A stretch of DNA of 64,000 nucleotides. Source: Humidesulfovibrio mexicanus. Lineage in GTDB: Bacteria > Desulfobacterota > Desulfovibrionia > Desulfovibrionales > Desulfovibrionaceae. Shown here piece by piece: positions 1-64,000 of the stretch. The first letter of the stretch is position 1, and every line of letters starts with the position of its first letter. A program made the position numbers and the translations under genes. Under the pieces are notes generated by a model. The model was not told the origin of the DNA, searched no databases, and was given only the letters and a program-made list of their open reading frames with translations. The stretch is taken from the NCBI RefSeq assembly GCF_900188225.1, contig NZ_FZOC01000002.1, forward strand, positions 554,310 to 618,309, written 5' to 3'.

Positions 1-624
1 CAGGCCGTGCAAGCCCGATACGCGGCCAAGGTGCGCGGGCTTCTGGCCCTGCCGTGGGCGCTGGGCTCTGACGGCAAGCCCGTGCCCTACCTCTTGCAGA
101 TTGCGCCGGATGCCTACCGGGAGTGGGCGGACTTCCATCGTGACGTTGAAGCGGAACTGCGCCCCGGTGGAGAGCTTGAGCTGATTGCCGATTGGGGCGG
201 CAAGTTGCACGGGGCCGCTGCCCGGCTTGTTGGGCTTCTGCATCTTGTGGAGCATGACGCCCCGCACCTGCACCCTATCGGCCTGGGCACCATGCAACAG
301 GCGCTTGGCCTCGCGGCGGTCCTCACGGAACACGCCAAGGCTGCTTTTGCCCTCATGGGGGCGGACCCGGACATTGAATGCGCAAAGCATATCCTGGCCT
401 GGATTGTGGACCGACACGTTGACGCATTCCAGGCACGGGAAGCCTTCCAGGCGGTGAAGGGCCGCTACTCCAAAATGGAGTTGGTCAAGGCTGGGCTCTC
501 CATCTTGGAGGAACGGGCGTACATCTTCCCGGCCCAGGTGCCAGCGCGTGAACCGGGCAAGGCTGGCCGCTCCCCTTCACCTGGCTACAGCGTCAACCCC
601 CTGGCCTTCGGGGGTGCCCAATGA
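1..624 (+). CDS. DUF3987-type element replication protein, C-terminal part
   Basis: The reading frame is open at the left edge, so only about 207 C-terminal residues are present. The segment resembles the C-terminal helical part of DUF3987 (YfjI-type) proteins, which in phages and satellites follow a primase or helicase core and probably act in element DNA replication. Alanine- and leucine-rich helices containing LHGAAARLVGLLHLVEH are typical of that region. The P-loop part would be to the left. Its stop overlaps the next start codon (ATGA). Family assignment rests on the overall look of the C-terminal part only. Confidence 0.6.
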   Translation, partial: QAVQARYAAKVRGLLALPWALGSDGKPVPYLLQIAPDAYREWADFHRDVEAELRPGGELELIADWGGKLHGAAARLVGLLHLVEHDAPHLHPIGLGTMQQALGLAAVLTEHAKAAFALMGADPDIECAKHILAWIVDRHVDAFQAREAFQAVKGRYSKMELVKAGLSILEERAYIFPAQVPAREPGKAGRSPSPGYSVNPLAFGGAQ

Positions 625-1025
625 GCTTGGCCGCCAAGTGGAAGAACAGAGCCAGCGGAGGCACTTGTGGGGATGAAGTTGTAAGCTCAATATTCCCAAT
701 ATCCTCAAAATACCCCCTCAAGCCTAATTCTGAGGATTGTGGGAATATTGAGCATAAGAATCCAACCCCAGGCTTGAGCATAGCCGGGGGGCCTTGGGGC
801 CTCCCCTGGCCGAAGCCGGAAGCCTTCCCTTTGGTGGTGCGGTCCGTGCCGTGGAAGTACGCCTGCCTTTGGGCAATCGTCTCCCACTTCGGCGCTGCGC
901 TCACCAGAGATGCCGGGGGCGGACTTACCCTTACCTGTCCGGCCACGATGCCCCAGGAAGCCGCACAGGCGGCAAGAGACGGCCTTGCGGAGTTGGCCGG
1001 GTACATCGGGGGGCGGCTGCAATGA
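621..1025 (+). CDS. hypothetical protein of the integrated element
   Basis: 134 residues, unrecognised. The start overlaps the upstream stop as ATGA and its own stop overlaps the next ATG in the same way, so the three genes are translationally coupled. The N-terminal third is encoded by a segment with a long imperfect inverted repeat (685-753) that is richer in A and T than its surroundings. The C-terminal half has an ordinary amphipathic composition (residues about 100-130, rich in Ala and ending in a short helix). The segment around the repeat looks inserted or fast evolving. No function is proposed. Confidence 0.55.
   Translation: MSLAAKWKNRASGGTCGDEVVSSIFPISSKYPLKPNSEDCGNIEHKNPTPGLSIAGGPWGLPWPKPEAFPLVVRSVPWKYACLWAIVSHFGAALTRDAGGGLTLTCPATMPQEAAQAARDGLAELAGYIGGRLQ
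685..753. repeat. 23-nt imperfect inverted repeat inside a coding region
   Basis: The arms 685-707 and 731-753 are complementary at 21 of 23 positions: 14 nt perfect (GCTCAATATTCCCA against TGGGAATATTGAGC), two mismatches, then 7 more perfect pairs. The loop is 23 nt. It lies within the hypothetical gene at 621-1025 and is not followed by a T-run, so it does not look like a terminator. It could be a replication or protein-binding site of the element, or a small palindromic insertion. Confidence 0.8.
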
Positions 1026-1492
1026 AGATCATCTGCGACAGCCGCGAACAACTGGCCTTCACCTTTGGCGGCTATGGCTGCGAGGTGCAGGCCGGGACGC
1101 TCACCACGGGCGACTACTCCCTTGCCGGGCTTGAGGACCGCTGCGCGGTGGAGCGCAAGAGCCTGGACGATCTGCTAGGCTGCCTAATTGGCGAAGGCAG
1201 GGAGCGTTTCGAGCGTGAGCTTGCCCGCGCCGCTGGCCTGGAATGCTTCGCCGTGGTGGTGGAAGCGTCCATGCAGGACATGGCAGAGGGCCGCTACCGT
1301 TCGCGCATGAAGCCCCACGCGGCGCTTCAATCGGTGCTGGCCTTCCAAGTACGCCACGGCTGCCCGTTTCTCTGGTGCGGCAATCGGACCGGGGCAGAGT
1401 ACGCAACCTATCACTTCCTGCGGCATTACCTGCGGGAGGCGTCCACCAGATACAAAAGCATCCTTGAGGCCCACGGGCCGCAGGCAGCATAG
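1022..1492 (+). CDS. ERCC4-domain nuclease
   Basis: 156 residues, a stand-alone nuclease domain of the ERCC4/XPF type. The core motif is visible in order: an N-terminal IICDSREQ strand, GDYSL at about residue 35, then AVERKSLDDLLG, which fits the family signature GDxnERKxxxD that binds metal in XPF/Mus81 nucleases. No helicase or HhH domain is attached. I chose the ATG at 1022 because it overlaps the upstream stop as ATGA and places the catalytic core at the N terminus. In element genomes such small ERCC4 proteins probably cut branched or flapped DNA in replication or recombination. That role is inferred. Confidence 0.8.
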   Translation: MKIICDSREQLAFTFGGYGCEVQAGTLTTGDYSLAGLEDRCAVERKSLDDLLGCLIGEGRERFERELARAAGLECFAVVVEASMQDMAEGRYRSRMKPHAALQSVLAFQVRHGCPFLWCGNRTGAEYATYHFLRHYLREASTRYKSILEAHGPQAA

Positions 1493-1503
1493 GAGCTACT
1501 GAC

Positions 1504-2019
1504 ATGGCGAAACGTAAGGCAAAAGAAAAGCCCACGGACAAGGCCCCGGTGAAGATGCGGGAAATGACCCCGGCGGAACAGGCCCGATATGAGGCGTACA
1601 AGGTGCGGAAGGCTGCAACACCTGAGCCCTTGAAGTATGAGGAGGGAGAAACACGGGACGGGGTGCGGCAGTTGGTCAACCGCCAAGACTATCCTGTTGG
1701 CTTTGAGGTGTCTGCCATGATGGCGGCAACTGGCACCGTGGACCTTGGGGCGGGTACGGGCCTGATTAATCAGGCAGGCAATGCCGTGCCCACGTATAGC
1801 GACCCGGTGAACCACGGGAACGATATCATTGCCAGAATGACAGACATAGCCCCTAGTGACGGCCTGGAAGGGATGCTAGCCGCCCAAATGGTGACATGCC
1901 ACAACGCTGCAATGGAGTGTATGCGCCGGGCTCACGTAGGTGGGCAGACCCCTGAGGGCCGCAAGCTCAATCTCACTTTTTGCGGACCGTTTTCTGCGCA
2001 CCTTCACGGCCCAGATTGA
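1504..2019 (+). CDS. phage-type conserved protein, frameshifted near its C terminus
   Basis: 171 residues in this frame. It starts with a Lys-rich tail (MAKRKAKEKP) and carries a conserved stretch with QMVTCHNAAMECMRRA and QTPEGRKLNL. In related prophage proteins that I recall, this is followed by a helix and then a KYRGKGQQKVTVEHVHVH segment. Here that segment is present but one frame over, from about 1983. The shift sits at a run of five T at 1977-1981: with four T the two parts read through. After the shift this frame adds only about a dozen unrelated residues. Either the gene is broken, or there is a base-calling error or frameshifting. Function unknown. Confidence 0.6.
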   Translation: MAKRKAKEKPTDKAPVKMREMTPAEQARYEAYKVRKAATPEPLKYEEGETRDGVRQLVNRQDYPVGFEVSAMMAATGTVDLGAGTGLINQAGNAVPTYSDPVNHGNDIIARMTDIAPSDGLEGMLAAQMVTCHNAAMECMRRAHVGGQTPEGRKLNLTFCGPFSAHLHGPD

Positions 2020-2293
2020 GGCCCTGGCGAAGTATCGGGGCAAGGGGCAGCAAAAGGTTACGGTGGAGCACGTCCACGTCCACCAGGGCGGCCAGGCCAT
2101 TGTCGGCAACGTGACAACCGGGGGAGGGGGGCATGGAACAGGAAATTACGGGACAACCTCAAACCAAGGTGCAATTGAGGCCGCCGGAGAATCAATCACG
2201 CTTCGATCTGCGGACGGTGCGGAAATGTGGGGCGCGCTGCAAGGGGACGGGGAAGCCGTGCCAGCAACCAGCCATGCCGAACGGGCGCTGTAA
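1983..2293 (+). pseudogene. out-of-frame C-terminal part of the 1504 gene
   Basis: This frame continues the protein that begins at 1504: ADRFLRTFTAQIEALAKYRG, then GKGQQKVTVEHVHVHQGGQA. The VEHVHVH segment is characteristic of the family, and no good start codon with a ribosome site precedes it. Removing one T from the run at 1977-1981 joins the parts into one protein. The last 50 or so residues overlap the next gene (2133 onward) in another frame and look low in information, so the ancestral stop may have been earlier. Confidence 0.55.
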
Positions 2294-2441
2294 GCTGCAT
2301 GGCGGCAAATCTCCCGGCCCGCCCAAGGGCAACCGCAACGCCTGGAAGCATGGGCGCTATTCGGCAGAGGCGATAGCGCACAGGCGAGAGTTGCGGGCCT
2401 TGCTGCGAGAGATGAAAGAGGCGGCTAGGCTGGTAGGGTAA
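2133..2441 (+). CDS. HGG-motif small phage-type protein
   Basis: 102 residues. The centre holds a cysteine-rich segment, CGARCKGTGKPCQQPAM and then GRCKLHGGKSPGP, followed by KGNRNAWKHGRYSAE. This C/HGG...KxGNxNAxKHG pattern is common in small proteins of prophages and integrated elements, often near terminase genes. The four cysteines and a histidine suggest a zinc knuckle. The C terminus is a charged helix. The ATG at 2133 lies within the preceding frame and has a G-rich stretch upstream as ribosome site. Exact role unknown. It is followed by a terminator, so it is the last gene of the element transcript. Confidence 0.7.
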   Translation: MEQEITGQPQTKVQLRPPENQSRFDLRTVRKCGARCKGTGKPCQQPAMPNGRCKLHGGKSPGPPKGNRNAWKHGRYSAEAIAHRRELRALLREMKEAARLVG

Positions 2442-2470
2442 GCAGGCCAGAGTTGAAACAACGATTGAGG

Positions 2471-2504
2471 GCCGCTCTCTGGAATGGAGGGCGGCTTTTC
2501 TTTT
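2471..2504 (+). terminator. rho-independent terminator of the element transcript
   Basis: GCCGCTCTC (2471-2479) pairs with GAGGGCGGC (2487-2495) with one G-T wobble and a 7-nt loop. TTTTCTTTT follows. Confidence 0.8.
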
Positions 2505-2522
2505 GCCCCTTCATTCTAGAAA

Positions 2523-2543
2523 GTGGCACAAAGGTGGCACAAA
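2523..2543. repeat. tandem 10-bp direct repeats near the attachment site
   Basis: GTGGCACAAA occurs at 2523-2532 and again at 2534-2543, one base apart, about 60 bp from the tRNA end. Short tandem direct repeats beside an attachment site are typical of integrase arm sites or excisionase sites. The assignment is inference. Confidence 0.5.
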
Positions 2544-2551
2544 CTCTGAGG

Positions 2552-2591
2552 ACAAAGAAAAAGGGCTTACAGATTTTCTCTGTAAGCCCTT
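2552..2591 (-). terminator. terminator of tRNA-Pro(GGG)
   Basis: On the minus strand AAGGGCTTACAG (2591-2580) and CTGTAAGCCCTT (2572-2561) form a perfect 12-bp stem with a 7-nt loop, followed by TTTCTTTGT. Confidence 0.85.
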
Positions 2592-2599
2592 GGGATTTC

Positions 2600-2676
2600 T
2601 GGTCGGGATGAGAGGAGTTGAACCTCCGGCCCCCTGAACCCCATTCAGGTGCGCTACCAGGCTGCGCTACATCCCG
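2600..2676 (-). tRNA. tRNA-Pro, anticodon GGG
   Basis: A 77-nt cloverleaf reads on the minus strand. The acceptor stem is CGGGATG with CATCCCG, the anticodon stem is CCTGA/TCAGG with loop ATGGGGT (anticodon GGG), the T-arm is GGAGG/CCTCT with loop TTCAACT, and CCA is encoded at the 3' end. Its 3' end faces the integrated element, so it is the probable attachment site. Confidence 0.95.
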
Positions 2677-2784
2677 ACGTGCGAGGAGGGCTTGTACCTC
2701 CGCAGGGGGAAGCTTGTCAACAAAAAGACTCAAAAAAAAATGCCGAGTTGCAACAATTGGGTCGACTGGCGGAAATTCCCATGG

Positions 2785-3879
2785 TTACGAGCGCAGGCAC
2801 GCCAGCAAGGCTGCAAAGGTGTGGTGCAGGTCGAAGCGCTCCTGCACCCGTTCGCGTCCGTGTTCACCAAGACGTTTCCGCAAGTTCTCGTCCTGAAGCA
2901 GGCGCAGCAGGTTTTCGGCCAGAGACTGCGCATTAGGGGGGCAGAGCAGTCCGGTTTTTTCGTGCTCCACCACTTCCGGCACGCTGCTGACCGAGAACGC
3001 AGCAACCGGCAGGCGCATGGTCATGGCTTCGGTCAGAACGAAGCCGAATCCTTCCCACAGCGAGGGCAGGGCAAAGATGTCCAGGCTGGCATGGAAGCTC
3101 TTCATGTCCTTTACGAAACCCAGGAACTGGACGCAGTCTTCCAGCCCCAGCGCGCGGGCTTGCGACTTGAGCTCCTGCTCCAAGTCCCCGCATCCGGCCA
3201 CCAGCACCCGGAATGGCGGGGCCTTGCCTTGCAGCAGCGCCGCCGCTTCAAGGAGCAGGTGCTGGCCCTTTTGGGGGGTCAGCCGCCCTGCCGTCCCGAT
3301 AACCAGTTCGCCGGGGCGGCGCGGGATGAGTGGCGTGCTGTGACGTGCGTCGAATTCCGCGACGTCGAATCCGTTATGGATGAGGTGGATGCGCGCGGCC
3401 GGAATGAGCGTCGGGTTGTGCTGCAAGACGCAGCGTCTGGTTTCCTCGGAATTGACGATGAGTTTGGTGAGCACATGGCGGTACAGCAAGCGGTTCAGGA
3501 GTCTGTCGCGCACGGGCACGGCGATTCCCCGGCGGTAGATGATGTCCCGCACGCCTGCCAGCCGTGCGGCGACCCCTCCGGCTTTCACGTCTCGGGGCAG
3601 GCACAGGAGCACCGCGTCAACCTGTTCTCGCCGGAAGAAGCGCACAAGTCCGGCCATGGCGATGGGGTTCAAAAAGCTTAGAGGGCCAAGGGTCGGCGTG
3701 TAGAGTTGGATGCCGGGCTGTCCTGCCGCGCGTCTGGCCAATTCGCTGCCACTGCCCGCCACCACGCAGACCCGAAGGCCCGCATCCCGCGCCAAAAGTG
3801 CGTTTTGAAGATGCCAGTGCTCCCCGCCGCCCCAGGGCATGTTGGTATTGAAGAAGCACACGGTTGTCAGCGGCTGCAT
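2785..3879 (-). CDS. glycosyltransferase family 4-like
   Basis: 364 residues, GT-B fold glycosyltransferase (GT4/Glycos_transf_1). The N-terminal domain starts with a strand and a glycine-rich loop (NTNMPWGGGEHWHL). The C-terminal half has the usual markers: GTAGRLTPQKGQHLLLEA at about 210, FLGFVKDM, and the sugar-nucleotide site ALPSLWEGFGFVLTEAM with the E-x7-E pair near 290. No membrane segment is seen, so it acts in the cytoplasm on a lipid-linked or protein acceptor. I chose the start MQPLTT because AAGGA lies upstream; the frame is open a further 13 codons. It stands alone, reading away from the next gene, and its substrate cannot be read from the sequence. Confidence 0.85.
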   Translation of the reverse strand: MQPLTTVCFFNTNMPWGGGEHWHLQNALLARDAGLRVCVVAGSGSELARRAAGQPGIQLYTPTLGPLSFLNPIAMAGLVRFFRREQVDAVLLCLPRDVKAGGVAARLAGVRDIIYRRGIAVPVRDRLLNRLLYRHVLTKLIVNSEETRRCVLQHNPTLIPAARIHLIHNGFDVAEFDARHSTPLIPRRPGELVIGTAGRLTPQKGQHLLLEAAALLQGKAPPFRVLVAGCGDLEQELKSQARALGLEDCVQFLGFVKDMKSFHASLDIFALPSLWEGFGFVLTEAMTMRLPVAAFSVSSVPEVVEHEKTGLLCPPNAQSLAENLLRLLQDENLRKRLGEHGRERVQERFDLHHTFAALLACLRS

Positions 3880-4002
3880 GGGGGGGATCCTTCTGGTTGC
3901 CTGCGGCTGCTGCCGCATGGCTGCGTGTCGGTGGTTGGCCCGGTCTGCGATTTCCTACAGCTTTGCATCGCTCCGGGCAAGAACCCGGTTTTGCCGGTCC
4001 GG

Positions 4003-4842
4003 ATGACACCGTTGCGCACGGCCGTCGAATGGCGTAGCGAAAGGGAATCAGCGCACGCAAAGTACAAAGAGGCGTACGTGGACCGATACCAATCCCTTGC
4101 AGTGGCCCTGGAATCCGAAGTGCTCTCCGAGATGGCGGGCACGTTTTTCGGTGCGCGCAAGGCTTTGGAAGATTTCAAGGACGACTTCATGTTTCGGGTC
4201 GAGGAACTCCGCTCCGCCGCGGCGAAGGTTCATTCGCGGGTGTTCTTCTTGCGTTCGCTTCTGCTTGGGGCGGAGGGCGAGGCCGCCTTGTTCGCCTCGC
4301 TCGGCCTTCCTCCGCAGTTTTCCGGGCTGCGCCCGGGGCCAGGCTTGGCGCCATGGCGGCCCGAACGGCTGCCGTGGGCCTTGTCGTCTTCCGGCCGCTA
4401 CGTCAAGCTGGTGGTTATGGCCTATGCCGAGGTGCGCCACGCGTGCGAGGTGTACATGCGGGGCGAATACGAGGACGATCCCGCGCACAAGGGGCGCAAA
4501 CGCATGGGCCTTCATTACGCCATGGTCGAGCAGATGGCCGCGCGTCTCAATCAAGGCGTCGAGAAGCTGAATGCCGACATGCCCCCTTCGGCCACTTTGC
4601 TGTACGCGCGCGGCATAAGCACCGTGGAGGCGCCGGGCCAGGGGGCCATCACCAACGCTTTGGGGGCGGAGAGCCTGGACAAGGGCTTGCAGTTTGAACC
4701 CGTTGACTTTGCCGCGCTTGACGTCTGGCGCGCGCCGACGCTTCCTGAGCCTGAGGAATGCGCACCCCGGCTTCGGAAGTTCGCCGCCGAATATTACTCC
4801 GCCCATTCGGATGAGCTACGCCGTGTGCTTGCGGCGCTGTAA
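4003..4842 (+). CDS. conserved hypothetical protein
   Basis: 279 residues, not recognised. The sequence is soluble and mostly helical, with a long charged N-terminal half (residues 10-80, many Glu, Arg and Lys) that could form a coiled coil, a central region rich in Pro, Gly and aromatic residues (QFSGLRPGPGLAPWRPERLP), and a helical C-terminal half with VEQMAARLNQGVEKLNADMPP. No signal peptide or metal motif is seen. The frame is open well upstream on the strand opposite the glycosyltransferase. ATG 4003 is the best start, though its ribosome site is weak. It converges with the DHH gene, with 8 nt between the stops. Confidence 0.6.
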   Translation: MTPLRTAVEWRSERESAHAKYKEAYVDRYQSLAVALESEVLSEMAGTFFGARKALEDFKDDFMFRVEELRSAAAKVHSRVFFLRSLLLGAEGEAALFASLGLPPQFSGLRPGPGLAPWRPERLPWALSSSGRYVKLVVMAYAEVRHACEVYMRGEYEDDPAHKGRKRMGLHYAMVEQMAARLNQGVEKLNADMPPSATLLYARGISTVEAPGQGAITNALGAESLDKGLQFEPVDFAALDVWRAPTLPEPEECAPRLRKFAAEYYSAHSDELRRVLAAL

Positions 4843-4850
4843 GCCGGTTG

Positions 4851-5768
4851 TCAGCCCGCCGCGATGATGCGTCCGCTGAGCTCCTCGATGACCTGCTCGG
4901 CGCGTTCCAACGGTATCTGGCAGGTGCCGACCTTGTCGTGGCCGCCCCCGCCGTACTCCAGCATGAGCCTGCCGACATTTGTCTTGCAATTGCGCTTGAG
5001 CACGCTGTGCCCGACGGTGATGACCACGTTCTGCCTGCGCACTCCCCACATGATCTGCATACTGATGTTGCACCGGAGGAAAAGGGTGTAGACGAGAAAA
5101 CGGTTGCCCGCGAAAATGATGTCTTCCCCGCGCAGATCGGTGAGGATGAGGTTCTCCCGTTGCGTGGACGTGCGCCGGAGCATTTCCAGAAACAGACGCG
5201 ATTGCTCCTCGTACACCCGCACGCGCTCCTCCACATCAGGAATCCGGAGGATGTCCTCGGCCTTCATCGTGCGGCAGTATTCGATCATGTCGAGCATGAG
5301 CTGGTAGTTGCTGACTCGGAAGTTTTTGAAGCGGCCCAGACCGGTTCTGGGATCCATGATGAAGCCAAGCAGAATCCAGCCTTTGGGGGCGGCGATTTCC
5401 TGGGGGGTGAGGGTGGCGCTGTCCACCTTGTCCACGGCCTCAAGCAGGGTGTGCAGGTGCCGGGACAGCGTGTTGTCGCCGTCGAAATGCTCCCAGATGA
5501 CATGCGCACAGCTCTTGTGGGGGCGGCTGGCGCCCTTCACCGGAACGGCCTTGCCCACGCGGGCCAGCTCGCTGGTGTGGTGGTCGAACCACATTCCGCA
5601 GCCAGGCACGTAGGGCACGTTGGCCAGAATGTCGTTTGCGGTGACCGAGATGAGCCCGTCCTGCAGGTCTTTGGGATGCGCGAAGAGAAAGTCGTCGATG
5701 AGCCCGAGCTCCTTGAGCAGCACGGAACAGACCAGGCCATCGAAATCCGATCGGGTCACCAGGCGCAT
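4851..5768 (-). CDS. DHH family phosphoesterase
   Basis: 305 residues. It has the DHH signature: RSDFDGLVCS at residues 5-14, FDHHTSE near 70, and a C-terminal DHHA1-type glycine motif GGGGHDKVGTCQ at about 270. These residues bind two manganese ions in exopolyphosphatases, pyrophosphatases and RecJ-like enzymes. There is no CBS or CBS-DRTGG domain, so it is closer to the short NrnA/exopolyphosphatase-like group than to family II pyrophosphatase. The product probably cleaves short oligonucleotides, cyclic dinucleotide products or polyphosphate. I chose MRLVTRSDFDG because AAGGAC lies 6 nt upstream; the frame is open nine codons further. Confidence 0.8.
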   Translation of the reverse strand: MRLVTRSDFDGLVCSVLLKELGLIDDFLFAHPKDLQDGLISVTANDILANVPYVPGCGMWFDHHTSELARVGKAVPVKGASRPHKSCAHVIWEHFDGDNTLSRHLHTLLEAVDKVDSATLTPQEIAAPKGWILLGFIMDPRTGLGRFKNFRVSNYQLMLDMIEYCRTMKAEDILRIPDVEERVRVYEEQSRLFLEMLRRTSTQRENLILTDLRGEDIIFAGNRFLVYTLFLRCNISMQIMWGVRRQNVVITVGHSVLKRNCKTNVGRLMLEYGGGGHDKVGTCQIPLERAEQVIEELSGRIIAAG

Positions 5769-5859
5769 GGGAAGTCCTTTGGCTTGTGGTGTCAACGGCG
5801 CATAACCGGCATTATTTAAAATAGCGCGCGGGCAAAGGCGCTGTCAACACGAAGGCGGA

Positions 5860-6579
5860 TCAGTGCGGCTGTTCCGGGTGCGGGTGTGCGTGGGCGTGCC
5901 AGTGCAGCTTGGCCGCTCCCTCCCTGACGAGACGGTTGGACTCGATGGTGTAAAACGTGTCCGACACGAGGTTCAGGAAGTCCCAGTCGTGGGATACCGT
6001 CAGCACCGCCGCATCGAGGTTCGCCAGAATGTCCACAAGGCGGAGCCGGGTTGCCGGATCAAGGCTGTTGGTGGGTTCGTCCAGCAACAGGGCCTTGGGT
6101 CGCATGGCCAGAACTCCAGCCAGCGTCACCAGCTTTTTCTCCCCCCCGGAGAGTCTGTGCGTGAGCCTGTCGCCGAAGCCGGAGAGCCCGACGAAATCCA
6201 AGGCCCAATTGGCCTCGCTGGCGGCTTCGGCGGGCGAAAGGCCCAGGTTGAGCGGGCCGAAGGCCACATCGTCCAGCACGGTGGGGAAGAGCAGTTGGTC
6301 ATCCGCGTTTTGCAGCAGAAGCCCCACCCCGCGCCTCAGTTCCATGAAGTCCGCCTCGGTGCGCATCGGGCGGCCCATGTAGAGCACTTCTCCCGTTGCG
6401 GCGGGAAGAAGGCCGGTCAAAATGGAGAGGAGCGTGGTCTTGCCGCATCCGTTGGGGCCGAAGAGCCCGACGCGTTGGCCGGACAATAGCGCAAAATCGA
6501 CCTCTTGCAGCACGCTGGCGCCGCCTGCGGCATACCCGAAGCCTATTCCGCGCAGGCCCAAAAGCGGAACATCAAACAC
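5860..6579 (-). CDS. nikO: nickel/cobalt ECF transporter ATPase
   Basis: 239 residues, the ATPase (A component) of an energy-coupling-factor transporter. Walker A GPNGCGKTT near residue 40, Q-loop LLLQNADDQ, signature LSGGEKK, Walker B LLLDEPTNSLD and switch SHDWD are all intact. The C terminus ends in a histidine string (HWHAHAHPHPEQPH), which suggests nickel or cobalt handling. I chose GTG 6579 because GGAGG lies 6 nt upstream; the ATG at 6600 would overlap nikQ by 29 nt and lacks a ribosome site. It overlaps the nikQ end by 8 nt and is the last gene of the nikKMLQO unit. Confidence 0.9.
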   Translation of the reverse strand: MFDVPLLGLRGIGFGYAAGGASVLQEVDFALLSGQRVGLFGPNGCGKTTLLSILTGLLPAATGEVLYMGRPMRTEADFMELRRGVGLLLQNADDQLLFPTVLDDVAFGPLNLGLSPAEAASEANWALDFVGLSGFGDRLTHRLSGGEKKLVTLAGVLAMRPKALLLDEPTNSLDPATRLRLVDILANLDAAVLTVSHDWDFLNLVSDTFYTIESNRLVREGAAKLHWHAHAHPHPEQPH

Positions 6580-7327
6580 CGAGCACCTCCAGAAATGCAA
6601 TGAACGCCGTGAGCGCGGCGCCGCCCGCCAGGAAACAGCGCTCCTTATTGCCCATGCGAAAGGTCCGCATGGTGGCGAACACGCCTGAAAAACCGCGCAG
6701 CAGCATGGCTCGGCGTGTCACTTCCGCCCGACGCATGGCCCCCACCAGCACCATGGCCAAAAGCGAGGCCAAGGTGCGGTAGGTGTGGGCGTCGCTTCGG
6801 GGGCGAAAGCCCCGCAGGCGCGCGGCCGTTGACAGGCGCAAGCGCTCGTCGTTGATGACGTGGATGAAGCGGTAGGTGAAGAGGAAGAGAAAAACAAGCT
6901 TGTCCGGCACGTGCAGCCTGTGCATGGCCTGCCCCAGGGACGCCGCGTCCGAGGTGGCGACAAGGGAAAGGAAGCAGAGCGAGATGGCGTTTGTCTTGAG
7001 GCTGATGAGGAGGCTGGCGGCAATCCCTTGGGCCGTTATGTCCAGCGGGCCGAAACGGGCCAAGGGTTCGCCCGGAGTGGTGAAGGGAAGAAAGACCCAG
7101 AGGAAGGCCACGAAGCCGTTGATGGTAAGCATTCTGCGCCAGAACGGCCGCCAGCGCAACCTGGCCCACACGACGAGGACCATCCCGGCGCAGAGTCCGA
7201 GCACTGGCCCTCGCCAGCCGGTGCATACGGCCAGGGTGCAGGCCAGGGCGACCGCCAGCGCCAGCTTGGCGCGCGGATCGGCGCGGTGCAGAAAGCTGCT
7301 GCCTTCGGCGAAGGGTTCATCGATCAT
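6572..7327 (-). CDS. nikQ: nickel/cobalt ECF transporter transmembrane T component
   Basis: 251 residues with four or more hydrophobic segments (about 22-60, 80-100, 115-145 and near the C terminus). The cytoplasmic coupling region contains RAMLLRGFSG, the Ala-Arg-Gly type motif (ARG) of CbiQ/NikQ proteins that docks on the ATPase, and ARLRGFRPR as a second such site. It couples ATP hydrolysis by NikO to metal uptake by NikM. The start MIDEPFAEGS is chosen because family members begin just before this sequence; the frame is open 19 codons further, into nikL. Confidence 0.88.
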   Translation of the reverse strand: MIDEPFAEGSSFLHRADPRAKLALAVALACTLAVCTGWRGPVLGLCAGMVLVVWARLRWRPFWRRMLTINGFVAFLWVFLPFTTPGEPLARFGPLDITAQGIAASLLISLKTNAISLCFLSLVATSDAASLGQAMHRLHVPDKLVFLFLFTYRFIHVINDERLRLSTAARLRGFRPRSDAHTYRTLASLLAMVLVGAMRRAEVTRRAMLLRGFSGVFATMRTFRMGNKERCFLAGGAALTAFIAFLEVLGV

Positions 7328-7337
7328 GCTGGCGTCG

Positions 7338-8054
7338 TCATTTCCCGGCGCGTCCGCCCCGGCGCGAGGCCACAAAGGCCGCAACGCCGAAAAGGCCCAG
7401 GATGTAGCCGATGCCGCCGACGACTTCCGTCAGGCCAGGGCCGTGTTCCGCAGATTCAAGCAGCAAGCGCTTGATCGGGGCCAGTCGCGCTTCCATGGCC
7501 TTGTCCACGGCCTGCTCGACGATGCGTGACAGAGCGGCTTCGTCCAGGCTTGAGGGCATCGGTCCGGTGGGGGGAGGATCTGCAGACCGCTGCTGGGGCG
7601 ATGCTGCGGAAGCCTTGGACTCCCCTTTGGGCGCGGTTGCAGCCGGGGCAGGGGCAGCGGCCGTCTGGGGCTTGGAGGCACGGGAGCGCCGAAGCGAAGC
7701 GTATTCGTCTGCTTTGACGATGGTTTCCGCCTGGTGTCCCTCGCCTGCGTCAAGGCGGATGCGCAAGTCTGCAGCATCGGCCATGGCCTTGGCCGGAACC
7801 GGAACCGTGAGCGCCCCTTTTTCGTCCGTGGCGGTGTGCAGGAATTCTTCTCCCGTTGCGGCATCGCAGATGCGGATTTTGCCGTTAACAACCTTGTTCG
7901 ACTTTGAGTAGAACGCGTCGATGACGATGTTCGGGCCGTCCACATAGGCGAACACGCTGACCTTGTGCGCGAACGCGCCGGTGTGGAGCAGCAAGAGAAC
8001 GAGGGTCGCCGTCGAGGTCTGGAGAACGAGGCGTGAAAAGCCGGTCAAGCGCAT
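7338..8054 (-). CDS. nikL: NikL-type membrane-anchored accessory protein of nickel ECF transporter
   Basis: 238 residues. The N-terminal signal sequence (residues 10-29) ends in AFAHKVSV, so the mature N terminus would start close to a histidine. A small beta domain follows (residues 30-115, CbiL/DUF4198-like). Residues 120-165 are an Ala/Pro/Lys-rich linker, then a helical stretch, and a single C-terminal membrane segment (YILGLFGVAAFVA) with the basic tail RRGGRAGK. The layout of periplasmic domain, linker and C-terminal anchor matches NikL proteins, which replace the NikN/CbiN subunit. It starts after GGAGGAG and overlaps nikM by 10 nt. Confidence 0.8.
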   Translation of the reverse strand: MRLTGFSRLVLQTSTATLVLLLLHTGAFAHKVSVFAYVDGPNIVIDAFYSKSNKVVNGKIRICDAATGEEFLHTATDEKGALTVPVPAKAMADAADLRIRLDAGEGHQAETIVKADEYASLRRSRASKPQTAAAPAPAATAPKGESKASAASPQQRSADPPPTGPMPSSLDEAALSRIVEQAVDKAMEARLAPIKRLLLESAEHGPGLTEVVGGIGYILGLFGVAAFVASRRGGRAGK

Positions 8055-8686
8055 GTCTCCTCCGGACGGGGAGTGTGTTTCTTCTGCGTGCTGGTCTGAA
8101 AAATTTCGGGCATGGCCTTGGCCACATAGCCCACTACCAGCACCGTGAACCCGCCTTCAACAAGCATCACCGGAATGTGCGCCGCCACAAGAGTCACGGC
8201 GGCCTGAAAGAATCCTTCGTCGGTGAGGCTCAAGGCCGTTGCGGTAAGCAGCGAGGACAACAGGACCGAGAGCGACCCGCACAAAAAAGCCCCGATGGCG
8301 CGGGCGCGGCCGCTTCGCCGCAAAAGCGGGGCGCAGAACACGCCACAGGCCACGGCTGGAGCGGCCATGTTGAAACAGTTGACCCCGAGTGCGGTGAGCC
8401 CCCCGTATTGGAACAATACGGCCTGGAGCAGCAGCCCCACCAGGATGGCCGGGAAGCTCGCCCAACCAAGAATCGCCCCGAGAAGTCCATTGAGGATGAG
8501 GTGCGCGCTGCTGGGGCCGATGGGAATGTGGACGAGGGAGCCCACGAAGAACGCGGCGGAGAGGATCGCCACGGTGACGAGGGTGTCGTTGCGCATCTTG
8601 CGCAGACCGATGGTCACCCCAGCGGCCGTGAGCGCCGCGCCGGAGATCAGGATGGGGACGGATAAAACCCCTTCGGAGATGTGCAT
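8045..8686 (-). CDS. nikM: nickel/cobalt ECF transporter substrate-binding M component
   Basis: 213 residues, the metal-binding integral membrane S component (CbiM/NikM). It begins MHISEGVLS: in this family Met1-His2 folds into the membrane to bind the metal, so the exact start matters and the ATG at 8686 is the one that gives it. A second conserved motif, VHIPIGPSSAHLILNGLLGAILGW, is present near residue 50, and GVNCFNMAAPAVA near 105. Six to seven membrane segments fill the rest. It lies downstream of nikK and overlaps nikL. Whether nickel or cobalt is carried cannot be settled here; the nikK/nikL partners favour nickel. Confidence 0.92.
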   Translation of the reverse strand: MHISEGVLSVPILISGAALTAAGVTIGLRKMRNDTLVTVAILSAAFFVGSLVHIPIGPSSAHLILNGLLGAILGWASFPAILVGLLLQAVLFQYGGLTALGVNCFNMAAPAVACGVFCAPLLRRSGRARAIGAFLCGSLSVLLSSLLTATALSLTDEGFFQAAVTLVAAHIPVMLVEGGFTVLVVGYVAKAMPEIFQTSTQKKHTPRPEETCA

Positions 8687-8753
8687 GGGCGGACCTTGCG
8701 CTGGAATTTCCGGGCGGGGCGAACCCCGCCCGGTGGAATGTGCGCGGCTTGAA

Positions 8754-9530
8754 TTACTTCTTTCCAGTCTTGGGTGCAAGGAACTCGACCCACAAGACTG
8801 CGCCAAGTTCGATGGTCTTGTCTTTGCCGTCCTGTTTGATGGTCTCCTTGGCGTCGTTCAGCGCGGCGAAGCCCCACCAGCCCGCCCACGGGGCGACAAA
8901 GCTGAATTCGCCCTGGGCGTTGGTCTTCACTACCTGGGTGACGGCATAGTCGTTGGGCGCAGCGTACTTCTTGTCCTTGTTGTAGTATTCGACCTCAACC
9001 TCGCAGTTGGCGGCGGGTTTGCCGTCCAGCAGCACACGCCCGGTGAAGATGTTCCCCGCGTAGTTGCCGAAAGGCCGGGTGAGCGGCACGATTTCGGTCT
9101 TGAGGCCAAGAGGCTCATCCCAGCCCTCATCGTCGCCGAAGGCGGGCACGATGACTTTGGTGATGTGCTGGATGAACTTGTCCTCCGCAGGCTCCCAGTA
9201 GGGCGCGGGAACAGTATAGAAGGTGTACACGCCGGGCTTCTTGACGGCATAGCTCGCCTGCCAGGCCTGGTGTCCCAGGAGCTTGACCTCCTTGAGGGCC
9301 GGAAGCAGGCTGGACTTCTCCTCACCTGCGTTTACGACGCCGAATTCGAGGGGGCGGACCATATTCATGCCTTCCAACTCCATGGGATGGGCGAAGGCGA
9401 GGGTGATGGCCACATTGGCTTTGGCCTTGTCGTCGACAGTCCCTTGCGAGGGGATGATCATCCCGAAGTGGGCCTGTGCGGAGTGTGCCATGCCAAGCAC
9501 AAGGGCGAGGCACAAGGCGATGCGTTTCAT
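8754..9530 (-). CDS. nikK: DUF4198 periplasmic protein, nickel transport accessory
   Basis: 258 residues. Signal peptide 1-20 ends at AQA, followed directly by HFGMIIPSQG, so the mature protein starts with a histidine, as is usual for DUF4198 proteins. The rest is beta-rich, with TGRVLLDGKPAANCEVEVEYYN as the carboxypeptidase-regulatory-like segment and WAGWWGFA near the C terminus. In nickel ECF operons this protein (NikK) is thought to deliver or hold the metal in the periplasm. GGAGG precedes the ATG at 9530. It is the first gene of the unit. Confidence 0.85.
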   Translation of the reverse strand: MKRIALCLALVLGMAHSAQAHFGMIIPSQGTVDDKAKANVAITLAFAHPMELEGMNMVRPLEFGVVNAGEEKSSLLPALKEVKLLGHQAWQASYAVKKPGVYTFYTVPAPYWEPAEDKFIQHITKVIVPAFGDDEGWDEPLGLKTEIVPLTRPFGNYAGNIFTGRVLLDGKPAANCEVEVEYYNKDKKYAAPNDYAVTQVVKTNAQGEFSFVAPWAGWWGFAALNDAKETIKQDGKDKTIELGAVLWVEFLAPKTGKK

Positions 9531-9567
9531 GAAAACCTCCTGGCTGCTGCGTTTTGGTGAGGCCAAA

Positions 9568-9582
9568 CGACCGTATTGGTCG
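9568..9582. promoter_or_regulatory. inverted repeat upstream of nikK, candidate operator
   Basis: CGACC and GGTCG flank the 5-bp spacer GTATT, 38 bp upstream of nikK. The arms are short, so chance is possible. It could be a metal-responsive operator. I could not fit a NikR consensus to it. Confidence 0.3.
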
Positions 9583-9742
9583 AATGGCGTTTCGGCTTTG
9601 CGTCCGATTGCTGAAGAGTGTGCGACTGTCCCTAACGATTAGCCGTATCCGCAGCCTTACGCAAGGACGATTTGAGAAATAATAACACGAGACGCGTTGC
9701 CTTTTCGCTTGCAATACCCAGCGCCCGGTTGAAGGGGCAGGC

Positions 9743-10849
9743 CTAGCCCTTGCTTCGCAGCGCTTGGATGCGCAGGGCGCGGAGCTTTTGGGCCGAAAGT
9801 TCGCCGAGTCCGCAGTCCTCGGGGGGGAGGTGCGCCGACTGGATGGCCTCAAGCTCCCGCAGGGCCAGGGCGGAGTGGTCGCGCCCCTTGTCCGCAAGTT
9901 CCAGGCGCAGCATCTCCCGCAGCACGCCTCGACTGGTGAGCCGGATGAGCAGGTCCACGCGGGTGGCTGGCTTGAGGTCGGGATAGTTGCCGATGACCAT
10001 GTGCCAGCGCGCGGCATCGGCCCCGGCGCGGATGAAGCGCGTGGGCAGGCGCAGGCGCTGGCCCAGGGCTTGCGCCATGGCCTCGCCGCGAAGATCATGA
10101 CCAAAGTGCCGGGGGAGCATTTCCTTTGGAGTGGCCGCCTTGCCCAGGTCGTGGCACAGGCCCATCCACGCGGCAAGCGCATCGCCCGCAAGCCGGTCCA
10201 TGACACGGGCCGTATGCTCCAGCACGCTTGCATCGTGGTGCTGTGCCGGTCCGGCCGGGATGTCCGTCGCGCCTTCCAGCTCCGCCAGCCAGGGCGACAG
10301 GCAGCCGCCCGCCTCAAGCACGCGCAGGAATTCCCCTGGACGGTCCCCGGCCATGGCCTTTTGGACTTCCTGGGCCAAGCGTTCGGGGAACAGGTTTTTT
10401 AGCGCACCGGAGTCCGCTACGGCCCGCATGTCCCGCAACAGCTCCGTGTGGGGCGAAAAGCCCGGAAGCTGGGCGCAGAAACGCGCGGCGCGCACGGCCC
10501 GCAGGGGATCTTCAGGCAGGGAGCGCGCCGAGGCCGGACGGAGTACCCGGGCGTGAAGATCTTCGAGCGCCGATGGGTGGCAGTAGAGGCCACCGTCTTC
10601 GTCAAGGGCCATGGCGTTGATGGTGAAGTCGCGCAGGAGCAGGTCCTGTTCAAGACTGTCGCCACGAAGGAAGCTGTATTCCTCGTGGTCCAGAATGAAC
10701 ACGGGGAAGGTTTTGCCCACGGGTTTGGCCGTTGGATGGGCGGCCAGGAAGTCCTCGACAGAGGCGTCCAGCACAAGGTAATCCCTGTCCCTGGCGGGCA
10801 GGCCCATGAGCACGTTGCGGACTGCCCCGCCGACAAGCAGAATGCGCAT
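9743..10849 (-). CDS. cca: CCA-adding tRNA nucleotidyltransferase with HD domain
   Basis: 368 residues. The class II nucleotidyltransferase head is intact: LLVGGAVRNVLMGLPARDRDY, where the D-x-D pair binds metal, and RDFTINAMALDEDG near residue 70, then PLRAVRAARFCA. A C-terminal HD domain follows (HHDASVLEHT, LCHDLGK near 225), as in the long bacterial enzymes with added phosphohydrolase activity. It adds or repairs the CCA end of tRNAs. All tRNAs in this window encode CCA, so repair would be its main role for them. A divergent gene pair with birA, with 68 nt between starts. Confidence 0.92.
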   Translation of the reverse strand: MRILLVGGAVRNVLMGLPARDRDYLVLDASVEDFLAAHPTAKPVGKTFPVFILDHEEYSFLRGDSLEQDLLLRDFTINAMALDEDGGLYCHPSALEDLHARVLRPASARSLPEDPLRAVRAARFCAQLPGFSPHTELLRDMRAVADSGALKNLFPERLAQEVQKAMAGDRPGEFLRVLEAGGCLSPWLAELEGATDIPAGPAQHHDASVLEHTARVMDRLAGDALAAWMGLCHDLGKAATPKEMLPRHFGHDLRGEAMAQALGQRLRLPTRFIRAGADAARWHMVIGNYPDLKPATRVDLLIRLTSRGVLREMLRLELADKGRDHSALALRELEAIQSAHLPPEDCGLGELSAQKLRALRIQALRSKG

Positions 10850-10917
10850 CCGGCTTATGTAGTCGATTCCCTCCCGAAAGGAAAGCCGCCGGATCTGTCC
10901 CGGCGTTCAGGATCATC

Positions 10918-11784
10918 ATGGCGCGTTCGGTCTGTATCATCGATACTGGATTGCCAGGATTGGCGGAGCCTGTTTCCGCACGACAGCTTGAAAAGATGCA
11001 TCCTCTTTGGGCGACTGATCTGGCGTCCCTCGCGCCGCAGAATCATCGCAAGGCCCCTTGCCCAGCGGATGCACTGCTGCTGTGCGGCCCCTGCACAAGC
11101 ACCATGGACGTGGCGCGCGAGCTGGTGGAGCGGGGCGCCCTTGGCCCCTGGGGCAGCGTGCTTGCGCCGATGCAGGCGGCCGGACGCGGACAACTTCGGC
11201 GTTCGTGGGTTTCCCGCCCTGGCAATCTGCTGGCCACCCTGGTTTGCCCGCCCGCGCCGAAGCCGTGGAGCGATCTGCGGCCGCTCGTCTTTGGGCACCT
11301 CTTCGCTGAGGCGTTGAGCGAACTTGGCGAGTCGGCTCAGGTCAAGTGGCCGAACGATATTTTGTGCAACGGCAAAAAGGTGGCTGGAATGCTTGTGGAA
11401 GAGCGACCCGGCTGCATTCTTGTCGGCGTCGGGGTCAACTTGGCCTGGGCGCCGCCGCCGGAGGATCTGCGTGCTGGCCGTGCCATGGACGCCGGACAAT
11501 ATCACCCGTCCAAAGAGGGAGTTGGCCCGACGCAGCTGTGGCGCGCCCTTGTAAACCGCGTGGAAACGGGATACATGTTGCTTCTTGAGGCTTTTTCACC
11601 CAAAGAATTCTTGACGATTTTCCGCACCAGGATGTCCTGGCTGGGGGGACGTGTTCTCGTCAGCGAAGGCGCAAGCGTTCGGTATGAGGCTATAGTCAAG
11701 GGCATTTCTGAGGAAGGGGGCCTTGTTTTGGACCGCGCCGGGCAGGAGGTCGTGCTTCTGGCGGGCGATGTGACCCCGGTTTAA
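10918..11784 (+). CDS. birA: biotin-[acetyl-CoA-carboxylase] ligase
   Basis: 288 residues, class I biotin protein ligase without the DNA-binding N-terminal domain, so it should not act as a repressor. The biotinyl-5'-AMP loop GRGQLRRSW near residue 88 (GRGRxGRxW in the family), the central KWPNDILCNGKKVAGMLVEE and GVGVNLAWAP are present, and a small SH3-like C-terminal domain follows. The start has AGGA 6 nt upstream. It is 59 nt upstream of pyc on the same strand, so ligase and biotin acceptor are likely co-expressed. Confidence 0.93.
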   Translation: MARSVCIIDTGLPGLAEPVSARQLEKMHPLWATDLASLAPQNHRKAPCPADALLLCGPCTSTMDVARELVERGALGPWGSVLAPMQAAGRGQLRRSWVSRPGNLLATLVCPPAPKPWSDLRPLVFGHLFAEALSELGESAQVKWPNDILCNGKKVAGMLVEERPGCILVGVGVNLAWAPPPEDLRAGRAMDAGQYHPSKEGVGPTQLWRALVNRVETGYMLLLEAFSPKEFLTIFRTRMSWLGGRVLVSEGASVRYEAIVKGISEEGGLVLDRAGQEVVLLAGDVTPV

Positions 11785-11843
11785 GCGGGGCTGGTCTGTG
11801 TGACCCGAAGCGTACAGCAACTGCAAGGGGGACTTTTTAGGCC

Positions 11844-14800
11844 ATGAGACCGAAGTCGTTCGAGAAGGTTCTTGAGGAAGTCAAGGGCAAGCCCATTCTG
11901 GTGGCCAATCGCGGCATTCCCGCACGCCGCATCTGCCGCTCCATAACCGAGATGTTCCAGGCTGTGGCCGTGATGACCGCCACGGATGTGGACAAGACCT
12001 CGCCCGCAACTACCGGCGCCCACGAGCTGTTGCTCCTGGGCGAAGATCCTCGCGCCTATCTCGACCTCGATCGCATCATCAAAATGGCCAAGGATCGTGG
12101 CATCGTCGCCATTCACCCCGGCTGGGGCTTCGGCAGCGAGGACGACTCTTTCCCCAAGAAATGCGAAGAGGCCGGCATCATCTTCATCGGGCCCAACCAG
12201 GGCCCCATGCGTTTGCTCGGCAACAAGGTGGCCGTGCGCAAACTGGCCGAGGAGATCGGCGTTCCGGTCGTGCCCGGATCACCGGAAGCCGTGAGCATCC
12301 CCGAGGCGAGGCGCATCGCCAAGGAGATCGGCTTCCCCATCATGCTCAAGGCCGAGGGCGGCGGCGGCGGTCGCGGCATTTATGAGGTGTACGAGGACTC
12401 GCAGCTTGAGAGCGCCTTCGCCAAGGCCTCGGCCCTGGCCAAGGCCAGCTTCGGCAACCCGCGCCTGTATGTGGAGAAGCTGCTGACTTCCGTCCGTCAT
12501 ATCGAATTTCAGGCCATCTCCGACATGTACGGCAATGTGTTCGTCTTTGACGAGCGCGACTGCACTGTGCAGCGCAATCACCAGAAGCTCGTGGAAATCA
12601 CGCCTTCGCCCTGGCCCAAGTTTACGCCGGAGCTGCGCCGCGAGCTCAAGGGCTATGCCGAGAAGCTCATCAAGGCCGTTGGCTACCACTCCCTGGCCAC
12701 TGTGGAGTTCCTGGTGGACAAGGACGGCAGGCCGTACCTCATCGAGGTCAACACCCGGCTGCAGGTGGAGCACGGCATCACCGAATGCCGTTACGGCATC
12801 GACCTGGTCGAGGAGCAGATCGCCATCTCCTTCGGCTCCAAGCTGCGTTTCAACGAGCAGACCACCAAGCCTTACCTGCACGCCATGCAGGTCCGCGTGA
12901 ACTGCGAGGACCCGCAGGACAACTTCTCTCCTAACGCTGGACTCATCACCAGCTATGTTTCGCCAGGCGGGCAGGGCGTGCGCATCGACTCCTGCATCTG
13001 CGCGGGCTACCGCTTTCCCTCACGCTACGATTCCGCCGCCGCGCTCTTGATCACCTACGGCAATTCCTGGGACAAGACCGTGATGCTCATGCGCCGCTGC
13101 CTGCGCGAGTACAAGATCAGCGGCGTCAAAACCACCATCAACTTCCACCGCGAGGTGATGAAACACCCGGACTTCGTTTCCGGGGAATACGACACCAACT
13201 TCGTCCGCCTGAAAAAGGACGAGTTGATGGCCTACACGGATCAGGAGCCGGAACCGGTCCGGCTTGCGCGCCTGGTGGCCGAGGTCAGCGCCAAGGGCTA
13301 CAACCCCTACGTCTCGCTGGGCGAGTACCGCGGACGCGCGGACAAGCGTCTGGGGCGTTTTCAGCTGGTCAAGGCCCCGGACACCGCGGATTCGTCCTTC
13401 GAGCCCCGCATCACGCGGGCCATGAAGCGCGACGACATCCTGGGTGCCCTGCGCGAGGACCGCTCCAAAGGCATCGTCCATTTCTGCGACACCACCACGC
13501 GCGACATCACCCAGTCGAACAGCGGCAATCGTTTCCGTCTGGCCGAAGACCGCATCATCGGCCCGTATCTGGACCGCTGCGGCTTCTTCAGCCTGGAGAA
13601 CGGCGGCGGCGCGCACTTCCACGTGGCCATGCTGGCCAACATGACCTATCCGTTCAGCGAGGCCAAGGAGTGGAACCAGTTCGCTCCGAACACCCTGAAG
13701 CAGATCCTCATCCGTTCCACCAACGTGTTGGGCTACAAGCCGCAGCCCAAGAATCTCATGCGGCTGACCGGAGAGATGATCTGCGAGCATTATGATGTCA
13801 TCCGCTGCTTCGACTTCCTGAACCACGTGGAGAACATGCGTCCCTTCGCCGAGGTGGTGCTGGGCTCCAAGAAGCACATTTTCGAGCCCGCCCTGTCCTT
13901 GTCCTGGGCAAAGGGCTTCGATGTGCCCCATTATCTTGAAGTCACCGAGGACATTCTGAACATGTGCGCCAGCGTCATGGGCGTAGGCAAGAAGAAGGCC
14001 GCGCAATCCATCATCCTTGGCCTCAAGGACATGGCCGGCGTGTGCCCGCCGCGCTTCATGCGCGAACTCATCGAGGCTTTGACCGCCCGGTATCCCGAAC
14101 TGGTCATCCACAGCCATCGGCATTACACCGATGGGCTTTTCGTGCCCACCATGGGCGCGGCGGCCAAGGCGGGCGCGCACATCGTGGATACGGCCATCGG
14201 CTCCAGCGTGCGGTGGTACGGCCAGGGCGAGGTGCTCTCCACCGCCGCCTACATCGAGGACGAGATGGGCCTGAGCACCCTGCTCGACAAGGACATGATC
14301 CGGGCCACAAACTTCACGCTCAAGCAGATCATGCCCTACTACGACAAGTACTGCTCCCCGTACTTCCAGGGTATCGACCACGATGTGGTCCGCCACGGAA
14401 TGCCGGGCGGGGCGACCTCGTCCTCCCAGGAAGGCGCCATGAAGCAGGGCTACATCCACTTGCTGCCCTACATGCTCAAATTCCTGGCCGGCATCCGCAA
14501 GATCGTCCGCTACCACGATGTGACTCCGGGGTCGCAGATCACCTGGAATACCAGCTTCTTGGCCATCACCGGAGCGTACAAGCGTGGAGGCGAGCGCGAA
14601 GTGCGCCGGTTGCTGAACATTCTCGACATCGTGAATCTTGCGCCCGAGTCCGAGCTTACCGAACACGAACGCGAAGCCCGGCTTGATCTCTATCGCGACA
14701 GCAACGACGCTTTCCGCAATCTGCTGCTGGGCAAGTATGGCAAGCTGCCCCTGGGCTTCCCGCCTGATTGGGTCTACCAGAGCGCCTTCGGGGCCGAATG

Positions 14801-15548
14801 GAAGACCGCAGTCGAGTGCCGCACCGAGGCTTCCCCGCTTGAGACCCTGCCGGACATGGACCTCGCGGCCGAAGAATCCACACTGGACGCGCGCCTGGGC
14901 CGCAAGGCCACGCCGGAGGAGGTCGTGCTCTACCTGAACCACCCTGGCGATGCGCTCAAGACCATTGAATTTGTGGAAACCTACGGCGATGCCAACAATC
15001 TGCCGCTTGACGTGTGGTTCGAAGGTATGGAGAAGGGCGAGACCCTGCTGTTCCAGAGCCGTTGCGGCAAGCCCCATGTCATGCGCATCTCGGACATCTC
15101 CGAACCGGATGAGCAAGGCTGCATCACCGTGCGCTATTCTGTGGATTCCGAAACCATGACCCACCGCGTCAAGGTCCGCGAGGCCCTGGGAGGCGACCGC
15201 GACAGCCTGGAGCTGGCCGACCCCAAGAACGTGTACCACATTGGTTCGCCATCCAACGGCGACTTGTGGATCATGCACGTCCGCGTGGGCGACACGGTCA
15301 AAAAGGGTGAGGAGATCTTCAACATCTCCATCATGAAGCAGGAGAAGAGCGTGCTTGCGCCAGTCTCCGGCGTGGTCAAGCGCGTGCTCAAAAACGCCAA
15401 CTATCAGGAAGACAAGGTCATGGTCCCTGTCAAGGAAGGGGAGCTGCTTGTGGAGCTTGGTCCCGCGCAGGCGTGCTGCCCCACCTGCAAGGCCTCCATC
15501 GCCAGCGAGGACTATCATTTTTGCCCGTCCTGCGGGCAAAAGGTTTAG
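11844..15548 (+). CDS. pyc: pyruvate carboxylase, divergent, with C-terminal zinc ribbon
   Basis: 1234 residues. Biotin carboxylase domain 1-460 (ANRGIPARR, ATP-grasp loop EGGGGGRGIYE near 172, VEVNTRLQVEHG-like IEVNTRLQVEHGITE). Carboxyltransferase domain about 540-1060 with DTTTRDITQSNSG near 549, LKDMAG near 730 (carbamylated-lysine region) and IHSHRHYTDG near 755. Biotinyl domain at the C terminus with acceptor Lys1165 in SIMKQEKSV. Usual enzymes have DTTxRDAHQS, HTHDTSG and AMKM at these places, so this is a divergent group. After the biotinyl domain come about 35 extra residues with CCPTC and CPSCG, a zinc ribbon. It makes oxaloacetate from pyruvate and bicarbonate, if the substrate is the usual one. 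Confidence 0.9.
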   Translation: MRPKSFEKVLEEVKGKPILVANRGIPARRICRSITEMFQAVAVMTATDVDKTSPATTGAHELLLLGEDPRAYLDLDRIIKMAKDRGIVAIHPGWGFGSEDDSFPKKCEEAGIIFIGPNQGPMRLLGNKVAVRKLAEEIGVPVVPGSPEAVSIPEARRIAKEIGFPIMLKAEGGGGGRGIYEVYEDSQLESAFAKASALAKASFGNPRLYVEKLLTSVRHIEFQAISDMYGNVFVFDERDCTVQRNHQKLVEITPSPWPKFTPELRRELKGYAEKLIKAVGYHSLATVEFLVDKDGRPYLIEVNTRLQVEHGITECRYGIDLVEEQIAISFGSKLRFNEQTTKPYLHAMQVRVNCEDPQDNFSPNAGLITSYVSPGGQGVRIDSCICAGYRFPSRYDSAAALLITYGNSWDKTVMLMRRCLREYKISGVKTTINFHREVMKHPDFVSGEYDTNFVRLKKDELMAYTDQEPEPVRLARLVAEVSAKGYNPYVSLGEYRGRADKRLGRFQLVKAPDTADSSFEPRITRAMKRDDILGALREDRSKGIVHFCDTTTRDITQSNSGNRFRLAEDRIIGPYLDRCGFFSLENGGGAHFHVAMLANMTYPFSEAKEWNQFAPNTLKQILIRSTNVLGYKPQPKNLMRLTGEMICEHYDVIRCFDFLNHVENMRPFAEVVLGSKKHIFEPALSLSWAKGFDVPHYLEVTEDILNMCASVMGVGKKKAAQSIILGLKDMAGVCPPRFMRELIEALTARYPELVIHSHRHYTDGLFVPTMGAAAKAGAHIVDTAIGSSVRWYGQGEVLSTAAYIEDEMGLSTLLDKDMIRATNFTLKQIMPYYDKYCSPYFQGIDHDVVRHGMPGGATSSSQEGAMKQGYIHLLPYMLKFLAGIRKIVRYHDVTPGSQITWNTSFLAITGAYKRGGEREVRRLLNILDIVNLAPESELTEHEREARLDLYRDSNDAFRNLLLGKYGKLPLGFPPDWVYQSAFGAEWKTAVECRTEASPLETLPDMDLAAEESTLDARLGRKATPEEVVLYLNHPGDALKTIEFVETYGDANNLPLDVWFEGMEKGETLLFQSRCGKPHVMRISDISEPDEQGCITVRYSVDSETMTHRVKVREALGGDRDSLELADPKNVYHIGSPSNGDLWIMHVRVGDTVKKGEEIFNISIMKQEKSVLAPVSGVVKRVLKNANYQEDKVMVPVKEGELLVELGPAQACCPTCKASIASEDYHFCPSCGQKV

Positions 15549-15575
15549 CCTGTTGAAAGCGCCTGGTTGTAGTTG

Positions 15576-15587
15576 TTGTATATGCAA
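15576..15587. promoter_or_regulatory. near-palindromic operator candidate, copy 1
   Basis: TTGTATATGCAA, one base different from the palindrome at 15717. It lies 28 bp after the pyc stop and 141 bp upstream of copy 2. The shared core suggests one regulator binding both. Confidence 0.5.
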
Positions 15588-15612
15588 TTACGACTCGGAC
15601 TGTGCCTTTTTT

Positions 15613-15702
15613 CAAGGCAGGCGGGAAATGGATAGGACTTTTTTCCCTTGTGCCCGGTGGCGGCATCGTGGAAAAGTCCTTCTCCCGTCTGCCTTGGCGG
15701 TT
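15613..15702 (+). terminator. long hairpin after pyc, terminator or attenuator
   Basis: CAAGGCAGGCGGGA (15613-15626) pairs with TCCCGTCTGCCTTG (15683-15696) with one G-T pair, and AGGACTTTT (15634-15642) pairs with AAAAGTCCT (15672-15680). The loop is 29 nt. GGCGGTTTTTC follows. It is longer than a plain terminator, so attenuation between pyc and the next gene is possible. Confidence 0.6.
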
Positions 15703-15715
15703 TTTCTTGGCGATT

Positions 15716-15729
15716 ATTGCATATGCAAT
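15716..15729. promoter_or_regulatory. perfect 14-bp palindrome, operator candidate copy 2
   Basis: ATTGCATATGCAAT is a perfect palindrome, placed about 170 bp before the start of the PEP-synthase-like gene and after the long hairpin. Together with copy 1 it looks like a pair of repressor or activator sites. The regulator is unknown. Confidence 0.6.
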
Positions 15730-15900
15730 TGACTTCGGCGAGGCAAAAGGGGTATCTGCGCAACGACGGCTGTTGACACGGTGTGTTCCTTCTCCAGGCG
15801 CACAGGCGCTGACCAGGGGGGCATTGCCATGTCGTGTCCTTTTACGATCCCTGAATCGACGCAACGGGCCGACCGCAGGCGGCGCGCCCAGGAGGAGAGC

Positions 15901-18900
15901 ATGGCCAAAGTCCAGAAGGATCAGACTTCCAAGTCCGTCGGCGTTGCCGCCGAAGCCAAGCCCAAAGCCGAAAACAAGGCCGACTTGCCCAGGTTGATCG
16001 TGCTCACCGGCGCGGACATCGTGGCCATTGGCCCGGATGCGGAGCTGCTGGTGGGCGGGAAGAACTACAACACCGCAATCATCAGCCAGGTCGAGGGCAT
16101 CCGCGCCCCGCAGTTTCGAGCCATCTCCTCCATCGCCTTCCACAAGCTGCTTGACGAGACCAAGGTCAACGCGTCCCTTGTGCGCAGCATAGTGGACAAG
16201 GAATACAACGCCACTGACTGGACCGACGACGAGATCAACCGCGATCCCGAGTTTCTGCGCAAGTTCACCCGCAAGATCGCCCGGCGCATCGCCGCGGAGT
16301 CCGTCAAGACCTCCGGCACGCCCATCAAGCTGCGCACCTTCGTCAACAACGTGGTGGAAGGCTTCGCCACCAGCCCGGAAGGCATTGACCAGTTGCGCAA
16401 GCGTTCCGTGCTGGTGCAGGCGGCCATCTTGTCCGTGGAGCTCCCCGCCGAAGTGAAGGAGGCCGTGCGCGGCGCCTACCTCGCCATTTGCGGAGAGGCC
16501 GGCCTGGAGAACGAGCCCGTGGCCGTGCGCTCCTCCGCAGCCGGTGAGGACAGCCGCAAGAAGGCCTTTGCCGGCCTGCAGGACACCTATCTCAACATTG
16601 TGGGCGACGAGCGCTGTGTGGAGGCCTACCACTGGGATTGCGCCAGCGCCTACAACCTGCGCAGCATGACGTACCGTCGCGAGGCCATTCTCGACGCCGT
16701 GCGCCAGGCCGAAGAGACCGGCGACGACATGATCGCCGAGACCGCCAAGAAGGAATGGGCCATCGAGAACACCTCGCTCTCGGTGTGCATCATGCGCATG
16801 ATCAACCCGCTGATCTCCGGCACCGCCTTCAGCGCCGACACCTCCACCGGCTGCCGCGGCACCGACCGCAACGACCTCGTGTCCATCGACGCGAGCTACG
16901 GCCTCGGCGAAGCGGTCGTGGGCGGCATGGTCACCCCGGACAAGTTCTACGTCTTCCAGCGCGACGACCATTCCGAGGTCGTGGTGCGCTTCATGGGCTG
17001 CAAGGACAAGAAGATCGTCTATGACGAGGACATGGGCGGCACCAAGGATGTGGAGGTCGAGGAAAACGAGGTGTACCGCTGGGCGCTTTCCCTCGCCCAG
17101 GCCGAGGATGTGGCGCGCGGCGTGCGCAACATCTCCCGCGCGTACGGCGGCATGATCATGGACACCGAGTTCTGCATCGATTCCGCCGACCGCCTATGGT
17201 TCGTGCAGGCCCGGCCGGAGACCCGCTGGAACGAGGATTTCCAGATCCATCCGGACACCATCTTCATGCGCCGCAAGGAGGTGGACCCCAAGGCCTTGGT
17301 CGATGCCGAACTCATTCTTGAGGGCAACGGCGCCAGCCGCGGCGCGGGCGCGGGCACGGTGAAGTTCCTGCGCAGCGCCCTTGAGTTGAACAAGGTCAAC
17401 AAGGGCGACATCCTGGCCGCCGAGCGCACCGATCCGGACATGGTCCCCGGCATGAGGATCGCCAGCGCCATTCTGGCCGATGTGGGCGGCGACACCAGCC
17501 ACGCGGCCATCACCAGCCGCGAACTCGGCATTCCGGCGGTCATCGGTCTGCAGCGGCTTGAGGTCATCCGCTCCCTGGACGGCCAGGAGGTCACCGTGGA
17601 TGGCTCGCGCGGGCACGTGTACCGTGGCCGCCTGCCCCTTGTGGACGTTGGCGGCGAGATCAACGTGGCCGAACTGCCCGCCACCAAGACCAAGGTCGGC
17701 CTCATTCTGGCCGACATCGGCCAGTCGCTGTTCCTCTCTCGTTTGCGCCGCGTGCCCGATTTCGAAGTCGGTCTGCTGCGCGCCGAGTTCATGCTGGGCA
17801 ACATCAGCGTGCATCCGCTGGCGCTGGAGGCGTTCGACCGGGGCGTGTTGGGCGCGCTGGTGGAGGCCAAACTGCGCGAGATGGAGTCACAGCTCTCCAA
17901 GGCCATGAAGGAGCAACTCGCCACGGGCCTTATCAACCTGCGCCTCAAGCTGCGGGACTACGTTGGGGTCATTACCGGGCTTGGAAAGGAGCTGGCTTCC
18001 CTGTCCGAGCGCGAGGGCACCAAGGGCACCGACGAGGTGCTGGCCATCCATCGCCGCCTGCGCGAGTTGGACAAGAAGCTTGACGAGCACATCGGCTACG
18101 CCACCGAGCGTTTGGAGACCCTCAAAACCTCGGTCTCCCTCAAGAAACACATCGCCGTCATCATGGGTTACACCGACGTGCTGGACGGCATCACCGAGAA
18201 TTACGCCGAAGCCAAGAAGATCAAGGAGGACCACGAGCGCGAGATCGAGAAGATCGCCGCCCGCGTGAAGGACGAGCCCGAGGTTCTCGACGCGCTTTCC
18301 CGCATCGCCGCCCTGCGCGAGGAAGTGGCTCTCAAAATGGGGCTCAAGAGCGAGATGGACGAGGTGCGCACCCTGCCCGATCGCATCCGCAAGCTGCTTG
18401 AATCCCGCGGCTTCCGCACCGGCAAGGAGCACTACATCCAGACCCTGGCCCAGGGCTTGGCCCTCTTCGCCATGGCTTTCTACGGCAAGACCATCGTCTA
18501 CCGCACCACGGACTTCAAGTCCAACGAGTACCGGAACCTCATCGGCGGTCTTTTGTTCGAGACCCATGAGGACAACCCCATGCTCGGCTACCGCGGCGTC
18601 TCCCGCAACATCCATGACTGGGAGCTTGAGGCCTTCAAGCTGGCGCGCGGCATCTTCGGCGGCAAGAACCTGCAGATCATGCTGCCCTTTGTCCGCACCC
18701 TGGAAGAAGCCCGCAGCATGAAGCGCTACCTGAAGAGCGTGCACAACATCGAGTCCGGCAAGGACGGCATGAAGGTCATCCTCATGTCCGAGATTCCGGC
18801 CAACGCCATCCTCTGCAAGGAATTCATCAAGGAGGTTGATGGATTCTCCATCGGTTCCAACGACATGACCCAGATGGTGCTGGCCACCGACCGCGACAAT

Positions 18901-19497
18901 GCCCGCTTGCAGCACATCTACGACGAGGAGGATCCTGCGGTGGTCTGGGCCATCCTGGTGACCATCTTCGCCGGGCAGAAGTACTGCAAGAAAGTGGGCT
19001 TCTGCGGCCAGGGCGTGTCCAATTCCGAGATCCTGCGGGGTCTGGTCGCCATCGCCGGCATCGATTCCGCCTCCGTGGTTCCCGATACCTACCGCAAGAC
19101 CAAGATCCAGATGGCCGAAGTGGAAGCGCTCAACATTCCGGTCTCCAAACTGGGCGACTGGCTGCGCGAACAGCACTTCAGCCGCCTGGAGATCCTGCTT
19201 GAGGAAAATGGCTATGGCCATATCCTCAAGCGGTACAAGACCGCCGAGGACCTGATGGAGTGGTACGAGGGCGAGCTGGACCGCTTCAGCGAACAGCTGC
19301 GCGACAACATCGAGAATCCCAAGGAGGCCTTCTATCGTCAGGAGATGGAGCGCTTCCGCGCCATTTTCCACAAGCCGGTGATCTACTCCAGTTGGGATTG
19401 GACCTTCACTGTTGAAGACGCAATGCACCACGCCGGTTTCGCCACCTACGAGGAGCAGGAGGCGGCGCTTGCCGTCAAGCGTTCCATGAAGTGGTAG
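15901..19497 (+). CDS. PEP synthase-like protein with coiled-coil insertion
   Basis: 1198 residues against about 800 for usual PEP synthase. The ATP-grasp domain (PPDK_N) covers about 40-480, with VAVRSSAAGEDSRKKAFAG near 205 and STGCRGTDRNDLVSIDASYGLGE-type phosphate contacts. The swivel domain carries the phosphohistidine in GGDTSHAAITSRELGIPA (His534). The TIM barrel (about 840-1070) has GSNDMTQMVLATDRDN and FCGQGVSN with the expected Cys1035. Between swivel and barrel, residues 655-830 are mostly charged helix, probably coiled coil, absent from normal enzymes. A C-terminal 120 residues follow the barrel. The start after AGGAGG is chosen over an upstream GTG. It probably interconverts pyruvate and PEP, next to pyruvate carboxylase. 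Confidence 0.8.
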   Translation: MAKVQKDQTSKSVGVAAEAKPKAENKADLPRLIVLTGADIVAIGPDAELLVGGKNYNTAIISQVEGIRAPQFRAISSIAFHKLLDETKVNASLVRSIVDKEYNATDWTDDEINRDPEFLRKFTRKIARRIAAESVKTSGTPIKLRTFVNNVVEGFATSPEGIDQLRKRSVLVQAAILSVELPAEVKEAVRGAYLAICGEAGLENEPVAVRSSAAGEDSRKKAFAGLQDTYLNIVGDERCVEAYHWDCASAYNLRSMTYRREAILDAVRQAEETGDDMIAETAKKEWAIENTSLSVCIMRMINPLISGTAFSADTSTGCRGTDRNDLVSIDASYGLGEAVVGGMVTPDKFYVFQRDDHSEVVVRFMGCKDKKIVYDEDMGGTKDVEVEENEVYRWALSLAQAEDVARGVRNISRAYGGMIMDTEFCIDSADRLWFVQARPETRWNEDFQIHPDTIFMRRKEVDPKALVDAELILEGNGASRGAGAGTVKFLRSALELNKVNKGDILAAERTDPDMVPGMRIASAILADVGGDTSHAAITSRELGIPAVIGLQRLEVIRSLDGQEVTVDGSRGHVYRGRLPLVDVGGEINVAELPATKTKVGLILADIGQSLFLSRLRRVPDFEVGLLRAEFMLGNISVHPLALEAFDRGVLGALVEAKLREMESQLSKAMKEQLATGLINLRLKLRDYVGVITGLGKELASLSEREGTKGTDEVLAIHRRLRELDKKLDEHIGYATERLETLKTSVSLKKHIAVIMGYTDVLDGITENYAEAKKIKEDHEREIEKIAARVKDEPEVLDALSRIAALREEVALKMGLKSEMDEVRTLPDRIRKLLESRGFRTGKEHYIQTLAQGLALFAMAFYGKTIVYRTTDFKSNEYRNLIGGLLFETHEDNPMLGYRGVSRNIHDWELEAFKLARGIFGGKNLQIMLPFVRTLEEARSMKRYLKSVHNIESGKDGMKVILMSEIPANAILCKEFIKEVDGFSIGSNDMTQMVLATDRDNARLQHIYDEEDPAVVWAILVTIFAGQKYCKKVGFCGQGVSNSEILRGLVAIAGIDSASVVPDTYRKTKIQMAEVEALNIPVSKLGDWLREQHFSRLEILLEENGYGHILKRYKTAEDLMEWYEGELDRFSEQLRDNIENPKEAFYRQEMERFRAIFHKPVIYSSWDWTFTVEDAMHHAGFATYEEQEAALAVKRSMKW

Positions 19498-19523
19498 CCA
19501 GCACCTGACGCGATTCCGTTACT

Positions 19524-19558
19524 GCGGCGGCCCGAAACAACGGGTCGCCGCTTTTTTT
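19524..19558 (+). terminator. terminator of the PEP synthase-like gene
   Basis: GCGGCGGCCCG (19524-19534) pairs with CGGGTCGCCGC (19541-19551) with one mismatch and a 6-nt loop, followed by seven T. Confidence 0.9.
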
Positions 19559-19618
19559 ATGTTCAGGACGTCGTGAACCGCTTGGGGGTGGCTTGTGGGG
19601 CGCGTAGCAGGGGAGGGG

Positions 19619-19975
19619 CTAGTCGAAGGCCGGGTGTTTGAGCTCGGCATCTATCTGGTCGGCGTCGGGTGCGTTGAAGCGCACCAGATTGCGCAAATGC
19701 AGGAAGCTGTCCGGCTCCATGCCTATGAAGTCAATGGCCACCCCCGTCGCATCGCTGCGGATGACGCGGCAGTCGATTTCAATGATTGCCTCGGGACTGA
19801 GGGTGATGCGCACAATTCCCAGCGTGCCGGATTCGACGTGCGCATCGGCCATGGCAAGCAGGCCCTTGAGGCTGATGTTGTGCGTCAGCAGGGGGATGCC
19901 CTCGCCGGAGGGCAACACGAGTTCTGCGGAGATGTTGGTGTCGACGCGGCTGCGGCGGCGGCGGTTGGCGTCCAT
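19619..19975 (-). CDS. PilZ domain protein
   Basis: 118 residues, a single PilZ domain. Both cyclic di-GMP contacts are visible: the arginine-rich RRRRSRVDT at the N terminus and HNISLKGLL (D/NxSxxG form) about 25 residues later. The remaining beta strands end with VAIDFIGMEPDSFLHLRNLVRF, the usual closing segment. It is a small stand-alone receptor that may bind a motor or regulator partner. I chose MDANRRRRSR because GAAGGAGA precedes it; the frame is open a further 28 codons. Confidence 0.85.
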   Translation of the reverse strand: MDANRRRRSRVDTNISAELVLPSGEGIPLLTHNISLKGLLAMADAHVESGTLGIVRITLSPEAIIEIDCRVIRSDATGVAIDFIGMEPDSFLHLRNLVRFNAPDADQIDAELKHPAFD

Positions 19976-20055
19976 GCGTCTCCTTCGGCCAAGCGGGGGC
20001 TGCGAGGGTGCGTTTATGCGCTTTCCATCACATATGACTGTGATGCCTGGCCGCG

Positions 20056-20934
20056 TCAAGGTCGGCGCAGACGCAGGGCTTGGGCGTTGGGCAGCACAAT
20101 GCCGACGAGGATGAGCGCCATGCCTGCCAGCTGCACAGGGACGACTGCTTCGCCGAGCAGTAGCGCGGAGGCCAGCACGGTGGTGATGGGCTCAAGAGTG
20201 GAGCAGATGGAGGCGCTGGCGCTGCCGATGAGTTCCACGGCCCGGTACAGCAAGGTGACGGCCAACGCCGTGGGCACGATGCCCAAGGCCAAGGTCAGGA
20301 GCTTTGACTCCATGTCCAGTTCCGGGAACCGTATCGGGGGGCTTAAGATGGTGTAGACCACTGCGGCGAAGAGCACGCAATAGAAGGAGATGCTTTGCGG
20401 ATTTTCGCCTTTGAGCAGCCATTCGAGCACGATGAGGTACGCCGAAAAGATGAGCATGGAGGCTGTGGCCAGCGCCAGCCCCGTGCCGTTGATGTCCCGG
20501 AGAAAGGCATCGTAGAAGACCAAGCCGCACCCTGCGATCAGGAGCAGCAGGGACATGGCCACCACGCTGTCCAGCCGGGTCTTGAACAGCAGGGACGAGG
20601 CCAGCGTGACTGCGACAGGATAAAAATACAGGATGAGCGAGGTGGTGGAGGCGGGGATGTACTTGAGCGCTGTCATGAAGGACAGGCTCTGCACCGGGTA
20701 CAGAACCACGCCGAGGAACGCGGCTTTGAGGATGGTTCTGGGCCTGGCGCGCAGCACAGAACGGTTCGTTGCCGCGAACCAAACCAGCAGCAAAAGTGCG
20801 CCCAGCCCGAAGCGGTATTGGAGTATCTCCGCCGGGGCAAAACCGCGAGCGTAGGCCAGCTTGCCCAAAATGGCCAGCATCCCGAAGCACGCTGCCGATG
20901 ACGCTGCGCAGACCATGCCTGCAAGTGATGCCAT
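20056..20934 (-). CDS. EamA/DMT superfamily permease
   Basis: 292 residues with ten predicted membrane helices in two EamA halves (about 5-140 and 150-290). Features include AASSAACFGMLAILGKLAY at the start of the first half, YIPASTTSLILYFYPVAVTL near 90 and the second-half LIGSASASICSTLEPITTVL motif. The family exports or imports small metabolites such as amino acids. The substrate is not predictable. GGAGGTGG precedes the start. Its neighbours on either side are on the same strand but appear unrelated. Confidence 0.85.
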   Translation of the reverse strand: MASLAGMVCAASSAACFGMLAILGKLAYARGFAPAEILQYRFGLGALLLLVWFAATNRSVLRARPRTILKAAFLGVVLYPVQSLSFMTALKYIPASTTSLILYFYPVAVTLASSLLFKTRLDSVVAMSLLLLIAGCGLVFYDAFLRDINGTGLALATASMLIFSAYLIVLEWLLKGENPQSISFYCVLFAAVVYTILSPPIRFPELDMESKLLTLALGIVPTALAVTLLYRAVELIGSASASICSTLEPITTVLASALLLGEAVVPVQLAGMALILVGIVLPNAQALRLRRP

Positions 20935-21001
20935 TTACGGCCACCTCCGGAGATTTCGCGTGCTTGTGGCTACCCGAAGAATCTCCCGAGGGCAAGGATG
21001 G

Positions 21002-22399
21002 TTACAGCTCCGTGCTGAATGCGTATGTCACCACCACTGGTTTGCCGTCGCGGGTGGGGGGAACGTCCAGGACAAATTCGGCCACACCGGCCGAGGGTTT
21101 TGTCCATTTGGAACTGGCGCTCTCGATTTTCCACTTTCCTGGCAGTTGTTCCTGCAGCACGATGCGCTGAGAATGCTTCTTGGCATTGAATATGCGCAGT
21201 TCCCAGGCGCCCCGGTAGCTGTTCTTGCCAGTTTTTTCATATGCGTTGGCAATGCGCTCCACGTTGAGATCGAAGGCCCGTCCCAGCCGGAGCTCCGCCA
21301 TGGAGCCAACGGCAACGCGATCCAGGCGCGTCTCTCCCACCATGCGGCGCGCACGGCCGTCTTCCTGGAATGCCCGTAACGTGCCCGAGGGCAACGGGAG
21401 CCCCAAACCGAGGGCCTCGGTGTTTCGAAAAGAGAGAACCACGTCCAGTTTCTGCTTGATCGGGTCGGTTTCGCGGCCCGAAGGCATGGCACTGGCGCGG
21501 CCGATGAGTTTGCGGGTCAGGGGGATGTTTGCGGATTCAAAAAGCTTGGTTTGCCGAGACTGCTGGTTGAACAGGGTCACAGGCCTTTTGAGGCGGTAGA
21601 GGTGATGTTCAAAGACTTCTCCTCCGTCTGCGTCGTCGTAAGCTTCGGCGCCATCGAGCTTGGCAGCGGAAGCGTATGCGCGAGCAAGCACGGGGCGGGA
21701 GTTGTCGCGGGTTTCCCCGGCAAGGAGTTCAACCTTGGCGTTCTTGAAGTCGCGGCCGGAACGGTTGTTCAGCGTCACCCAGCCAGAGAGCTGCGCGCGG
21801 TCGCCGTCGCCGTCCATGACCAGCATGTAGTCCATTGTCCAGGAGAGTTCGCGGGCGAGGTAGCAGAGCTCTATGGTTTGCCGGGCAGCTCCGGTGTTTT
21901 CGACGTTCATGACAAGGCCGGGCCGTGCGGAAAGCCCCGTGGGCAATTCCGGATAAATGACAGCCTCCACAGGGCCGGCGTAGACACGGCCGTCCACCAG
22001 GAACACGGGCGGCTCTTTGGCGGAGAGCACTGTGGCCTGTTTTTGCGTACGGCCATCGCGGGTCTTGCCATCGGGCAGCACAAGGTCCACACTCTTTCCC
22101 ACGTGCCTGCGCAGCAGGGCCGCCTGTGTGAGGGGTTCGGCGTCCAGCGCCAAGTCCAGCACCTTGAGGGCGTTGGGAGCGCTTTGGGACCGCACCTGCA
22201 TGGTCTGCGCCTCAATTGTCTCAGGGAGGTCCGGCAGCACCACCTGCCCCCTTCCTTTGGGCAGGGGCAGCTCGCGTTCTTCACTCACCAAGCTTTGTCC
22301 GTTTTGCTGCACCACCAAGCGCAGGGCGTTGTCGGCCTGGGCAAGGGCCGGAACCAAGGGCGTCATGAGCAAGATCATCGCGGTGACCAATCGTTTCAT
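21002..22399 (-). CDS. DUF4139 domain protein, secreted
   Basis: 465 residues with a signal peptide (residues 1-22, ending ALAQA). The rest is beta-rich and matches DUF4139 proteins: an N-terminal half with LPLPKGRGQVVLPDLP, a middle with NTGAARQTIELCYLARELSWTMDY-like segments (LAREL-W-DY core) and TLNNRSGRDFKNAKVELLAG, and a C-terminal half with SYRGAWELRIFNAKKHSQRI. It should lie in the periplasm or at the surface. No biochemical role is known for the family. It reads away from motA, and the 274 nt between are AT-rich without a clear promoter that I could fit. Confidence 0.8.
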   Translation of the reverse strand: MKRLVTAMILLMTPLVPALAQADNALRLVVQQNGQSLVSEERELPLPKGRGQVVLPDLPETIEAQTMQVRSQSAPNALKVLDLALDAEPLTQAALLRRHVGKSVDLVLPDGKTRDGRTQKQATVLSAKEPPVFLVDGRVYAGPVEAVIYPELPTGLSARPGLVMNVENTGAARQTIELCYLARELSWTMDYMLVMDGDGDRAQLSGWVTLNNRSGRDFKNAKVELLAGETRDNSRPVLARAYASAAKLDGAEAYDDADGGEVFEHHLYRLKRPVTLFNQQSRQTKLFESANIPLTRKLIGRASAMPSGRETDPIKQKLDVVLSFRNTEALGLGLPLPSGTLRAFQEDGRARRMVGETRLDRVAVGSMAELRLGRAFDLNVERIANAYEKTGKNSYRGAWELRIFNAKKHSQRIVLQEQLPGKWKIESASSKWTKPSAGVAEFVLDVPPTRDGKPVVVTYAFSTEL

Positions 22400-22673
22400 G
22401 GGTGGCTCCTGTGCAAAGACGAGTTTTCAACAGGTGTGGGCAATTTTCTACCGGTTCCGCTCATTTGTCGAGCCATGTGTCTGCGTAATCCAACCCTGTA
22501 TTTGACTTTCTAATTTGTTGATATAAAAAGAATAATGTTTTGTCACAAATGTTTTCTTTACAAGTAGGTAGTTCTTGATTCAATAATACTGCCTGGGCCT
22601 GTGCCCGAGACCAGGGGAGTGCTTGCGGAACAGTTCCGGCTCCCAGTCTGATTCACCAGGAGTTGTGCATTTT

Positions 22674-23531
22674 ATGTTCGCGATCATCGGTGTTTTCGTT
22701 GTGCTCGGCTGCGTTGTCGGGGGCTTTGTCCTGGAAGGCGGACCGCTTGCCGTGCTCATCCAGCCCATCGAAGTGCTCATCATTGGCGGCGCCGCGGTCG
22801 GATCCTTCATGATCGCCTCGCCCAAGAGCGTGCTCTTCGGCACCCTCAAGAAGGCGTTCAAGGTTTTCACCGCTTCAGAGGCCAGCAAGCAGACCTATCT
22901 CGACATCCTCTCCGTTTTGTACACCTTGATGAACATGGCCCGTCGCGATGGCATCGTATCCATTGAGCAACATGTGAGCAAGCCCGATGGCAGCGCCGTG
23001 TTCACCCGTTATCCGGCCATCCTGAAAAATCACGAAGTCCGCGACTTCATCTGCGACAACTTCAAGGTGTTGCTGGCGGGCAACATCGAACCGCACCAGT
23101 TCGAGTCCGTCATGGATATCGATCTTGCCGCATCGCACAAGCACGAGGCCACCACCCCTGCCGCCATCAACAAGGTGGCCGATTCCCTGCCCGGTCTGGG
23201 CATCGTGGCCGCGGTGCTGGGCATCGTGCTCACCATGGGCAAGATCAACGAGCCCCCCGAGGTGCTTGGCCATTCCATTGGCGCGGCCCTGGTGGGTACC
23301 TTTCTCGGCATCCTTTTATGTTATGGTTTTGCCGGGCCCATGGCGCAAAACCTGGAGTATCAGGTGAAGGAGACCCACTCCATGCTGGAGGTGGTGAAGG
23401 CCGGGCTGGTCGGTTTCGCCAGCGGCTTTCCTCCCATGCTCGCGGTGGAGGCGGCCCGGCGCGCCGTTTCCGGCCCAGCCCGCCCGACTTTTGAAGAACT
23501 GGAAGGAGCGTTGAAGGGTGGCCAAAAATAA
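22674..23531 (+). CDS. motA: flagellar motor stator protein MotA
   Basis: 285 residues. Four membrane segments: two near the N terminus (FAIIGVFVVLGCVVGGFVLEG and the AVLIQPIEVLIIGGAAVGSF area) and two after a large cytoplasmic loop (SLPGLGIVAAVLGIVLTMG and GAALVGTFLGILLCYGFAGP). The Pro of LPGLG is the conserved stator proline. The cytoplasmic loop holds the charged residues that touch FliG. I chose the ATG at 22674, with AGGAG upstream; the frame is open 17 codons further. It overlaps motB by 14 nt, so the two are coupled. Confidence 0.93.
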   Translation: MFAIIGVFVVLGCVVGGFVLEGGPLAVLIQPIEVLIIGGAAVGSFMIASPKSVLFGTLKKAFKVFTASEASKQTYLDILSVLYTLMNMARRDGIVSIEQHVSKPDGSAVFTRYPAILKNHEVRDFICDNFKVLLAGNIEPHQFESVMDIDLAASHKHEATTPAAINKVADSLPGLGIVAAVLGIVLTMGKINEPPEVLGHSIGAALVGTFLGILLCYGFAGPMAQNLEYQVKETHSMLEVVKAGLVGFASGFPPMLAVEAARRAVSGPARPTFEELEGALKGGQK

Positions 23532-24291
23532 GGGCGGCAATACCATCATCATCAAAAAGGTGGTGGATGGACATGGCGGCGGCCACCATGGCGGCTCCTG
23601 GAAGGTCGCCTACGCCGACTTCGTCACTGCCATGATGGCCTTTTTTCTCCTTTTATGGCTTATCGCCTCGCTTAAGCCGCAACAGAAGGAATCCCTCGCG
23701 TTGGTGTTCAAGGACGCCAAGGGGGAAAACGTCGTCGTGCAGTCGGTTTCGGCCACCACCTTCATCCCCAAGGACGCCAAGATGGGCATTCCGGAGATGA
23801 ACCTCTCCCAGCAGGACCAGCTCAAATACGAGGTGGCGCTGATGGTGAAGGAGCTTTTGACGCAGAACCAGGAGCTGCAAAGCAACTCCGGCATCAGCTC
23901 GGACAACGCCGGCGTGCTCATGCAGGTCAACAACTCCGTCATGTTCGCGCCGAACTCCGCAGTGCTCAAGCCAGAGGCCGCAAAAATTCTCGACGGCGTC
24001 ACCAACATCCTCCTCAACCAGAAGGTGGATCTGGTCATACGCGGGCATACCGACGACACCGAGAACGGCAGCGGCCTGTACCCGTCCAAATGGGAGCTCT
24101 CCGCCGCGCGCGCGGCTGCCGCCCTGCGCTACATCCTCGCCAAGGGCGATGGCGCCATCGCGGCTACCCGCCTGCGTGCGGCAGGGTATGCCGACAGCCG
24201 TCCGCTGGTTCCCATCATTGACGAGGACAGCCGTGCGGTAAACCGCAGGGTCGAGTTCTACTACCACAGTCCGGAAGTGCAGACTTGGTAG
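23518..24291 (+). CDS. motB: flagellar motor stator protein MotB
   Basis: 257 residues, starting at GTG 23518 with AAGGAGC upstream. Order of parts: a Gly/His-rich N-terminal tail (DGHGGGHHGG), one membrane helix VAYADFVTAMMAFFLLLWLI with the proton-carrying aspartate in YADF, a plug/linker region, and an OmpA-like peptidoglycan-binding domain from about 145 (SVMFAPNSAVLKPEAAKIL, VIRGHTDDTENG, NRRVEFYY). With MotA it makes the proton channel that drives rotation. The His-rich head before the membrane helix is longer than in Escherichia coli. Confidence 0.93.
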   Translation: MAKNKGGNTIIIKKVVDGHGGGHHGGSWKVAYADFVTAMMAFFLLLWLIASLKPQQKESLALVFKDAKGENVVVQSVSATTFIPKDAKMGIPEMNLSQQDQLKYEVALMVKELLTQNQELQSNSGISSDNAGVLMQVNNSVMFAPNSAVLKPEAAKILDGVTNILLNQKVDLVIRGHTDDTENGSGLYPSKWELSAARAAAALRYILAKGDGAIAATRLRAAGYADSRPLVPIIDEDSRAVNRRVEFYYHSPEVQTW

Positions 24292-24313
24292 CCGACTGCG
24301 GCCAGGGGGAGAA

Positions 24314-24339
24314 AAAAAGGCGCCGTAAGGCGCCTTTTT
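24314..24339. terminator. bidirectional terminator between motB and hydrolase gene
   Basis: AAAAAGGCGCC and GGCGCCTTTTT form an 11-bp perfect stem with loop GTAA. The A and T runs make it work on both strands, for motAB and for the convergent hydrolase gene. Confidence 0.88.
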
Positions 24340-24365
24340 CATTGGGGGCAGTGCGTCGGCATTGG

Positions 24366-25349
24366 TCAGCAGGAACGGAAGTTCAGGTCCACGATGAGCC
24401 CGCGGCGTTCGTCGTGCCCCTGAATGCGGCCTTTTTTCACTGCATCGTACATGTGCAGAAACACTTTTCCGGGCTCGCCCTTTTCGTCCGCAAGGAAATA
24501 GGTGTGCCCATTGGGGCGGTCGTACTTGTTGTTCACGTCGTCGCAGTCCACAGTGTAGACGTTTTGGGGCGTCATGGCCTGATGTTCCGGCCCGGTGTGC
24601 CCCAGCCTCCTGGACGCCGAATTGGCCCCGAGGTGTCCTACGCTGCCAGCTCCAAGGATGCGGTCGTCCGCGGCATGGTAGACCACGACATTGCGTGCGC
24701 TGTGGCAAATGTAGCGGCCATCGCGGGTGGGCTCCAGGCTTTCGTTGAACACGTCGGCCGCAAGCATGAACACGTTGCGGAAAAGGAGGGGAACCTGGCC
24801 CTTGCGGTGGTAGTTGGCCCAACAGGAGAGGGTTTGCCGCAACACCCGGTTGCCCATGGAGTGTGCGAGCACGTTCAGGCGTTTGAGACAAGGGGCTTCG
24901 CCGCCTTTCACGGACTCCCGCCAGACGAGGAATTTTTCGAGGGCCCGGGCGAAGGCCACGCCGCTGGCCTCGGCCGCGATCTGGTCCTCATGGAAATCGC
25001 GCATGGGACTTTGGCCGTTGTCGCAGGGCCAGATGACCGGGACCACGTCCACAAGGTTTTTGTCCTGCTCGTCGAACAGGGCCTGGAGTTTCTCCGCCGT
25101 GGGGAACACCTGCTCCTCGGGAAACTGCGCGGAGTCGTGCAGGTAGAAGAGCACCTGGCGCGTGGCGGCCTTGCGCATGGCCTTCATGAAGTTGTCGCTG
25201 CCAAGCTCCACGTAGGCTTTTTTGGCATCGTCGCGCCAGCAGAAATAAACGGATTGACCGGCCTCGTTGTTGTTGAGCTCGAAGGCGACCTTGCGCATTT
25301 CGGCGCTGGCGTTACCCTCAACAAAGGCCCTGTTGGTGATGAAGAACAT
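24366..25349 (-). CDS. DUF900-like alpha/beta hydrolase
   Basis: 327 residues. An alpha/beta hydrolase of the DUF900 type: MFFITNRAF opening strand, VLFYLHDSAQF (oxyanion area) near 65, DVVPVIWPCDNG, and the nucleophile elbow NVLAHSMGNRVL near 160, where Ser is flanked by His and Met-Gly. An aspartate follows in MLAADVFNE. Near the C terminus is VVVYHAADDRIL and a histidine region NGHTYFLADE. No signal peptide. AAGGAG lies 6 nt before the ATG. The substrate is unknown; esterase or lipase activity is likely. It converges on motB across a shared terminator. Confidence 0.8.
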   Translation of the reverse strand: MFFITNRAFVEGNASAEMRKVAFELNNNEAGQSVYFCWRDDAKKAYVELGSDNFMKAMRKAATRQVLFYLHDSAQFPEEQVFPTAEKLQALFDEQDKNLVDVVPVIWPCDNGQSPMRDFHEDQIAAEASGVAFARALEKFLVWRESVKGGEAPCLKRLNVLAHSMGNRVLRQTLSCWANYHRKGQVPLLFRNVFMLAADVFNESLEPTRDGRYICHSARNVVVYHAADDRILGAGSVGHLGANSASRRLGHTGPEHQAMTPQNVYTVDCDDVNNKYDRPNGHTYFLADEKGEPGKVFLHMYDAVKKGRIQGHDERRGLIVDLNFRSC

Positions 25350-25388
25350 TCCAGGCTCCTTTCTCTCCGGTGGCGGGGGGCCAACTTA

Positions 25389-27143
25389 CTATTTGTGCAT
25401 ATCCTCAAGCTCTTGCCCTTGTCCAGTGCGGGTGCCTGGACGCTGGGTCAGCAGCCTGAAGTCGATGACGAAGGCATTGGAGACGGGGCAACGCGCCATG
25501 GGGGCGTCGGGACCGACGATGCTGAGCGCCACATGCCGCGTGCGCGTGGCCACCATGTCCGCGCACAGGGCGCTGTCGTCGCAGGGAATCATCAGAACAT
25601 CCGCGCCCAGCGGATGATCCGTGCGTTCGCGCAGCACCGCCTTCAGCATCCAGGGGATGGACACCGGGTTCTGCGAACTGGCGAGCACGGCGTTCTCCCC
25701 GGCCCTGGGCGAGCCCTCCAGCCAGGCCTCGGCCTCACGGGGGCGCTGGGCGCTGGGCAGAACCACAAGCACGCGTCGCGTGGTCTCCCAGCCCTTGGCG
25801 TCCAGCCATTGGCCCAGTTCTTTGCGCAAAAAGGCGATTTCCGCGCCGGACACCTGGGTCTCCAGACGGGAGAGGGCGTGCTGCGACAGGGCCGCGGGCA
25901 AAGTGAGGGCCAGAAGCGTCAGGAGCGGGGCCAGCTTGTCCGCATGGGCCAGCCGGGGGGGGAGCAGCAGGCCCGGCAGGCTGGCCGCCCCCACGCAGAA
26001 GAAGAGCGCGGCCGCCAGGGTGTGGCGGGTGTACAGCGGCTCCATGCGGCTGAAGAGCCACGGGGAAAGCGAGCCAAGGAGCAGGATGCAGCCCAGCAGC
26101 CATGTACCAGCGCCCAGAGCGGCGGTGCCCGGCGCGCCAAGGCCTGTTTGTCGGCGCGTGGTCCTGGCCAGTATGAGCGCGGGCGGGATGAGGAATGCGG
26201 GCAGCGCCCCGGCGGGCAGGTCGAAGCTCAGAGGAGGGGCCATGACGAGCTGACGCGCCGCGTCGGTCGCGCGCTGCGCCAGCGTTGCGGCGTCCAGCCG
26301 CATGGACAGCTGATAGGCCTCCCCGGCGGGCATGGACCCGAGCACGGCGGTGGTGGCCCAGGCTGCGAGCGTGCCAAGCACGTAGTAGAGCATTGCGGCG
26401 ATGAAGAAGAAGGCCAGCTGGACGGCCAGGCGCAGCAGCCGCCGCCGCAGGGGGCGCGCTGGCACCAAGCAGAATTCGGCAAAGCACAGGGGCAGCACGC
26501 AGAAGGCCCAGGCCGGGTACATGAGGCAGCTAGCCAAGAACAGCGCAAGCGCCGTGCCCACGCGGACCTGGCGCAGCTGGCCCGGGGCGTTGGCCTCCGG
26601 CATGGCGCGGCAGAGGCTGGCTTGGGACGCGGCCGCAAGGGCCAGGGAGACGAGGACCATGGCCGCCGTCAAGGACTGCATGTACATGAAGCTGAAGCCC
26701 GGCGCCGTGGCCAGCGCCGCGGCCGCAGCAACTCCTGTGGGGAAGCCGCCAGGCAGCATGGACAGGGCGGCCCCCACCACCAGCACCGAGATCAGGACCA
26801 GCGCCAGGGCCAGGGGCCGCAGGGGGGCGAAGTCGTCAATGCGCGCCACGGCCGCGTGTTCGGCGCATTCGCCGAGCCACACCAGGGGCCGGCCGGTGAA
26901 CAGGTAAAAGCCGGCCACGGAGTCCATGCATTGGGCTGCGCGTGCCGGGCCGCTGCCGGGCAGGGTCGAGTAGCGGAAGGCGCGCCACTGGTCCTGGGCC
27001 ACGAAGTCTGCCCGCAGCGTGGGCAGGTAGGCATGGACCGTCAAGAGCAGGCAGATGACGACCACAAGCCGCGCAAACGGACCAGAATGCCTCCATAAGC
27101 GCAGCGGACATCCGATTAGAATCTGGTTGGTTGAGGATGGCAT
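25389..27143 (-). CDS. polytopic membrane protein, unknown function
   Basis: 584 residues with about ten hydrophobic segments between residues 18 and 450 and a soluble C-terminal part (460-584). After the first helix come HAYLPTLRADFVAQDQWRAFRYST and LVWLGECAEH, a pattern seen in the first periplasmic loop of GT-C type glycosyltransferases (conserved acidic and aromatic residues), so a lipid-linked sugar transferase is possible but unproven. Composition is Ala/Leu rich. I chose MPSSTNQILIG with GGAG upstream; the frame is open 121 codons further but that part is low quality. It has the same strand as the hydrolase gene, 39 nt apart. Confidence 0.6.
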   Translation of the reverse strand: MPSSTNQILIGCPLRLWRHSGPFARLVVVICLLLTVHAYLPTLRADFVAQDQWRAFRYSTLPGSGPARAAQCMDSVAGFYLFTGRPLVWLGECAEHAAVARIDDFAPLRPLALALVLISVLVVGAALSMLPGGFPTGVAAAAALATAPGFSFMYMQSLTAAMVLVSLALAAASQASLCRAMPEANAPGQLRQVRVGTALALFLASCLMYPAWAFCVLPLCFAEFCLVPARPLRRRLLRLAVQLAFFFIAAMLYYVLGTLAAWATTAVLGSMPAGEAYQLSMRLDAATLAQRATDAARQLVMAPPLSFDLPAGALPAFLIPPALILARTTRRQTGLGAPGTAALGAGTWLLGCILLLGSLSPWLFSRMEPLYTRHTLAAALFFCVGAASLPGLLLPPRLAHADKLAPLLTLLALTLPAALSQHALSRLETQVSGAEIAFLRKELGQWLDAKGWETTRRVLVVLPSAQRPREAEAWLEGSPRAGENAVLASSQNPVSIPWMLKAVLRERTDHPLGADVLMIPCDDSALCADMVATRTRHVALSIVGPDAPMARCPVSNAFVIDFRLLTQRPGTRTGQGQELEDMHK

Positions 27144-27315
27144 GGGCGTCTCCAGGAGGTGGGGGGCGCAAGCGCCGGAGGCTGTGGCGTTGTCCTGCAT
27201 TCTGTAGCCTGCGGTGCAGCGGCTGACAAGCGCTGCATCGGGACTTGCCGCGCCGCGCCGCAGGGTGCTACAGCCCCAATGTCCGGTAACGATGCGAACA
27301 ACGGAGGATGCCGCA

Positions 27316-27822
27316 ATGCGTGAACACATCGCCGTTTTCCTGCTTTCGGGCATGGTCGTCTTGGGCGCCGCTGGCGGGGCGCAGGCGCAGAAACTTCCCA
27401 GGGAATGCCAGGAAGCCATGGCCGTCCGCAGCCCGCAGGCGCAAGTGGAGCTTTTCAGCCGCTGTCTCGACACCGGTCGGCTTTCCGGGGCGGACAAGGC
27501 CACCACCCTTAAGCAGCGCGCCGTGGCCTACATGCACCTTGGCAGGCACCAGCGCGCCATCGACGATGTGAACGAGGCCATCAGGATCCGGTCGGACGAT
27601 CCGGACAACTATTACCTGCGCGGCATGGCCTACAGGGCCCTTGGCCAGCACAGGCAGTCCATAGAGGACAGCACCCGAGCCATCAATCTGGACTCCAAAT
27701 TCGCAGCCGCCTACGCCAATCGGGCGTTTTCGCTCAAGGCCACAGGCAAGGAGAGCCAGGCCAAGGCAGATGCCCGCCGGGCTCAGGAACTCGATTCCAG
27801 TGTCAGGGTGCCGGGGTTCTAG
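27316..27822 (+). CDS. secreted TPR protein
   Basis: 168 residues. A signal peptide (residues 1-24, ending AQA) is followed by two to three tetratricopeptide repeats between 50 and 150: AYMHLGRHQRAIDDVNEAIR, YYLRGMAYRALGQHRQSIED and AYANRAFSLKATGKESQAKA. A pair of cysteines (ECQEAM and FSRCLD, about 27 residues apart) may form a disulfide. GGAGG precedes the start. It should be a periplasmic binding module for other proteins. It lies divergent from the membrane protein gene. Confidence 0.8.
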   Translation: MREHIAVFLLSGMVVLGAAGGAQAQKLPRECQEAMAVRSPQAQVELFSRCLDTGRLSGADKATTLKQRAVAYMHLGRHQRAIDDVNEAIRIRSDDPDNYYLRGMAYRALGQHRQSIEDSTRAINLDSKFAAAYANRAFSLKATGKESQAKADARRAQELDSSVRVPGF

Positions 27823-27965
27823 GCCCGCCGCATTCCTGACCGAGCCAGCCCGTCGTGGATCCAGACCGGACAGGGTGGACGATCAGTCAGGCCTGGGGAA
27901 GTCCAGGTGGGGCGCAGCTGATAAACCGCCCCGTGCAGCCCGCCGCAAAGCCATGGAGGAAGCCG

Positions 27966-29531
27966 ATGCCGAGCCTTGACGCCGCATGGGAACGCCATGT
28001 GGTCATCGACCGCAGGGCGGGCGAATACCTCTGCTTCCCCGATGTGTGCCTTGCGGAGGATGGGGCGCTTGTCTGCGTCTACAACGAATTTGACCAGCAT
28101 GTGGGCACGCGGCGCAAGATGCTCATTCGCCGCAGCGTCGACCAGGGGCGGACCTGGAGTGAAGCCCTGGCTCCCATGGACGAGCAATCCCACTGCCCGC
28201 GCATCTCCAAACTTTCCCGCGGCCTTCTGTGCATCATTGACGATGCCGGCCCCAGCATCCTCGTCAGCCAGGACAATGGCCGAAGCTGGCGCAGGGAGCA
28301 GGCCCGGGGCCTGGAACATGGATTGCTGGACCGCGTTCGCGAATTGCCCGGCGGCAGGCTGTTTACTGTCGGCCATGGACACCGTGGCACGGAGCCCTGG
28401 CCCAAGATCCGCCAGGCGCCCACCGAGCAGGTGGCTTACGTTTCCCAAGACGGCGGCTGCGAATGGACGCCTTCAGCCCTGATTGCGCGTGAGCCCTGCC
28501 TGGTGCTCTGCGAGGCTTCGGTCATCGCCCTGCCCGGAGCGGGCCTTGGGGGGGAGCCGAGGCTGCTGGCCCTTATGCGGGAAAATTCCTTCGTTGGCGA
28601 GCCCATGTACTACTCCATCAGTGAGGACGGCGGGCGCACCTGGAGTGCCCATGCGCCCACTGCGCTGGTGGGCCACCGACCCACCTTGGGGTGGACCCGT
28701 TCCGGCAGGCTGCTTGTCACCTACCGCGATGTGGGACCGGACCCCGGCGCCAAGGCCTGGATCGGCGGAGTGGATGAGCTTTGCTCCGACTTCGCCGTGC
28801 ATGGCCTGCACCCGACCAGGAGCAGCGTGGCCTCCACCCCCCAGGGCCTGCTTGTGCAGAGCGCCGCAGGCCCTGAGGAACCGGTGCGCTTCCTGCTGCG
28901 GCCCATCACCGACGCCGAGGACGCCCATGCCGATTTCGAGGCCGAAGTGTTGGTGCGTCATGCGGATGAGCACGGCTGCGGCATCCGCCTGGGGGTGTGG
29001 TGGCGTCTGTATCCAGACTGCATCGTGCCCGACGCCGAAGGGGCGGGGGCCATTTCCTGGGAGCCTGGCCGGACGCATAGGGTGCGGATGGTGTACGAGG
29101 CAGGCGCGTGCCGCCTCTTTGTTGACGGCGAGGATTGCGGCGCGTATCCCGTTGACCCGCTGGACGGCGACTCGCGGCCTATCCTCTTCGGCGCGGCCTC
29201 CCGCAAGGGGGAGAACGGCTGCGAGGCGTTCTGGCTCTCCGCCAGCCTCGACATCCGCGAGCCCTCGCTCGGGCGCGAGTATTGCTGGCGCTGGGACCAT
29301 GCGCAGGGCCTGCCCGATGCCTGGATCGATAGGCGCGTGCTGGAGCTCAAGAATGACCGTGACGCCTCCTTTGGCGATTTCGGCTATTCCGGCTGGGCGG
29401 AATGTGCGGACGGTGAGTTCTTTTGCGTCCACCATCACGGCGGCAGCCGCGAGCCGGATTATGTGCCGGGACGCAGCGCCCATGTCCTGGGCACGCGTTT
29501 TTTTGAAAACGATTTCGGAGCGCATTTGTGA
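27966..29531 (+). CDS. sialidase-fold (BNR repeat) protein with lectin-like insert
   Basis: 521 residues, no signal peptide. Four Asp-box (BNR) motifs mark a beta-propeller: SVDQGRTWSEA, SQDNGRSWRRE, SQDGGCEWTPS and SEDGGRTWSAH, between about 50 and 235. Residues 300-450 look like a LamG/concanavalin-type insert (VLVRHADEHGCGIRLGVWWRL), after which a last propeller part returns (YSGWAECADGEFFCVHHHGG). The catalytic RIP arginine motif of true neuraminidases is not evident. The substrate is unknown. GGAGG precedes the ATG. The stop overlaps the next gene by 4 nt (GTGA). Confidence 0.75.
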   Translation: MPSLDAAWERHVVIDRRAGEYLCFPDVCLAEDGALVCVYNEFDQHVGTRRKMLIRRSVDQGRTWSEALAPMDEQSHCPRISKLSRGLLCIIDDAGPSILVSQDNGRSWRREQARGLEHGLLDRVRELPGGRLFTVGHGHRGTEPWPKIRQAPTEQVAYVSQDGGCEWTPSALIAREPCLVLCEASVIALPGAGLGGEPRLLALMRENSFVGEPMYYSISEDGGRTWSAHAPTALVGHRPTLGWTRSGRLLVTYRDVGPDPGAKAWIGGVDELCSDFAVHGLHPTRSSVASTPQGLLVQSAAGPEEPVRFLLRPITDAEDAHADFEAEVLVRHADEHGCGIRLGVWWRLYPDCIVPDAEGAGAISWEPGRTHRVRMVYEAGACRLFVDGEDCGAYPVDPLDGDSRPILFGAASRKGENGCEAFWLSASLDIREPSLGREYCWRWDHAQGLPDAWIDRRVLELKNDRDASFGDFGYSGWAECADGEFFCVHHHGGSREPDYVPGRSAHVLGTRFFENDFGAHL

Positions 29532-30451
29532 CGAGTATCTCCATTCTGACTCCGGGCTGGCCGGAATACGAACTGATCGATTCCGGCGACAGCCGCAAGC
29601 TGGAGCGTTTCGGGAAGTACCGCATCGTGCGCCACGAGCCAAAAGCCTGGTGGCGACCCGCATTGCCTGAACGGGAGTGGGCCAAGGCCCACGCCGCCCA
29701 GGACGAGGAAGGCAGGCTCACCGTTTCGCAGAAACTGCCCGATGCCTGGTCCGTGCGCCTTGATTTGTCGACAGGGAACGAGGAACCAGCCTTGGGCATC
29801 ACTCTGGAGGCCCGTGTCAGTCAGACCTCGCGGCATATCGGCCTGTTCCCCGAACAGGCTCCGCATTGGCGGCTTGTGGCCCGGCTGGGACGGGAACTGC
29901 GGGAGACCGCAGGGAGCGACGCGCCCAGGCCCCGGCTGCTGAACCTTTTCGGCTACACCGGGGCTGCCAGCCTTGCCGCGCAGGCCGGGGGATTCTCCAC
30001 CACGCATGTGGATGCCTCGCGTCCGGCCATCGCCTGGGCCAAGCGCAACCAGGAGCTTAGCGGGCTTGCCGACGATCCTGTGCGTTTTTTGCTGGATGAC
30101 GTGGTGAAGTTCGTGCAGCGCGAAAAACGCCGCGGCAACCGCTACGAGGCCATTCTGCTTGATCCACCGTCTTTTGGCAGGGGACCGAACCGAGAGGTGT
30201 GGAAGGTGGAAGGCATGATCCGGGAGCTGTTGCACGACTGCCGGGAACTGCTTTCGGACAGGGCGCGGCTTGTGCTGCTCACCATGTACAACATAGAGGC
30301 CTCGGCCCTCATGCTTGGGAATCTCATGGACGATGTGTTGCGGGGGATGCAGGGAACCGTCAGCGTGGGCGAACTGGCCGTGCCGCATACCGCGCCGGGC
30401 GCACAGGCGCGGTTTTTGCCGCGTTCCCTGTTCGCCCGCTGGGAGCGGTGA
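29528..30451 (+). CDS. RlmI-like class I SAM-dependent methyltransferase
   Basis: 307 residues. An N-terminal beta part (residues 1-100) precedes a Rossmann methyltransferase: LNLFGYTGAASLAAQAGG near 135 (motif I), HVDASRPAIAWAKRN, and the catalytic ILLDPPSFGRG near 215, in the form used by RlmI/RlmK and related rRNA cytosine or guanine methyltransferases. It lacks the PUA domain of RlmI. The GTG start overlaps the preceding stop, so translation is coupled to the sialidase-fold gene. The target is probably rRNA. Confidence 0.8.
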   Translation: MTSISILTPGWPEYELIDSGDSRKLERFGKYRIVRHEPKAWWRPALPEREWAKAHAAQDEEGRLTVSQKLPDAWSVRLDLSTGNEEPALGITLEARVSQTSRHIGLFPEQAPHWRLVARLGRELRETAGSDAPRPRLLNLFGYTGAASLAAQAGGFSTTHVDASRPAIAWAKRNQELSGLADDPVRFLLDDVVKFVQREKRRGNRYEAILLDPPSFGRGPNREVWKVEGMIRELLHDCRELLSDRARLVLLTMYNIEASALMLGNLMDDVLRGMQGTVSVGELAVPHTAPGAQARFLPRSLFARWER

Positions 30452-30488
30452 CCCGGCTGGCGGGCTTTCGTCTTTCGGGGTTTTGCGG

Positions 30489-31124
30489 TCAGCCCGTGCA
30501 GCCTGGACGCCAAGTCTCCATCTCCGGCGGCGGGTTGAGCCGCAGCCAGGCGTCGAAGCCCTCGGCATTGTGGACGCAGCCTTGCAACACGGCCTTGCAG
30601 ATGTCGATGCCGCGCGGTCTGGACGTTCCGCTGTTGGCCGCACGCGCCGCAAGCTCGGCCTTGAGGAGCAGAATCGTTGCGCGCGTTTCCGGCGTCAGCG
30701 TCTGCTCCATGGCCTGGGAAAAGGCTTCGGCCATCCCAGCGAAGGGATGGGAGAAGGGCACCAGCCAGATGTCGAAGTCCCAGCGTTCGCCGTCCTGGGC
30801 CAGATAGTCCAGCCGCCAGTACAGACCCGGATCCGAAGTGTCCAGGAAGTCGTGGTGGACCAAACCGGTAACTCCCGGGGCGGCGGCGATTTCGGTCATG
30901 ATGGCGGCACCGGCGGCAGCGTTGGGCTGCTCCACATAGATTTCAAAGTCGATGTTCGGCGTGTTCAGCAGCCCATAGCGCGCCGAGCCCACGAGAACCA
31001 CGTGGCCCAGCCGCCCCCAGAGTTCCCGTACGCGCAATGTGGCCATGATGTCTTCGGCCTGCCTTGCAAGGCGCGCGCTGCGTTCAAGCAGCGTGTCCAG
31101 GTGATGCTGGGCTGCCGGACTCAT
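30489..31124 (-). CDS. nucleotidyltransferase-like protein
   Basis: 211 residues. The polymerase-beta-type signature appears as GSARYGLLNTPNIDFEIYVE (about 42-60), where the second acidic residue is Glu (D-x-E), and a later FDIWLVPFSHPF could supply the third acid. Helices follow. The D-x-E arrangement instead of D-x-D leaves catalysis uncertain, so it may be an inactive or specialised member. I chose MSPAAQHH, with GGAGG upstream. It is divergent from the flavoprotein gene; no adjacent antitoxin or HEPN gene is present. Confidence 0.65.
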   Translation of the reverse strand: MSPAAQHHLDTLLERSARLARQAEDIMATLRVRELWGRLGHVVLVGSARYGLLNTPNIDFEIYVEQPNAAAGAAIMTEIAAAPGVTGLVHHDFLDTSDPGLYWRLDYLAQDGERWDFDIWLVPFSHPFAGMAEAFSQAMEQTLTPETRATILLLKAELAARAANSGTSRPRGIDICKAVLQGCVHNAEGFDAWLRLNPPPEMETWRPGCTG

Positions 31125-31312
31125 GGCATTTCCTCCTGCTGGTATCGGCCATATGGGCCGCTGTTCTTTGGACAAACGCGCCGGATGCCGGTATACCAAA
31201 ACCCGTCACAGGCTGCGCCGCACTCCCTAAAAGGTTTTGTTTTCAGAGTCAAACGAGCGTCGAGCCGCCCCGGAACCTGTTCAGCCCGCGCACGGCATAT
31301 TCAAGGATCACC

Positions 31313-32977
31313 ATGCTCCGCCTTACTGATTTGCGCCTTCCCTTGCCTGATGGCCCGGCCCATGATTTCGAGGAGCTGCGCAGCTGCGCAGCCTCCCGCC
31401 TTGGGGTGCCGCCGGACGAAATAGTCCGTCTGCGGATCGTTCGGCGTTCGCTGGACGCCCGCAAGAAGCACGGTGCGGTATTCTTGTACAGTCTCGATAT
31501 CGCCTGTGCCGACGAACAGCGTGTCCTGGCGCATGCCGCTCCTGGAGTCGCCCTGGCCGAGGACAGACCCTACCGCTTCCCGGTAAGCGCGCCGGATGAT
31601 TTGGCCCAGCCCCCTGTGGTGGTGGGCGCGGGGCCTTGCGGACTGTTCGCTGCTCTGGCCTTGGCTCAGGCTGGATTCGCGCCGCTGCTGCTGGAGCGCG
31701 GACGGTCCATTCAGGAGCGCGCTGGGCAGGTGGACGCCTTTTGGCGTGGCGAGGCCCTTGACCCGGAGTCCAACGTCCAGTTCGGCGAAGGTGGGGCCGG
31801 CGCCTTTTCCGATGGCAAGCTCACCACGCAGATCAAGGAGCGGCGCGGACGCTGCGGCAAGGTGCTGGCGGAGCTTGTGGCCCATGGGGCGCCTGAGGAC
31901 ATTTTGTGGCGGAACAAGCCCCATGTCGGAACCGATCGCCTCCGCTGCGTGGTGGCCGCACTCCGGGAGGAGATCGTACGCCTGGGCGGCAGGGTGCGCT
32001 TTGGCGCTCGCGTGGATGCCGTGACTGTTCGGCAGGGACGTTGTTGCGGCGTACGCCTGGGAAACGGCGAAACCATCGCAGCGTCCTGCGTCATCATGGC
32101 CGTGGGGCACAGCGCCCGCGACACCTTCGCCATGCTGCATTCTCTGGGGCTGCCGCTGGAGCGCAAGCCTTTCGCCATCGGTTGCCGTGTGGAACACCCC
32201 CAAAGGTTCGTGGATCAGGCGCAGCTTGGACGTTTGGCCGGGCATCCGGCAATCGGCGCTGCCGATTACAAGCTGGCGCACCAGGCGGCCAATGGGCGCG
32301 GCGTATACACCTTTTGCATGTGTCCGGGCGGGCAGGTCATCGCCGCGGCCTCGGAGCTTGGCGGTGTGGTGACCAACGGTATGAGCCTGCACGCGCGGGA
32401 CGGGGCGAACGCCAACAGCGCGATCCTTGTGGGCGTTGCGCCAGGGGACATGGGCGGGGGGGACGCCCCTCTTGCCGGGGTCGAGTTTCAGCGCCACTGG
32501 GAACAGCTGGCGTTCAAGCTCGGCGGAGGAGATTACCGCGCCCCGGCGCAGACCGTGGGCGATTTTCTGAGCGGCACCGCCTCGCGTCGTTTTGGCGCCG
32601 TTTCACCGAGCTACGCGCCGGGCGTAGTCCCCGCCCAGCTGCGCGGCTGTCTGCCGGACCATGTCTGCTCGGCCATGGCCGAGGGACTTGTGGCCTTTGA
32701 CCGCAAGCTGCGCGGCTTCTCCGATCCTGGAGCGCTTTTGACCGGCGTGGAGACGCGTTCTTCATCCCCTGTGCGGATTCTGCGCGGATCGGGCATGCAA
32801 AGCCTCGGCTTGCCGGGATTGTATCCGGCGGGCGAGGGCGCGGGATACGCCGGAGGCATTGTGTCCAGCGCGGTGGATGGTCTGCGAGTGGCCGAGGCGG
32901 CTGCCTTGGCGTTGTGCGGGGTGCCCGTGGGCGACCTGGATTCGTGCGAGCATACGGCCGATGGAGAGGGGGCGTGA
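31313..32977 (+). CDS. FAD-dependent oxidoreductase (COG2509 type)
   Basis: 554 residues. The N-terminal 95 residues form a small alpha/beta domain, then a dinucleotide fold PPVVVGAGPCGLFAALALAQAG near 100 (GxGPxG). FGEGGAGAFSDGKLTTQI follows near 160, a stretch typical of this uncharacterised flavoprotein family, and the closing GLYPAGEGAGYAGGIVSSAVDG binds the FAD. Reaction unknown. The ATG at 31313 has AAGGA upstream. Its stop overlaps the start of the next gene as GTGA, so it is coupled to an RNA methyltransferase. Confidence 0.85.
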   Translation: MLRLTDLRLPLPDGPAHDFEELRSCAASRLGVPPDEIVRLRIVRRSLDARKKHGAVFLYSLDIACADEQRVLAHAAPGVALAEDRPYRFPVSAPDDLAQPPVVVGAGPCGLFAALALAQAGFAPLLLERGRSIQERAGQVDAFWRGEALDPESNVQFGEGGAGAFSDGKLTTQIKERRGRCGKVLAELVAHGAPEDILWRNKPHVGTDRLRCVVAALREEIVRLGGRVRFGARVDAVTVRQGRCCGVRLGNGETIAASCVIMAVGHSARDTFAMLHSLGLPLERKPFAIGCRVEHPQRFVDQAQLGRLAGHPAIGAADYKLAHQAANGRGVYTFCMCPGGQVIAAASELGGVVTNGMSLHARDGANANSAILVGVAPGDMGGGDAPLAGVEFQRHWEQLAFKLGGGDYRAPAQTVGDFLSGTASRRFGAVSPSYAPGVVPAQLRGCLPDHVCSAMAEGLVAFDRKLRGFSDPGALLTGVETRSSSPVRILRGSGMQSLGLPGLYPAGEGAGYAGGIVSSAVDGLRVAEAAALALCGVPVGDLDSCEHTADGEGA

Positions 32978-33960
32978 GCGTGGATTGGCTGCATTCCCTG
33001 CCTGTCGCCTTGCCCAGGTGGATGCGCGACGGGGTGTTTACCGGGTATTTGGCCGCCCCGGGTTTTCTTCCGGAGCTGCTTGCGGATTTGGACGTTTCTG
33101 GCTCGGCCGGGCCGGAGCACATGGTCTTCGGCGATCTGGTCTTTGTGCGGCGGGCGCCGTGCAGCGCCCCGGCCTGGGCGCAGAACGTGTGGCGCAACGC
33201 CAGGCTCCTTGCGGCTCCGAGCATTGGGCAAGGTGCGCGCGCGCTGCGCGATATCCAGCGGAACTGGTGGCCACATCCCGTGCGGCTGGCCCGGCGCGCC
33301 GCGCTTATTGCCGAGAAGCTGCCCAGGGTGTCCGCGCGGCCGCAAGTTTTTGGCCAGCCAGCGCCAACGGCTCCGCTGGGTTCCTTTACCCTGTGGGATG
33401 AGCAGACGGTGATTGCGGCGTCCGACTGTTCAAGCCCCTATCCCGATGGCCAGGCCCGGTTTGTGGAGGACCGCGAATCCGCGCCCAGTCGTGCGTATTT
33501 GAAACTCTGGGAGGCTTTCACGCTGCTTGGGGTCCAACCCGCTTGCGGGGAGTTGTGCCTGGACTTCGGCTCCAGCCCCGGCGGCTGGACCTGGGTTCTG
33601 GCGAGTCTTGGCGCGCGTGTGTTCAGCGTGGACAAAGCGCCGCTTGATCCACGGATTTCCGCAATGCCGCAAGTCGAGCACTGCATCGGGTCCGGATTCG
33701 GCCTTGAACCGAGAACTGCGGGCGGACCGGGCGCACGGGTGGACTGGCTGTGTTCGGACATGGCCTGCTACCCAGCGCGGCTGTTGGAATTGGTGACGCG
33801 TTGGCTGGATGCCGACGCGTGCCGCAACTTCGTCTGCACCCTCAAGTGCCAGGGGGAAGGGGACCGTGAGACCATTCGGACCTTTGCCGAGATTCCGGGC
33901 GCGCGTGTGATGCACTTGGCCCACAACAAGCACGAACTCACCTGGGCGCTCATCCGCTAG
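32974..33960 (+). CDS. RlmM-like RNA 2'-O-methyltransferase
   Basis: 328 residues, GTG start overlapping the upstream stop by 4 nt. The N-terminal half (1-180) resembles the variable part of RlmM-type proteins. The C-terminal half has an RrmJ/FtsJ methyltransferase: LCLDFGSSPGGWTWVLASLG near 190, VFSVDKAPLD, LCSDMACYP and FVCTLKCQGEGD, giving the K/D/K/E residues of 2'-O-methyltransferases in part. The likely target is 23S rRNA. An inferred role, as no family search was run. Confidence 0.8.
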   Translation: MSVDWLHSLPVALPRWMRDGVFTGYLAAPGFLPELLADLDVSGSAGPEHMVFGDLVFVRRAPCSAPAWAQNVWRNARLLAAPSIGQGARALRDIQRNWWPHPVRLARRAALIAEKLPRVSARPQVFGQPAPTAPLGSFTLWDEQTVIAASDCSSPYPDGQARFVEDRESAPSRAYLKLWEAFTLLGVQPACGELCLDFGSSPGGWTWVLASLGARVFSVDKAPLDPRISAMPQVEHCIGSGFGLEPRTAGGPGARVDWLCSDMACYPARLLELVTRWLDADACRNFVCTLKCQGEGDRETIRTFAEIPGARVMHLAHNKHELTWALIR

Positions 33961-33971
33961 CTTTCTGAAAG

Positions 33972-34011
33972 AAAAAAAGGGCGGTGGACTGCGTGTCCTC
34001 CGCCCTTTTTT
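33972..34011. terminator. bidirectional terminator
   Basis: AAAAAGGGCGG and CCGCCCTTTTTT arms (stem extended by GGAC/GTCC) with a short loop. It serves the methyltransferase gene on the plus strand and the chemoreceptor gene on the minus strand. Confidence 0.88.
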
Positions 34012-34028
34012 GTGCGCAATGAAATGGT

Positions 34029-35924
34029 CTAGAATTTCTCGAATCCTTCGTCTGTCTTGGCTGCGGGCGCAGCCTCCAGGGCCAGCGGCTGGGCCTGTTT
34101 ATGGTCTGCGCCCATTTTGAAGAACTGCATCACCTGGGTCAGACGCTGGGCCTGTGCGGCGAGCTCCTCGCTGGTGGAGGCCGTTTCCTCGGAGGCCGAG
34201 GCGTTTTGCTGAATCACCTGATCCAATTGCTGGATCGCCTTGTTCACCTGGTCCGCGCCGGTGGTCTGCTCGCGGCAGGCGGCGCTGATTTCCTGGACCA
34301 GTTCGCTTGTGCGCTCGATGTCGGGCACGATGGTGGCCAGCATCCCACCGGCCTTTTCCGCCACGGCGAGGCTGGCTGTGGAGAGCTGTCCGATTTCACC
34401 GGCCGCCGCGCCGCTGCGTTCAGCAAGCTTGCGCACCTCGGCGGCCACAACGGCGAAGCCCTTGCCGTGTTCGCCCGCACGTGCGGCTTCAATAGCCGCG
34501 TTCAACGCAAGCAGGTTGGTCTGGCGCGCGATTTCTTCGATGAAGCCTATCTTTTCGACTATTTGGCGCATGGCGTCCACGGTTCTGGTTACAGCGTCGC
34601 CGCCTTGCTTGGCGTCTTCAGCGCTTTTGCGGGCAAGGCTTTCGGTCTGCATGGCGTTGTCGGCGTTCTGACGGATGTTTGCAGCCATTTCTTCGACGCT
34701 TGAGGAAATTTCCTCAACGCTTGCCGCTTGTTCGGTCGCGCCTTGGGAAAGGGTTTCACTTGAGGCGGAGAGTTCCTCGGAACCCGAAGCCACGGATTCG
34801 GCAGAGGCGTTGACCTGCAGCACCACCGAACGCAGCCGCGCGGCCATGTCCGTGAGGGCGGCGGCAAGCGCGCCGATTTCGTCCTTCTGGTCCACCTCAA
34901 TGCGGACATCGAGGTTGCCATCGGCAAGCTGCTTGGCGAAGTTGAGGCCCTTGTTCACCGGACCGGTTATGGCGCGGGTGATCAGCAGGGCCGCGATGGC
35001 ACCCAGAATCAAGGCCAGCAGGGCCCCGGTAAGCAGCACCGTCCGCGAGAGCGCAATCTCTCGGAACATGATTTGTTTGATGGTGTCGCGGGTGTGTTCG
35101 CAGACCTTCTGCATTTCCCGAGCGCTTTGAATGAGTTGGTCTTCCATTTCCTTTTGCTGCCCAACCGCCTGGGCGTAGCTCTCAAGCCCCTTCATGTAGA
35201 ACTCAAGTTCCCCCAGAATGGCCTCGGCTTCGGCAACGTCGGCGGGTTTGGTAAAGCGCGACTTGAGCGACGAGATGTTTGCGAGGAGCGTTTTGCCCTG
35301 ATCGCGGGCTGTTTGCAGGTATTCATCCTTTCCGGTTTGGATGTAATACATGATGGTGAGGCGGACGGACGTGATGCTTTGGGCGATGCTGGCGGCTTCG
35401 CTGGCTACGCCGACACGGGCTTCCATGGCCGCGCCGCCGTTTTTCAGTTTGAGGTCGGCCTGCATCTGTGCGGTCTGGCTGGCGTTCATGGCGTCGGCGG
35501 CCTTGGTCGCCCGTCCGGCCGCTTCGCCCATGGCCTTTTGCGTCGCCAGGCGGGTTTTCTCGCGTTCCACGTAGCCCTTGAAGGCTGCGTCGTAAGCCTT
35601 GGTGGTCGCGAGCACCTTGTCCATTTGTTCCCGGTTTTCCGCGACCTCGAATTTCGCCTTGTAGCGTTCGGCCAGCTCCAGGATTTCAGCGACGGCCTTG
35701 GACAGGGCCTCCTGGCTCTGCGGATCGCGGCGAATCTGGAAATTCTTTTCTTGGCGACGCGATTCCAGGCCAAGACGGATGATTTCGCTCATGGCGTCGG
35801 ACTTGTCCATGCGGTCGAGAACATTTGAAAGGCCGTTCCAGCTCAGGGCGGCCAAAAGTGCGGTCAAGGCGAGCACCACCCCGAAACCCAGGGCGAGTTT
35901 CATGGCCAAGCGCATGTTTTTCAT
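34029..35924 (-). CDS. methyl-accepting chemotaxis protein
   Basis: 631 residues. First membrane segment about 10-31, a long periplasmic helical domain (about 32-285) with many charged heptads consistent with the helical bimodular (HBM) type, second membrane segment near 300-325 ([23 protein letters not shown] region), HAMP domain, and the cytoplasmic signalling hairpin with the conserved tip [20 protein letters not shown]. No CheR docking pentapeptide at the C terminus (EGFEKF). The start MKNMRLAMK follows GAGGTG; the frame is open 52 codons further. The ligand is unknown. Confidence 0.92.
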
Positions 35925-36075
35925 GGACACCTCATGTTTAGACAGATGATTGTGTGATGTTTTGACGTAAAGCACGTACGTCACTTTTCGGCGTGAATCA
36001 AGGCAGGCTTTAGCCTCTTCGATTTGGAAGTCCGACCGCTTGACAAAAGATCGTTGCGTGGAATACCCTGCATTC

Positions 36076-36091
36076 ATCAAGATATCTTAAT
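36076..36091. promoter_or_regulatory. SahR-type operator upstream of sahR-ahcY
   Basis: ATCAAGATATCTTAAT, a palindrome with one mismatch (ATCAAGATATCTTGAT would be perfect), 15 bp upstream of the sahR start. Its position suits repression of the sahR-ahcY unit by SahR. The exact consensus should be checked against published SahR sites. Confidence 0.65.
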
Positions 36092-36106
36092 ATATGGATC
36101 GACGAC

Positions 36107-37018
36107 ATGGACTTTTTGCGCATCCACAAGGCTTTGGCCGACGAAACACGGCTCCGACTCATGAGCGTTCTGCTTTGCTACGAGTTGAACGTGGGCGAGT
36201 TGGTGGCCGTTTTCTCCATGGGACAGCCCCGTATCTCGCGTCATCTCAAGATTCTGGCAGAGGCGGGGCTTGTCGAGTGCCGCAGGGAAGGGCTGTGGGT
36301 CTTTTACCATGCCGCGCGGAGCGGGTCGTCCAAGGAGTATCTTGAACGGAATTCGTCGTTTTTTGTCACTCTTGCACAGCACCGGCTGGATACCGAGCGG
36401 GCGCAAGCCGCGCTGCATGAACGCGCACAGGCGACGCGCCGTTTCTTTGATTCCGTTGCTGGGGCCTGGAGGGATCTCTCCCGCGAGGTCCTTGGCGATT
36501 TCGATTTGGCCGAGGAACTCGCAAGGCGGATGCACCCGGGCATGATCGCCGTTGATCTGGGCTGTGGAACCGGCGAGTTGCTGGACAAAATGGCGGAAAG
36601 CGCCCGCCAGGTCATCGGTGTGGACAGTTCCCCGCGTATGCTCGAACTGGCTGCGTCTCGCCTGGGGAGCAGGAACAACATCAGTCTGCGCCTGGGCGAG
36701 TTGGAACACTTGCCCCTGCGCGAGGGAGAGGCCCAGGCCGCCACGCTTTCGCTCGTTCTGCACCATGTCAGCGATCCTGTGGCCGTTTTGTCCGAGGCGA
36801 GGCGTGTGCTTGCGCCCGGAGGAACCCTTTATGTCGCCGAATTTGACAGGCATGAGTTCGACGCCATGCGTGTCAAATATGGCGATGCGAGGCTGGGCGT
36901 GGACACGGAAACCATGTATACATGGCTTCGTGCGGCCGGGTTTCACCCGCGCCGTACGGATGCATATCCGGTAAACCAGGGGCTTGTGGTGCTCATCGCC
37001 GAGGCGGCGTTGGCGTAA
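36107..37018 (+). CDS. sahR: SahR-type regulator, ArsR domain fused to methyltransferase domain
   Basis: 303 residues. Residues 1-90 are an ArsR winged helix ([40 protein letters not shown]). Residues 125-260 are a class I SAM-binding fold ([17 protein letters not shown] near 147, [20 protein letters not shown]). In Desulfovibrio-type genomes this ArsR-methyltransferase fusion next to ahcY is SahR, which senses S-adenosylhomocysteine and represses methionine-cycle genes. Only 37 nt separate it from ahcY, and a matching operator lies upstream. The C-terminal domain probably serves as a ligand sensor, not an enzyme. Confidence 0.85.
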
Positions 37019-37055
37019 CCCGCAAGTCCGATACAATCCATTGGAGGAATCACCA

Positions 37056-38474
37056 ATGCTCGCAGTAGATCCCAAGCTGAAGTATCGCGTTGCCGACATG
37101 GCCCTTGCCGAGTGGGGCAAGAAAGAGATGCAGCTCTCCGAGAACGAAATGCCGGGGCTCATGGCTCTGCGCAAGAAATTCGGCAAAAAGAAGCCGCTCA
37201 AGGGTTTCAAGGTTACGGGCAGCCTGCACATGACCATTCAGACGGCCATGCTCATTGAAACCCTGTACGTCTTGGGCGCGGATATCCGCTGGGCCTCCTG
37301 CAACATCTTCAGCACTCAGGATCACGCCGCCGCCGCAATTGTCGCCAACAAGAGCGCCGCCGTCTTCGCCTGGAAGGGCGAGAGCCTCGAAGACTACTGG
37401 TGGTGCACGGAGCAGGCCCTCACCTGGCCTGACGGCTCTGGTCCGGACCTTATTGTGGACGATGGCGGCGACGCCACTTTGCTGGTCCACCAGGGAGTGA
37501 AGTGCGAGAAAGATCCTTCACTCTTCAAGAAGAAGGCCGACAACAAGGAGTTTCAGATCATCATGGACCGGCTTGCTGCCGGATACCAGCTTGATCCCCA
37601 GAAATGGACCCGCATCTCCGCACAGATTCGCGGGGTTTCCGAGGAGACCACCACGGGCGTGCACCGTCTGTACGACATGGAGAAGAAGGGCGAGCTGCTG
37701 TTCCCCGCCTTCAACGTCAACGACTCCGTGACCAAGAGTAAATTTGACAACCTGTACGGCTGCCGGGAGTCTCTTGCCGACGGCATCAAGCGCGCAACGG
37801 ACGTGATGATTGCGGGCAAGGTCGCCGTCATCGTCGGTTACGGGGACGTGGGCAAGGGATGCGCCCAGTCCATGCGCGGATTCGGCGCGCGGGTCCTCGT
37901 GACGGAGATCGATCCCATTTGTGCGCTTCAGGCCGCCATGGAGGGCTATGAAGTGATGCCCATGGAAAAGGCCTGTGAGCTTGGCGACATATTTGTCACC
38001 GCCACGGGCAACTACCATGTGGTCAACTCCAAGCACATGCTCAAAATGAAGGACGAGGCCATCCTGTGCAACATCGGCCACTTCGATTCCGAGATTGAAA
38101 TGAGCTTTTTGGAGGGCAACCCCAAGTGCTCCAAGCTTGAAATCAAGCCGCAGGTGGACAAGTGGACCCTGCCCAACGGTCGGTCGATCATCGTTCTGGC
38201 CGAGGGCCGCCTGGTGAACCTGGGCTGCGCCACCGGGCACCCCAGCTTTGTCATGAGCAACTCCTTCACCAACCAGGTGCTGGCCCAGCTTGACCTGGCC
38301 GCCAACAAGTACGAGCCCAAGGTCATGATTCTGCCCAAGAAGCTTGATGAGGAGGTCGCGCGGCTGCACCTGGAGCGCCTGGGCGTGCAGCTCGACACCC
38401 TTACCAAGCAGCAGGCCGAGTACATCGGCGTTTCCGTGGACGGCCCCTTCAAGCCGGACCACTACCGCTACTAG
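37056..38474 (+). CDS. ahcY: adenosylhomocysteinase
   Basis: 472 residues, full length. It hydrolyses S-adenosylhomocysteine to homocysteine and adenosine, clearing the inhibitor made by methyltransferases. Visible: NH2-terminal catalytic part with [13 protein letters not shown] and [17 protein letters not shown] site [20 protein letters not shown] near 270, and the C-terminal [16 protein letters not shown] and HYRY end that reaches into the neighbouring subunit. GGAGG precedes the ATG. It is co-transcribed with sahR. Confidence 0.96.
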
Positions 38475-38523
38475 CCGTGCGGGCCGGGGGGGCCTGCCCT
38501 GGTCCCTCACGGATGTTGTGATG

Positions 38524-38556
38524 AGGCCTGGGTCGTGAAAGCGGTCCAGGCCTTTA
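38524..38556 (+). terminator. weak terminator after ahcY
   Basis: AGGCCTGG (38524-38531) pairs with CCAGGCCT (38546-38553), 14-nt loop, followed by only three T. Modest support. Confidence 0.45.
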
Positions 38557-38675
38557 TGCGTCCGGAGTTGGATTCCGCCCTGCATGGGGTGGAGTAACGT
38601 TTTGTTGCGGGTATGCGCATTGTCGAGACTTCTTTGAGTATTTTGTGAATACTCCATGATTTCGAATGGATGCTG

Positions 38676-39578
38676 TTAGGTCTGCCCTTGGATGAGTTCC
38701 GTGCGCGATGATTGGAGCAGGGCGCGGGTAAGCGTGTCCAGCAGGGGGGATTCAAGGTTCCAGCAGTGCCAAAAAAGCCGGACGGGCAGGGCGTCGCCTG
38801 GCGCCAGATCGACCAGACGGCCCTCGGCCAGGGGAGGGATCGCCTGCATGTGCGGGATCATTCCGTAGCCAGCGCCGCCGAGCACGAAGTCCACGAAGCG
38901 CAGGGAATCGGGAACGTGATGCCGAGGGGCCTGGAGCGGGCTTTCACCCAAACGGGCGGACAGGAACCGGTCATGCACCGTGTCGTGCCGATTGAAGACC
39001 ACTGCCGGGGCCAGCCGCGCTGCACCAAGATCAAGCCCAGCCGGGAACCAGCGCTCTGCGAACTCGGGCGTGCAGGCGCAATGGTAGCGCATGACGCCAA
39101 GGAACACCGCCCGGCAGCCCTGAATGGCGGTTTCCCGCGTGCTCACGCATCCAGCCACTTCGCCTTTGCGCAGCAAATCCTGCGTCCGCTCCTGGTCGTC
39201 GGACTTCACGTCGAAGGTAATGCCTTCTTGCGCCACCAGCGGCAAAACGGCTGCTACGAACCATGTGGCCAGACTGTCGGCGTTTATTCCCACGGCAAGT
39301 GTCCGCCAACCTTTGGCCTGGGTGGCTTCTTGGACTTCGCAACCAAGCTCGGCTTCAAGCAGCTCGACGCGGCGGGCATGGCGCAAAAGCATGGTTCCGG
39401 CTGATGTCGGGCTGGGGGGCTGCGTCCGCGCGAGCACGGGCTGTCCGAGGGTTGTTTCGAGCAGACGCACGCGTTGCGACACGGCCGATTGGGTAATGTT
39501 CAGGCGTCGGGCTGCGCGCTCAAAACCGCCTTCCTCGACCACGGCCGTCAGGGCTTCCAGGAGTTTGTAGTCCAGCAT
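38676..39578 (-). CDS. ArgP/LysG-type LysR regulator
   Basis: 300 residues, LysR-type regulator of the ArgP (IciA) group. N-terminal helix-turn-helix: LEALTAVVEEGGFERAARRLNITQSAVSQRVRLLE. The effector domain follows, with VFNRHDTVHDRFL and FVLGGAGYGMIPHMQ. Members control a divergent lysE/argO exporter in response to lysine or arginine. Here the exporter gene begins 101 nt away on the other strand, the classical arrangement. Confidence 0.88.
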   Translation of the reverse strand: MLDYKLLEALTAVVEEGGFERAARRLNITQSAVSQRVRLLETTLGQPVLARTQPPSPTSAGTMLLRHARRVELLEAELGCEVQEATQAKGWRTLAVGINADSLATWFVAAVLPLVAQEGITFDVKSDDQERTQDLLRKGEVAGCVSTRETAIQGCRAVFLGVMRYHCACTPEFAERWFPAGLDLGAARLAPAVVFNRHDTVHDRFLSARLGESPLQAPRHHVPDSLRFVDFVLGGAGYGMIPHMQAIPPLAEGRLVDLAPGDALPVRLFWHCWNLESPLLDTLTRALLQSSRTELIQGQT

Positions 39579-39679
39579 GGGTGTTCAGTAGTAAAATTTA
39601 TGACATTTGAAAAGAATGAATTGTACTTCATGTAAACGCACCGGTAGCCTGGGCATCACAATACTCCGGGAGAGCGTTC
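39579..39679. promoter_or_regulatory. argP-lysE divergent promoter region
   Basis: 101 nt between two divergent starts, AT-rich in its left half. Divergent regulators of this family bind here and activate the exporter gene. I see no unique operator, though a T-N11-A type site would be expected. Confidence 0.45.
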
Positions 39680-40312
39680 ATGATGGGAGCAGCATTGTTT
39701 TGTCAGGGGTTTGCCTTAAGCGCAGGGTTAATCATGGCGATTGGAGCGCAGAACGTCTTTGTGTTGACGCAGGGCGCGCGCGGGCATCGTCCGTGGTTCG
39801 TGGCCGGGGTATGCACCGCCTGCGATGCCGTGCTCATCGCCGCCGGGGTCGGCGGAGTGGGCGCGCTGACCGGACACACGCCATGGCTCGGCTCTGCATT
39901 TGCGCTTTGTGGGGCGGTGTTTCTGCTGTGTTATGGGTATTGCGCCTTTCGCAGGGTTCTGTGTGGCGGGCGACTGGTTCCCATGGAACAGGACGCACCC
40001 CCGGAACGGCGCGTTATTCTTATGACGGCCCTCGCAGTCAGCCTGCTGAATCCGCACGCCCTGCTGGATACCGTGGTGCTTATCGGCGGACTGTCCAGCC
40101 GACTGGCGCCGGAGGGGCGAGCCCTGTTCGGACTCGGCGCGGTGACGGCCTCGGCTTGCTGGTTCTATTCCCTGAGCCTGGGGGGCAAGCTCCTTGCCCC
40201 GGTGTTGCGCAGGCCGGGAGCTTGGCGCGTGCTGGATGCGCTGGTGGGGGTGACCATGTGGGGCTTGGCTGCGGGCATTGGTGGCGATGCCCTGGTTCGT
40301 TTGGCAAGCTAG
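39680..40312 (+). CDS. LysE/ArgO family amino acid exporter
   Basis: 210 residues with five to six membrane segments. The N terminus has GFALSAGLIMAIGAQNVFVLTQG, the LysE/ArgO signature with GxQN, and SLLNPHALLDTVVLIGG near 125 with the N-P-H-A motif. It exports lysine or arginine. Two ATGs sit at 39680 and 39683; GGGAG lies upstream of both. The stop codon shares the palindrome CTAG (40309-40312) with the stop of the convergent GGDEF gene. Confidence 0.9.
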   Translation: MMGAALFCQGFALSAGLIMAIGAQNVFVLTQGARGHRPWFVAGVCTACDAVLIAAGVGGVGALTGHTPWLGSAFALCGAVFLLCYGYCAFRRVLCGGRLVPMEQDAPPERRVILMTALAVSLLNPHALLDTVVLIGGLSSRLAPEGRALFGLGAVTASACWFYSLSLGGKLLAPVLRRPGAWRVLDALVGVTMWGLAAGIGGDALVRLAS

Positions 40313-42042
40313 TGCAGCGCGTGCGTCCCGTGCGCCTCGACGCGGTTGCGGCCCGTTTCCTTGGCCCGGTAGAGGGCCTGGTCGGCACGGCGAAGTATGC
40401 GGGGGACCGTGTCGCCTTCCTGGACGCACGTAACGCCGAAACTGGCCGTAATCCTGCCAACATGGCCGAAGTCGCAGCGTTCCATCTCCATGCGGTAACG
40501 CTCGGCCAAGGCGGCCACGAGCATCAGGCTCGTCTCCGGGCAGATGATCAGGAATTCCTCGCCGCCCCAGCGCCCCACGATGTCCGTTTCTCTCGAATTG
40601 CTGCGCAGCAGTTCGGCAAGCCGCACCAACACTGCATCGCCCGCCTGGTGCCCGTGGGTGTCGTTTACGGATTTGAACAAGTCGATATCAAGGAGTATGA
40701 TGGAGAAGCCCTTGCCGTAACGCCGTGAGCGCAACAGTTCGGCCTGCAGGGAGGATTCAAGTTTGCGCCTGTTGGCCAGCCCTGTCAGTCTGTCTGTGAC
40801 GGAGAGGATTTCCAGCGCCTGATTCTTGTCGTCCAGTTCGGCGACCAGCGCTTCAAGCCTGTCGCGGGCCTCGGTGAGTTCCGCCGTTCGTTGTTCCACT
40901 CTGTGCTCCAGGTTTCCGAAGAGCTGGCGCATACGCTCCGCCATGTCCTTGAAGCTTGCGGCCAGAATGCCCACTTCGTCATGGGAATTGAGGTCTACTG
41001 CCGTTTCGAAGTTGCCCGCGCGCATCTGCTCCGCGAAATGTGTCAGAGCGACAAGTTTGCGCGTTACGCTGGCGTGGAGGATTGCGGCGACAAGCAGGAC
41101 GAAGCCAAGGCCGACAACGGCCATCAATATGATGACCCCTGCGGAGATGCGGCTGGCGAGGACAATGCGGTTGTTGGCCCGTTCGACTTCCTGCGTGGCG
41201 ATAGCCTTGAGGTTTTCGGAAATGGGGTCCACTGCTCGCGCTTGGAGAGTGAAATCATTAAGCTTGCCCCTGATGGCCATGTCGATGTCTGGGATTTGTT
41301 TGGCCACCGTGGCGTATCGGGCAAGAAGACGCAGGGCTTTGGTCTGGTCGGCGGGCTTGAATCCATGGTCCGTTGCGATGGCCCTTCGGAGCTCGTTGCA
41401 GGCGTTGAGGGCTGACTGCATGTCCGGGCGCTGCCGCGTGATGGTGTACCGCCTGTGGTGCAGAACCATCTTTTGGAATGGGAGCAAGGTCTGCGGCGAA
41501 TGCTCGGAATAATCGCCGATGGCGTTTTCCAGCGCGTGAATTTGGCTTTCCAAACCGGTTTCCGGTGCGGCAAGCGTTGTGACTAGAGCGATAAGATCTT
41601 GAAATATAGCAGAGAATCGTGTTGCGGTGTTGAGGTAGAGCGTGAGGTCGTTGCTGCGGTCGCGTAACGCTTCGCTGACGCCGGAGGTATCGACAAGGCG
41701 CTTGAGTTCACCGCTGAGAGCCACAACCTGTGCGATAACCTCCGTGGCGGGGTGGAAGTACAGCTCCTGGGCTGGCAGGAATCCGATGCGCGGATATTGG
41801 AGGAAAAAGTCGCGGTGCAGCCGCCGGGCCTTTTCCAATTGGCCATCCATTTCGAAAATTCGCTGCCGGATTTCGACGCTATTCAGGATAACGGCCTCAG
41901 CGCGGCGTACTTCCCCGAGGGCGATGAGGCTTGCCGCCGCCTCGACGAGGATCATGCAGAAGAGCAGTGCGAAGCCGAGTCCCAGCTTGGCCGTAACGCC
42001 CAGATTCCCCCAGGCCGCGCGCAGCCTGTCGAAGGGCCTCAT
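40309..42042 (-). CDS. membrane diguanylate cyclase (HAMP-GGDEF)
   Basis: 577 residues. TM1 about 17-42, periplasmic helical sensor region about 43-290, TM2 near 295-320, HAMP domain, a short coiled coil, then a GGDEF domain. The active loop is GRWGGEEF near 490, with the inhibitory site RxxD as RETD just before it, so product inhibition is expected. IILLDIDLFKSVNDTHGHQAGD carries the metal-binding part. The start overlaps the stop of the upstream binding-protein gene by 4 nt (ATGA), so the two are translated together. Confidence 0.92.
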   Translation of the reverse strand: MRPFDRLRAAWGNLGVTAKLGLGFALLFCMILVEAAASLIALGEVRRAEAVILNSVEIRQRIFEMDGQLEKARRLHRDFFLQYPRIGFLPAQELYFHPATEVIAQVVALSGELKRLVDTSGVSEALRDRSNDLTLYLNTATRFSAIFQDLIALVTTLAAPETGLESQIHALENAIGDYSEHSPQTLLPFQKMVLHHRRYTITRQRPDMQSALNACNELRRAIATDHGFKPADQTKALRLLARYATVAKQIPDIDMAIRGKLNDFTLQARAVDPISENLKAIATQEVERANNRIVLASRISAGVIILMAVVGLGFVLLVAAILHASVTRKLVALTHFAEQMRAGNFETAVDLNSHDEVGILAASFKDMAERMRQLFGNLEHRVEQRTAELTEARDRLEALVAELDDKNQALEILSVTDRLTGLANRRKLESSLQAELLRSRRYGKGFSIILLDIDLFKSVNDTHGHQAGDAVLVRLAELLRSNSRETDIVGRWGGEEFLIICPETSLMLVAALAERYRMEMERCDFGHVGRITASFGVTCVQEGDTVPRILRRADQALYRAKETGRNRVEAHGTHALH

Positions 42043-43304
42043 GGTTTTGGCTTGTATGTGAATTGAACGTTGGCCTTGAGGCCCTCGACGCCATCTTCGG
42101 GGTCGTCAAGGCGAAGTATGTTGAAGCTTGGCTGGGCGCAGTCCCCAAACTCGTTACAGGAGAGCGTGCCCGTCAGCCCCTGCCTTTCCCGAGTGGAGTA
42201 AAGCGCGTCGCGCAAGGCCTGGCGACCCAACCGCAGCCTTCCATCGGGCAGTTTTTCCGCTGTGTTCTCAAGTGCGGAAAAGAGCAGGTCGGCCGCATCG
42301 TAGGCGCTGACATAGTAATATGTCGACGGCGCCGACTTGAAGTGCTTCCGGTAACTGGCTTGCAGTTGCTCAAGCTCCGGCGAAGGTCTCGGCGGGGTCG
42401 GCCCCACGAAATAGACGCCCTTGGCCGCCTGCGCCACTGCGTTGATAAAGCTCTGCTCGATGAGCGCGCCATCGCTCATGAGCACAATGTCACGCAGGGC
42501 AGGGTCACGCCGCGCCTGCATGATCAGGTAGTTCCCCTCCGGCTGGAACAAGGGGAAGAAGATCATTTTCGCCCGTGATTCCTTTATCGCCTCCAGCACG
42601 GGGCGCATGTCCGTGTCCTGCTTGCTTACCGTGGCTTCGAGGCTTACCACGCCGCCCAGTTGCTTGAAGCGCTTGGCGAATCCCTGAGCGAGGCTGCGGG
42701 TGTACAGATCCCCATCGTTGATGACCGCAGCCCTGTGAATCCCCAAAACCTGATAGGCGAAGGTCGCGGCAGCCGGCCCTGAGGCTTCCTCGTTTGGGGC
42801 TGTGCGGAAGTATCCGGCGCGCCAGTCCGGTCCGCGTTGTCCGCCGATGGCGGTGAGCGATGGGGCGGAGTTGTTGCCGGAGATCATGGTGAACCCGGCT
42901 TCGCTCATGACCTTGGAGGCCGTGGCCGCATCTCCTGAACAGGTGGTGCCGAAAATGGCCACGACCTTGGGGTCGGAGGTTATCCTGAGGGCGGCGTTGG
43001 CCCCGCCTTCCGCACAACAGCTGGTGTCCTCGATGACGAGGTCCACCTTGTGGCCGAGGATCCGTCCGTCACGCTTCGCGAGGGCGAGTTCCAGGCCCCG
43101 AAGCTGCTCCTGCCCAAGATTGGCGATGCTGCCCGTCAGGGCCTGAATGACTCCGATGGTGATTGGAGCCCCCGGATCGAGTTCGACGCAGCCGAGCGCA
43201 TCGTTGCAGGCGGAGGGGCTGTCCGAGCGCGAACACGCTGCACAGAGAGCCATTCCGCAGCAGAGAGCGGAGATCAGCAGGTTTCGGCCGGAAATCTGTC
43301 GCAT
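42039..43304 (-). CDS. periplasmic binding lipoprotein (branched-chain amino acid type)
   Basis: 421 residues. A hydrophobic signal ending in LCAACSRSD looks like a lipoprotein signal with Cys at the cleavage site. The mature protein is a type I periplasmic binding protein (Peripla_BP_6): ITIGVIQALTGSIANLGQEQLRGLELA, VVAIFGTTCSGDAATASKVMSEAG and DAADLLFSALENTA. No permease or ATPase gene is near. It overlaps the diguanylate cyclase start, so it probably works as that enzyme's ligand sensor. Several cysteines (SCCAEGG, TTCSGD, SCNEFGDC) suggest disulfides. Confidence 0.85.
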   Translation of the reverse strand: MRQISGRNLLISALCCGMALCAACSRSDSPSACNDALGCVELDPGAPITIGVIQALTGSIANLGQEQLRGLELALAKRDGRILGHKVDLVIEDTSCCAEGGANAALRITSDPKVVAIFGTTCSGDAATASKVMSEAGFTMISGNNSAPSLTAIGGQRGPDWRAGYFRTAPNEEASGPAAATFAYQVLGIHRAAVINDGDLYTRSLAQGFAKRFKQLGGVVSLEATVSKQDTDMRPVLEAIKESRAKMIFFPLFQPEGNYLIMQARRDPALRDIVLMSDGALIEQSFINAVAQAAKGVYFVGPTPPRPSPELEQLQASYRKHFKSAPSTYYYVSAYDAADLLFSALENTAEKLPDGRLRLGRQALRDALYSTRERQGLTGTLSCNEFGDCAQPSFNILRLDDPEDGVEGLKANVQFTYKPKP

Positions 43305-43491
43305 GGGATTCCGTGGGTTGATGTCTGGTCGGTCAGCGTCATCAATGGCAACGGCCCCTCGCCATGGAAGACGGGAGGTTTGGCGAGAGTCTTACCGGTT
43401 TGCTTTTTGGGAGTCAAAGGAGAAGTGATAGAATATTGCCAATTATTGTGAAAAGTTTGCGTACCATAGGGTTGAGCCTTGTCTTGGGCGC

Positions 43492-43520
43492 AAAAAAACC
43501 CCTGCCGGAGCAGGGGTTTT
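43492..43520 (-). terminator. terminator of tRNA-Met
   Basis: On the minus strand CCCCTGC and GCAGGGG pair around a 4-nt loop, followed by seven T (A-run at 43492-43498 on the plus strand). An A/T extension also allows some function on the plus strand. Confidence 0.85.
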
Positions 43521-43526
43521 GTTTGC

Positions 43527-43603
43527 TGGTAGCGAGGGAGGGAATTGAACCCCCGACACTGCGGATATGAGCCGCATGCTCTGACCGACTGAGCTACCTC
43601 GCC
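43527..43603 (-). tRNA. tRNA-Met, anticodon CAT
   Basis: A 77-nt cloverleaf. The acceptor stem is GGCGAGG with CCTCGCT (one G-T pair), the anticodon stem is TGCGG/CCGCA with loop CTCATAT (anticodon CAT), the T-arm is GGGGG/CCCTC with loop TTCAATT, and CCA is encoded. It has a normal first pair, so it is not the initiator. A lysidine-modified isoleucine tRNA is less likely but cannot be excluded. Confidence 0.92.
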
Positions 43604-43790
43604 AGGTTTCCCGTAACGGGAAGCGCCTTATAGCTATTCCAGAACCGCTTTGCAAGACCCGCAAGCAGGGGAGAAACGTTTTTTTTCATTTTTTCTCTTT
43701 CTGCTTGGCCCTGCACCCTTCGTTGCCAGTGGGGCGTCTGTGGTGTAGCATTTGCAAAGAGAATTCGGACCGATGAACAAGGAGACGTTC

Positions 43791-43991
43791 ATGAGCACAG
43801 TCATACCCCAATCCGAGCTGACCAAGCGCGCCCTGGACTGGATTGGCGAGAAGCGTTGCGGCGTCTCTCCGCTCAGACCGGTGGCCCCGCTCATAGAGGA
43901 AGCGGCCGTGCGGTTCAACCTCGGCCCTCTTGACGTGGAGTTTCTGGAGCGCTTCTATTCCCAGCAGGCCAAGGACGAGTGCGGCTCTTGA
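43791..43991 (+). CDS. small hypothetical protein upstream of lptF
   Basis: 66 residues, unrecognised. AAGGAG lies 6-7 nt before the ATG at 43791; the ATG at 43773 is less well placed. The protein is a compact helical sequence (SELTKRALDWIGEKR and PLDVEFLERFYSQQ). Its stop overlaps the lptF start region, so translation is coupled to lptFG. It may be a conserved small partner or leader gene. Confidence 0.6.
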   Translation: MSTVIPQSELTKRALDWIGEKRCGVSPLRPVAPLIEEAAVRFNLGPLDVEFLERFYSQQAKDECGS

Positions 43992-45154
43992 AGATCATTC
44001 ACAGGCAGATATTCAAGGAGCTCGTCCAGTTGTTTCTGCTCATCGGCTCCTGTTTGCTGGGGCTCATTCTGGTGGGCAGGATGCTGCAGTTGCGTGAACT
44101 GCTTCTGTCGCAGAACCTGGGCGTCTTGGATATTTTGCGCCTTTTCGTCTACTTGAGCCCATTTTTCATGCTGCTGTTAACGCCCATCGCCTGCATGTTG
44201 AGCGTCTTTTTGACCTTTCTGCGCATGGCAGCGGACCGGGAGCTGACGGCGCTCAAGGCGAGCGGGGTGAGCCTGTATCAGCTTCTCCCCGCGCCGTTGC
44301 TGTTTTGCGGTGCGTGCACGCTTTTCAGCCTCTACGTTTCGCTTTACGGCGTGTCCTGGGGCATGGAGCAGTTCAAGGTTTCCCTCATGGAGTTCGCCCG
44401 CACCAAAACCAAGCTTTCATTACAGGCCGGTGTATTCAATCAGGAATTTCCTGGGCTTACGATCTATGCGCAACAGGTGGACCTGGATTCCGGGGACATA
44501 CGCTTTGTCTTTGTGCAGGATAAGACCAGCAAGGGACTCACCACGACGGTGGTCGCGCCGGAGGGCTCCGTCACTACGGATCCCGCCAAGGAGCAGATCA
44601 AGGTCATGTTCAAGAACGGCCGAATTTTCCGCCGCGAAGGCGAAAAGCTCGACGTGTTGCATTTCGGCTCCTACACGGTTCGCCTTCCCTTGGGCAACAT
44701 GCTGCGAAAGATGGGATTTGAACGCATTTCGCCAAAGGAGCTTTCCTTTGAACGGCTGCTTGAGTTCGACCGCGATTCGGAACTCATGAGCAAGGTCTTT
44801 GACCTGGACCGCGCGCGCAAGGTCAAGGTCGAGATCCAGAAGCGACTGGCCCTTCCTCTGGCGTGCCTGGTGCTGGGACTGTTTTCCGTGCCCATCGCCT
44901 GCGTCTTCCGCGCGCTCAAGCAGCAGCATGGATTGGTGTTGGCTCTTGGCGTTTTCCTGGTCTATTATTCCATGCTTTCCGTGGCGGAGAGCATGGGCGA
45001 ATCGCGCGTGGTGCCTCCTGTCATCGGCATATGGCTGCCGAATATCCTCTTTGCCCTCGCAGGAGGCGTGTTTTTTCGGCAGGCCGTGCGGGAGCGCGTT
45101 CCTGGGCCTGTGTTGTGGGCCGCGCGCAAGCTGCAGCGGAGGCGCCCGGCATGA
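43979..45154 (+). CDS. lptF: LPS export ABC transporter permease LptF
   Basis: 391 residues, YjgP/YjgQ family. Three N-terminal membrane segments (about 10-120, with VYLSPFFMLLLTPIACMLSVFLTFLR), a periplasmic beta-jellyroll domain (about 130-260) and three C-terminal segments. It carries lipopolysaccharide from the inner membrane to the LptC/LptA bridge together with LptG and LptB. The GTG at 43979 is the assigned start; TTG 43989 (LKIIHRQIFKEL) overlaps the previous stop and is a plausible alternative. Overlaps lptG by 4 nt. Confidence 0.9.
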   Translation: MRLLKIIHRQIFKELVQLFLLIGSCLLGLILVGRMLQLRELLLSQNLGVLDILRLFVYLSPFFMLLLTPIACMLSVFLTFLRMAADRELTALKASGVSLYQLLPAPLLFCGACTLFSLYVSLYGVSWGMEQFKVSLMEFARTKTKLSLQAGVFNQEFPGLTIYAQQVDLDSGDIRFVFVQDKTSKGLTTTVVAPEGSVTTDPAKEQIKVMFKNGRIFRREGEKLDVLHFGSYTVRLPLGNMLRKMGFERISPKELSFERLLEFDRDSELMSKVFDLDRARKVKVEIQKRLALPLACLVLGLFSVPIACVFRALKQQHGLVLALGVFLVYYSMLSVAESMGESRVVPPVIGIWLPNILFALAGGVFFRQAVRERVPGPVLWAARKLQRRRPA

Positions 45155-46305
45155 GCGTGAGCTTGCCGAGGCTGGGTGCGCTGGGCGGCTACCTGGTGCG
45201 CCAGAACCTCTTTTTGATGGCCACCTGTCTGGGCGCGGGCGTGTTCATCTACCTCCTCACCGATCTGGCCGACCGTCTGGAACATTTTCTGGATGCTGGC
45301 CTCGGACTGCGGCAGACATTGACCTATTTTCTGGTGAAGATGCCGCTGATCTTGTCGCAGATTTTGCCGGCGGTGTTTCTCCTCGCCGTGGTGCTGCAGA
45401 TCGGGATCATGGTTCGCAGCCGGGAGATGATGGCCTTGCGCGCGGGCGGCATGTCCATGGGCTGGTTCATTCGGTTTTTTGTGGTGTATGCGCTGGTGTG
45501 GAGCCTCGGACAGCTTGTCTTCTCCCAGTTCATTGCTTCCTATGGCGAGCGCGAGGCTTCGCGCATCTGGCGCGAGGAAGTACGCAAGCGGCAGTTGGAC
45601 AAACGCGTGGTCAAGAATCTCTGGTTCCGCGAGGGGGCGTACATTGTCCACGCCACGGAAGCTCAGCCGACGCAGAGCCGTGTCAATGATGTGACGGTCT
45701 ACGAATTCGACACCGACTCCCAGCGGTTGGAGCGCATCATGACGGCCAAGAAGGGCCTTGTGGACGAACACGGCTGGGGCCTGCTCGATGTCTGGGAGAT
45801 CGAAACCCGCGACTTCATGTCCAGCAAGCTGCTGACGAGCTTCATTCCCTTGCGGCAGGACATGCGGAGCTTTTTGAACGCCGACGTGGCCGATCGTTCC
45901 GAGCTTCCCCTATGGCGTCTGGGGCAGGTCATCGACGAATTGCGCGAGTCCGGGTCGAATGTGGAGCGACTGCGCACGGCTTGGCACGGGAAATGGTCCT
46001 ACGCCTTTTCGATTGTGGTGATGGCGCTGTTGGCCCTGGCCCTGTGTTCCTTTTTCGAGAACCTGTATGTCAATATGGTCTTGAGCCTGCTGGTTGTCTT
46101 CAGCTACTACGGTTTGTACGTGCTGGGCATCACCACCGGGCAGAAGGGGCTTTTGCCGCCGGTCGCCGGGGCGTGGCTGGCCAACACCGCCTTTGGTCTG
46201 CTTGCCGGTATGCGGCTGGCGTGGATATGCGCTCCGCGGTTCGCCGCGCGCGCGCGCCGTTGGCGCGAAGGCGTGGCGAGGCGTCTCAGCCGATCGGAGG
46301 CGTAG
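45151..46305 (+). CDS. lptG: LPS export ABC transporter permease LptG
   Basis: 384 residues, partner of LptF with the same layout: three helices, periplasmic beta domain (about 130-270), three helices near the C terminus (VVMALLALALCSFFEN and LVVFSYYGLYVLGITTGQKG). The ATG overlaps the lptF stop as ATGA. Its 3' end overlaps the convergent engB gene by 20 nt, so the two transcripts meet. Confidence 0.9.
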   Translation: MSVSLPRLGALGGYLVRQNLFLMATCLGAGVFIYLLTDLADRLEHFLDAGLGLRQTLTYFLVKMPLILSQILPAVFLLAVVLQIGIMVRSREMMALRAGGMSMGWFIRFFVVYALVWSLGQLVFSQFIASYGEREASRIWREEVRKRQLDKRVVKNLWFREGAYIVHATEAQPTQSRVNDVTVYEFDTDSQRLERIMTAKKGLVDEHGWGLLDVWEIETRDFMSSKLLTSFIPLRQDMRSFLNADVADRSELPLWRLGQVIDELRESGSNVERLRTAWHGKWSYAFSIVVMALLALALCSFFENLYVNMVLSLLVVFSYYGLYVLGITTGQKGLLPPVAGAWLANTAFGLLAGMRLAWICAPRFAARARRWREGVARRLSRSEA

Positions 46306-46906
46306 CGGCTGCTTGGGATGACTCCGGCTGGGCCGCGCAATGGTCCAAGGCGTCCCAGAGTGCGTCACGCCCCTGCCTTGTGACGCTGGAGAAGCACAGC
46401 GGAGTGGCCGCGCCGCCGAGCAGGTCGCGCCACTCGCGCTGGCGGGCCGCCTGATCGCGCTGGTTCACCTTGTCGCATTTAGTGAGCACAGGCAGGATGG
46501 GGATGCCCTGGTGTCTGAGCCAGCCGACAAGTTCCAAGTCGTTCTGCTGCGGGGACACGCGCACGTCGAGCAGCACGGCTACGGCCTTGAGGCCTGGATT
46601 GCCCGTGAGGTAGCGCTCGATGAGTTTGCCCCAGCGGGTGCGTTCCTCTTGCGAGCGCCGCGCGTACCCGTAGCCCGGCAGGTCCACCAGGGTGTAGCCG
46701 CCAGGTTCGATACGAAAATAGTTGACGCTCTGGGTCTTGCCCGGCGTGGAGCTGACCTTGGCCAGGGCCTTGCGCCCGGCCAAGCAGTTGATGAGCGAAC
46801 TCTTGCCCACGTTGGAACGTCCGGCAAGCGCCACCTGCGGTTCTTGGCAGGGCTGCATCTGGGCCAGGGTATAGGCTGTTTTGACTAAGTCGAAGGTTCG
46901 ATTCAT
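46286..46906 (-). CDS. engB: ribosome biogenesis GTP-binding protein EngB/YsxC
   Basis: 206 residues. GTPase motifs in order: G1 GRSNVGKSSL near 30, G3 DLPGYGYA near 75, G4 LTKCDKV near 145, and G5 SSVTRQG near 172. The TPGKTQSVNYF segment is switch I. It helps mature the large ribosomal subunit. The C-terminal tail (about residues 190-206) is Ala/Ser rich and overlaps the lptG end on the other strand. Confidence 0.92.
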   Translation of the reverse strand: MNRTFDLVKTAYTLAQMQPCQEPQVALAGRSNVGKSSLINCLAGRKALAKVSSTPGKTQSVNYFRIEPGGYTLVDLPGYGYARRSQEERTRWGKLIERYLTGNPGLKAVAVLLDVRVSPQQNDLELVGWLRHQGIPILPVLTKCDKVNQRDQAARQREWRDLLGGAATPLCFSSVTRQGRDALWDALDHCAAQPESSQAAATPPIG

Positions 46907-47014
46907 AGTGCTCCAGGGCGTGTTGCGCGCTGTTTTGCGCGTGGTTCCCCTTGTTGGTTGGTTTTGTCCTCCGCGTCAAGCTTTCTCCGGTACCTTCAAC
47001 CCCAGGCGGTTTCC

Positions 47015-47488
47015 ATGAGCACCCGCACCTACCTCGTTTTGAACGGTCCGAACCTTGGCCACATCGGTTCCCGCCAGCCCGAAATATACGGCACGCAAAC
47101 CCTTGATTCGCTCCCCTCTCTGCTGAAACCCATGCTGGGCGCGTCGGCGGAGGAGGTGGCGTTGCTCTTCCACCAGTCCAACTTCGAGGGCAATCTCATC
47201 GACCGGCTGGAAAAGGCCCGGACCGAAGGGGTTGCGGGCATCGCCTTCAACGCCGGGGCCCTCACCCATACCAGCCTGGCCATTGCCGATTGTCTGGCCT
47301 GGATCGGCGTGCCCTGCGTTGAGGTGCACCTGTCCAACATTTTCGCCCGTACCGATGAACCCCTCAGGCAGAAGAGCCTCATGGGGAAAAGCTGCATCGG
47401 ATGTGTTGCCGGATTCGGCATTCTCGGGTATGCGTTGGCCGTCCTGGCGCTGGAGCGGCACGCGAAGCAGCTTCAGGATACAAAATAA
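47015..47488 (+). CDS. aroQ: type II 3-dehydroquinate dehydratase
   Basis: 157 residues, the small dodecameric dehydroquinase of the shikimate pathway. Visible are LNGPNLG, the catalytic tyrosine in RQPEIYGTQTL, FHQSNFEGNLID, the catalytic histidine in FNAGALTHTSLAIADCL, and EVHLSNIFAR. Two usual residues differ: RQP instead of REP and NAGAL instead of NPGAY. The core Tyr, Asn, His and Arg remain. The start at 47015 is chosen because the family begins at TYLVLNGPN. Confidence 0.88.
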   Translation: MSTRTYLVLNGPNLGHIGSRQPEIYGTQTLDSLPSLLKPMLGASAEEVALLFHQSNFEGNLIDRLEKARTEGVAGIAFNAGALTHTSLAIADCLAWIGVPCVEVHLSNIFARTDEPLRQKSLMGKSCIGCVAGFGILGYALAVLALERHAKQLQDTK

Positions 47489-47533
47489 TCAGGCGCGACA
47501 ACGACTTGTTCGCCAGAATGCCCCGGAGGTTGA

Positions 47534-48091
47534 ATGTATTCCACGTCTGATTTCCGTCGCGGTCTCAAGATCGAGATGGATGGCAAGCCTTACGAGATCG
47601 TCGAGTTCCAGCATGTGAAGCCCGGCAAGGGCGGCGCCTTCGTGCGCACCAAACTCAGGCACATCCTCACCGGCCGCGTCATTGACGAGACTTTCCGTTC
47701 CGGCGAGAAGGTCGACAAGCCGGATATCTCCATGCAGGAAATGCAGTACCTGTACCGCGAAGGCACCGACTTCGTGTTCATGGACCTGGAGAGCTACGAG
47801 CAGAAGAACATCCCCGCCACGCAGGTAGGAGAGAAGGGCGGCTATGTGAAAGAGGGCGAAACCGTCAAGGTGATGCTCTACAACGGGGAATTGTTCGACA
47901 TGGATCTGCCCGCCTCCGTGGCTTTGGAAGTGGTGGAAACCGAGCCCGGCGTCCAGGGCGACCGCGTCACCGGCGCGTACAAGCCAGCCAAGCTCGAAAC
48001 CGGCATCACCGTCAACGTGCCCCTGTTCATCGCCCAGGGCGAGCGCATCAAGGTGGACACCCGCACCGGCGAATATCTGAGCCGCGAGTGA
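47534..48091 (+). CDS. efp: translation elongation factor P
   Basis: 185 residues, three OB-type domains. The modified-residue loop is KPGKGGAF, with Lys at about position 34. [41 protein letters not shown] closes domain III in parts: the [19 protein letters not shown] signature is present. It relieves stalling at polyproline. It lies between aroQ (45 nt) and ftsK (13 nt), probably one unit. Confidence 0.96.
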
Positions 48092-48104
48092 TCCCGGTCC
48101 GCTG

Positions 48105-50450
48105 ATGCCCGCATCCCGTAAGCCCGCCCCCAAAAGGGGCGGGCGCGTCGCAACGTTTGGCGCGGAGGGAAGAGCCACGGACACCGTCAAGTTCCGCATG
48201 GAGATTCGAGGGCTGGCCTATCTTTTCGTGGCCGCCTTCCTTGCGTTGTGCGTTTTTTCCTTTGATCCGCTGGATCCCACGTTCAATCAGGCCGTGAGCG
48301 CCGCACGCAAGACCGGCAACCTCGCCGGGCGCATCGGGTCGTACAGCGCCGGTGTGCTTGTGGAGATTTTCGGCATCGGCGCCTTGGCTTGGCCGCTGGT
48401 CATCGCCTACATCGGCCTTGCCCAGTTCGCCGAGCGGCTGCGTTTGGGTTTGTTCCGCTGGATTGGCGTCGGGCTTCTGGTCCTGAGCGTCATGGCCTGG
48501 GCAACCAAACCTTGGGCTGCGCCCTTGCCTGGCCAGGCACCGACTTTGGCCGGGGGCGGAGTCGTGGGCAAGCTCGCTGTCTCCACGACCTTTTCTTTGT
48601 TCAACTCCTGGGGTTCTGTGCTGTGCTGGCTGTTCTTGAGCGCCGTGTCCCTGCAGATCGGCTTTCAGGTGAGCTGGGGCGCGGTGTTCAAGCGTCTGCG
48701 CTCCTTTTTGTACGACCAGTGGTGCAAGCGCCGGGAACGCAACCTGCGCCGCAAGGCCGTTGAAGAAGCCGATCGCGCCACGAAACGGGACAGTCAACCC
48801 AAGGAACGGGCGGAGAAACCATCCCTGCGTTTGCTGGAGCGCCTTGGCGAGCGCATGAACCGCCGCGCCGACGAGTCGGAAACCACACGGAACACGTCCG
48901 CGTCTTCCGCTGAACCTTCCGCTGCGCCGACGGGAGCAGACATGGTGCTCAAGCCGTTCACCGCGCCAGCGCCCCAGAAGAAATCCGCGTCACGCCTCGG
49001 GCCCGGTCCGGAGCTTCCGGCCGTTGAACTGTTGCGCGAAGCCCCGACCCAGCAGGCCGTTGCCGATCCCAAGACTTTGCAGGCCAAGGCCCGGCAGCTG
49101 ACGTCCTGTCTTGCGGACTTCAACATCCAGGGCGAGATACAGCAGGTGGTGCCTGGCCCCGTGGTCACCATGTTCGAGTTCAAGCCCGCGCCAGGGGTCA
49201 AAATCAGCACCATTGCGGCGCGCAACGATGATATCGCCCTGTCGCTCAAGGCGCTGGCCGTGCGCATCGAGGCCCCGATTCCCGGCAAGGATTCCATCGG
49301 AGTGGAGATTCCCAATGAAGTGCGCCAGACCGTCAGTCTGCGTGAGGTCATCGAACACCCTGTGTTCAGCATGGCCAAGTCGCCGCTGACGCTGGCGCTC
49401 GGCAAGGACATTCAGGGTTCGCCGCAGGTGGCCGACCTCGCCTCCATGCCCCACCTGCTTGTGGCGGGCGCAACCGGCGCGGGCAAGAGCGTATGCCTGA
49501 ACGGCTTTCTTGTGTCCATGCTCTTCAAGGCCACGCCGGATCGGGTCAAGCTGCTGCTCATCGACCCCAAGCGTATTGAGCTGGCCATTTACGCCGATCT
49601 GCCGCACCTGGTGCACCCCGTGGTGACGGACATGACGCTCGCCAAAAGCGCGTTGGAATGGGCCATGAGCGAGATGGACTCGCGCTATGAGACCCTGGCC
49701 CGCCTCGGCGTGCGCAACATCGAGGGCTTCAACCAGAAGCTGGCCGACATGGGCGACAAGCGTCCTGAGGATTTGGCCGACCTTTCTCCCATGCCCTACC
49801 TGGTCATCATCATAGATGAGTTGGCCGATTTGATGATGACTGCGGCCAAGGATGTCGAGACGTGCATCGTGCGTCTGGCCCAGCTGGCGCGGGCGTCCGG
49901 CATCCACATGATTCTGGCCACCCAGCGCCCCAGCGTGGACGTGGTCACCGGGCTCATCAAAGCCAATTTTCCCACGCGCATCTCGTTTCAGGTGACCAGC
50001 CGCCACGACTCCCGCACCATTCTGGACACTGTGGGCGCGGAACGGCTGCTGGGCAAGGGCGACATGCTGTACAAGTCCGGAGGCTCCAAGCTGAAGCGAA
50101 TGCACGGCGCCTATGTGGACGAATCAGAGATTGAGGCGTTGGTGGCCTACTGGAAGGCGCGCCAGCCGCAGCAGTTCGACCTTGACTTCAGCGAATGGCG
50201 CAAGGAAGGCGAGGCCACCGGTCCCGGCGGCGGCGCGGGCGATGGCGGCGGCGTGGCCGACGATCCCATGTACGCCGAGGCTGCGGAATTTGTTGTGGGG
50301 CAGGGCCGGGCCTCCATCTCCCTCATTCAGCGCCGTTTCCGCATCGGCTTCAACCGGGCCGCCCGCTACATCGAACAGATGGAGGCCGACGGGATGCTTG
50401 GCCCCCAGGACGGCAGCAAGCCGCGCATGGTCATCAAGGGACGCGAATAG
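48105..50450 (+). CDS. ftsK: DNA translocase FtsK
   Basis: 781 residues. Four N-terminal membrane segments (about 35-190), a short Lys/Pro/Ala linker, the alpha and motor domains, and a C-terminal gamma winged helix (EAAEFVVGQGRASISLIQRR). Walker A is VAGATGAGKSVCLNGF near 455, Walker B LLLIDPKRIEL near 485, and LATQRPSVDVVTGLIKAN follows. It pumps DNA at the septum and activates XerCD at dif via the gamma domain. Length is short for the family because the linker is small. Confidence 0.95.
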   Translation: MPASRKPAPKRGGRVATFGAEGRATDTVKFRMEIRGLAYLFVAAFLALCVFSFDPLDPTFNQAVSAARKTGNLAGRIGSYSAGVLVEIFGIGALAWPLVIAYIGLAQFAERLRLGLFRWIGVGLLVLSVMAWATKPWAAPLPGQAPTLAGGGVVGKLAVSTTFSLFNSWGSVLCWLFLSAVSLQIGFQVSWGAVFKRLRSFLYDQWCKRRERNLRRKAVEEADRATKRDSQPKERAEKPSLRLLERLGERMNRRADESETTRNTSASSAEPSAAPTGADMVLKPFTAPAPQKKSASRLGPGPELPAVELLREAPTQQAVADPKTLQAKARQLTSCLADFNIQGEIQQVVPGPVVTMFEFKPAPGVKISTIAARNDDIALSLKALAVRIEAPIPGKDSIGVEIPNEVRQTVSLREVIEHPVFSMAKSPLTLALGKDIQGSPQVADLASMPHLLVAGATGAGKSVCLNGFLVSMLFKATPDRVKLLLIDPKRIELAIYADLPHLVHPVVTDMTLAKSALEWAMSEMDSRYETLARLGVRNIEGFNQKLADMGDKRPEDLADLSPMPYLVIIIDELADLMMTAAKDVETCIVRLAQLARASGIHMILATQRPSVDVVTGLIKANFPTRISFQVTSRHDSRTILDTVGAERLLGKGDMLYKSGGSKLKRMHGAYVDESEIEALVAYWKARQPQQFDLDFSEWRKEGEATGPGGGAGDGGGVADDPMYAEAAEFVVGQGRASISLIQRRFRIGFNRAARYIEQMEADGMLGPQDGSKPRMVIKGRE

Positions 50451-50479
50451 GCGCTTGAGCCTGCTGAAGCATTCCTGAA

Positions 50480-50510
50480 GCCCTGGCGATCAGCAGTCGC
50501 CAGGGCTTTT
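50480..50510 (+). terminator. terminator of ftsK
   Basis: GCCCTGGCGA (50480-50489) pairs with TCGCCAGGGC (50497-50506), 7-nt loop, followed by TTTT. The stem core is identical to the terminator at 50588-50624. Confidence 0.88.
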
Positions 50511-50587
50511 CTGTATGGCGTCCAGTCGGTGTGGGATTCAGAACCAGCCGCGATGTGCTGCGGAGACGTGTTCGTCCGGCTGGCACG

Positions 50588-50624
50588 AAAAAAGGCCCTG
50601 GCGATGCGCATCGCCAGGGCCTTT
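50588..50624 (-). terminator. terminator of the efflux operon
   Basis: AAAGGCCCTGGCGAT (50591-50605) and ATCGCCAGGGCCTTT (50610-50624) form a perfect 15-bp stem with a 4-nt loop. On the minus strand TTTTTT follows, ending the oprM transcript. Confidence 0.9.
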
Positions 50625-50647
50625 GGAATTGCCGGTGCAACGTGCGG

Positions 50648-52117
50648 CTACTGGTCCGCCGTACGTTTTTCTTCCGCCGCCTTTTCCGCCGCCAGGGCCT
50701 CCGGGCTGTCCCAACCACCTCCCAGTGCCTTGTACAAGGTAAGGGTGTTGGCCAGACGAGAGAGGCGCGCCGCGATGAGCGCCTGGCGCGAATCTGCGTA
50801 GCTGCGTTGCGAATCAAGTTTGGTGAGATAGGAGTCCACACCGTTTTCGTAGCGCAGGGTGGACAATTCGTAGCTTTTGCCCGAGGCCGCCACCAGGGAG
50901 CCCTGGGCCTTGACCTGTTCCTCCAGGGAAGCGGTCAGCGCCAGTGCGTCGGACACTTCCTTAAAGGCCGTCTGCACGGTCATTTCATATTGCGCCACCA
51001 TGATGTCGCGCTGGGCCTCGGAATACTTGACCCCGGCGCGTATGGCCCCGGTATGGAAGATGGGCAGCGTGAGCTGGGGCACGAAGGACCACGCGCCCGC
51101 CGGGGAATTGAAGAGGTCGTTTACCTGTGAGCTGGCGAAGCCTACGCTTGAGGTGATGCCGATGGACGGGAAGTAGCGCGCCCTTGCTGCGCCAATGTCG
51201 GCGTTGGCGGCTTTGAGCTGGTGTTCGGCGGCGAGAACATCCGGCCTGCGGGTCAGCACCTCGGAGGGCAACCCGGCGGGCACTGGGGTGGGCGGCGTGA
51301 TTTCCGCCAGCGACTTGGCGGGCAGCAGCTCCGGCCCAAGGGGCATTCCAACCAGCACGGCCAGGGCGTTTTCGTCCTGGGTCACCTGGGCCTCGTACTT
51401 GGCGCGCTGCACCCGAGCCGTGTCCACTGTGGTCTGGGCTTGGGCCAGCTCCAGATCGTTGGCCACGCCGAATTCATGACGCTGCCGGACGATCTCGTAA
51501 GATGCCTGTTCCGTTTCCAGAATCTCCTGGGCCAGGGCCAGCTGTTCGCGGTCCGCCGCAAGGGTCATGTAGGCCGTGGCCACCTCAGCCACGAGGGAAA
51601 GCTCCACACTGCGGCGGGAGGCCTCTGTGGCGAGGAATGTTTCAAGCGCTTCGTCCTTCAGGCTCTGGATGCGGCCGAAGAGATCAAGCTCGAATGAGCT
51701 GAAGCCGAGGCCGACGCTGTAGGTGCGGCTGGTGACGGCTTTGCCCGAGCTTGAGAGCTTGGCCGGGGTGCGGTTCATGTTGGCCCCGGCGGTTGCATCG
51801 ATCTTGGGCAGCAGGTCCGCGCGCTGGATCTGATACTGCGCCTGTGCGGCCACGATGTTCAGCGCGGCCACGCGCAGGTCGCGGTTGTTCGCCAGGGCAA
51901 GCTCGACAAGCCGTTTGGTGGGCTCGTCGGCGATGACGTTCCGCCAGTCGCGCATCGTGGTTCCAGCCTCGGCCTTGGCTCCAGTGCCGCTTGTCCAGTC
52001 TGACGGGAGCGGGGGCTTGGGCTGGACGTATTTGGGCGCCAGGGTGCATCCCCCGGCGAAGATCGGGAGCAGGGCGGCCAGGCACACGGCCGCTACAGTC
52101 TTTTGGTTTGGGCGCAT
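50648..52117 (-). CDS. outer membrane efflux lipoprotein (NodT/OprM type)
   Basis: 489 residues. The signal LAALLPIFAGGCTLAP has a lipobox (AGGC), then the TolC-like fold with two repeats: SVELSLVAEVATAYMTLAAD, RRPDVLAAEHQLKAANADIGAARARYFPSIGI (interrupted here) and ISVLRYENGV-type TLRYENGVDSYLTKLD. It forms the outer-membrane channel of the tripartite pump. Start at ATG 52117 with GAGGTG upstream, overlapping the RND gene's stop by one base. Confidence 0.9.
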   Translation of the reverse strand: MRPNQKTVAAVCLAALLPIFAGGCTLAPKYVQPKPPLPSDWTSGTGAKAEAGTTMRDWRNVIADEPTKRLVELALANNRDLRVAALNIVAAQAQYQIQRADLLPKIDATAGANMNRTPAKLSSSGKAVTSRTYSVGLGFSSFELDLFGRIQSLKDEALETFLATEASRRSVELSLVAEVATAYMTLAADREQLALAQEILETEQASYEIVRQRHEFGVANDLELAQAQTTVDTARVQRAKYEAQVTQDENALAVLVGMPLGPELLPAKSLAEITPPTPVPAGLPSEVLTRRPDVLAAEHQLKAANADIGAARARYFPSIGITSSVGFASSQVNDLFNSPAGAWSFVPQLTLPIFHTGAIRAGVKYSEAQRDIMVAQYEMTVQTAFKEVSDALALTASLEEQVKAQGSLVAASGKSYELSTLRYENGVDSYLTKLDSQRSYADSRQALIAARLSRLANTLTLYKALGGGWDSPEALAAEKAAEEKRTADQ

Positions 52118-55100
52118 CACTTCACCTCGTGTGAACTGTTGGTATCGGTGTTCCCCGCGCCGCCCGGCTCCTGGCCGGGCGTAGGCACTTCTGGCTCCAG
52201 GCCTCCGCCTTGGTCCTGCGGGTCCGCAGGCGCGTGCTTTCTGCCCATGGCGAGTTTGTAGACGATGACGAAGAACACGGGCACAAAGTAGATGCCTAGA
52301 ATCGTCGCGGTGACCATGCCGCCGATGACGCCCGTGCCGATGGCGCGCTGGCTGCCGGAACCGGCGCCGCTGGCGATGGCCAGAGGCAGCACGCCAAGGA
52401 TGAAGGCCAAAGAGGTCATGAGGATGGGGCGCAGGCGCAGGCGTGACGCCTCCATTGTCGCGTGCAGCAGGCCGTGCCCCTTCTCCACAAGGTCCTTGGC
52501 GAATTCAACGATGAGAATGGCGTTTTTGGCCGCAAGGCCGATGGTGGTCAACAGGCCGACCTGGAAGAACACGTCGTTGGTAAGGCCGCGTGCGAAGGTG
52601 GCGAGCACCGCGCCCACCACGCCCAGGGGCACCACCAGCATGACCGCGGTCGGCACGGCCCAGGATTCGTACAGGGCGGCCAGGCACAGGAACACCACCA
52701 GGATGGATATGGCGTACAGGACCGGAGCCTGGGAGCCGCTCATGCGCTCCTGGTAGGACAGGCCGGTCCACTCGATGCCCAGCCCGGCGGGAAGCTTGGA
52801 CGCGATGTCCTCGATGGCGGCCATGGCCGCGCCGGAGCTCAAGCCCGGAGCCGCCATGCCCTGGATCTCGACCGCAGGCAGGCCGTTGTACCGCTCCAGG
52901 CGGGGCGAACCGTAAGTCCAACGTCCCGAGGAGAAGGCCGAGAAGGGGACCATCTCGTCTTTTGTGTTCCGAACGTACCAGAGGTTGATGTCTTCGGGCA
53001 TCATGCGGTAGGGGGCGTCGCCCTGGACATACACCTTCTTCATGCGACCGCGGTCGATGAAGTCGTTTACGTAGCTTCCGCCAAGGACGGTGGAAAGCGT
53101 GTCGTTGATGGTGGCCTGGGACAAGCTGAAGGCCCCGGCCTTGGCTTGGTCGATGTCGATGCGGTATTGCGGGGTGTCCTCCATGCCGTTGGGGCGCACG
53201 GCCATGAGGGTGGGGGTCTTGGCCGCCATGCCCAGGAGCTGGTTCCGGGCCTGGATCAGGGCCTCATGGCCCAGTCCTGCGCGGTCTTGCAGGAAGAGGT
53301 CAAAGCCTGTTGCGTTGCCCAGTTCCATGACTGCAGGCGGCAGGAACGCGTACACGCTTGCGTTCTTGATTTGAGAGAAGGCCATCATGGCGCGGTTGGC
53401 TACGGCTTCGGCGCTGGCGTGCGCCCCTTTGCGCTCGTTCCAGGGCTTGAGCTGAATGAAGGCCAGGCCCGCATTTTGCCCACTGCCCGCGAAGCTGAAG
53501 CCCGCAACGGTGAACAGGGAACTCACGGTTTCCTTTTCCGATTCAAGGAAGTGCTTCTCCACCTGCTGCAGCACTTTGAGTGTGCTTTCCTGCGTGGCTC
53601 CCGTGGGCAGCTGCACCAGGCCGAAGATGATGCCCTGGTCTTCCTCCGGCAAAAATGAGGATGGCAGGCGCATGAACAGCAGGCCTAGGGCGACGACGAT
53701 GGCCAGATACACAGCCATGACGCGTTTGGGCCGCATCAGAAGGCCGGACACCCCGTCGCGGTATTTTGCGCTTCCGCGGTCAAAGAGGCGGTTGAAGGCG
53801 CCGAAGAAACCGGTTTTGGTATGCGTGTGGTGTTCGCCTTTGTGAACCGGCTTCAGGAATGTGGCGCACAAGGCCGGAGTGAGCACGATTGCCACCAGCA
53901 CCGAGAGCGCCATGGCCGAAACGATGGTGAGCGAGAACTGACGGTAGATGACGCCGGACGAACCGCTGATGAAGGCCATGGGGATGAACACCGCGGAGAG
54001 AACCATGGCGATGCCGACAAGCGCGCCGGTGATCTGGCCCATGGATTTTTTCGTGGCCTCTTTGGGGGAGAGGCCCTCCTCGGTCATGATGCGTTCGACG
54101 TTTTCAACGACGACGATGGCGTCGTCGACAAGCAGGCCGATGGCGAGCACCACGCCGAACATGGTAAGGGTGTTGATGGAGAAGCCGAAGGCCGCCAGCG
54201 CGCCGAAAGTGCCCAAAAGCACCACGGGAACCGCGATGGTCGGAATGATTGTTGCCCGGAAGTTCTGCAGGAACAGATACATGACCAAGAACACCAGCAG
54301 AATGGCCTCGGCCAGTGTCTTGACCACTTCCTCGATGCTGACCCGCACGAAGGGGGTCGTGTCGTAGGGATACACGGCGTGGATCCCTTCCGGGAAGGTC
54401 TTGGAAAGCTGGTCGATGGTGGCCCGCACCTGGTTCACGGTATTCAGCGCATTGGCTCCGGTTGCCAGCTTGATGGCGATGCCGGTGGAGGGCTTTCCGT
54501 TGAAGCGGGAGGTGGCGTCGTATGATTCGCTCCCCAGTTCGACGCGGGCGACGTCGCTCAAGCGGACGGTGGAGCCGTCCTGGTTCACCTTGAGGATGAT
54601 CCGCTCGAATTGCCCGACGGTTTCGAGCCGATCTTGCGACAGGATGGTGTAGCTCATCATCTGCCCTGGCAGGGCGGGGGTGCCGCCGATTTGGCCAGCG
54701 GAGATCTGATCGTTTTGTGCAGTGATCGCCGCCTGGACATCGGAAGGCATGAGCTTGTAACTGTTGAGCTTGCCTGGATCGAGCCAGACGCGCATGGAGT
54801 ACTGTCCGCCGAAAACCATTGCGTCGCCCACGCCGTCCACGCGGCTTATGGGATCAAGCAAGTTGGATGCCGCATAGTCGCTCAAGTCGTTGCCGGTCGT
54901 GGCCGGGTCGTCAGAGACCAAGGCAATGATCATCAAAAAGCTGGAGGAGCTTTTGTTGACCGTGATGCCCTGGCGCTGCACTGCGTCCGGAAGCAGCGGA
55001 GTTGCCAGGGAGAGCTTGTTTTGCACCTGCACCTGGGCGATGTCGGAATCCGTGTTCGAGTCGAAGGTGAGGGTGATCTCGGCCTGGCCGAAGGAATCGC

Positions 55101-55344
55101 TGGTGGAGGACATGTAGCGCAGGTCGTCGATGCCCTTCATCTTTTGTTCGATGACCTGGGTGACGGAGTCCTCGACCGTTTTGGCGGAAGCGCCGGGGTA
55201 TGTGGCGTTGATGGTGATGGCAGTGGGCGCGATCTTGGGATACTGCGCGATGGGCAGCGTCAGGATGGAGAGCGCCCCCACGAGCATGATGATGATGGCG
55301 ATCACCCAGGCGAATACCGGGCGATCAATGAAGAATTTTGCCAT
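52117..55344 (-). CDS. RND efflux pump inner membrane transporter (AcrB/MexB type)
   Basis: 1075 residues, twelve membrane helices in two halves with large periplasmic loops. The proton relay is intact: [16 protein letters not shown] in TM4 (two aspartates) and the lysine in [17 protein letters not shown] in TM10. The start [18 protein letters not shown] and the pore/porter domains match the HAE1 group of drug exporters. The C-terminal extension of about 35 residues after the last helix is Pro/Gly rich. It pumps hydrophobic drugs or solvents from the periplasm. Confidence 0.94.
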
Positions 55345-55365
55345 TCTCTGCTGCTCCGGCTGTTG

Positions 55366-56961
55366 CTACTGGTGGTTGGCGGTGGAATCGCCGCTCTTCA
55401 CGCTTGTGCCGGGACCAGTGGAGCCGGGCCACGGCTGGTCCTTGGGCGGGGAATAGACAAGGGTTCTATTCGCGCTGGCCGTGGTCTTTGTCTTGGGCTC
55501 GTCCGCCATGACTTCCCGCATGGTCTCCTTCATGGCGTCCTTTCCGGAAACCGCCTTTGTGGCGCCGGGCGCCGCCTGCGAAGGCGTGGCCTGTGCAGCA
55601 TGTTTCGCTTCAGGCTTGGCCGCAGGCTTCGCCTCAGACTTGGCATCAGGCTTCGCCTCGGCCTTGGCCGCAGGCTTCGCTTCAGGTTTGGCCGCAGGCT
55701 TCGCCTCAGGCTTGGCGTCCTTGGCGGGAGCTGTTGTTTTTGCCGCTTCCGGCTGGCCGGGCTGCTTGGCTCCGGCTGCGTCGGCCTGGGGCAAGTCCTT
55801 GGGCGCGGGCTGGGCCGAACCGGCTTCCACGGGCTTGACCTTTGAGCCCGGCTTGGCCTTTTGGAGCCCCTCGACGATTATGCGGTCGCCCGCGGCGAGG
55901 CCTTCGGACACAAGCCATTTGTCGCCAACCACACGGGAAACGGTGATGGACCGGGCCTCGACGGTGTTGTCCTGCTTGAGGGCCATGACCAGGGCGTTGC
56001 CCTTGCTGTCGCGCGTGACGGCCTGCTGCGGCACCAGCACCGCGTTTTCCTCGACGCCTTCCTCCAGCACGGCGCGCACGTACAGGCCGGGCAGCAAATC
56101 CTGCTGGGGATTGGGGAACAGCGCACGCAGGGTGATCACGCCGGTGCTTTGGTCCACAGTGATATCGGAGAACTGCAGCGAACCTTCAAGAGGATACGGG
56201 GTGCCGTCCTCGAAGAGCAGTTTCACTTTGGCGCCGTTTGTTCCAGATTTCTTGAGTTTGCCGCTGGCAAGGTCGCGCTTGAGGCGCAGAACCTCTGCGC
56301 TGGACTGTGTCACATCAACGTACATGGGGTCCGTCTGCTGGACCGTGGTCAGCGGATCGGCCTGGCTTGCGGTGACAAGCGCACCCGGAGTCACGTTGGA
56401 TTTTCCGATGCGTCCGGTGATCGGCGAGGTGACACGCGTGTAGGAAAGGTTGATGCGGGCCGTCTCCAAGGCGGCGCGCGCGGCGACGACCTCGGCCTCG
56501 GCCTGGTTCATGGCGGCCTGGGCGTCGTCGTTGTCCTGCTGGCTTACGGCGTTGACCTTGGACAGGTTGGCGTACCGCTTGCCCTTCAGGCGCGCCGGAA
56601 CCGCATTGGCCTCGGCCTTGGCGAGCGTGGCCTTGGCGTTGTCGTAGGCGGCTTGGTAGGTGGCGGGATCAATCTGGTAGAGCACCTCGCCAACTTTCAC
56701 GTCCCCGCCTTCCTTGAAGGTCCGTTTTTGGACGATGCCTCCGACCTGTGGTCTGACTTCGGAGATTTGGTAGGCCGAAGTCCGTCCCGCAAGCACGGTG
56801 GTCAGTGTGACCTGCTGCGGGGCAATCGTGGCGATGCTGACTTCCGGTTCTGGCGCTTGAGCCGGCCCGGCAGCCTGCTTGTCTCCGCCGCAGCCGAACA
56901 AGGCCGCGGTCAGGGCGAGGGGGATGAACAAGGAACGAGCGGTGTTTTGTGCAATGCGCAT
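55366..56961 (-). CDS. RND efflux periplasmic adaptor with long KPA-rich tail
   Basis: 531 residues against about 390 for AcrA. A lipoprotein-like signal (LTAALFGCGG) leads to the adaptor: barrel-lipoyl half VEVRPQVGGIVQKRTFKEGGDVKV-type (EVRPQVGGIVQKR near 65), coiled-coil hairpin, TRVTSPITGRIGKSNVTPGA, beta-barrel, and the closing AGDRIIVEGLQKAKPGSKVKP. After about residue 375 follows an unusual tail of about 150 residues, rich in Lys, Pro, Ala and Glu (AKPEAKPAAKPEAKPAA). I chose MRIAQNTARS; the frame is open 40 codons further. It links the RND transporter to the outer channel. Confidence 0.9.
   Translation of the reverse strand: MRIAQNTARSLFIPLALTAALFGCGGDKQAAGPAQAPEPEVSIATIAPQQVTLTTVLAGRTSAYQISEVRPQVGGIVQKRTFKEGGDVKVGEVLYQIDPATYQAAYDNAKATLAKAEANAVPARLKGKRYANLSKVNAVSQQDNDDAQAAMNQAEAEVVAARAALETARINLSYTRVTSPITGRIGKSNVTPGALVTASQADPLTTVQQTDPMYVDVTQSSAEVLRLKRDLASGKLKKSGTNGAKVKLLFEDGTPYPLEGSLQFSDITVDQSTGVITLRALFPNPQQDLLPGLYVRAVLEEGVEENAVLVPQQAVTRDSKGNALVMALKQDNTVEARSITVSRVVGDKWLVSEGLAAGDRIIVEGLQKAKPGSKVKPVEAGSAQPAPKDLPQADAAGAKQPGQPEAAKTTAPAKDAKPEAKPAAKPEAKPAAKAEAKPDAKSEAKPAAKPEAKHAAQATPSQAAPGATKAVSGKDAMKETMREVMADEPKTKTTASANRTLVYSPPKDQPWPGSTGPGTSVKSGDSTANHQ
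55603..55718. repeat. tandem repeat DNA coding the adaptor tail
   Basis: GGCCGCAGGCTTCGC recurs three times (about 55618, 55666 and 55690), with related units GGCTTGGC and CTCAGGCTT between. It encodes the KPEAKPAA repeats. Copy number may vary between strains. Confidence 0.7.
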
Positions 56962-56977
56962 GGTTGTGTCCTGATGC

Positions 56978-57649
56978 TTAGAGTGTGGTGGCGGAGGCGT
57001 CCTGTCGGTGCGGGAGCAAGGCCCGGAGGCGCTCCATGCCGCCAAGCGAGAACTGCATGATAAAGTCCGTGATTTCGTCAATGGTGCCGGGTTCGAGGAC
57101 CAGCGCCGGGTTCATGCGGCTCATGGCCTCTTTGGCGAAGTCGAAGAGCACGCATTGGCCGATGATGCTGGAGGCGCAGCGGCTTACAATGCTTTCGTCC
57201 GCACCGGGCAATGCGGCCCGCACAATGTCGAGGAGCAGGTTGTGCGTCTCTCGGCAGTGCTTTTCAAAAAGTTCCCCAAAGAGTTGTGATGGCTCAATGA
57301 ATTCCAAAGTGAGCAGCTTCCCCAGCCGCTCGTTTTCAAGGGTTCCATCTCCCAGGGTCTGCAGGAGCAGACTGCGCACATATGCCCGTAAGCGCATTTC
57401 CGGGGAGCTGTCCCGGGTGACGCCCTTGTCCCTGGGGTTGCGTCTGTTTTCCCGTTCAATGTAGTCCTGGAGCACAGCCACGTAAAGTTTCTCCTTGCCG
57501 CCAAAATGGTAGTTGACGGACGCCACATTTGCCCCGGCCAAGCCGCAAATGTCGCGGATGGTCGCGTTCTTGAGTCCGTTTTCGGCAAAAACCTTACGGC
57601 CAGTATGCAATAACCGAGCCTTTGTGCCTGTGTCTTGTGTTTCGATCAT
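56978..57649 (-). CDS. TetR family regulator of the efflux operon
   Basis: 223 residues. N-terminal helix-turn-helix: KARLLHTGRKVFAENGLKNATIRDICGLAGANVASVNYHFGGKEKLY-type (TetR signature NVASVNYHFGGKEKLY near 50). A C-terminal ligand domain of the AcrR/DUF1956 type follows. It is the first gene of the unit, 16 nt upstream of the adaptor. It likely represses tetR-acrA-acrB-oprM. I chose MIETQDTG with GAGGA upstream. Confidence 0.9.
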   Translation of the reverse strand: MIETQDTGTKARLLHTGRKVFAENGLKNATIRDICGLAGANVASVNYHFGGKEKLYVAVLQDYIERENRRNPRDKGVTRDSSPEMRLRAYVRSLLLQTLGDGTLENERLGKLLTLEFIEPSQLFGELFEKHCRETHNLLLDIVRAALPGADESIVSRCASSIIGQCVLFDFAKEAMSRMNPALVLEPGTIDEITDFIMQFSLGGMERLRALLPHRQDASATTL

Positions 57650-57683
57650 TGTTCCTCTGGTGGACAAACGGAGTTTAGAACCA

Positions 57684-57706
57684 AAATTTAAACGGCATTT
57701 AAATTT
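57684..57706. promoter_or_regulatory. perfect inverted repeat, candidate TetR operator
   Basis: AAATTTAAA and TTTAAATTT flank CGGCA, a perfect 9-bp inverted repeat, 35 bp upstream of the tetR start. Size and place fit autoregulation of the efflux unit. Confidence 0.6.
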
Positions 57707-58076
57707 ATGCCTCCGGCTTGTCAAGGTGTTTGCGCGGTGAAAAGTTGTATCGTTGATTAAGGTAATGATCTTGAAATGTTACAGTGCGTGCGTTGGTTTC
57801 TTGATGTTGAGTCCGGATGCTGATTTTATCATGTTTTCAGGGGAGGATCCTCCGGGACCATGCTTCCGAGGGGGGGATGCATATGAGGCGTGCACATATT
57901 TGCACTTTGTGCAGTGCGATGTGCACAAACGCGTCGGGATTTTAACGTGGCGAAGGAGGGGGTGAGTCTTCATGCCATACAATCTGGCAAAAGTTCAAGC
58001 GCGCGTCGGCGGAGCCGCTTCGCCGCCAGGCCGATGGCAGCAAAGGCATGCACGTGTTGGTGCTGGAGGGAAAATG

Positions 58077-58102
58077 AAAAGGGGAGGCGCGTACGCCTCC
58101 CC
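58077..58102 (-). terminator. terminator of tRNA-Pro(CGG)
   Basis: On the minus strand GGGGAGGCG (58102-58094) and CGCCTCCCC (58089-58081) pair around a 4-nt loop, followed by TTTT. Confidence 0.85.
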
Positions 58103-58111
58103 TGAGATTTC

Positions 58112-58188
58112 TGGTCGGGATGACTGGATTTGAACCAGCGGTCTCCGCGTCCCGAACGCGGCGCTCTACCAGGCTGAGCCACATCCCG
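58112..58188 (-). tRNA. tRNA-Pro, anticodon CGG
   Basis: A 77-nt cloverleaf on the minus strand. The acceptor stem is CGGGATG/CATCCCG, the anticodon stem is CCGCG/CGCGG with loop TTCGGGA (anticodon CGG), the T-arm is GCTGG/CCAGT with loop TTCAAAT, and CCA is encoded. Its 3' end and the six bases after CCA match those of tRNA-Pro(GGG) at 2600-2676. Confidence 0.95.
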
Positions 58189-58387
58189 TTGTCGAGAGGT
58201 CGGCTTTTAGCTGAATCGCAATCAAAAGGCAAGGGTTTGGGGAGCGGTTCTTTGAATTTGTCGATATGCCGGGGGCATTGTTCTGGTTGGACAAACAGGG
58301 GGATTTGTGCGAATCTAAGTAGTGTGGTGGGGCACGGGTGCCGAGCATCGCCCCGGAAGTTGCGACATTATGCAAAGGAGTCACTTT

Positions 58388-59491
58388 GTGATCAAGGTTG
58401 TTGTCGTCGACGACTCTGCGTTCATGCGCAAGGCCATCAGCACCATGCTGGCCAAGGACCCGGAGATCGACGTTGTGGCCACGGCCCGCGACGGGGAGGA
58501 GGGCCTGGAGCTCATCCGCAAGCACGATCCCGATGTCGTGACCTTGGACATTGAGATGCCGCGCATGGACGGGCTCACCGCTCTGCGCCATATAATGATG
58601 GAAATGCCCCGACCTGTGCTCATGGTCAGTTCGCTTACCAACGAGGGGGCCGAGGCCACACTGAAGGCTCTTGATCTTGGCGCGGTGGACTTCATCCCCA
58701 AGCAGCTTTCCAAGGTTTCGCTGGACATAATCAAGATCGAGGCCAACCTCATCTCCAAGGTCAAGATCGTGGCTTCGCGCAGGCTCATGCACTCCCGGTC
58801 TAGGGCTGGGGGAATCGCGGCCACGAGACCTGCCGCGGCTCCGTCCCCTGCCGGTCGGCCGGAACCGCGTCCTTGCGGAAGGCCTGCGTCCCCGGTCGCC
58901 ACTGCGGGCGGGGCGCCCAAGCGGGACGTGGTGGTCATCGGCGTCTCGACCGGCGGACCGCCGGCTGTGCAGAAGGTGCTTTCGGCTCTGCCCGCAAATT
59001 TTCCCGCAAGCATCGTCATCGCCCAGCACATGCCCGCCGCATTTACCGGGCCTTTCGCCAAACGACTGGACGGGCTGTGCCAGATATCCGTGAAGGAAGC
59101 CGAGCCTGGCGACCGCCTGAAGTCCGGCTGCGCCTTCATCGCCCCTGGCGGCAAACACCTGCTGCTCAAGCAGATGGTCAGCCGCGTTGACCTGGAGATC
59201 AGTACTGAGCCTGCCAGCGCCCTGTACAAGCCCTCGGCGAACGTGCTCATCGGCAGCGCGGCCGAGGCCGTGGGCAGACGGGCGTTGGGGGTGATCCTCA
59301 CGGGAATGGGGAACGACGGCATGGAGGGGGTGCGCGCACTCAAGCAAAAGGGCGGTCGAGCCCTGGCGCAGAGCGACGCCACCTGCGTTGTCTATGGAAT
59401 GCCCAAGGCAATTGTTGATGCTGGACTTTCGGACGAAATTGTGGATATTGATGACATGGCCCAGGCCATCATGAATAATCTGTATGTTTGA
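58388..59491 (+). CDS. cheB: chemotaxis protein-glutamate methylesterase CheB
   Basis: 367 residues. Receiver domain at the N terminus with phosphoacceptor Asp54 in VVTLDIEMPRMDG, then a Ala/Pro/Arg linker, and the methylesterase domain from about 180: GVSTGGPPAVQKVL (catalytic Ser), AQHMPAAFT (His) and GMGNDGMEGV (Asp). It removes methyl groups from chemoreceptors. AAGGAG lies 7 nt before the GTG at 58388, so that start is preferred to the ATG at 58370. It leads the chemosensory cluster to the right edge. Confidence 0.93.
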   Translation: MIKVVVVDDSAFMRKAISTMLAKDPEIDVVATARDGEEGLELIRKHDPDVVTLDIEMPRMDGLTALRHIMMEMPRPVLMVSSLTNEGAEATLKALDLGAVDFIPKQLSKVSLDIIKIEANLISKVKIVASRRLMHSRSRAGGIAATRPAAAPSPAGRPEPRPCGRPASPVATAGGAPKRDVVVIGVSTGGPPAVQKVLSALPANFPASIVIAQHMPAAFTGPFAKRLDGLCQISVKEAEPGDRLKSGCAFIAPGGKHLLLKQMVSRVDLEISTEPASALYKPSANVLIGSAAEAVGRRALGVILTGMGNDGMEGVRALKQKGGRALAQSDATCVVYGMPKAIVDAGLSDEIVDIDDMAQAIMNNLYV

Positions 59492-59563
59492 GCAACGGCG
59501 GCAGAGGGGGATTGCTTCGTTGTGTTTCGCTAGCGGGGCGATATCCTGGAGGAGCTCAGTTCG

Positions 59564-61492
59564 ATGACCGAATGCAAAGAAATCCTGGCGATGCTCAAAA
59601 GTCCCGAAACGGATGTGTTGCGCGAGGCTGCGTACCTCGCCGGAGAAGCGCATTGCGAGGACGCCGTGCCGTTGTTGGTCGAAATGCTCAAAAGCAGCAA
59701 CATCGGCGTTCAGGAGTCTGCGGATAACGCACTGCGCAAGATCGGCGGACGGGAGGCCGTCACCGGAGTCATCCCGCTGCTGCGTTCCGATGAAGCCCCT
59801 GTGCGCAACGGCGCCATGGATATCCTCCGCGCTTTGGGCGGCCAGGAACTGTCGTCCATCATTCCCCTGCTCAAGGATGAAGACGTCGATATCCGGATTT
59901 TCGCCACCGATATTTTGGGCTCCGCCGACAACACCATGGCCATCGGTCCGCTTTGCGACGCGCTGCTCAAGGATCCAGAGGTCAACGTCCGCTATCAGGC
60001 TGCTGTGAGCCTTGGGAACCTTGGCTTGCCAGAGGCCGCAAAATGCCTGAACCAAGCCATGCGCGACGAGGAATGGGTCCAGTATTCCGTCATCGAGGCC
60101 TTGGCGAAGATTCGCCATGCGAGTTCCGTCGACGCCATGGTCAAGGCCATGAGCCATTCTTCGGAGCTTGTGGTCTCCATGATCATCGACGCGCTGGGCG
60201 ACATGGGAAACGTAAAGGCCGTTTCTTTGCTGCTTGGCCGCATGGAGGACTCGCCCACGGCTTTGCGCAACAAGATCGTCAAGGCCATCGTCAAGATCCT
60301 TGGGGCCAAGCTGGTGAACCTGCTGCCCAAGGACGCCCGAGAGAATTTCCGCGACTATCTTCTCGTCGCGCTTGAGGATGAGGATGTCGAGGTCCAGGAT
60401 GCGGCTATTTCCGGCTTGGCCGCTATGGGGGGAGACGATGCCGCCGCCGGGGTTTTCGCCATCGCTGTCAAACTCGACGCCGACAAGGATCAGGATCGCC
60501 TGGAGGGCATTATTGCCAACCTCGCCCAAATGGGCGTCACCGCAGTTTTGAAGAATGCTTTGCGCAACGAGGACGTCCACGCGGCTCTGCTTGCCGTGGA
60601 GACCCTGTCGCGTATCGAGGACCCGGAGGTGGAGAGCGTTCTGGTGAACGCCTTCTGGCAGGGATACATCACCGTGCAGCGGGCCATTGTTTCTGTTCTG
60701 TCGCGCATCGCCGGGGCGGGCAGCATCGATTTTTTCATGGATATTCTGCACAAGCACAACGATGGCAAGGTGCTCAAGTCCGCTGCCGCCTTCCTCGGGC
60801 AGAAGCTCAAGCACGCGCCGGCAGCCGAGGCGCTTTTCGACCTTCTGGAGCACCAGTACGATGACGTGAAGGAGGCTGCGCTTGAGGCCTGCGTCGCCAT
60901 CGGCGGTGACGCCATGCAGGACCGTTTCCGTGAGCTTTTTCTGGGGCAGGACCACATGAAGCGCCTCATGGCCGTGTACGCGTTGGGGCGCATCGACGCC
61001 GCCGCGAACATCGAGCTGTTGAAGGGCGCTCTTGAGGACGCCGAACCGGAAATCCGCAAACATGCCTTGGAGGCCATATCAAGCCTTTGCTTCCAGAATG
61101 ACATATGGCTCGATACCCTTGCGCCGCGCCTATTGGATGAGAACCGGGATGTGCGCCAGACCGTGGTCGAGATCATGGGCCGGTGCTTCACGCCGGAGAT
61201 TGTTCCCCACCTTGTGAGCGCGTTGTCCGATGTCGATGACTGGGTCAAGGTGCGCGCGCTTGAGGTGCTGAGCCAGCACCGGGTGGCGGCAGCCTTGCCA
61301 GAAGTGGTTGCATTGCTGGAATATCCCAACAAGCTGGTGGCCATACGGGCCATCGAGTGCCTTGGCGGGATTGGCGGCACGGCGGCGTTCCAGGCTTTGC
61401 TGAGCATTTCCGGGGGGGAGGACCAAGAGCTGATGGAGGCTGCGGAATCAGCCATTGCCAGAATTCAGGAAGAACAGGAAAAGGAACTTTAG
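59564..61492 (+). CDS. HEAT-repeat protein of the chemosensory cluster
   Basis: 642 residues made of about 19 helical HEAT (PBS-lyase type) repeats with a period near 31-33. Typical units: VQESADNALRKIGGREAVTGV, VRNGAMDILRALGGQELSSI, VRYQAAVSLGNLGLPEAAK and VKVRALEVLSQHRVAAALP. No enzyme motif is seen. It probably forms a curved scaffold for partners in the array. GGAGGAG precedes the ATG. It lies between cheB and cheR, and cheR begins on the base after its stop. Confidence 0.88.
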   Translation: MTECKEILAMLKSPETDVLREAAYLAGEAHCEDAVPLLVEMLKSSNIGVQESADNALRKIGGREAVTGVIPLLRSDEAPVRNGAMDILRALGGQELSSIIPLLKDEDVDIRIFATDILGSADNTMAIGPLCDALLKDPEVNVRYQAAVSLGNLGLPEAAKCLNQAMRDEEWVQYSVIEALAKIRHASSVDAMVKAMSHSSELVVSMIIDALGDMGNVKAVSLLLGRMEDSPTALRNKIVKAIVKILGAKLVNLLPKDARENFRDYLLVALEDEDVEVQDAAISGLAAMGGDDAAAGVFAIAVKLDADKDQDRLEGIIANLAQMGVTAVLKNALRNEDVHAALLAVETLSRIEDPEVESVLVNAFWQGYITVQRAIVSVLSRIAGAGSIDFFMDILHKHNDGKVLKSAAAFLGQKLKHAPAAEALFDLLEHQYDDVKEAALEACVAIGGDAMQDRFRELFLGQDHMKRLMAVYALGRIDAAANIELLKGALEDAEPEIRKHALEAISSLCFQNDIWLDTLAPRLLDENRDVRQTVVEIMGRCFTPEIVPHLVSALSDVDDWVKVRALEVLSQHRVAAALPEVVALLEYPNKLVAIRAIECLGGIGGTAAFQALLSISGGEDQELMEAAESAIARIQEEQEKEL

Positions 61493-62371
61493 ATGGCAGC
61501 GCTTTTTTCCACCACTGCGGCCGTCGGCGCGGAGCTCAAAATCAGCGACGCCGAGTTTGTGCAGTTGCGTGACTTCATCTATGCGCAGTGCGGCATTTAT
61601 GTCGCGGACAACCGCAAGTACCTGCTGGAGAATCGTCTTGCGAACAGGCTGAAGCTCCTGAACCTCAAGAATTTTGGCGAGTACTACCACTATCTCCAAT
61701 ACGACTCCAACAGGAAAGGCGAGCTTACCAAGTTATTCGAGGTGATCACCACCAACGAGACCAGCTTCTACCGTAACCCTCCACAGCTCAAGGTTTTTCA
61801 GGAGAACATCCTCGCCGAGGTCATCGCCGAGCTCAAGAAGAAGGGCGACAAGCGCTTGCGCATTTGGTCGGCGGGTTGCTCCACCGGCGAGGAACCATAT
61901 ACCATCGCCATCATCGTGGCCGAGGTGCTCAAGAACGAATTGGCCAGTTGGGACGTGCGGATCACCGCCAGCGATCTTTCCGAGCGCGTGCTTGAGGCCG
62001 CGCGCAAGGGTCTCTACAACGAGTACACCTTGCGCACCACGCCCAAAGAAATCGTCGCCCGCTATTTCGAGAAAGATGGCGACAACTTTCGCGTCCGGCC
62101 GGAACTCAAGCGCCTCATCTCCTTCGGGCAGCTGAATTTGTCCGACCGTGTGGCGCTCAAACGGGTGGAGCGGTCGCAGATCGTGTTCTGCCGCAACGTC
62201 ATCATCTATTTTGACGACGAGATGAAGCGCAAGGTCATAGGGGCCTTCTACGACAACCTTCTGGGGGGCGGCTATCTCCTCATCGGGCACTCGGAGTCGC
62301 TGCACAACATCACGCGCTCCTTCAAGCCCATCCACTACCCCGGAGCCATAATGTACAAGAAGGAGGCCTGA
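61493..62371 (+). CDS. cheR: chemotaxis protein methyltransferase CheR
   Basis: 292 residues. The N-terminal helical part (LRDFIYAQCGIYVADNRKYL, LFEVITTNETSFYRNP) and the methyltransferase core (IWSAGCSTGEEPYTIAII near 125, FCRNVIIYFDDE near 230) are those of CheR, which methylates receptor glutamates with SAM. It starts one base after the HEAT gene stop, so the pair is coupled. No TPR extension. Confidence 0.94.
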   Translation: MAALFSTTAAVGAELKISDAEFVQLRDFIYAQCGIYVADNRKYLLENRLANRLKLLNLKNFGEYYHYLQYDSNRKGELTKLFEVITTNETSFYRNPPQLKVFQENILAEVIAELKKKGDKRLRIWSAGCSTGEEPYTIAIIVAEVLKNELASWDVRITASDLSERVLEAARKGLYNEYTLRTTPKEIVARYFEKDGDNFRVRPELKRLISFGQLNLSDRVALKRVERSQIVFCRNVIIYFDDEMKRKVIGAFYDNLLGGGYLLIGHSESLHNITRSFKPIHYPGAIMYKKEA

Positions 62372-62408
62372 TGCGTTCCGGTGCACGGACGCTGGGCTTG
62401 CGGTTCAG

Positions 62409-63194
62409 GTGATTGTGAGCGCCAGGGTCATCGCCATAGCCAATCAGAAAGGCGGTGTGGGCAAAACCACCACCACACTGACCTTGGCGGCCGCCCTGGC
62501 ATTGCGCGGCAAGCGGGTGCTGGTCATGGACCTGGACCCGCACGCCAACGCCTCGGTGCATCTCTCTTTTTTTCCGGAGACGCTGGAGGCTACGGCGTAC
62601 GATCTTTTCCAGGCCGAGAGCGTCGATGCTGCGCTTTTTGAGCGCATTCTGAAGCGCGGACTCGCAGGAGGGTTTGACTTCGTTCCCGGCCATATCAGGC
62701 TTTCTGAGCTTGAAGTGGATTTGAGGGATCGCAAGAACAAGGGACTCATCCTGACGGAAGCGCTGGAGCTCAAGCGGGGCGAGTATGAGTATGTGCTGCT
62801 TGATTGCCCGCCGCATGTGGGCATTCTCCTGGTGAACGCCATAGTCGCCTCGGACCTTGTGCTCATTCCCATACAGACGGATTTTTTGGCCCTGTACGGA
62901 ATTCGTCTGCTGTTCGACACCATACGGCTGCTCAACCGGGTGTTGCCGAAAAGCGTTTGTTACATGGCCCTGCCCACCATGTACGACCAGCGCACAGCGG
63001 CGTGCAGGCGCATATTGCGCATCATGCGCGACAAGTTGGGGGAGCGCGTGTTTGGAACCGTCATCCATTTCGACACCAAGTTTCGGGAGTCGAGCGCCGG
63101 GGGCAAGGTTATTTTCGAGATCGACCCCAAGGCCCGCGGGGCTTTGGAATACATGCAGCTGGCAAAAGAGATAGACACCAATGAAAACCCCTGA
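62409..63194 (+). CDS. ParA-like ATPase (ParC-type) of the chemosensory cluster
   Basis: 261 residues, ParA/MinD family. The deviant Walker A is NQKGGVGKTTTTLTLA near residue 15; VLVMDLDPHANASVHL and LLDCPPHVGILLVNAI follow, and TDFLALYGIRLL closes the core. In Vibrio and similar species such an ATPase in a chemotaxis operon positions the array at the pole. GTG 62409 is assigned; GTG 62415 is possible. Stop overlaps cheW by 14 nt. Confidence 0.88.
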   Translation: MIVSARVIAIANQKGGVGKTTTTLTLAAALALRGKRVLVMDLDPHANASVHLSFFPETLEATAYDLFQAESVDAALFERILKRGLAGGFDFVPGHIRLSELEVDLRDRKNKGLILTEALELKRGEYEYVLLDCPPHVGILLVNAIVASDLVLIPIQTDFLALYGIRLLFDTIRLLNRVLPKSVCYMALPTMYDQRTAACRRILRIMRDKLGERVFGTVIHFDTKFRESSAGGKVIFEIDPKARGALEYMQLAKEIDTNENP

Positions 63195-63858
63195 ACAATA
63201 TTTCGTCGAGAACGTCCGCCTGCCCGATGTGGATGACGCAGGGCGTGCGCTCACCTCCGCCGAGGAAGCCTTTCTGGACAAGTATCTTGGCGTGGAAAGG
63301 GAACGGGTTCTTGCGGAGGCCAAACGCCTTGATCCCCGTGGAGCTGATGTCGTGTCGGGCATCGCCTCCGAATCCTCCTCTGCTGAGGAGCATTCGGACG
63401 AGAAAATGCGCGCGCAGACGGAGATACGCCTGGTGAGCTTTTCCCTTATGGGTCGCGAGTACGCTTTGCCCATAACCGTGATCCAGGAGGTCATCCGGTA
63501 TGTGCGCCCAACCAAGCTTCCCGCAGCCCCAAGCAGCATCGCGGGCATCATCAATCTTCGCGGCCGTGTGACCCCGCTAGTAAGCTTGCGGTTGCTTCTC
63601 GGCATCCCCGGTGAGCAGGAGGACCGCTTCATCGTTGTCTGCCGACATCGTGGCCTTCAAATCGGACTTATGATCAACGCGGTTTCAACGATGTACAAGG
63701 CCGATGGGGCTGACCTTGAATGGAATGTGGAGGCCAATGTCGGCGTCAACGCGCATCTGCTTCTCGGTCTCTACAAGGCAGGCGAAAAACTCATAAGCAT
63801 TCTGTCCATCGACAACCTGGTCCAGGTGGTGCTGCAAGGGGGAAGGACTCATGCCTAA
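63181..63858 (+). CDS. cheW: CheW-type coupling protein with N-terminal extension
   Basis: 225 residues. Residues 1-78 are an extra segment rich in Asp, Glu and Ser (FVENVRLPDVDDAGRALTSAEE, SESSSAEEHSDEKM), then the CheW fold: RLVSFSLMGREYALPITVIQEVIRYVRPTKLP-type (start of the domain near 80), IAGIINLRGRVTPLVSLR and VCRHRGLQIGLMIN. It joins chemoreceptors to CheA. The extension may contact the ParA-like ATPase, as in ParP proteins. Overlaps the next ATG by 8 nt. Confidence 0.9.
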   Translation: MKTPEQYFVENVRLPDVDDAGRALTSAEEAFLDKYLGVERERVLAEAKRLDPRGADVVSGIASESSSAEEHSDEKMRAQTEIRLVSFSLMGREYALPITVIQEVIRYVRPTKLPAAPSSIAGIINLRGRVTPLVSLRLLLGIPGEQEDRFIVVCRHRGLQIGLMINAVSTMYKADGADLEWNVEANVGVNAHLLLGLYKAGEKLISILSIDNLVQVVLQGGRTHA

Positions 63859-64000
63859 ACATATTTTGATTGTGGACGATTCTAAGACTGTACGGAACCT
63901 TGTGGCCTTTATCATGAAGAAGGAAGGCTTCAAGGTCACCACGGCGGAGGACGGTCTTGACGGATTGGAAAAGCTGTACGCCGCGGAACAGGTCGACTTG
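63851..64000 (+). CDS. cheY: CheY-type response regulator, cut by the right edge
   Basis: The first 50 residues of a receiver domain are seen: MPKHILIVDDSKTVRNLVAF with the acidic pair DD, then the second strand KVTTAEDGLDGLEKL, and the window ends at QVDL, just before the expected phosphoacceptor. The start overlaps the cheW stop. Full length and any attached domain are unknown. CheA is expected further to the right. Confidence 0.85.
   Translation, partial: MPKHILIVDDSKTVRNLVAFIMKKEGFKVTTAEDGLDGLEKLYAAEQVDL

Follow-up and report, generated by a model that had tools for sequence, protein, structure and literature searches.

A Desulfovibrio-type chemosensory operon of Humidesulfovibrio mexicanus with a ParC-type ATPase, a motif-bearing CheW and a HEAT-repeat protein

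In Desulfovibrio vulgaris Hildenborough, cheA3 is described as the terminal gene of a che operon that includes parA, and a cheA3 mutant as impaired in soft agar (passages of PMC3944678); elsewhere, DVU2075 is listed as a ParA family protein and DVU2070 as a TPR protein (passages of PMC11784015), and DVU2067 as a GGDEF response regulator (PMC4114195). The ParC/ParP system of Vibrio, as presented in parts of the eLife 2017 paper (PMC5706961), has a ParC-clade ATPase encoded in a che operon, followed by a gene whose product starts with a short motif and ends, after a linker, in a CheW-like domain. In Halothiobacillus neapolitanus, ParC (Hn0722) has a CheW-annotated partner, the N-terminal 30 residues of which were modelled as a docking peptide, and the genes Hn0722 and Hn0723 overlap (passages of Nat Commun 2023, PMC10241942). 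HEAT proteins, too, are already known in two other chemosensory systems: Cpc7 of the Myxococcus xanthus che7 system, a HEAT-repeat protein that has CheY7 as its partner and development as its output (Darnell et al. 2014, as cited in passages of PMC11514114), and OE2401F of Halobacterium salinarum, a HEAT_PBS protein encoded in the che region, which is required for taxis and interacts with CheD and OE2402F (passages of PMC2666748).

Here, we describe a cluster at the end of a 64,000-nucleotide stretch of H. mexicanus DNA (the window), which has the same gene order as the D. vulgaris CheA3 operon (DVU2072 and upstream), the D. vulgaris side being taken from published descriptions. The preliminary description of this DNA had listed cheB, a HEAT-repeat gene, cheR, a ParA-like gene, an extended cheW and cheY; all six were found, close-set on the + strand, and cheA, sought beyond the window as had been proposed there, is the next gene after cheY:

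58388..59491, + strand: cheB, methylesterase with a receiver, 367 aa (Pfam CheB_methylest 5.4e-63, and Response_reg)
59564..61492, + strand: HEAT-repeat solenoid gene, 642 aa (Pfam HEAT_2 E=2.9e-69, 8 stretches)
59804..60097, + strand: HEAT residues 81-178, the best-conserved stretch (R81, N141, L162 and W171 invariant in 67 rows)
61493..62371, + strand: cheR, receptor methyltransferase (Pfam CheR 7.8e-57)
62409..63194, + strand: parC-type ParA ATPase gene, 261 aa (AAA_31 4.1e-47, CbiA; deviant Walker A KGGVGKT)
63181..63858, + strand: cheW with an N-terminal extension, 225 aa (Pfam CheW at residues 84-215)
63184..63204, + strand: N-terminal CheW motif KTPEQYF, proposed ParC-docking peptide (E-x-Y-[FIL] pattern)
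63250..63291, + strand: second conserved motif of the CheW extension, LTSAEEAFLDKYLG (pattern in 37/38)
63851..64000, + strand: cheY, crossing the window end and continuing to the equivalent of 64219
64313-67384 in window equivalents (L009:9313-12384): cheA, 1023 aa, following cheY

The start codon of cheB is GTG, with AAGGAG upstream; the TAG stop codon of the HEAT gene abuts the ATG of cheR in the same frame, and parA and cheW overlap by 14 bases, an overlap seen in many relatives of the same order and similar to that of Hn0722 and Hn0723. The CheA has three Hpt stretches at E<=1, two of them at E<=0.001. Downstream of cheA lie a TPR-like gene and then a receiver-GGDEF gene, a further likeness to D. 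vulgaris with its DVU2070 and DVU2067. The operon has a single CheW gene, further CheW-domain genes being located elsewhere in the genome, and no MCP gene is found among the genes of the cluster; promoter and terminator scans gave signals at shuffle level. We consider it somewhat better than even, at roughly 55%, that the cluster is the main flagellar chemosensory operon of its Desulfovibrio-type host, belongs to the D. vulgaris CheA3 type and carries two add-on modules, namely ParC with CheW and a HEAT scaffold. HEAT has 0 mentions in the main text of the D. vulgaris paper PMC3944678, words beginning with HEAT are absent from PMC2577667, on Geobacter chemotaxis, and from PMC3945109, on M. xanthus, passages on D. 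vulgaris show no CheW extension, and titles and abstract openings of the open-licence literature include, among the matches listed, no paper about the CheW motif or about a HEAT gene in a cheA3 operon.

The HEAT protein has an AlphaFold2 model with a pLDDT of 95.5 and a pTM of 0.78, and of 59 relatives, counting the window genome, 45 have a match to it at E<=1e-60. The preliminary description had made conservation with the cluster a test of its reading, and conserved the gene is: cheR is the next gene after it in all 41 order-level loci examined, window included, so that a chance arrangement is excluded. Of 40 loci outside the order but within the same phylum, 33 have cheR as the next che gene after HEAT, at a distance of up to 1 kb, and 36 have cheY near HEAT, three of these without a cheR in the stretch read; CheR is therefore not an obligate neighbour (this reading of gene context covers 40 of 50 out-of-order HEAT genomes and 37 of 45 relatives with HEAT). 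A short HEAT gene is located between cheB and cheR in four further che clusters of another layout. Relatives with HEAT also have FliM (45/45); across the phylum, FliM was not seen in 12 of 66 genomes with HEAT, some of these genomes being incomplete.

Adaptation belongs to the textbook account of chemotaxis; in the usual view, CheR reaches receptors alone or via a pentapeptide tether. A solenoid encoded beside cheR in many families of the phylum suggests a missing part of adaptation. In the mechanism that we propose, the solenoid would be a dedicated chemosensory scaffold for soluble adaptation and output proteins near the array, CheR first and perhaps CheY, and could aid the action of CheR on receptors, most of which apparently lack a CheR tether here: by our own reading of the C-terminal ends, a CheR-type pentapeptide is present in only 2 of 20 receptors. 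That the HEAT protein may tune adaptation had already been suggested in the preliminary description, and the one observation in favour is the adjacency of cheR. Because no base separates the HEAT gene from cheR and the two share a frame, their products were folded as a single chain, with Gly in place of the stop codon and with 22 rows; no docking was seen in this read-through fold, which had a pTM of 0.55 and disordered junction blocks with pLDDT of 31 and 43 and which does not disprove docking either. A CheR N-terminal motif, [LIM]F[SN][KSTG], occurs in 26 of 41 loci of the order and was set aside.

CheY is an equally plausible partner of the HEAT protein as CheR, and our best guess for its role is a scaffold for both, the contacts of which we infer throughout. 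Alternatively, the protein may act on the output side, binding CheY or CheY-P to relay or sink the signal as Cpc7 does with CheY7 or as OE2401F might, the adjacency of cheR being mere operon order. Cpc7 indeed interacts with CheY7 (Darnell 2014, per passages of PMC11514114), loss of OE2401F leaves flagella unable to switch direction (passages of PMC2666748), and the many out-of-order loci with cheY near HEAT, including the three clusters without cheR, fit such a role; the direct neighbour throughout the order, however, is cheR and not cheY, and two untruncated phylum loci, L141 and L146, carry HEAT and cheR without a cheY match >60 bits (L122 does likewise, but this locus ends with the contig). 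Both likenesses are by description, and OE2401F, in contrast to the HEAT gene here with its flanking cheB and cheR, adjoins a DUF439/CheF gene and is linked to the archaeal flagellum (passages of PMC2666748). We regard such an output role as possible but rather doubtful. Choosing the partner from residue conservation was tried and dropped, as it does not discriminate: the invariant residues are also present in clusters without cheR (rows L109, L113 and L116), and among the two loci without a cheY match, N141 and W171 are present in L146 and lost in L141. Returning to the scaffold for CheR and CheY, a tentative extension is that the HEAT protein might be a so far unnamed core part of the chemotaxis machinery in Desulfobacterota-like bacteria, an adaptation hub that would bind CheR (and CheY) via a conserved N-terminal patch of R81, N141 and W171 and bring the methyltransferase to tether-less receptors, with a long form in flagellar clusters, a minimal form of ~220 residues in another che class, and CheW as ParP in the same operon.

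As judged from its sequence, the ParA of the operon (cheParA) is ParC-type and groups with ParC, not with chromosomal or plasmid ParA. Its gene lies directly upstream of that for the CheW-like partner, inside the che operon, and 21 order-level ParAs and 14 gammaproteobacterial ParCs, chosen out of 50, form one clade against 32 other rows with support of 100/97, in a tree without five of the best non-order ParA matches (L165-167, L169 and L170; these lack DT[KR]FR[ED] and two other ParC patterns) and without L247 and L248, which were dropped as long branches, L184, also very long, being kept. The pattern DT[KR]FR[ED] occurs in 31 of 38 cheParAs and 46 of 50 ParCs, but is absent from 14 other order-level ParAs and from 24 further ParAs. 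The Aeromonas record gives 195 bits for ParC and 148 for the next-best ParA, and the ParAs of a second cluster type (L282 and L283) fall outside the ParC clade in a quick tree. The nucleoid is a matrix for ParA-type ATPases, and PpfA of Rhodobacter sphaeroides needs no landmarks (passages of PMC10241942), so that cheParA could instead spread arrays over the nucleoid without a polar landmark. This is unlikely, given that cheParA groups with ParC, albeit in a tree without any PpfA, and that the cluster has no receptor gene, unlike that of PpfA, in which the neighbour TlpT is a cytoplasmic receptor gene.

With ParC, we favour the CheW as the partner. The preliminary description had noted an acidic extension of 78 residues, and the first 78 residues do hold 18 acidic and 11 basic ones (net -7); with the CheW domain at residues 84-215, the extension is ~80 residues long, and the layout is a motif segment at the N-terminus and a CheW-like domain at the C-terminus, joined by a linker. 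E-x-Y-[FIL] is found within the first 25 residues of all 38 CheWs beside cheParA. Three loci have no ParA: L084, whose CheW does not carry the motif, and L074 and L093, from which CheW is absent as well. Because the motif is there with ParA and missing where ParA is missing, CheW itself probably does the job of ParP. ParPs start with a short Y-[FL] motif in 46 of 48 cases (29 from Aeromonas). In the domain tree, from which the L231 ParP and CheV rows were dropped, the order-level CheWs form their own clade (75/83), placed with ParP at 50/0 and with CheW at AU p 0.668, values that favour neither ancestry.

The ParC/ParP resemblance put forward in the preliminary description is thus borne out and can be drawn more sharply. 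The sister relation of the ParAs, their shared residues and the joint loss of motif and ParA support it, but the pair is not canonical ParC/ParP since the operon has no separate CheW and its CheA no LID motif. The LID-like pattern, taken from one Aeromonas CheA alone, in which it repeats three times, does not occur in any of 41 order-level CheAs or in that of E. coli. Compared with Vibrio, then, the partner is the sole CheW of the operon and the HEAT gene is extra; none is mentioned for H. neapolitanus in the passages of PMC10241942. A module of a ParC-family ATPase and a motif-bearing CheW is well supported, and docking and positioning would follow a model in which the first ~40 residues of CheW hold the conserved ParC-docking motif, so that the array would have its ParP in its own coupling protein: ParC, located on the nucleoid or at the pole, would bind the CheW N-terminus and so position the CheA3 array and pass it to daughters. 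If true, array building and array inheritance are fused in one coupling protein, and CheW acts as ParP outside the group in which ParC/ParP was worked out. Halothiobacillus neapolitanus is a gammaproteobacterium. Both the HEAT and the CheW claims are testable in D. vulgaris, a genetically tractable sulfate reducer with a known cheA3 phenotype.

It is very improbable that the HEAT gene is there as a neutral passenger or as a PBS-lyase-like gene out of place, as its best NCBIfam match, a phycobilisome-degradation HEAT model, might suggest (seven matches, all below cut-off): the gene is linked to che genes at almost every locus read in the phylum, no full-length match turned up among 398 genomes sampled from another phylum, and its product has invariant residues. 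Plasmid matches came from 13 records, 0 of which covered 80% of the query. A strict HEAT signature pattern was found in 26 of 41 order-level HEATs, 9 of 40 other HEATs and 4 of 4 short HEATs, and in none of 8 generic HEAT loci (in an alignment perhaps out of register) or 1752 background ORFs; it is specific but not general, and our claim is therefore limited to the aligned invariant residues. In the short HEATs of the other che clusters, R81, N82, N141 and W/Y171 are kept in all four.

The genes cheB, a 642-residue HEAT-repeat gene (hereafter HEAT), cheR, a ParA-type gene, an extended cheW and the start of cheY lie together as the preliminary description had it, all on the + strand of the window, and the cheA that it proposed to look for is found directly after cheY in the assembly of the window genome (G000). 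The cheR ATG abuts the HEAT stop codon (TAG) in frame, parA runs 14 bases into cheW, and the N-terminal extension of CheW is acidic and about 80 residues long. In the 1023-residue CheA, three Hpt stretches, two of them at E<=0.001, come ahead of the kinase core; the protein also contains a long linker of Pro, Ala and Lys. The features beyond cheY, with L009 the stretch of G000 that contains cheA, are as follows:

L009:9313-12384 (window equivalent 64313-67384): cheA
just past cheA, - strand: 359-residue ORF
after cheA, + strand: coiled-coil/TPR-like gene, then dprA (translations read by eye)
3' of dprA, + strand: 140-residue ORF without a Pfam match
3' of the 140-residue ORF, + strand: HDOD gene
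3' of the HDOD gene, + strand: receiver-GGDEF gene
3' of the receiver-GGDEF gene, + strand: integrase-like xerC (translation read by eye)

The upstream neighbour of the operon (window 50648-57724, - strand) is a TetR-type regulator with an RND efflux set of adaptor, pump and outer membrane factor, their translations likewise read by eye.

The gene order matches that of the cheA3 locus of D. vulgaris Hildenborough, and we therefore infer that this is the same operon, the comparison being one of gene order in published descriptions. In that species cheA3 (DVU2072) closes an operon made up of che genes and parA, and a mutant in it is impaired in soft agar, with no motility in capillary assays (PMC3944678). 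Of the neighbouring loci, DVU2075 belongs to the ParA family, DVU2070 encodes a TPR protein (PMC11784015) and the product of DVU2067 is a GGDEF-only response regulator (PMC4114195). The main text of PMC3944678 nowhere uses the word HEAT.

We read the ParA as a ParC, which would bind the N-terminus of CheW, and through this predicted contact the CheA3 array would be placed and inherited via its own coupling protein, a reading that is well supported because homology and joint absence both point to it. In a 67-row tree, 21 ParAs from relatives in the order of the window genome (order-level) share one branch with 14 gammaproteobacterial ParCs (support 100/97), outside which 32 Soj-type, plasmid and other rows fall; DT[KR]FR[ED] is present in 31/38 order-level che ParAs and 46/50 ParCs, and in 0/14 other ParAs of the order and 0/24 further ParAs. 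The best match listed from the plasmid collection (39.9%) comes from a record of Aeromonas caviae; the locus is unannotated and is situated in a cluster of cheY, cheA, cheB, ParC, ParP and cheW-like ORFs, and in this record ParC scores 195 bits versus 148 for the next-best ParA. Within that collection, NZ_AP026896.1 is listed as an Aeromonas caviae plasmid, is 4.94 Mb long and appears chromosome-like.

All 38 order-level CheWs adjoining ParA have E-x-Y-[FIL] within their first 25 residues, usually as K[TS]PE[EQ]YF, a motif contained in 0.9% of shuffled sequences, and in 37/38 another motif follows near residue 35. Three order-level clusters are without ParA; two of these are also without this CheW, and the CheW extension of the third is without the motif. 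ParPs of named gammaproteobacteria start with a short Y-[FL] motif in 46/48 cases (29 of the 48 being from Aeromonas, and the pattern having been chosen after viewing the sequences), which is similar to the CheW motif, not the same, and a likeness that is suggestive only. According to PMC10241942, partners of such ATPases bind via their N-termini, and a model given there places residues 1-30 of a CheW-annotated protein on ParC of H. neapolitanus. The partner N-termini that it describes are positively charged; the CheW extension of the present operon is acidic overall. In the tree of CheW domains these sequences group on their own (75/83), placed clearly neither with ParP nor with CheW. The resemblance to ParC/ParP noted beforehand does not extend to CheA: the LID repeat of Aeromonas CheA is found in 0/41 order-level CheAs, although PMC5706961 describes LID as confined to CheAs that occur alongside ParC/ParP.

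HEAT is present at E<=1e-60 in 45/59 relatives (window genome included; split and partial copies counted), all 45 of which have FliM, and is absent from all six FliM-less genomes. FliM occurs without HEAT in eight relatives, among which G006 has its ParA at the end of a contig. HEAT and che-type ParA occur together in 41 of the 59, HEAT alone in 4 (G007 by a contig-end fragment only), ParA alone in 1 and neither in 13. In a wider sample of the phylum, 66/395 genomes have a match at 1e-20, many of those from outside the order spanning most of the length at 21-31% identity, and FliM is found in 54/66 HEAT-positive versus 184/329 HEAT-negative genomes. In the one other phylum sampled, that of Idiomarina, none of 398 genomes has a full-length match, and four have partial ones, including a short che-cluster HEAT in G538.

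HEAT may hold CheR, and perhaps CheY, near the array by a predicted contact, a role we infer because of gene linkage. Gene context was read at 41 order-level loci (window included) and 40 of 50 others. Conservation of HEAT with the che cluster, on which the preliminary description had staked its proposal, is borne out: cheR is the next gene in 41/41 order-level loci, with cheB preceding HEAT in 38/41, and among the 40 others the first che gene met within 1 kb is cheR at 33 loci and cheY at 5 (L134 only since an overlapping long ORF begins earlier; in L114 cheR lies ahead of HEAT), while at 2 there is none (L122 and L139, both stopping at contig ends). The HEAT-cheR gap is about 0.85 kb in 6 of the 33 (L107, L108, L110, L111, L115, L118), and in L107, the one scanned, it holds an HDOD gene; the window genome, too, has an HDOD gene, 3' of its cheA. 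In several loci flhF-, flhG- and fliA-like genes lie upstream (translations read by eye). A close rival, by analogy with Cpc7 and OE2401F, is that HEAT would work with CheY. Within the stretches read, cheR is present in 36/40 out-of-order loci and cheY in 36/40; L109, L113 and L116 have cheY and no cheR, and L141, L146 and the contig-truncated L122 have cheR and no cheY. The sole computational attempt at a HEAT-CheR contact, a fold prediction of the two as one chain, was negative. Of the preliminary description as a whole, the observation stands and the interpretation is supported in part.

Long HEAT is predicted as a single solenoid (pLDDT 95.5, pTM 0.78), with R81, N141, L162 and W171 invariant in a 67-row alignment. 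The best structural matches of the model are mostly eukaryotic HEAT scaffolds (SF3b, CAND1, karyopherin, PP2A A subunit) at TM-scores <0.5, and indicate a predicted solenoid, no more. A shorter form of HEAT, with ORFs of 216-226 residues that match residues ~5-190 of the long form, separates cheB from cheR in four che clusters that are arranged differently (cheB, HEAT, cheR, cheY, cheA), three within the order, L280 (G029), L281 (G043) and L282 (G040), and one in G538 (L283). A 554-598-residue CheW-type ORF precedes cheB in three of them, and the fourth begins at a contig end. L144 (G405), one of the 40 out-of-order loci, shares this gene arrangement; its HEAT ORF is 230 residues long. R81, N82, D109, R111, F113, D116, N141 and W/Y at 171 are kept in 4/4 short HEATs and not together in eight generic HEAT loci compared; a strict pattern over these sites is specific, not general. 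In L282 and L283 a ParA follows cheA and does not group with ParC.

Chemosensory systems with HEAT proteins are already known, as are ParC/ParP; among the literature listings searched there was no report of the two together, of how broadly HEAT and cheR are linked, of the short HEAT or of the CheW motif.

The window genome encodes two CheRs, one in this operon, and 20 MCPs at E<=1e-20. A C-terminal pentapeptide on a receptor can tether CheR, and two receptors of the 20, L274 and L275, end in FEKF-type pentapeptides, the latter being:

window 34164-34637, - strand: MCP ending in GFEKF, CheR-tether-like (L275)

Two further receptors of this genome, L257 and L270, apparently end in a hemerythrin-like domain, as in DcrH.
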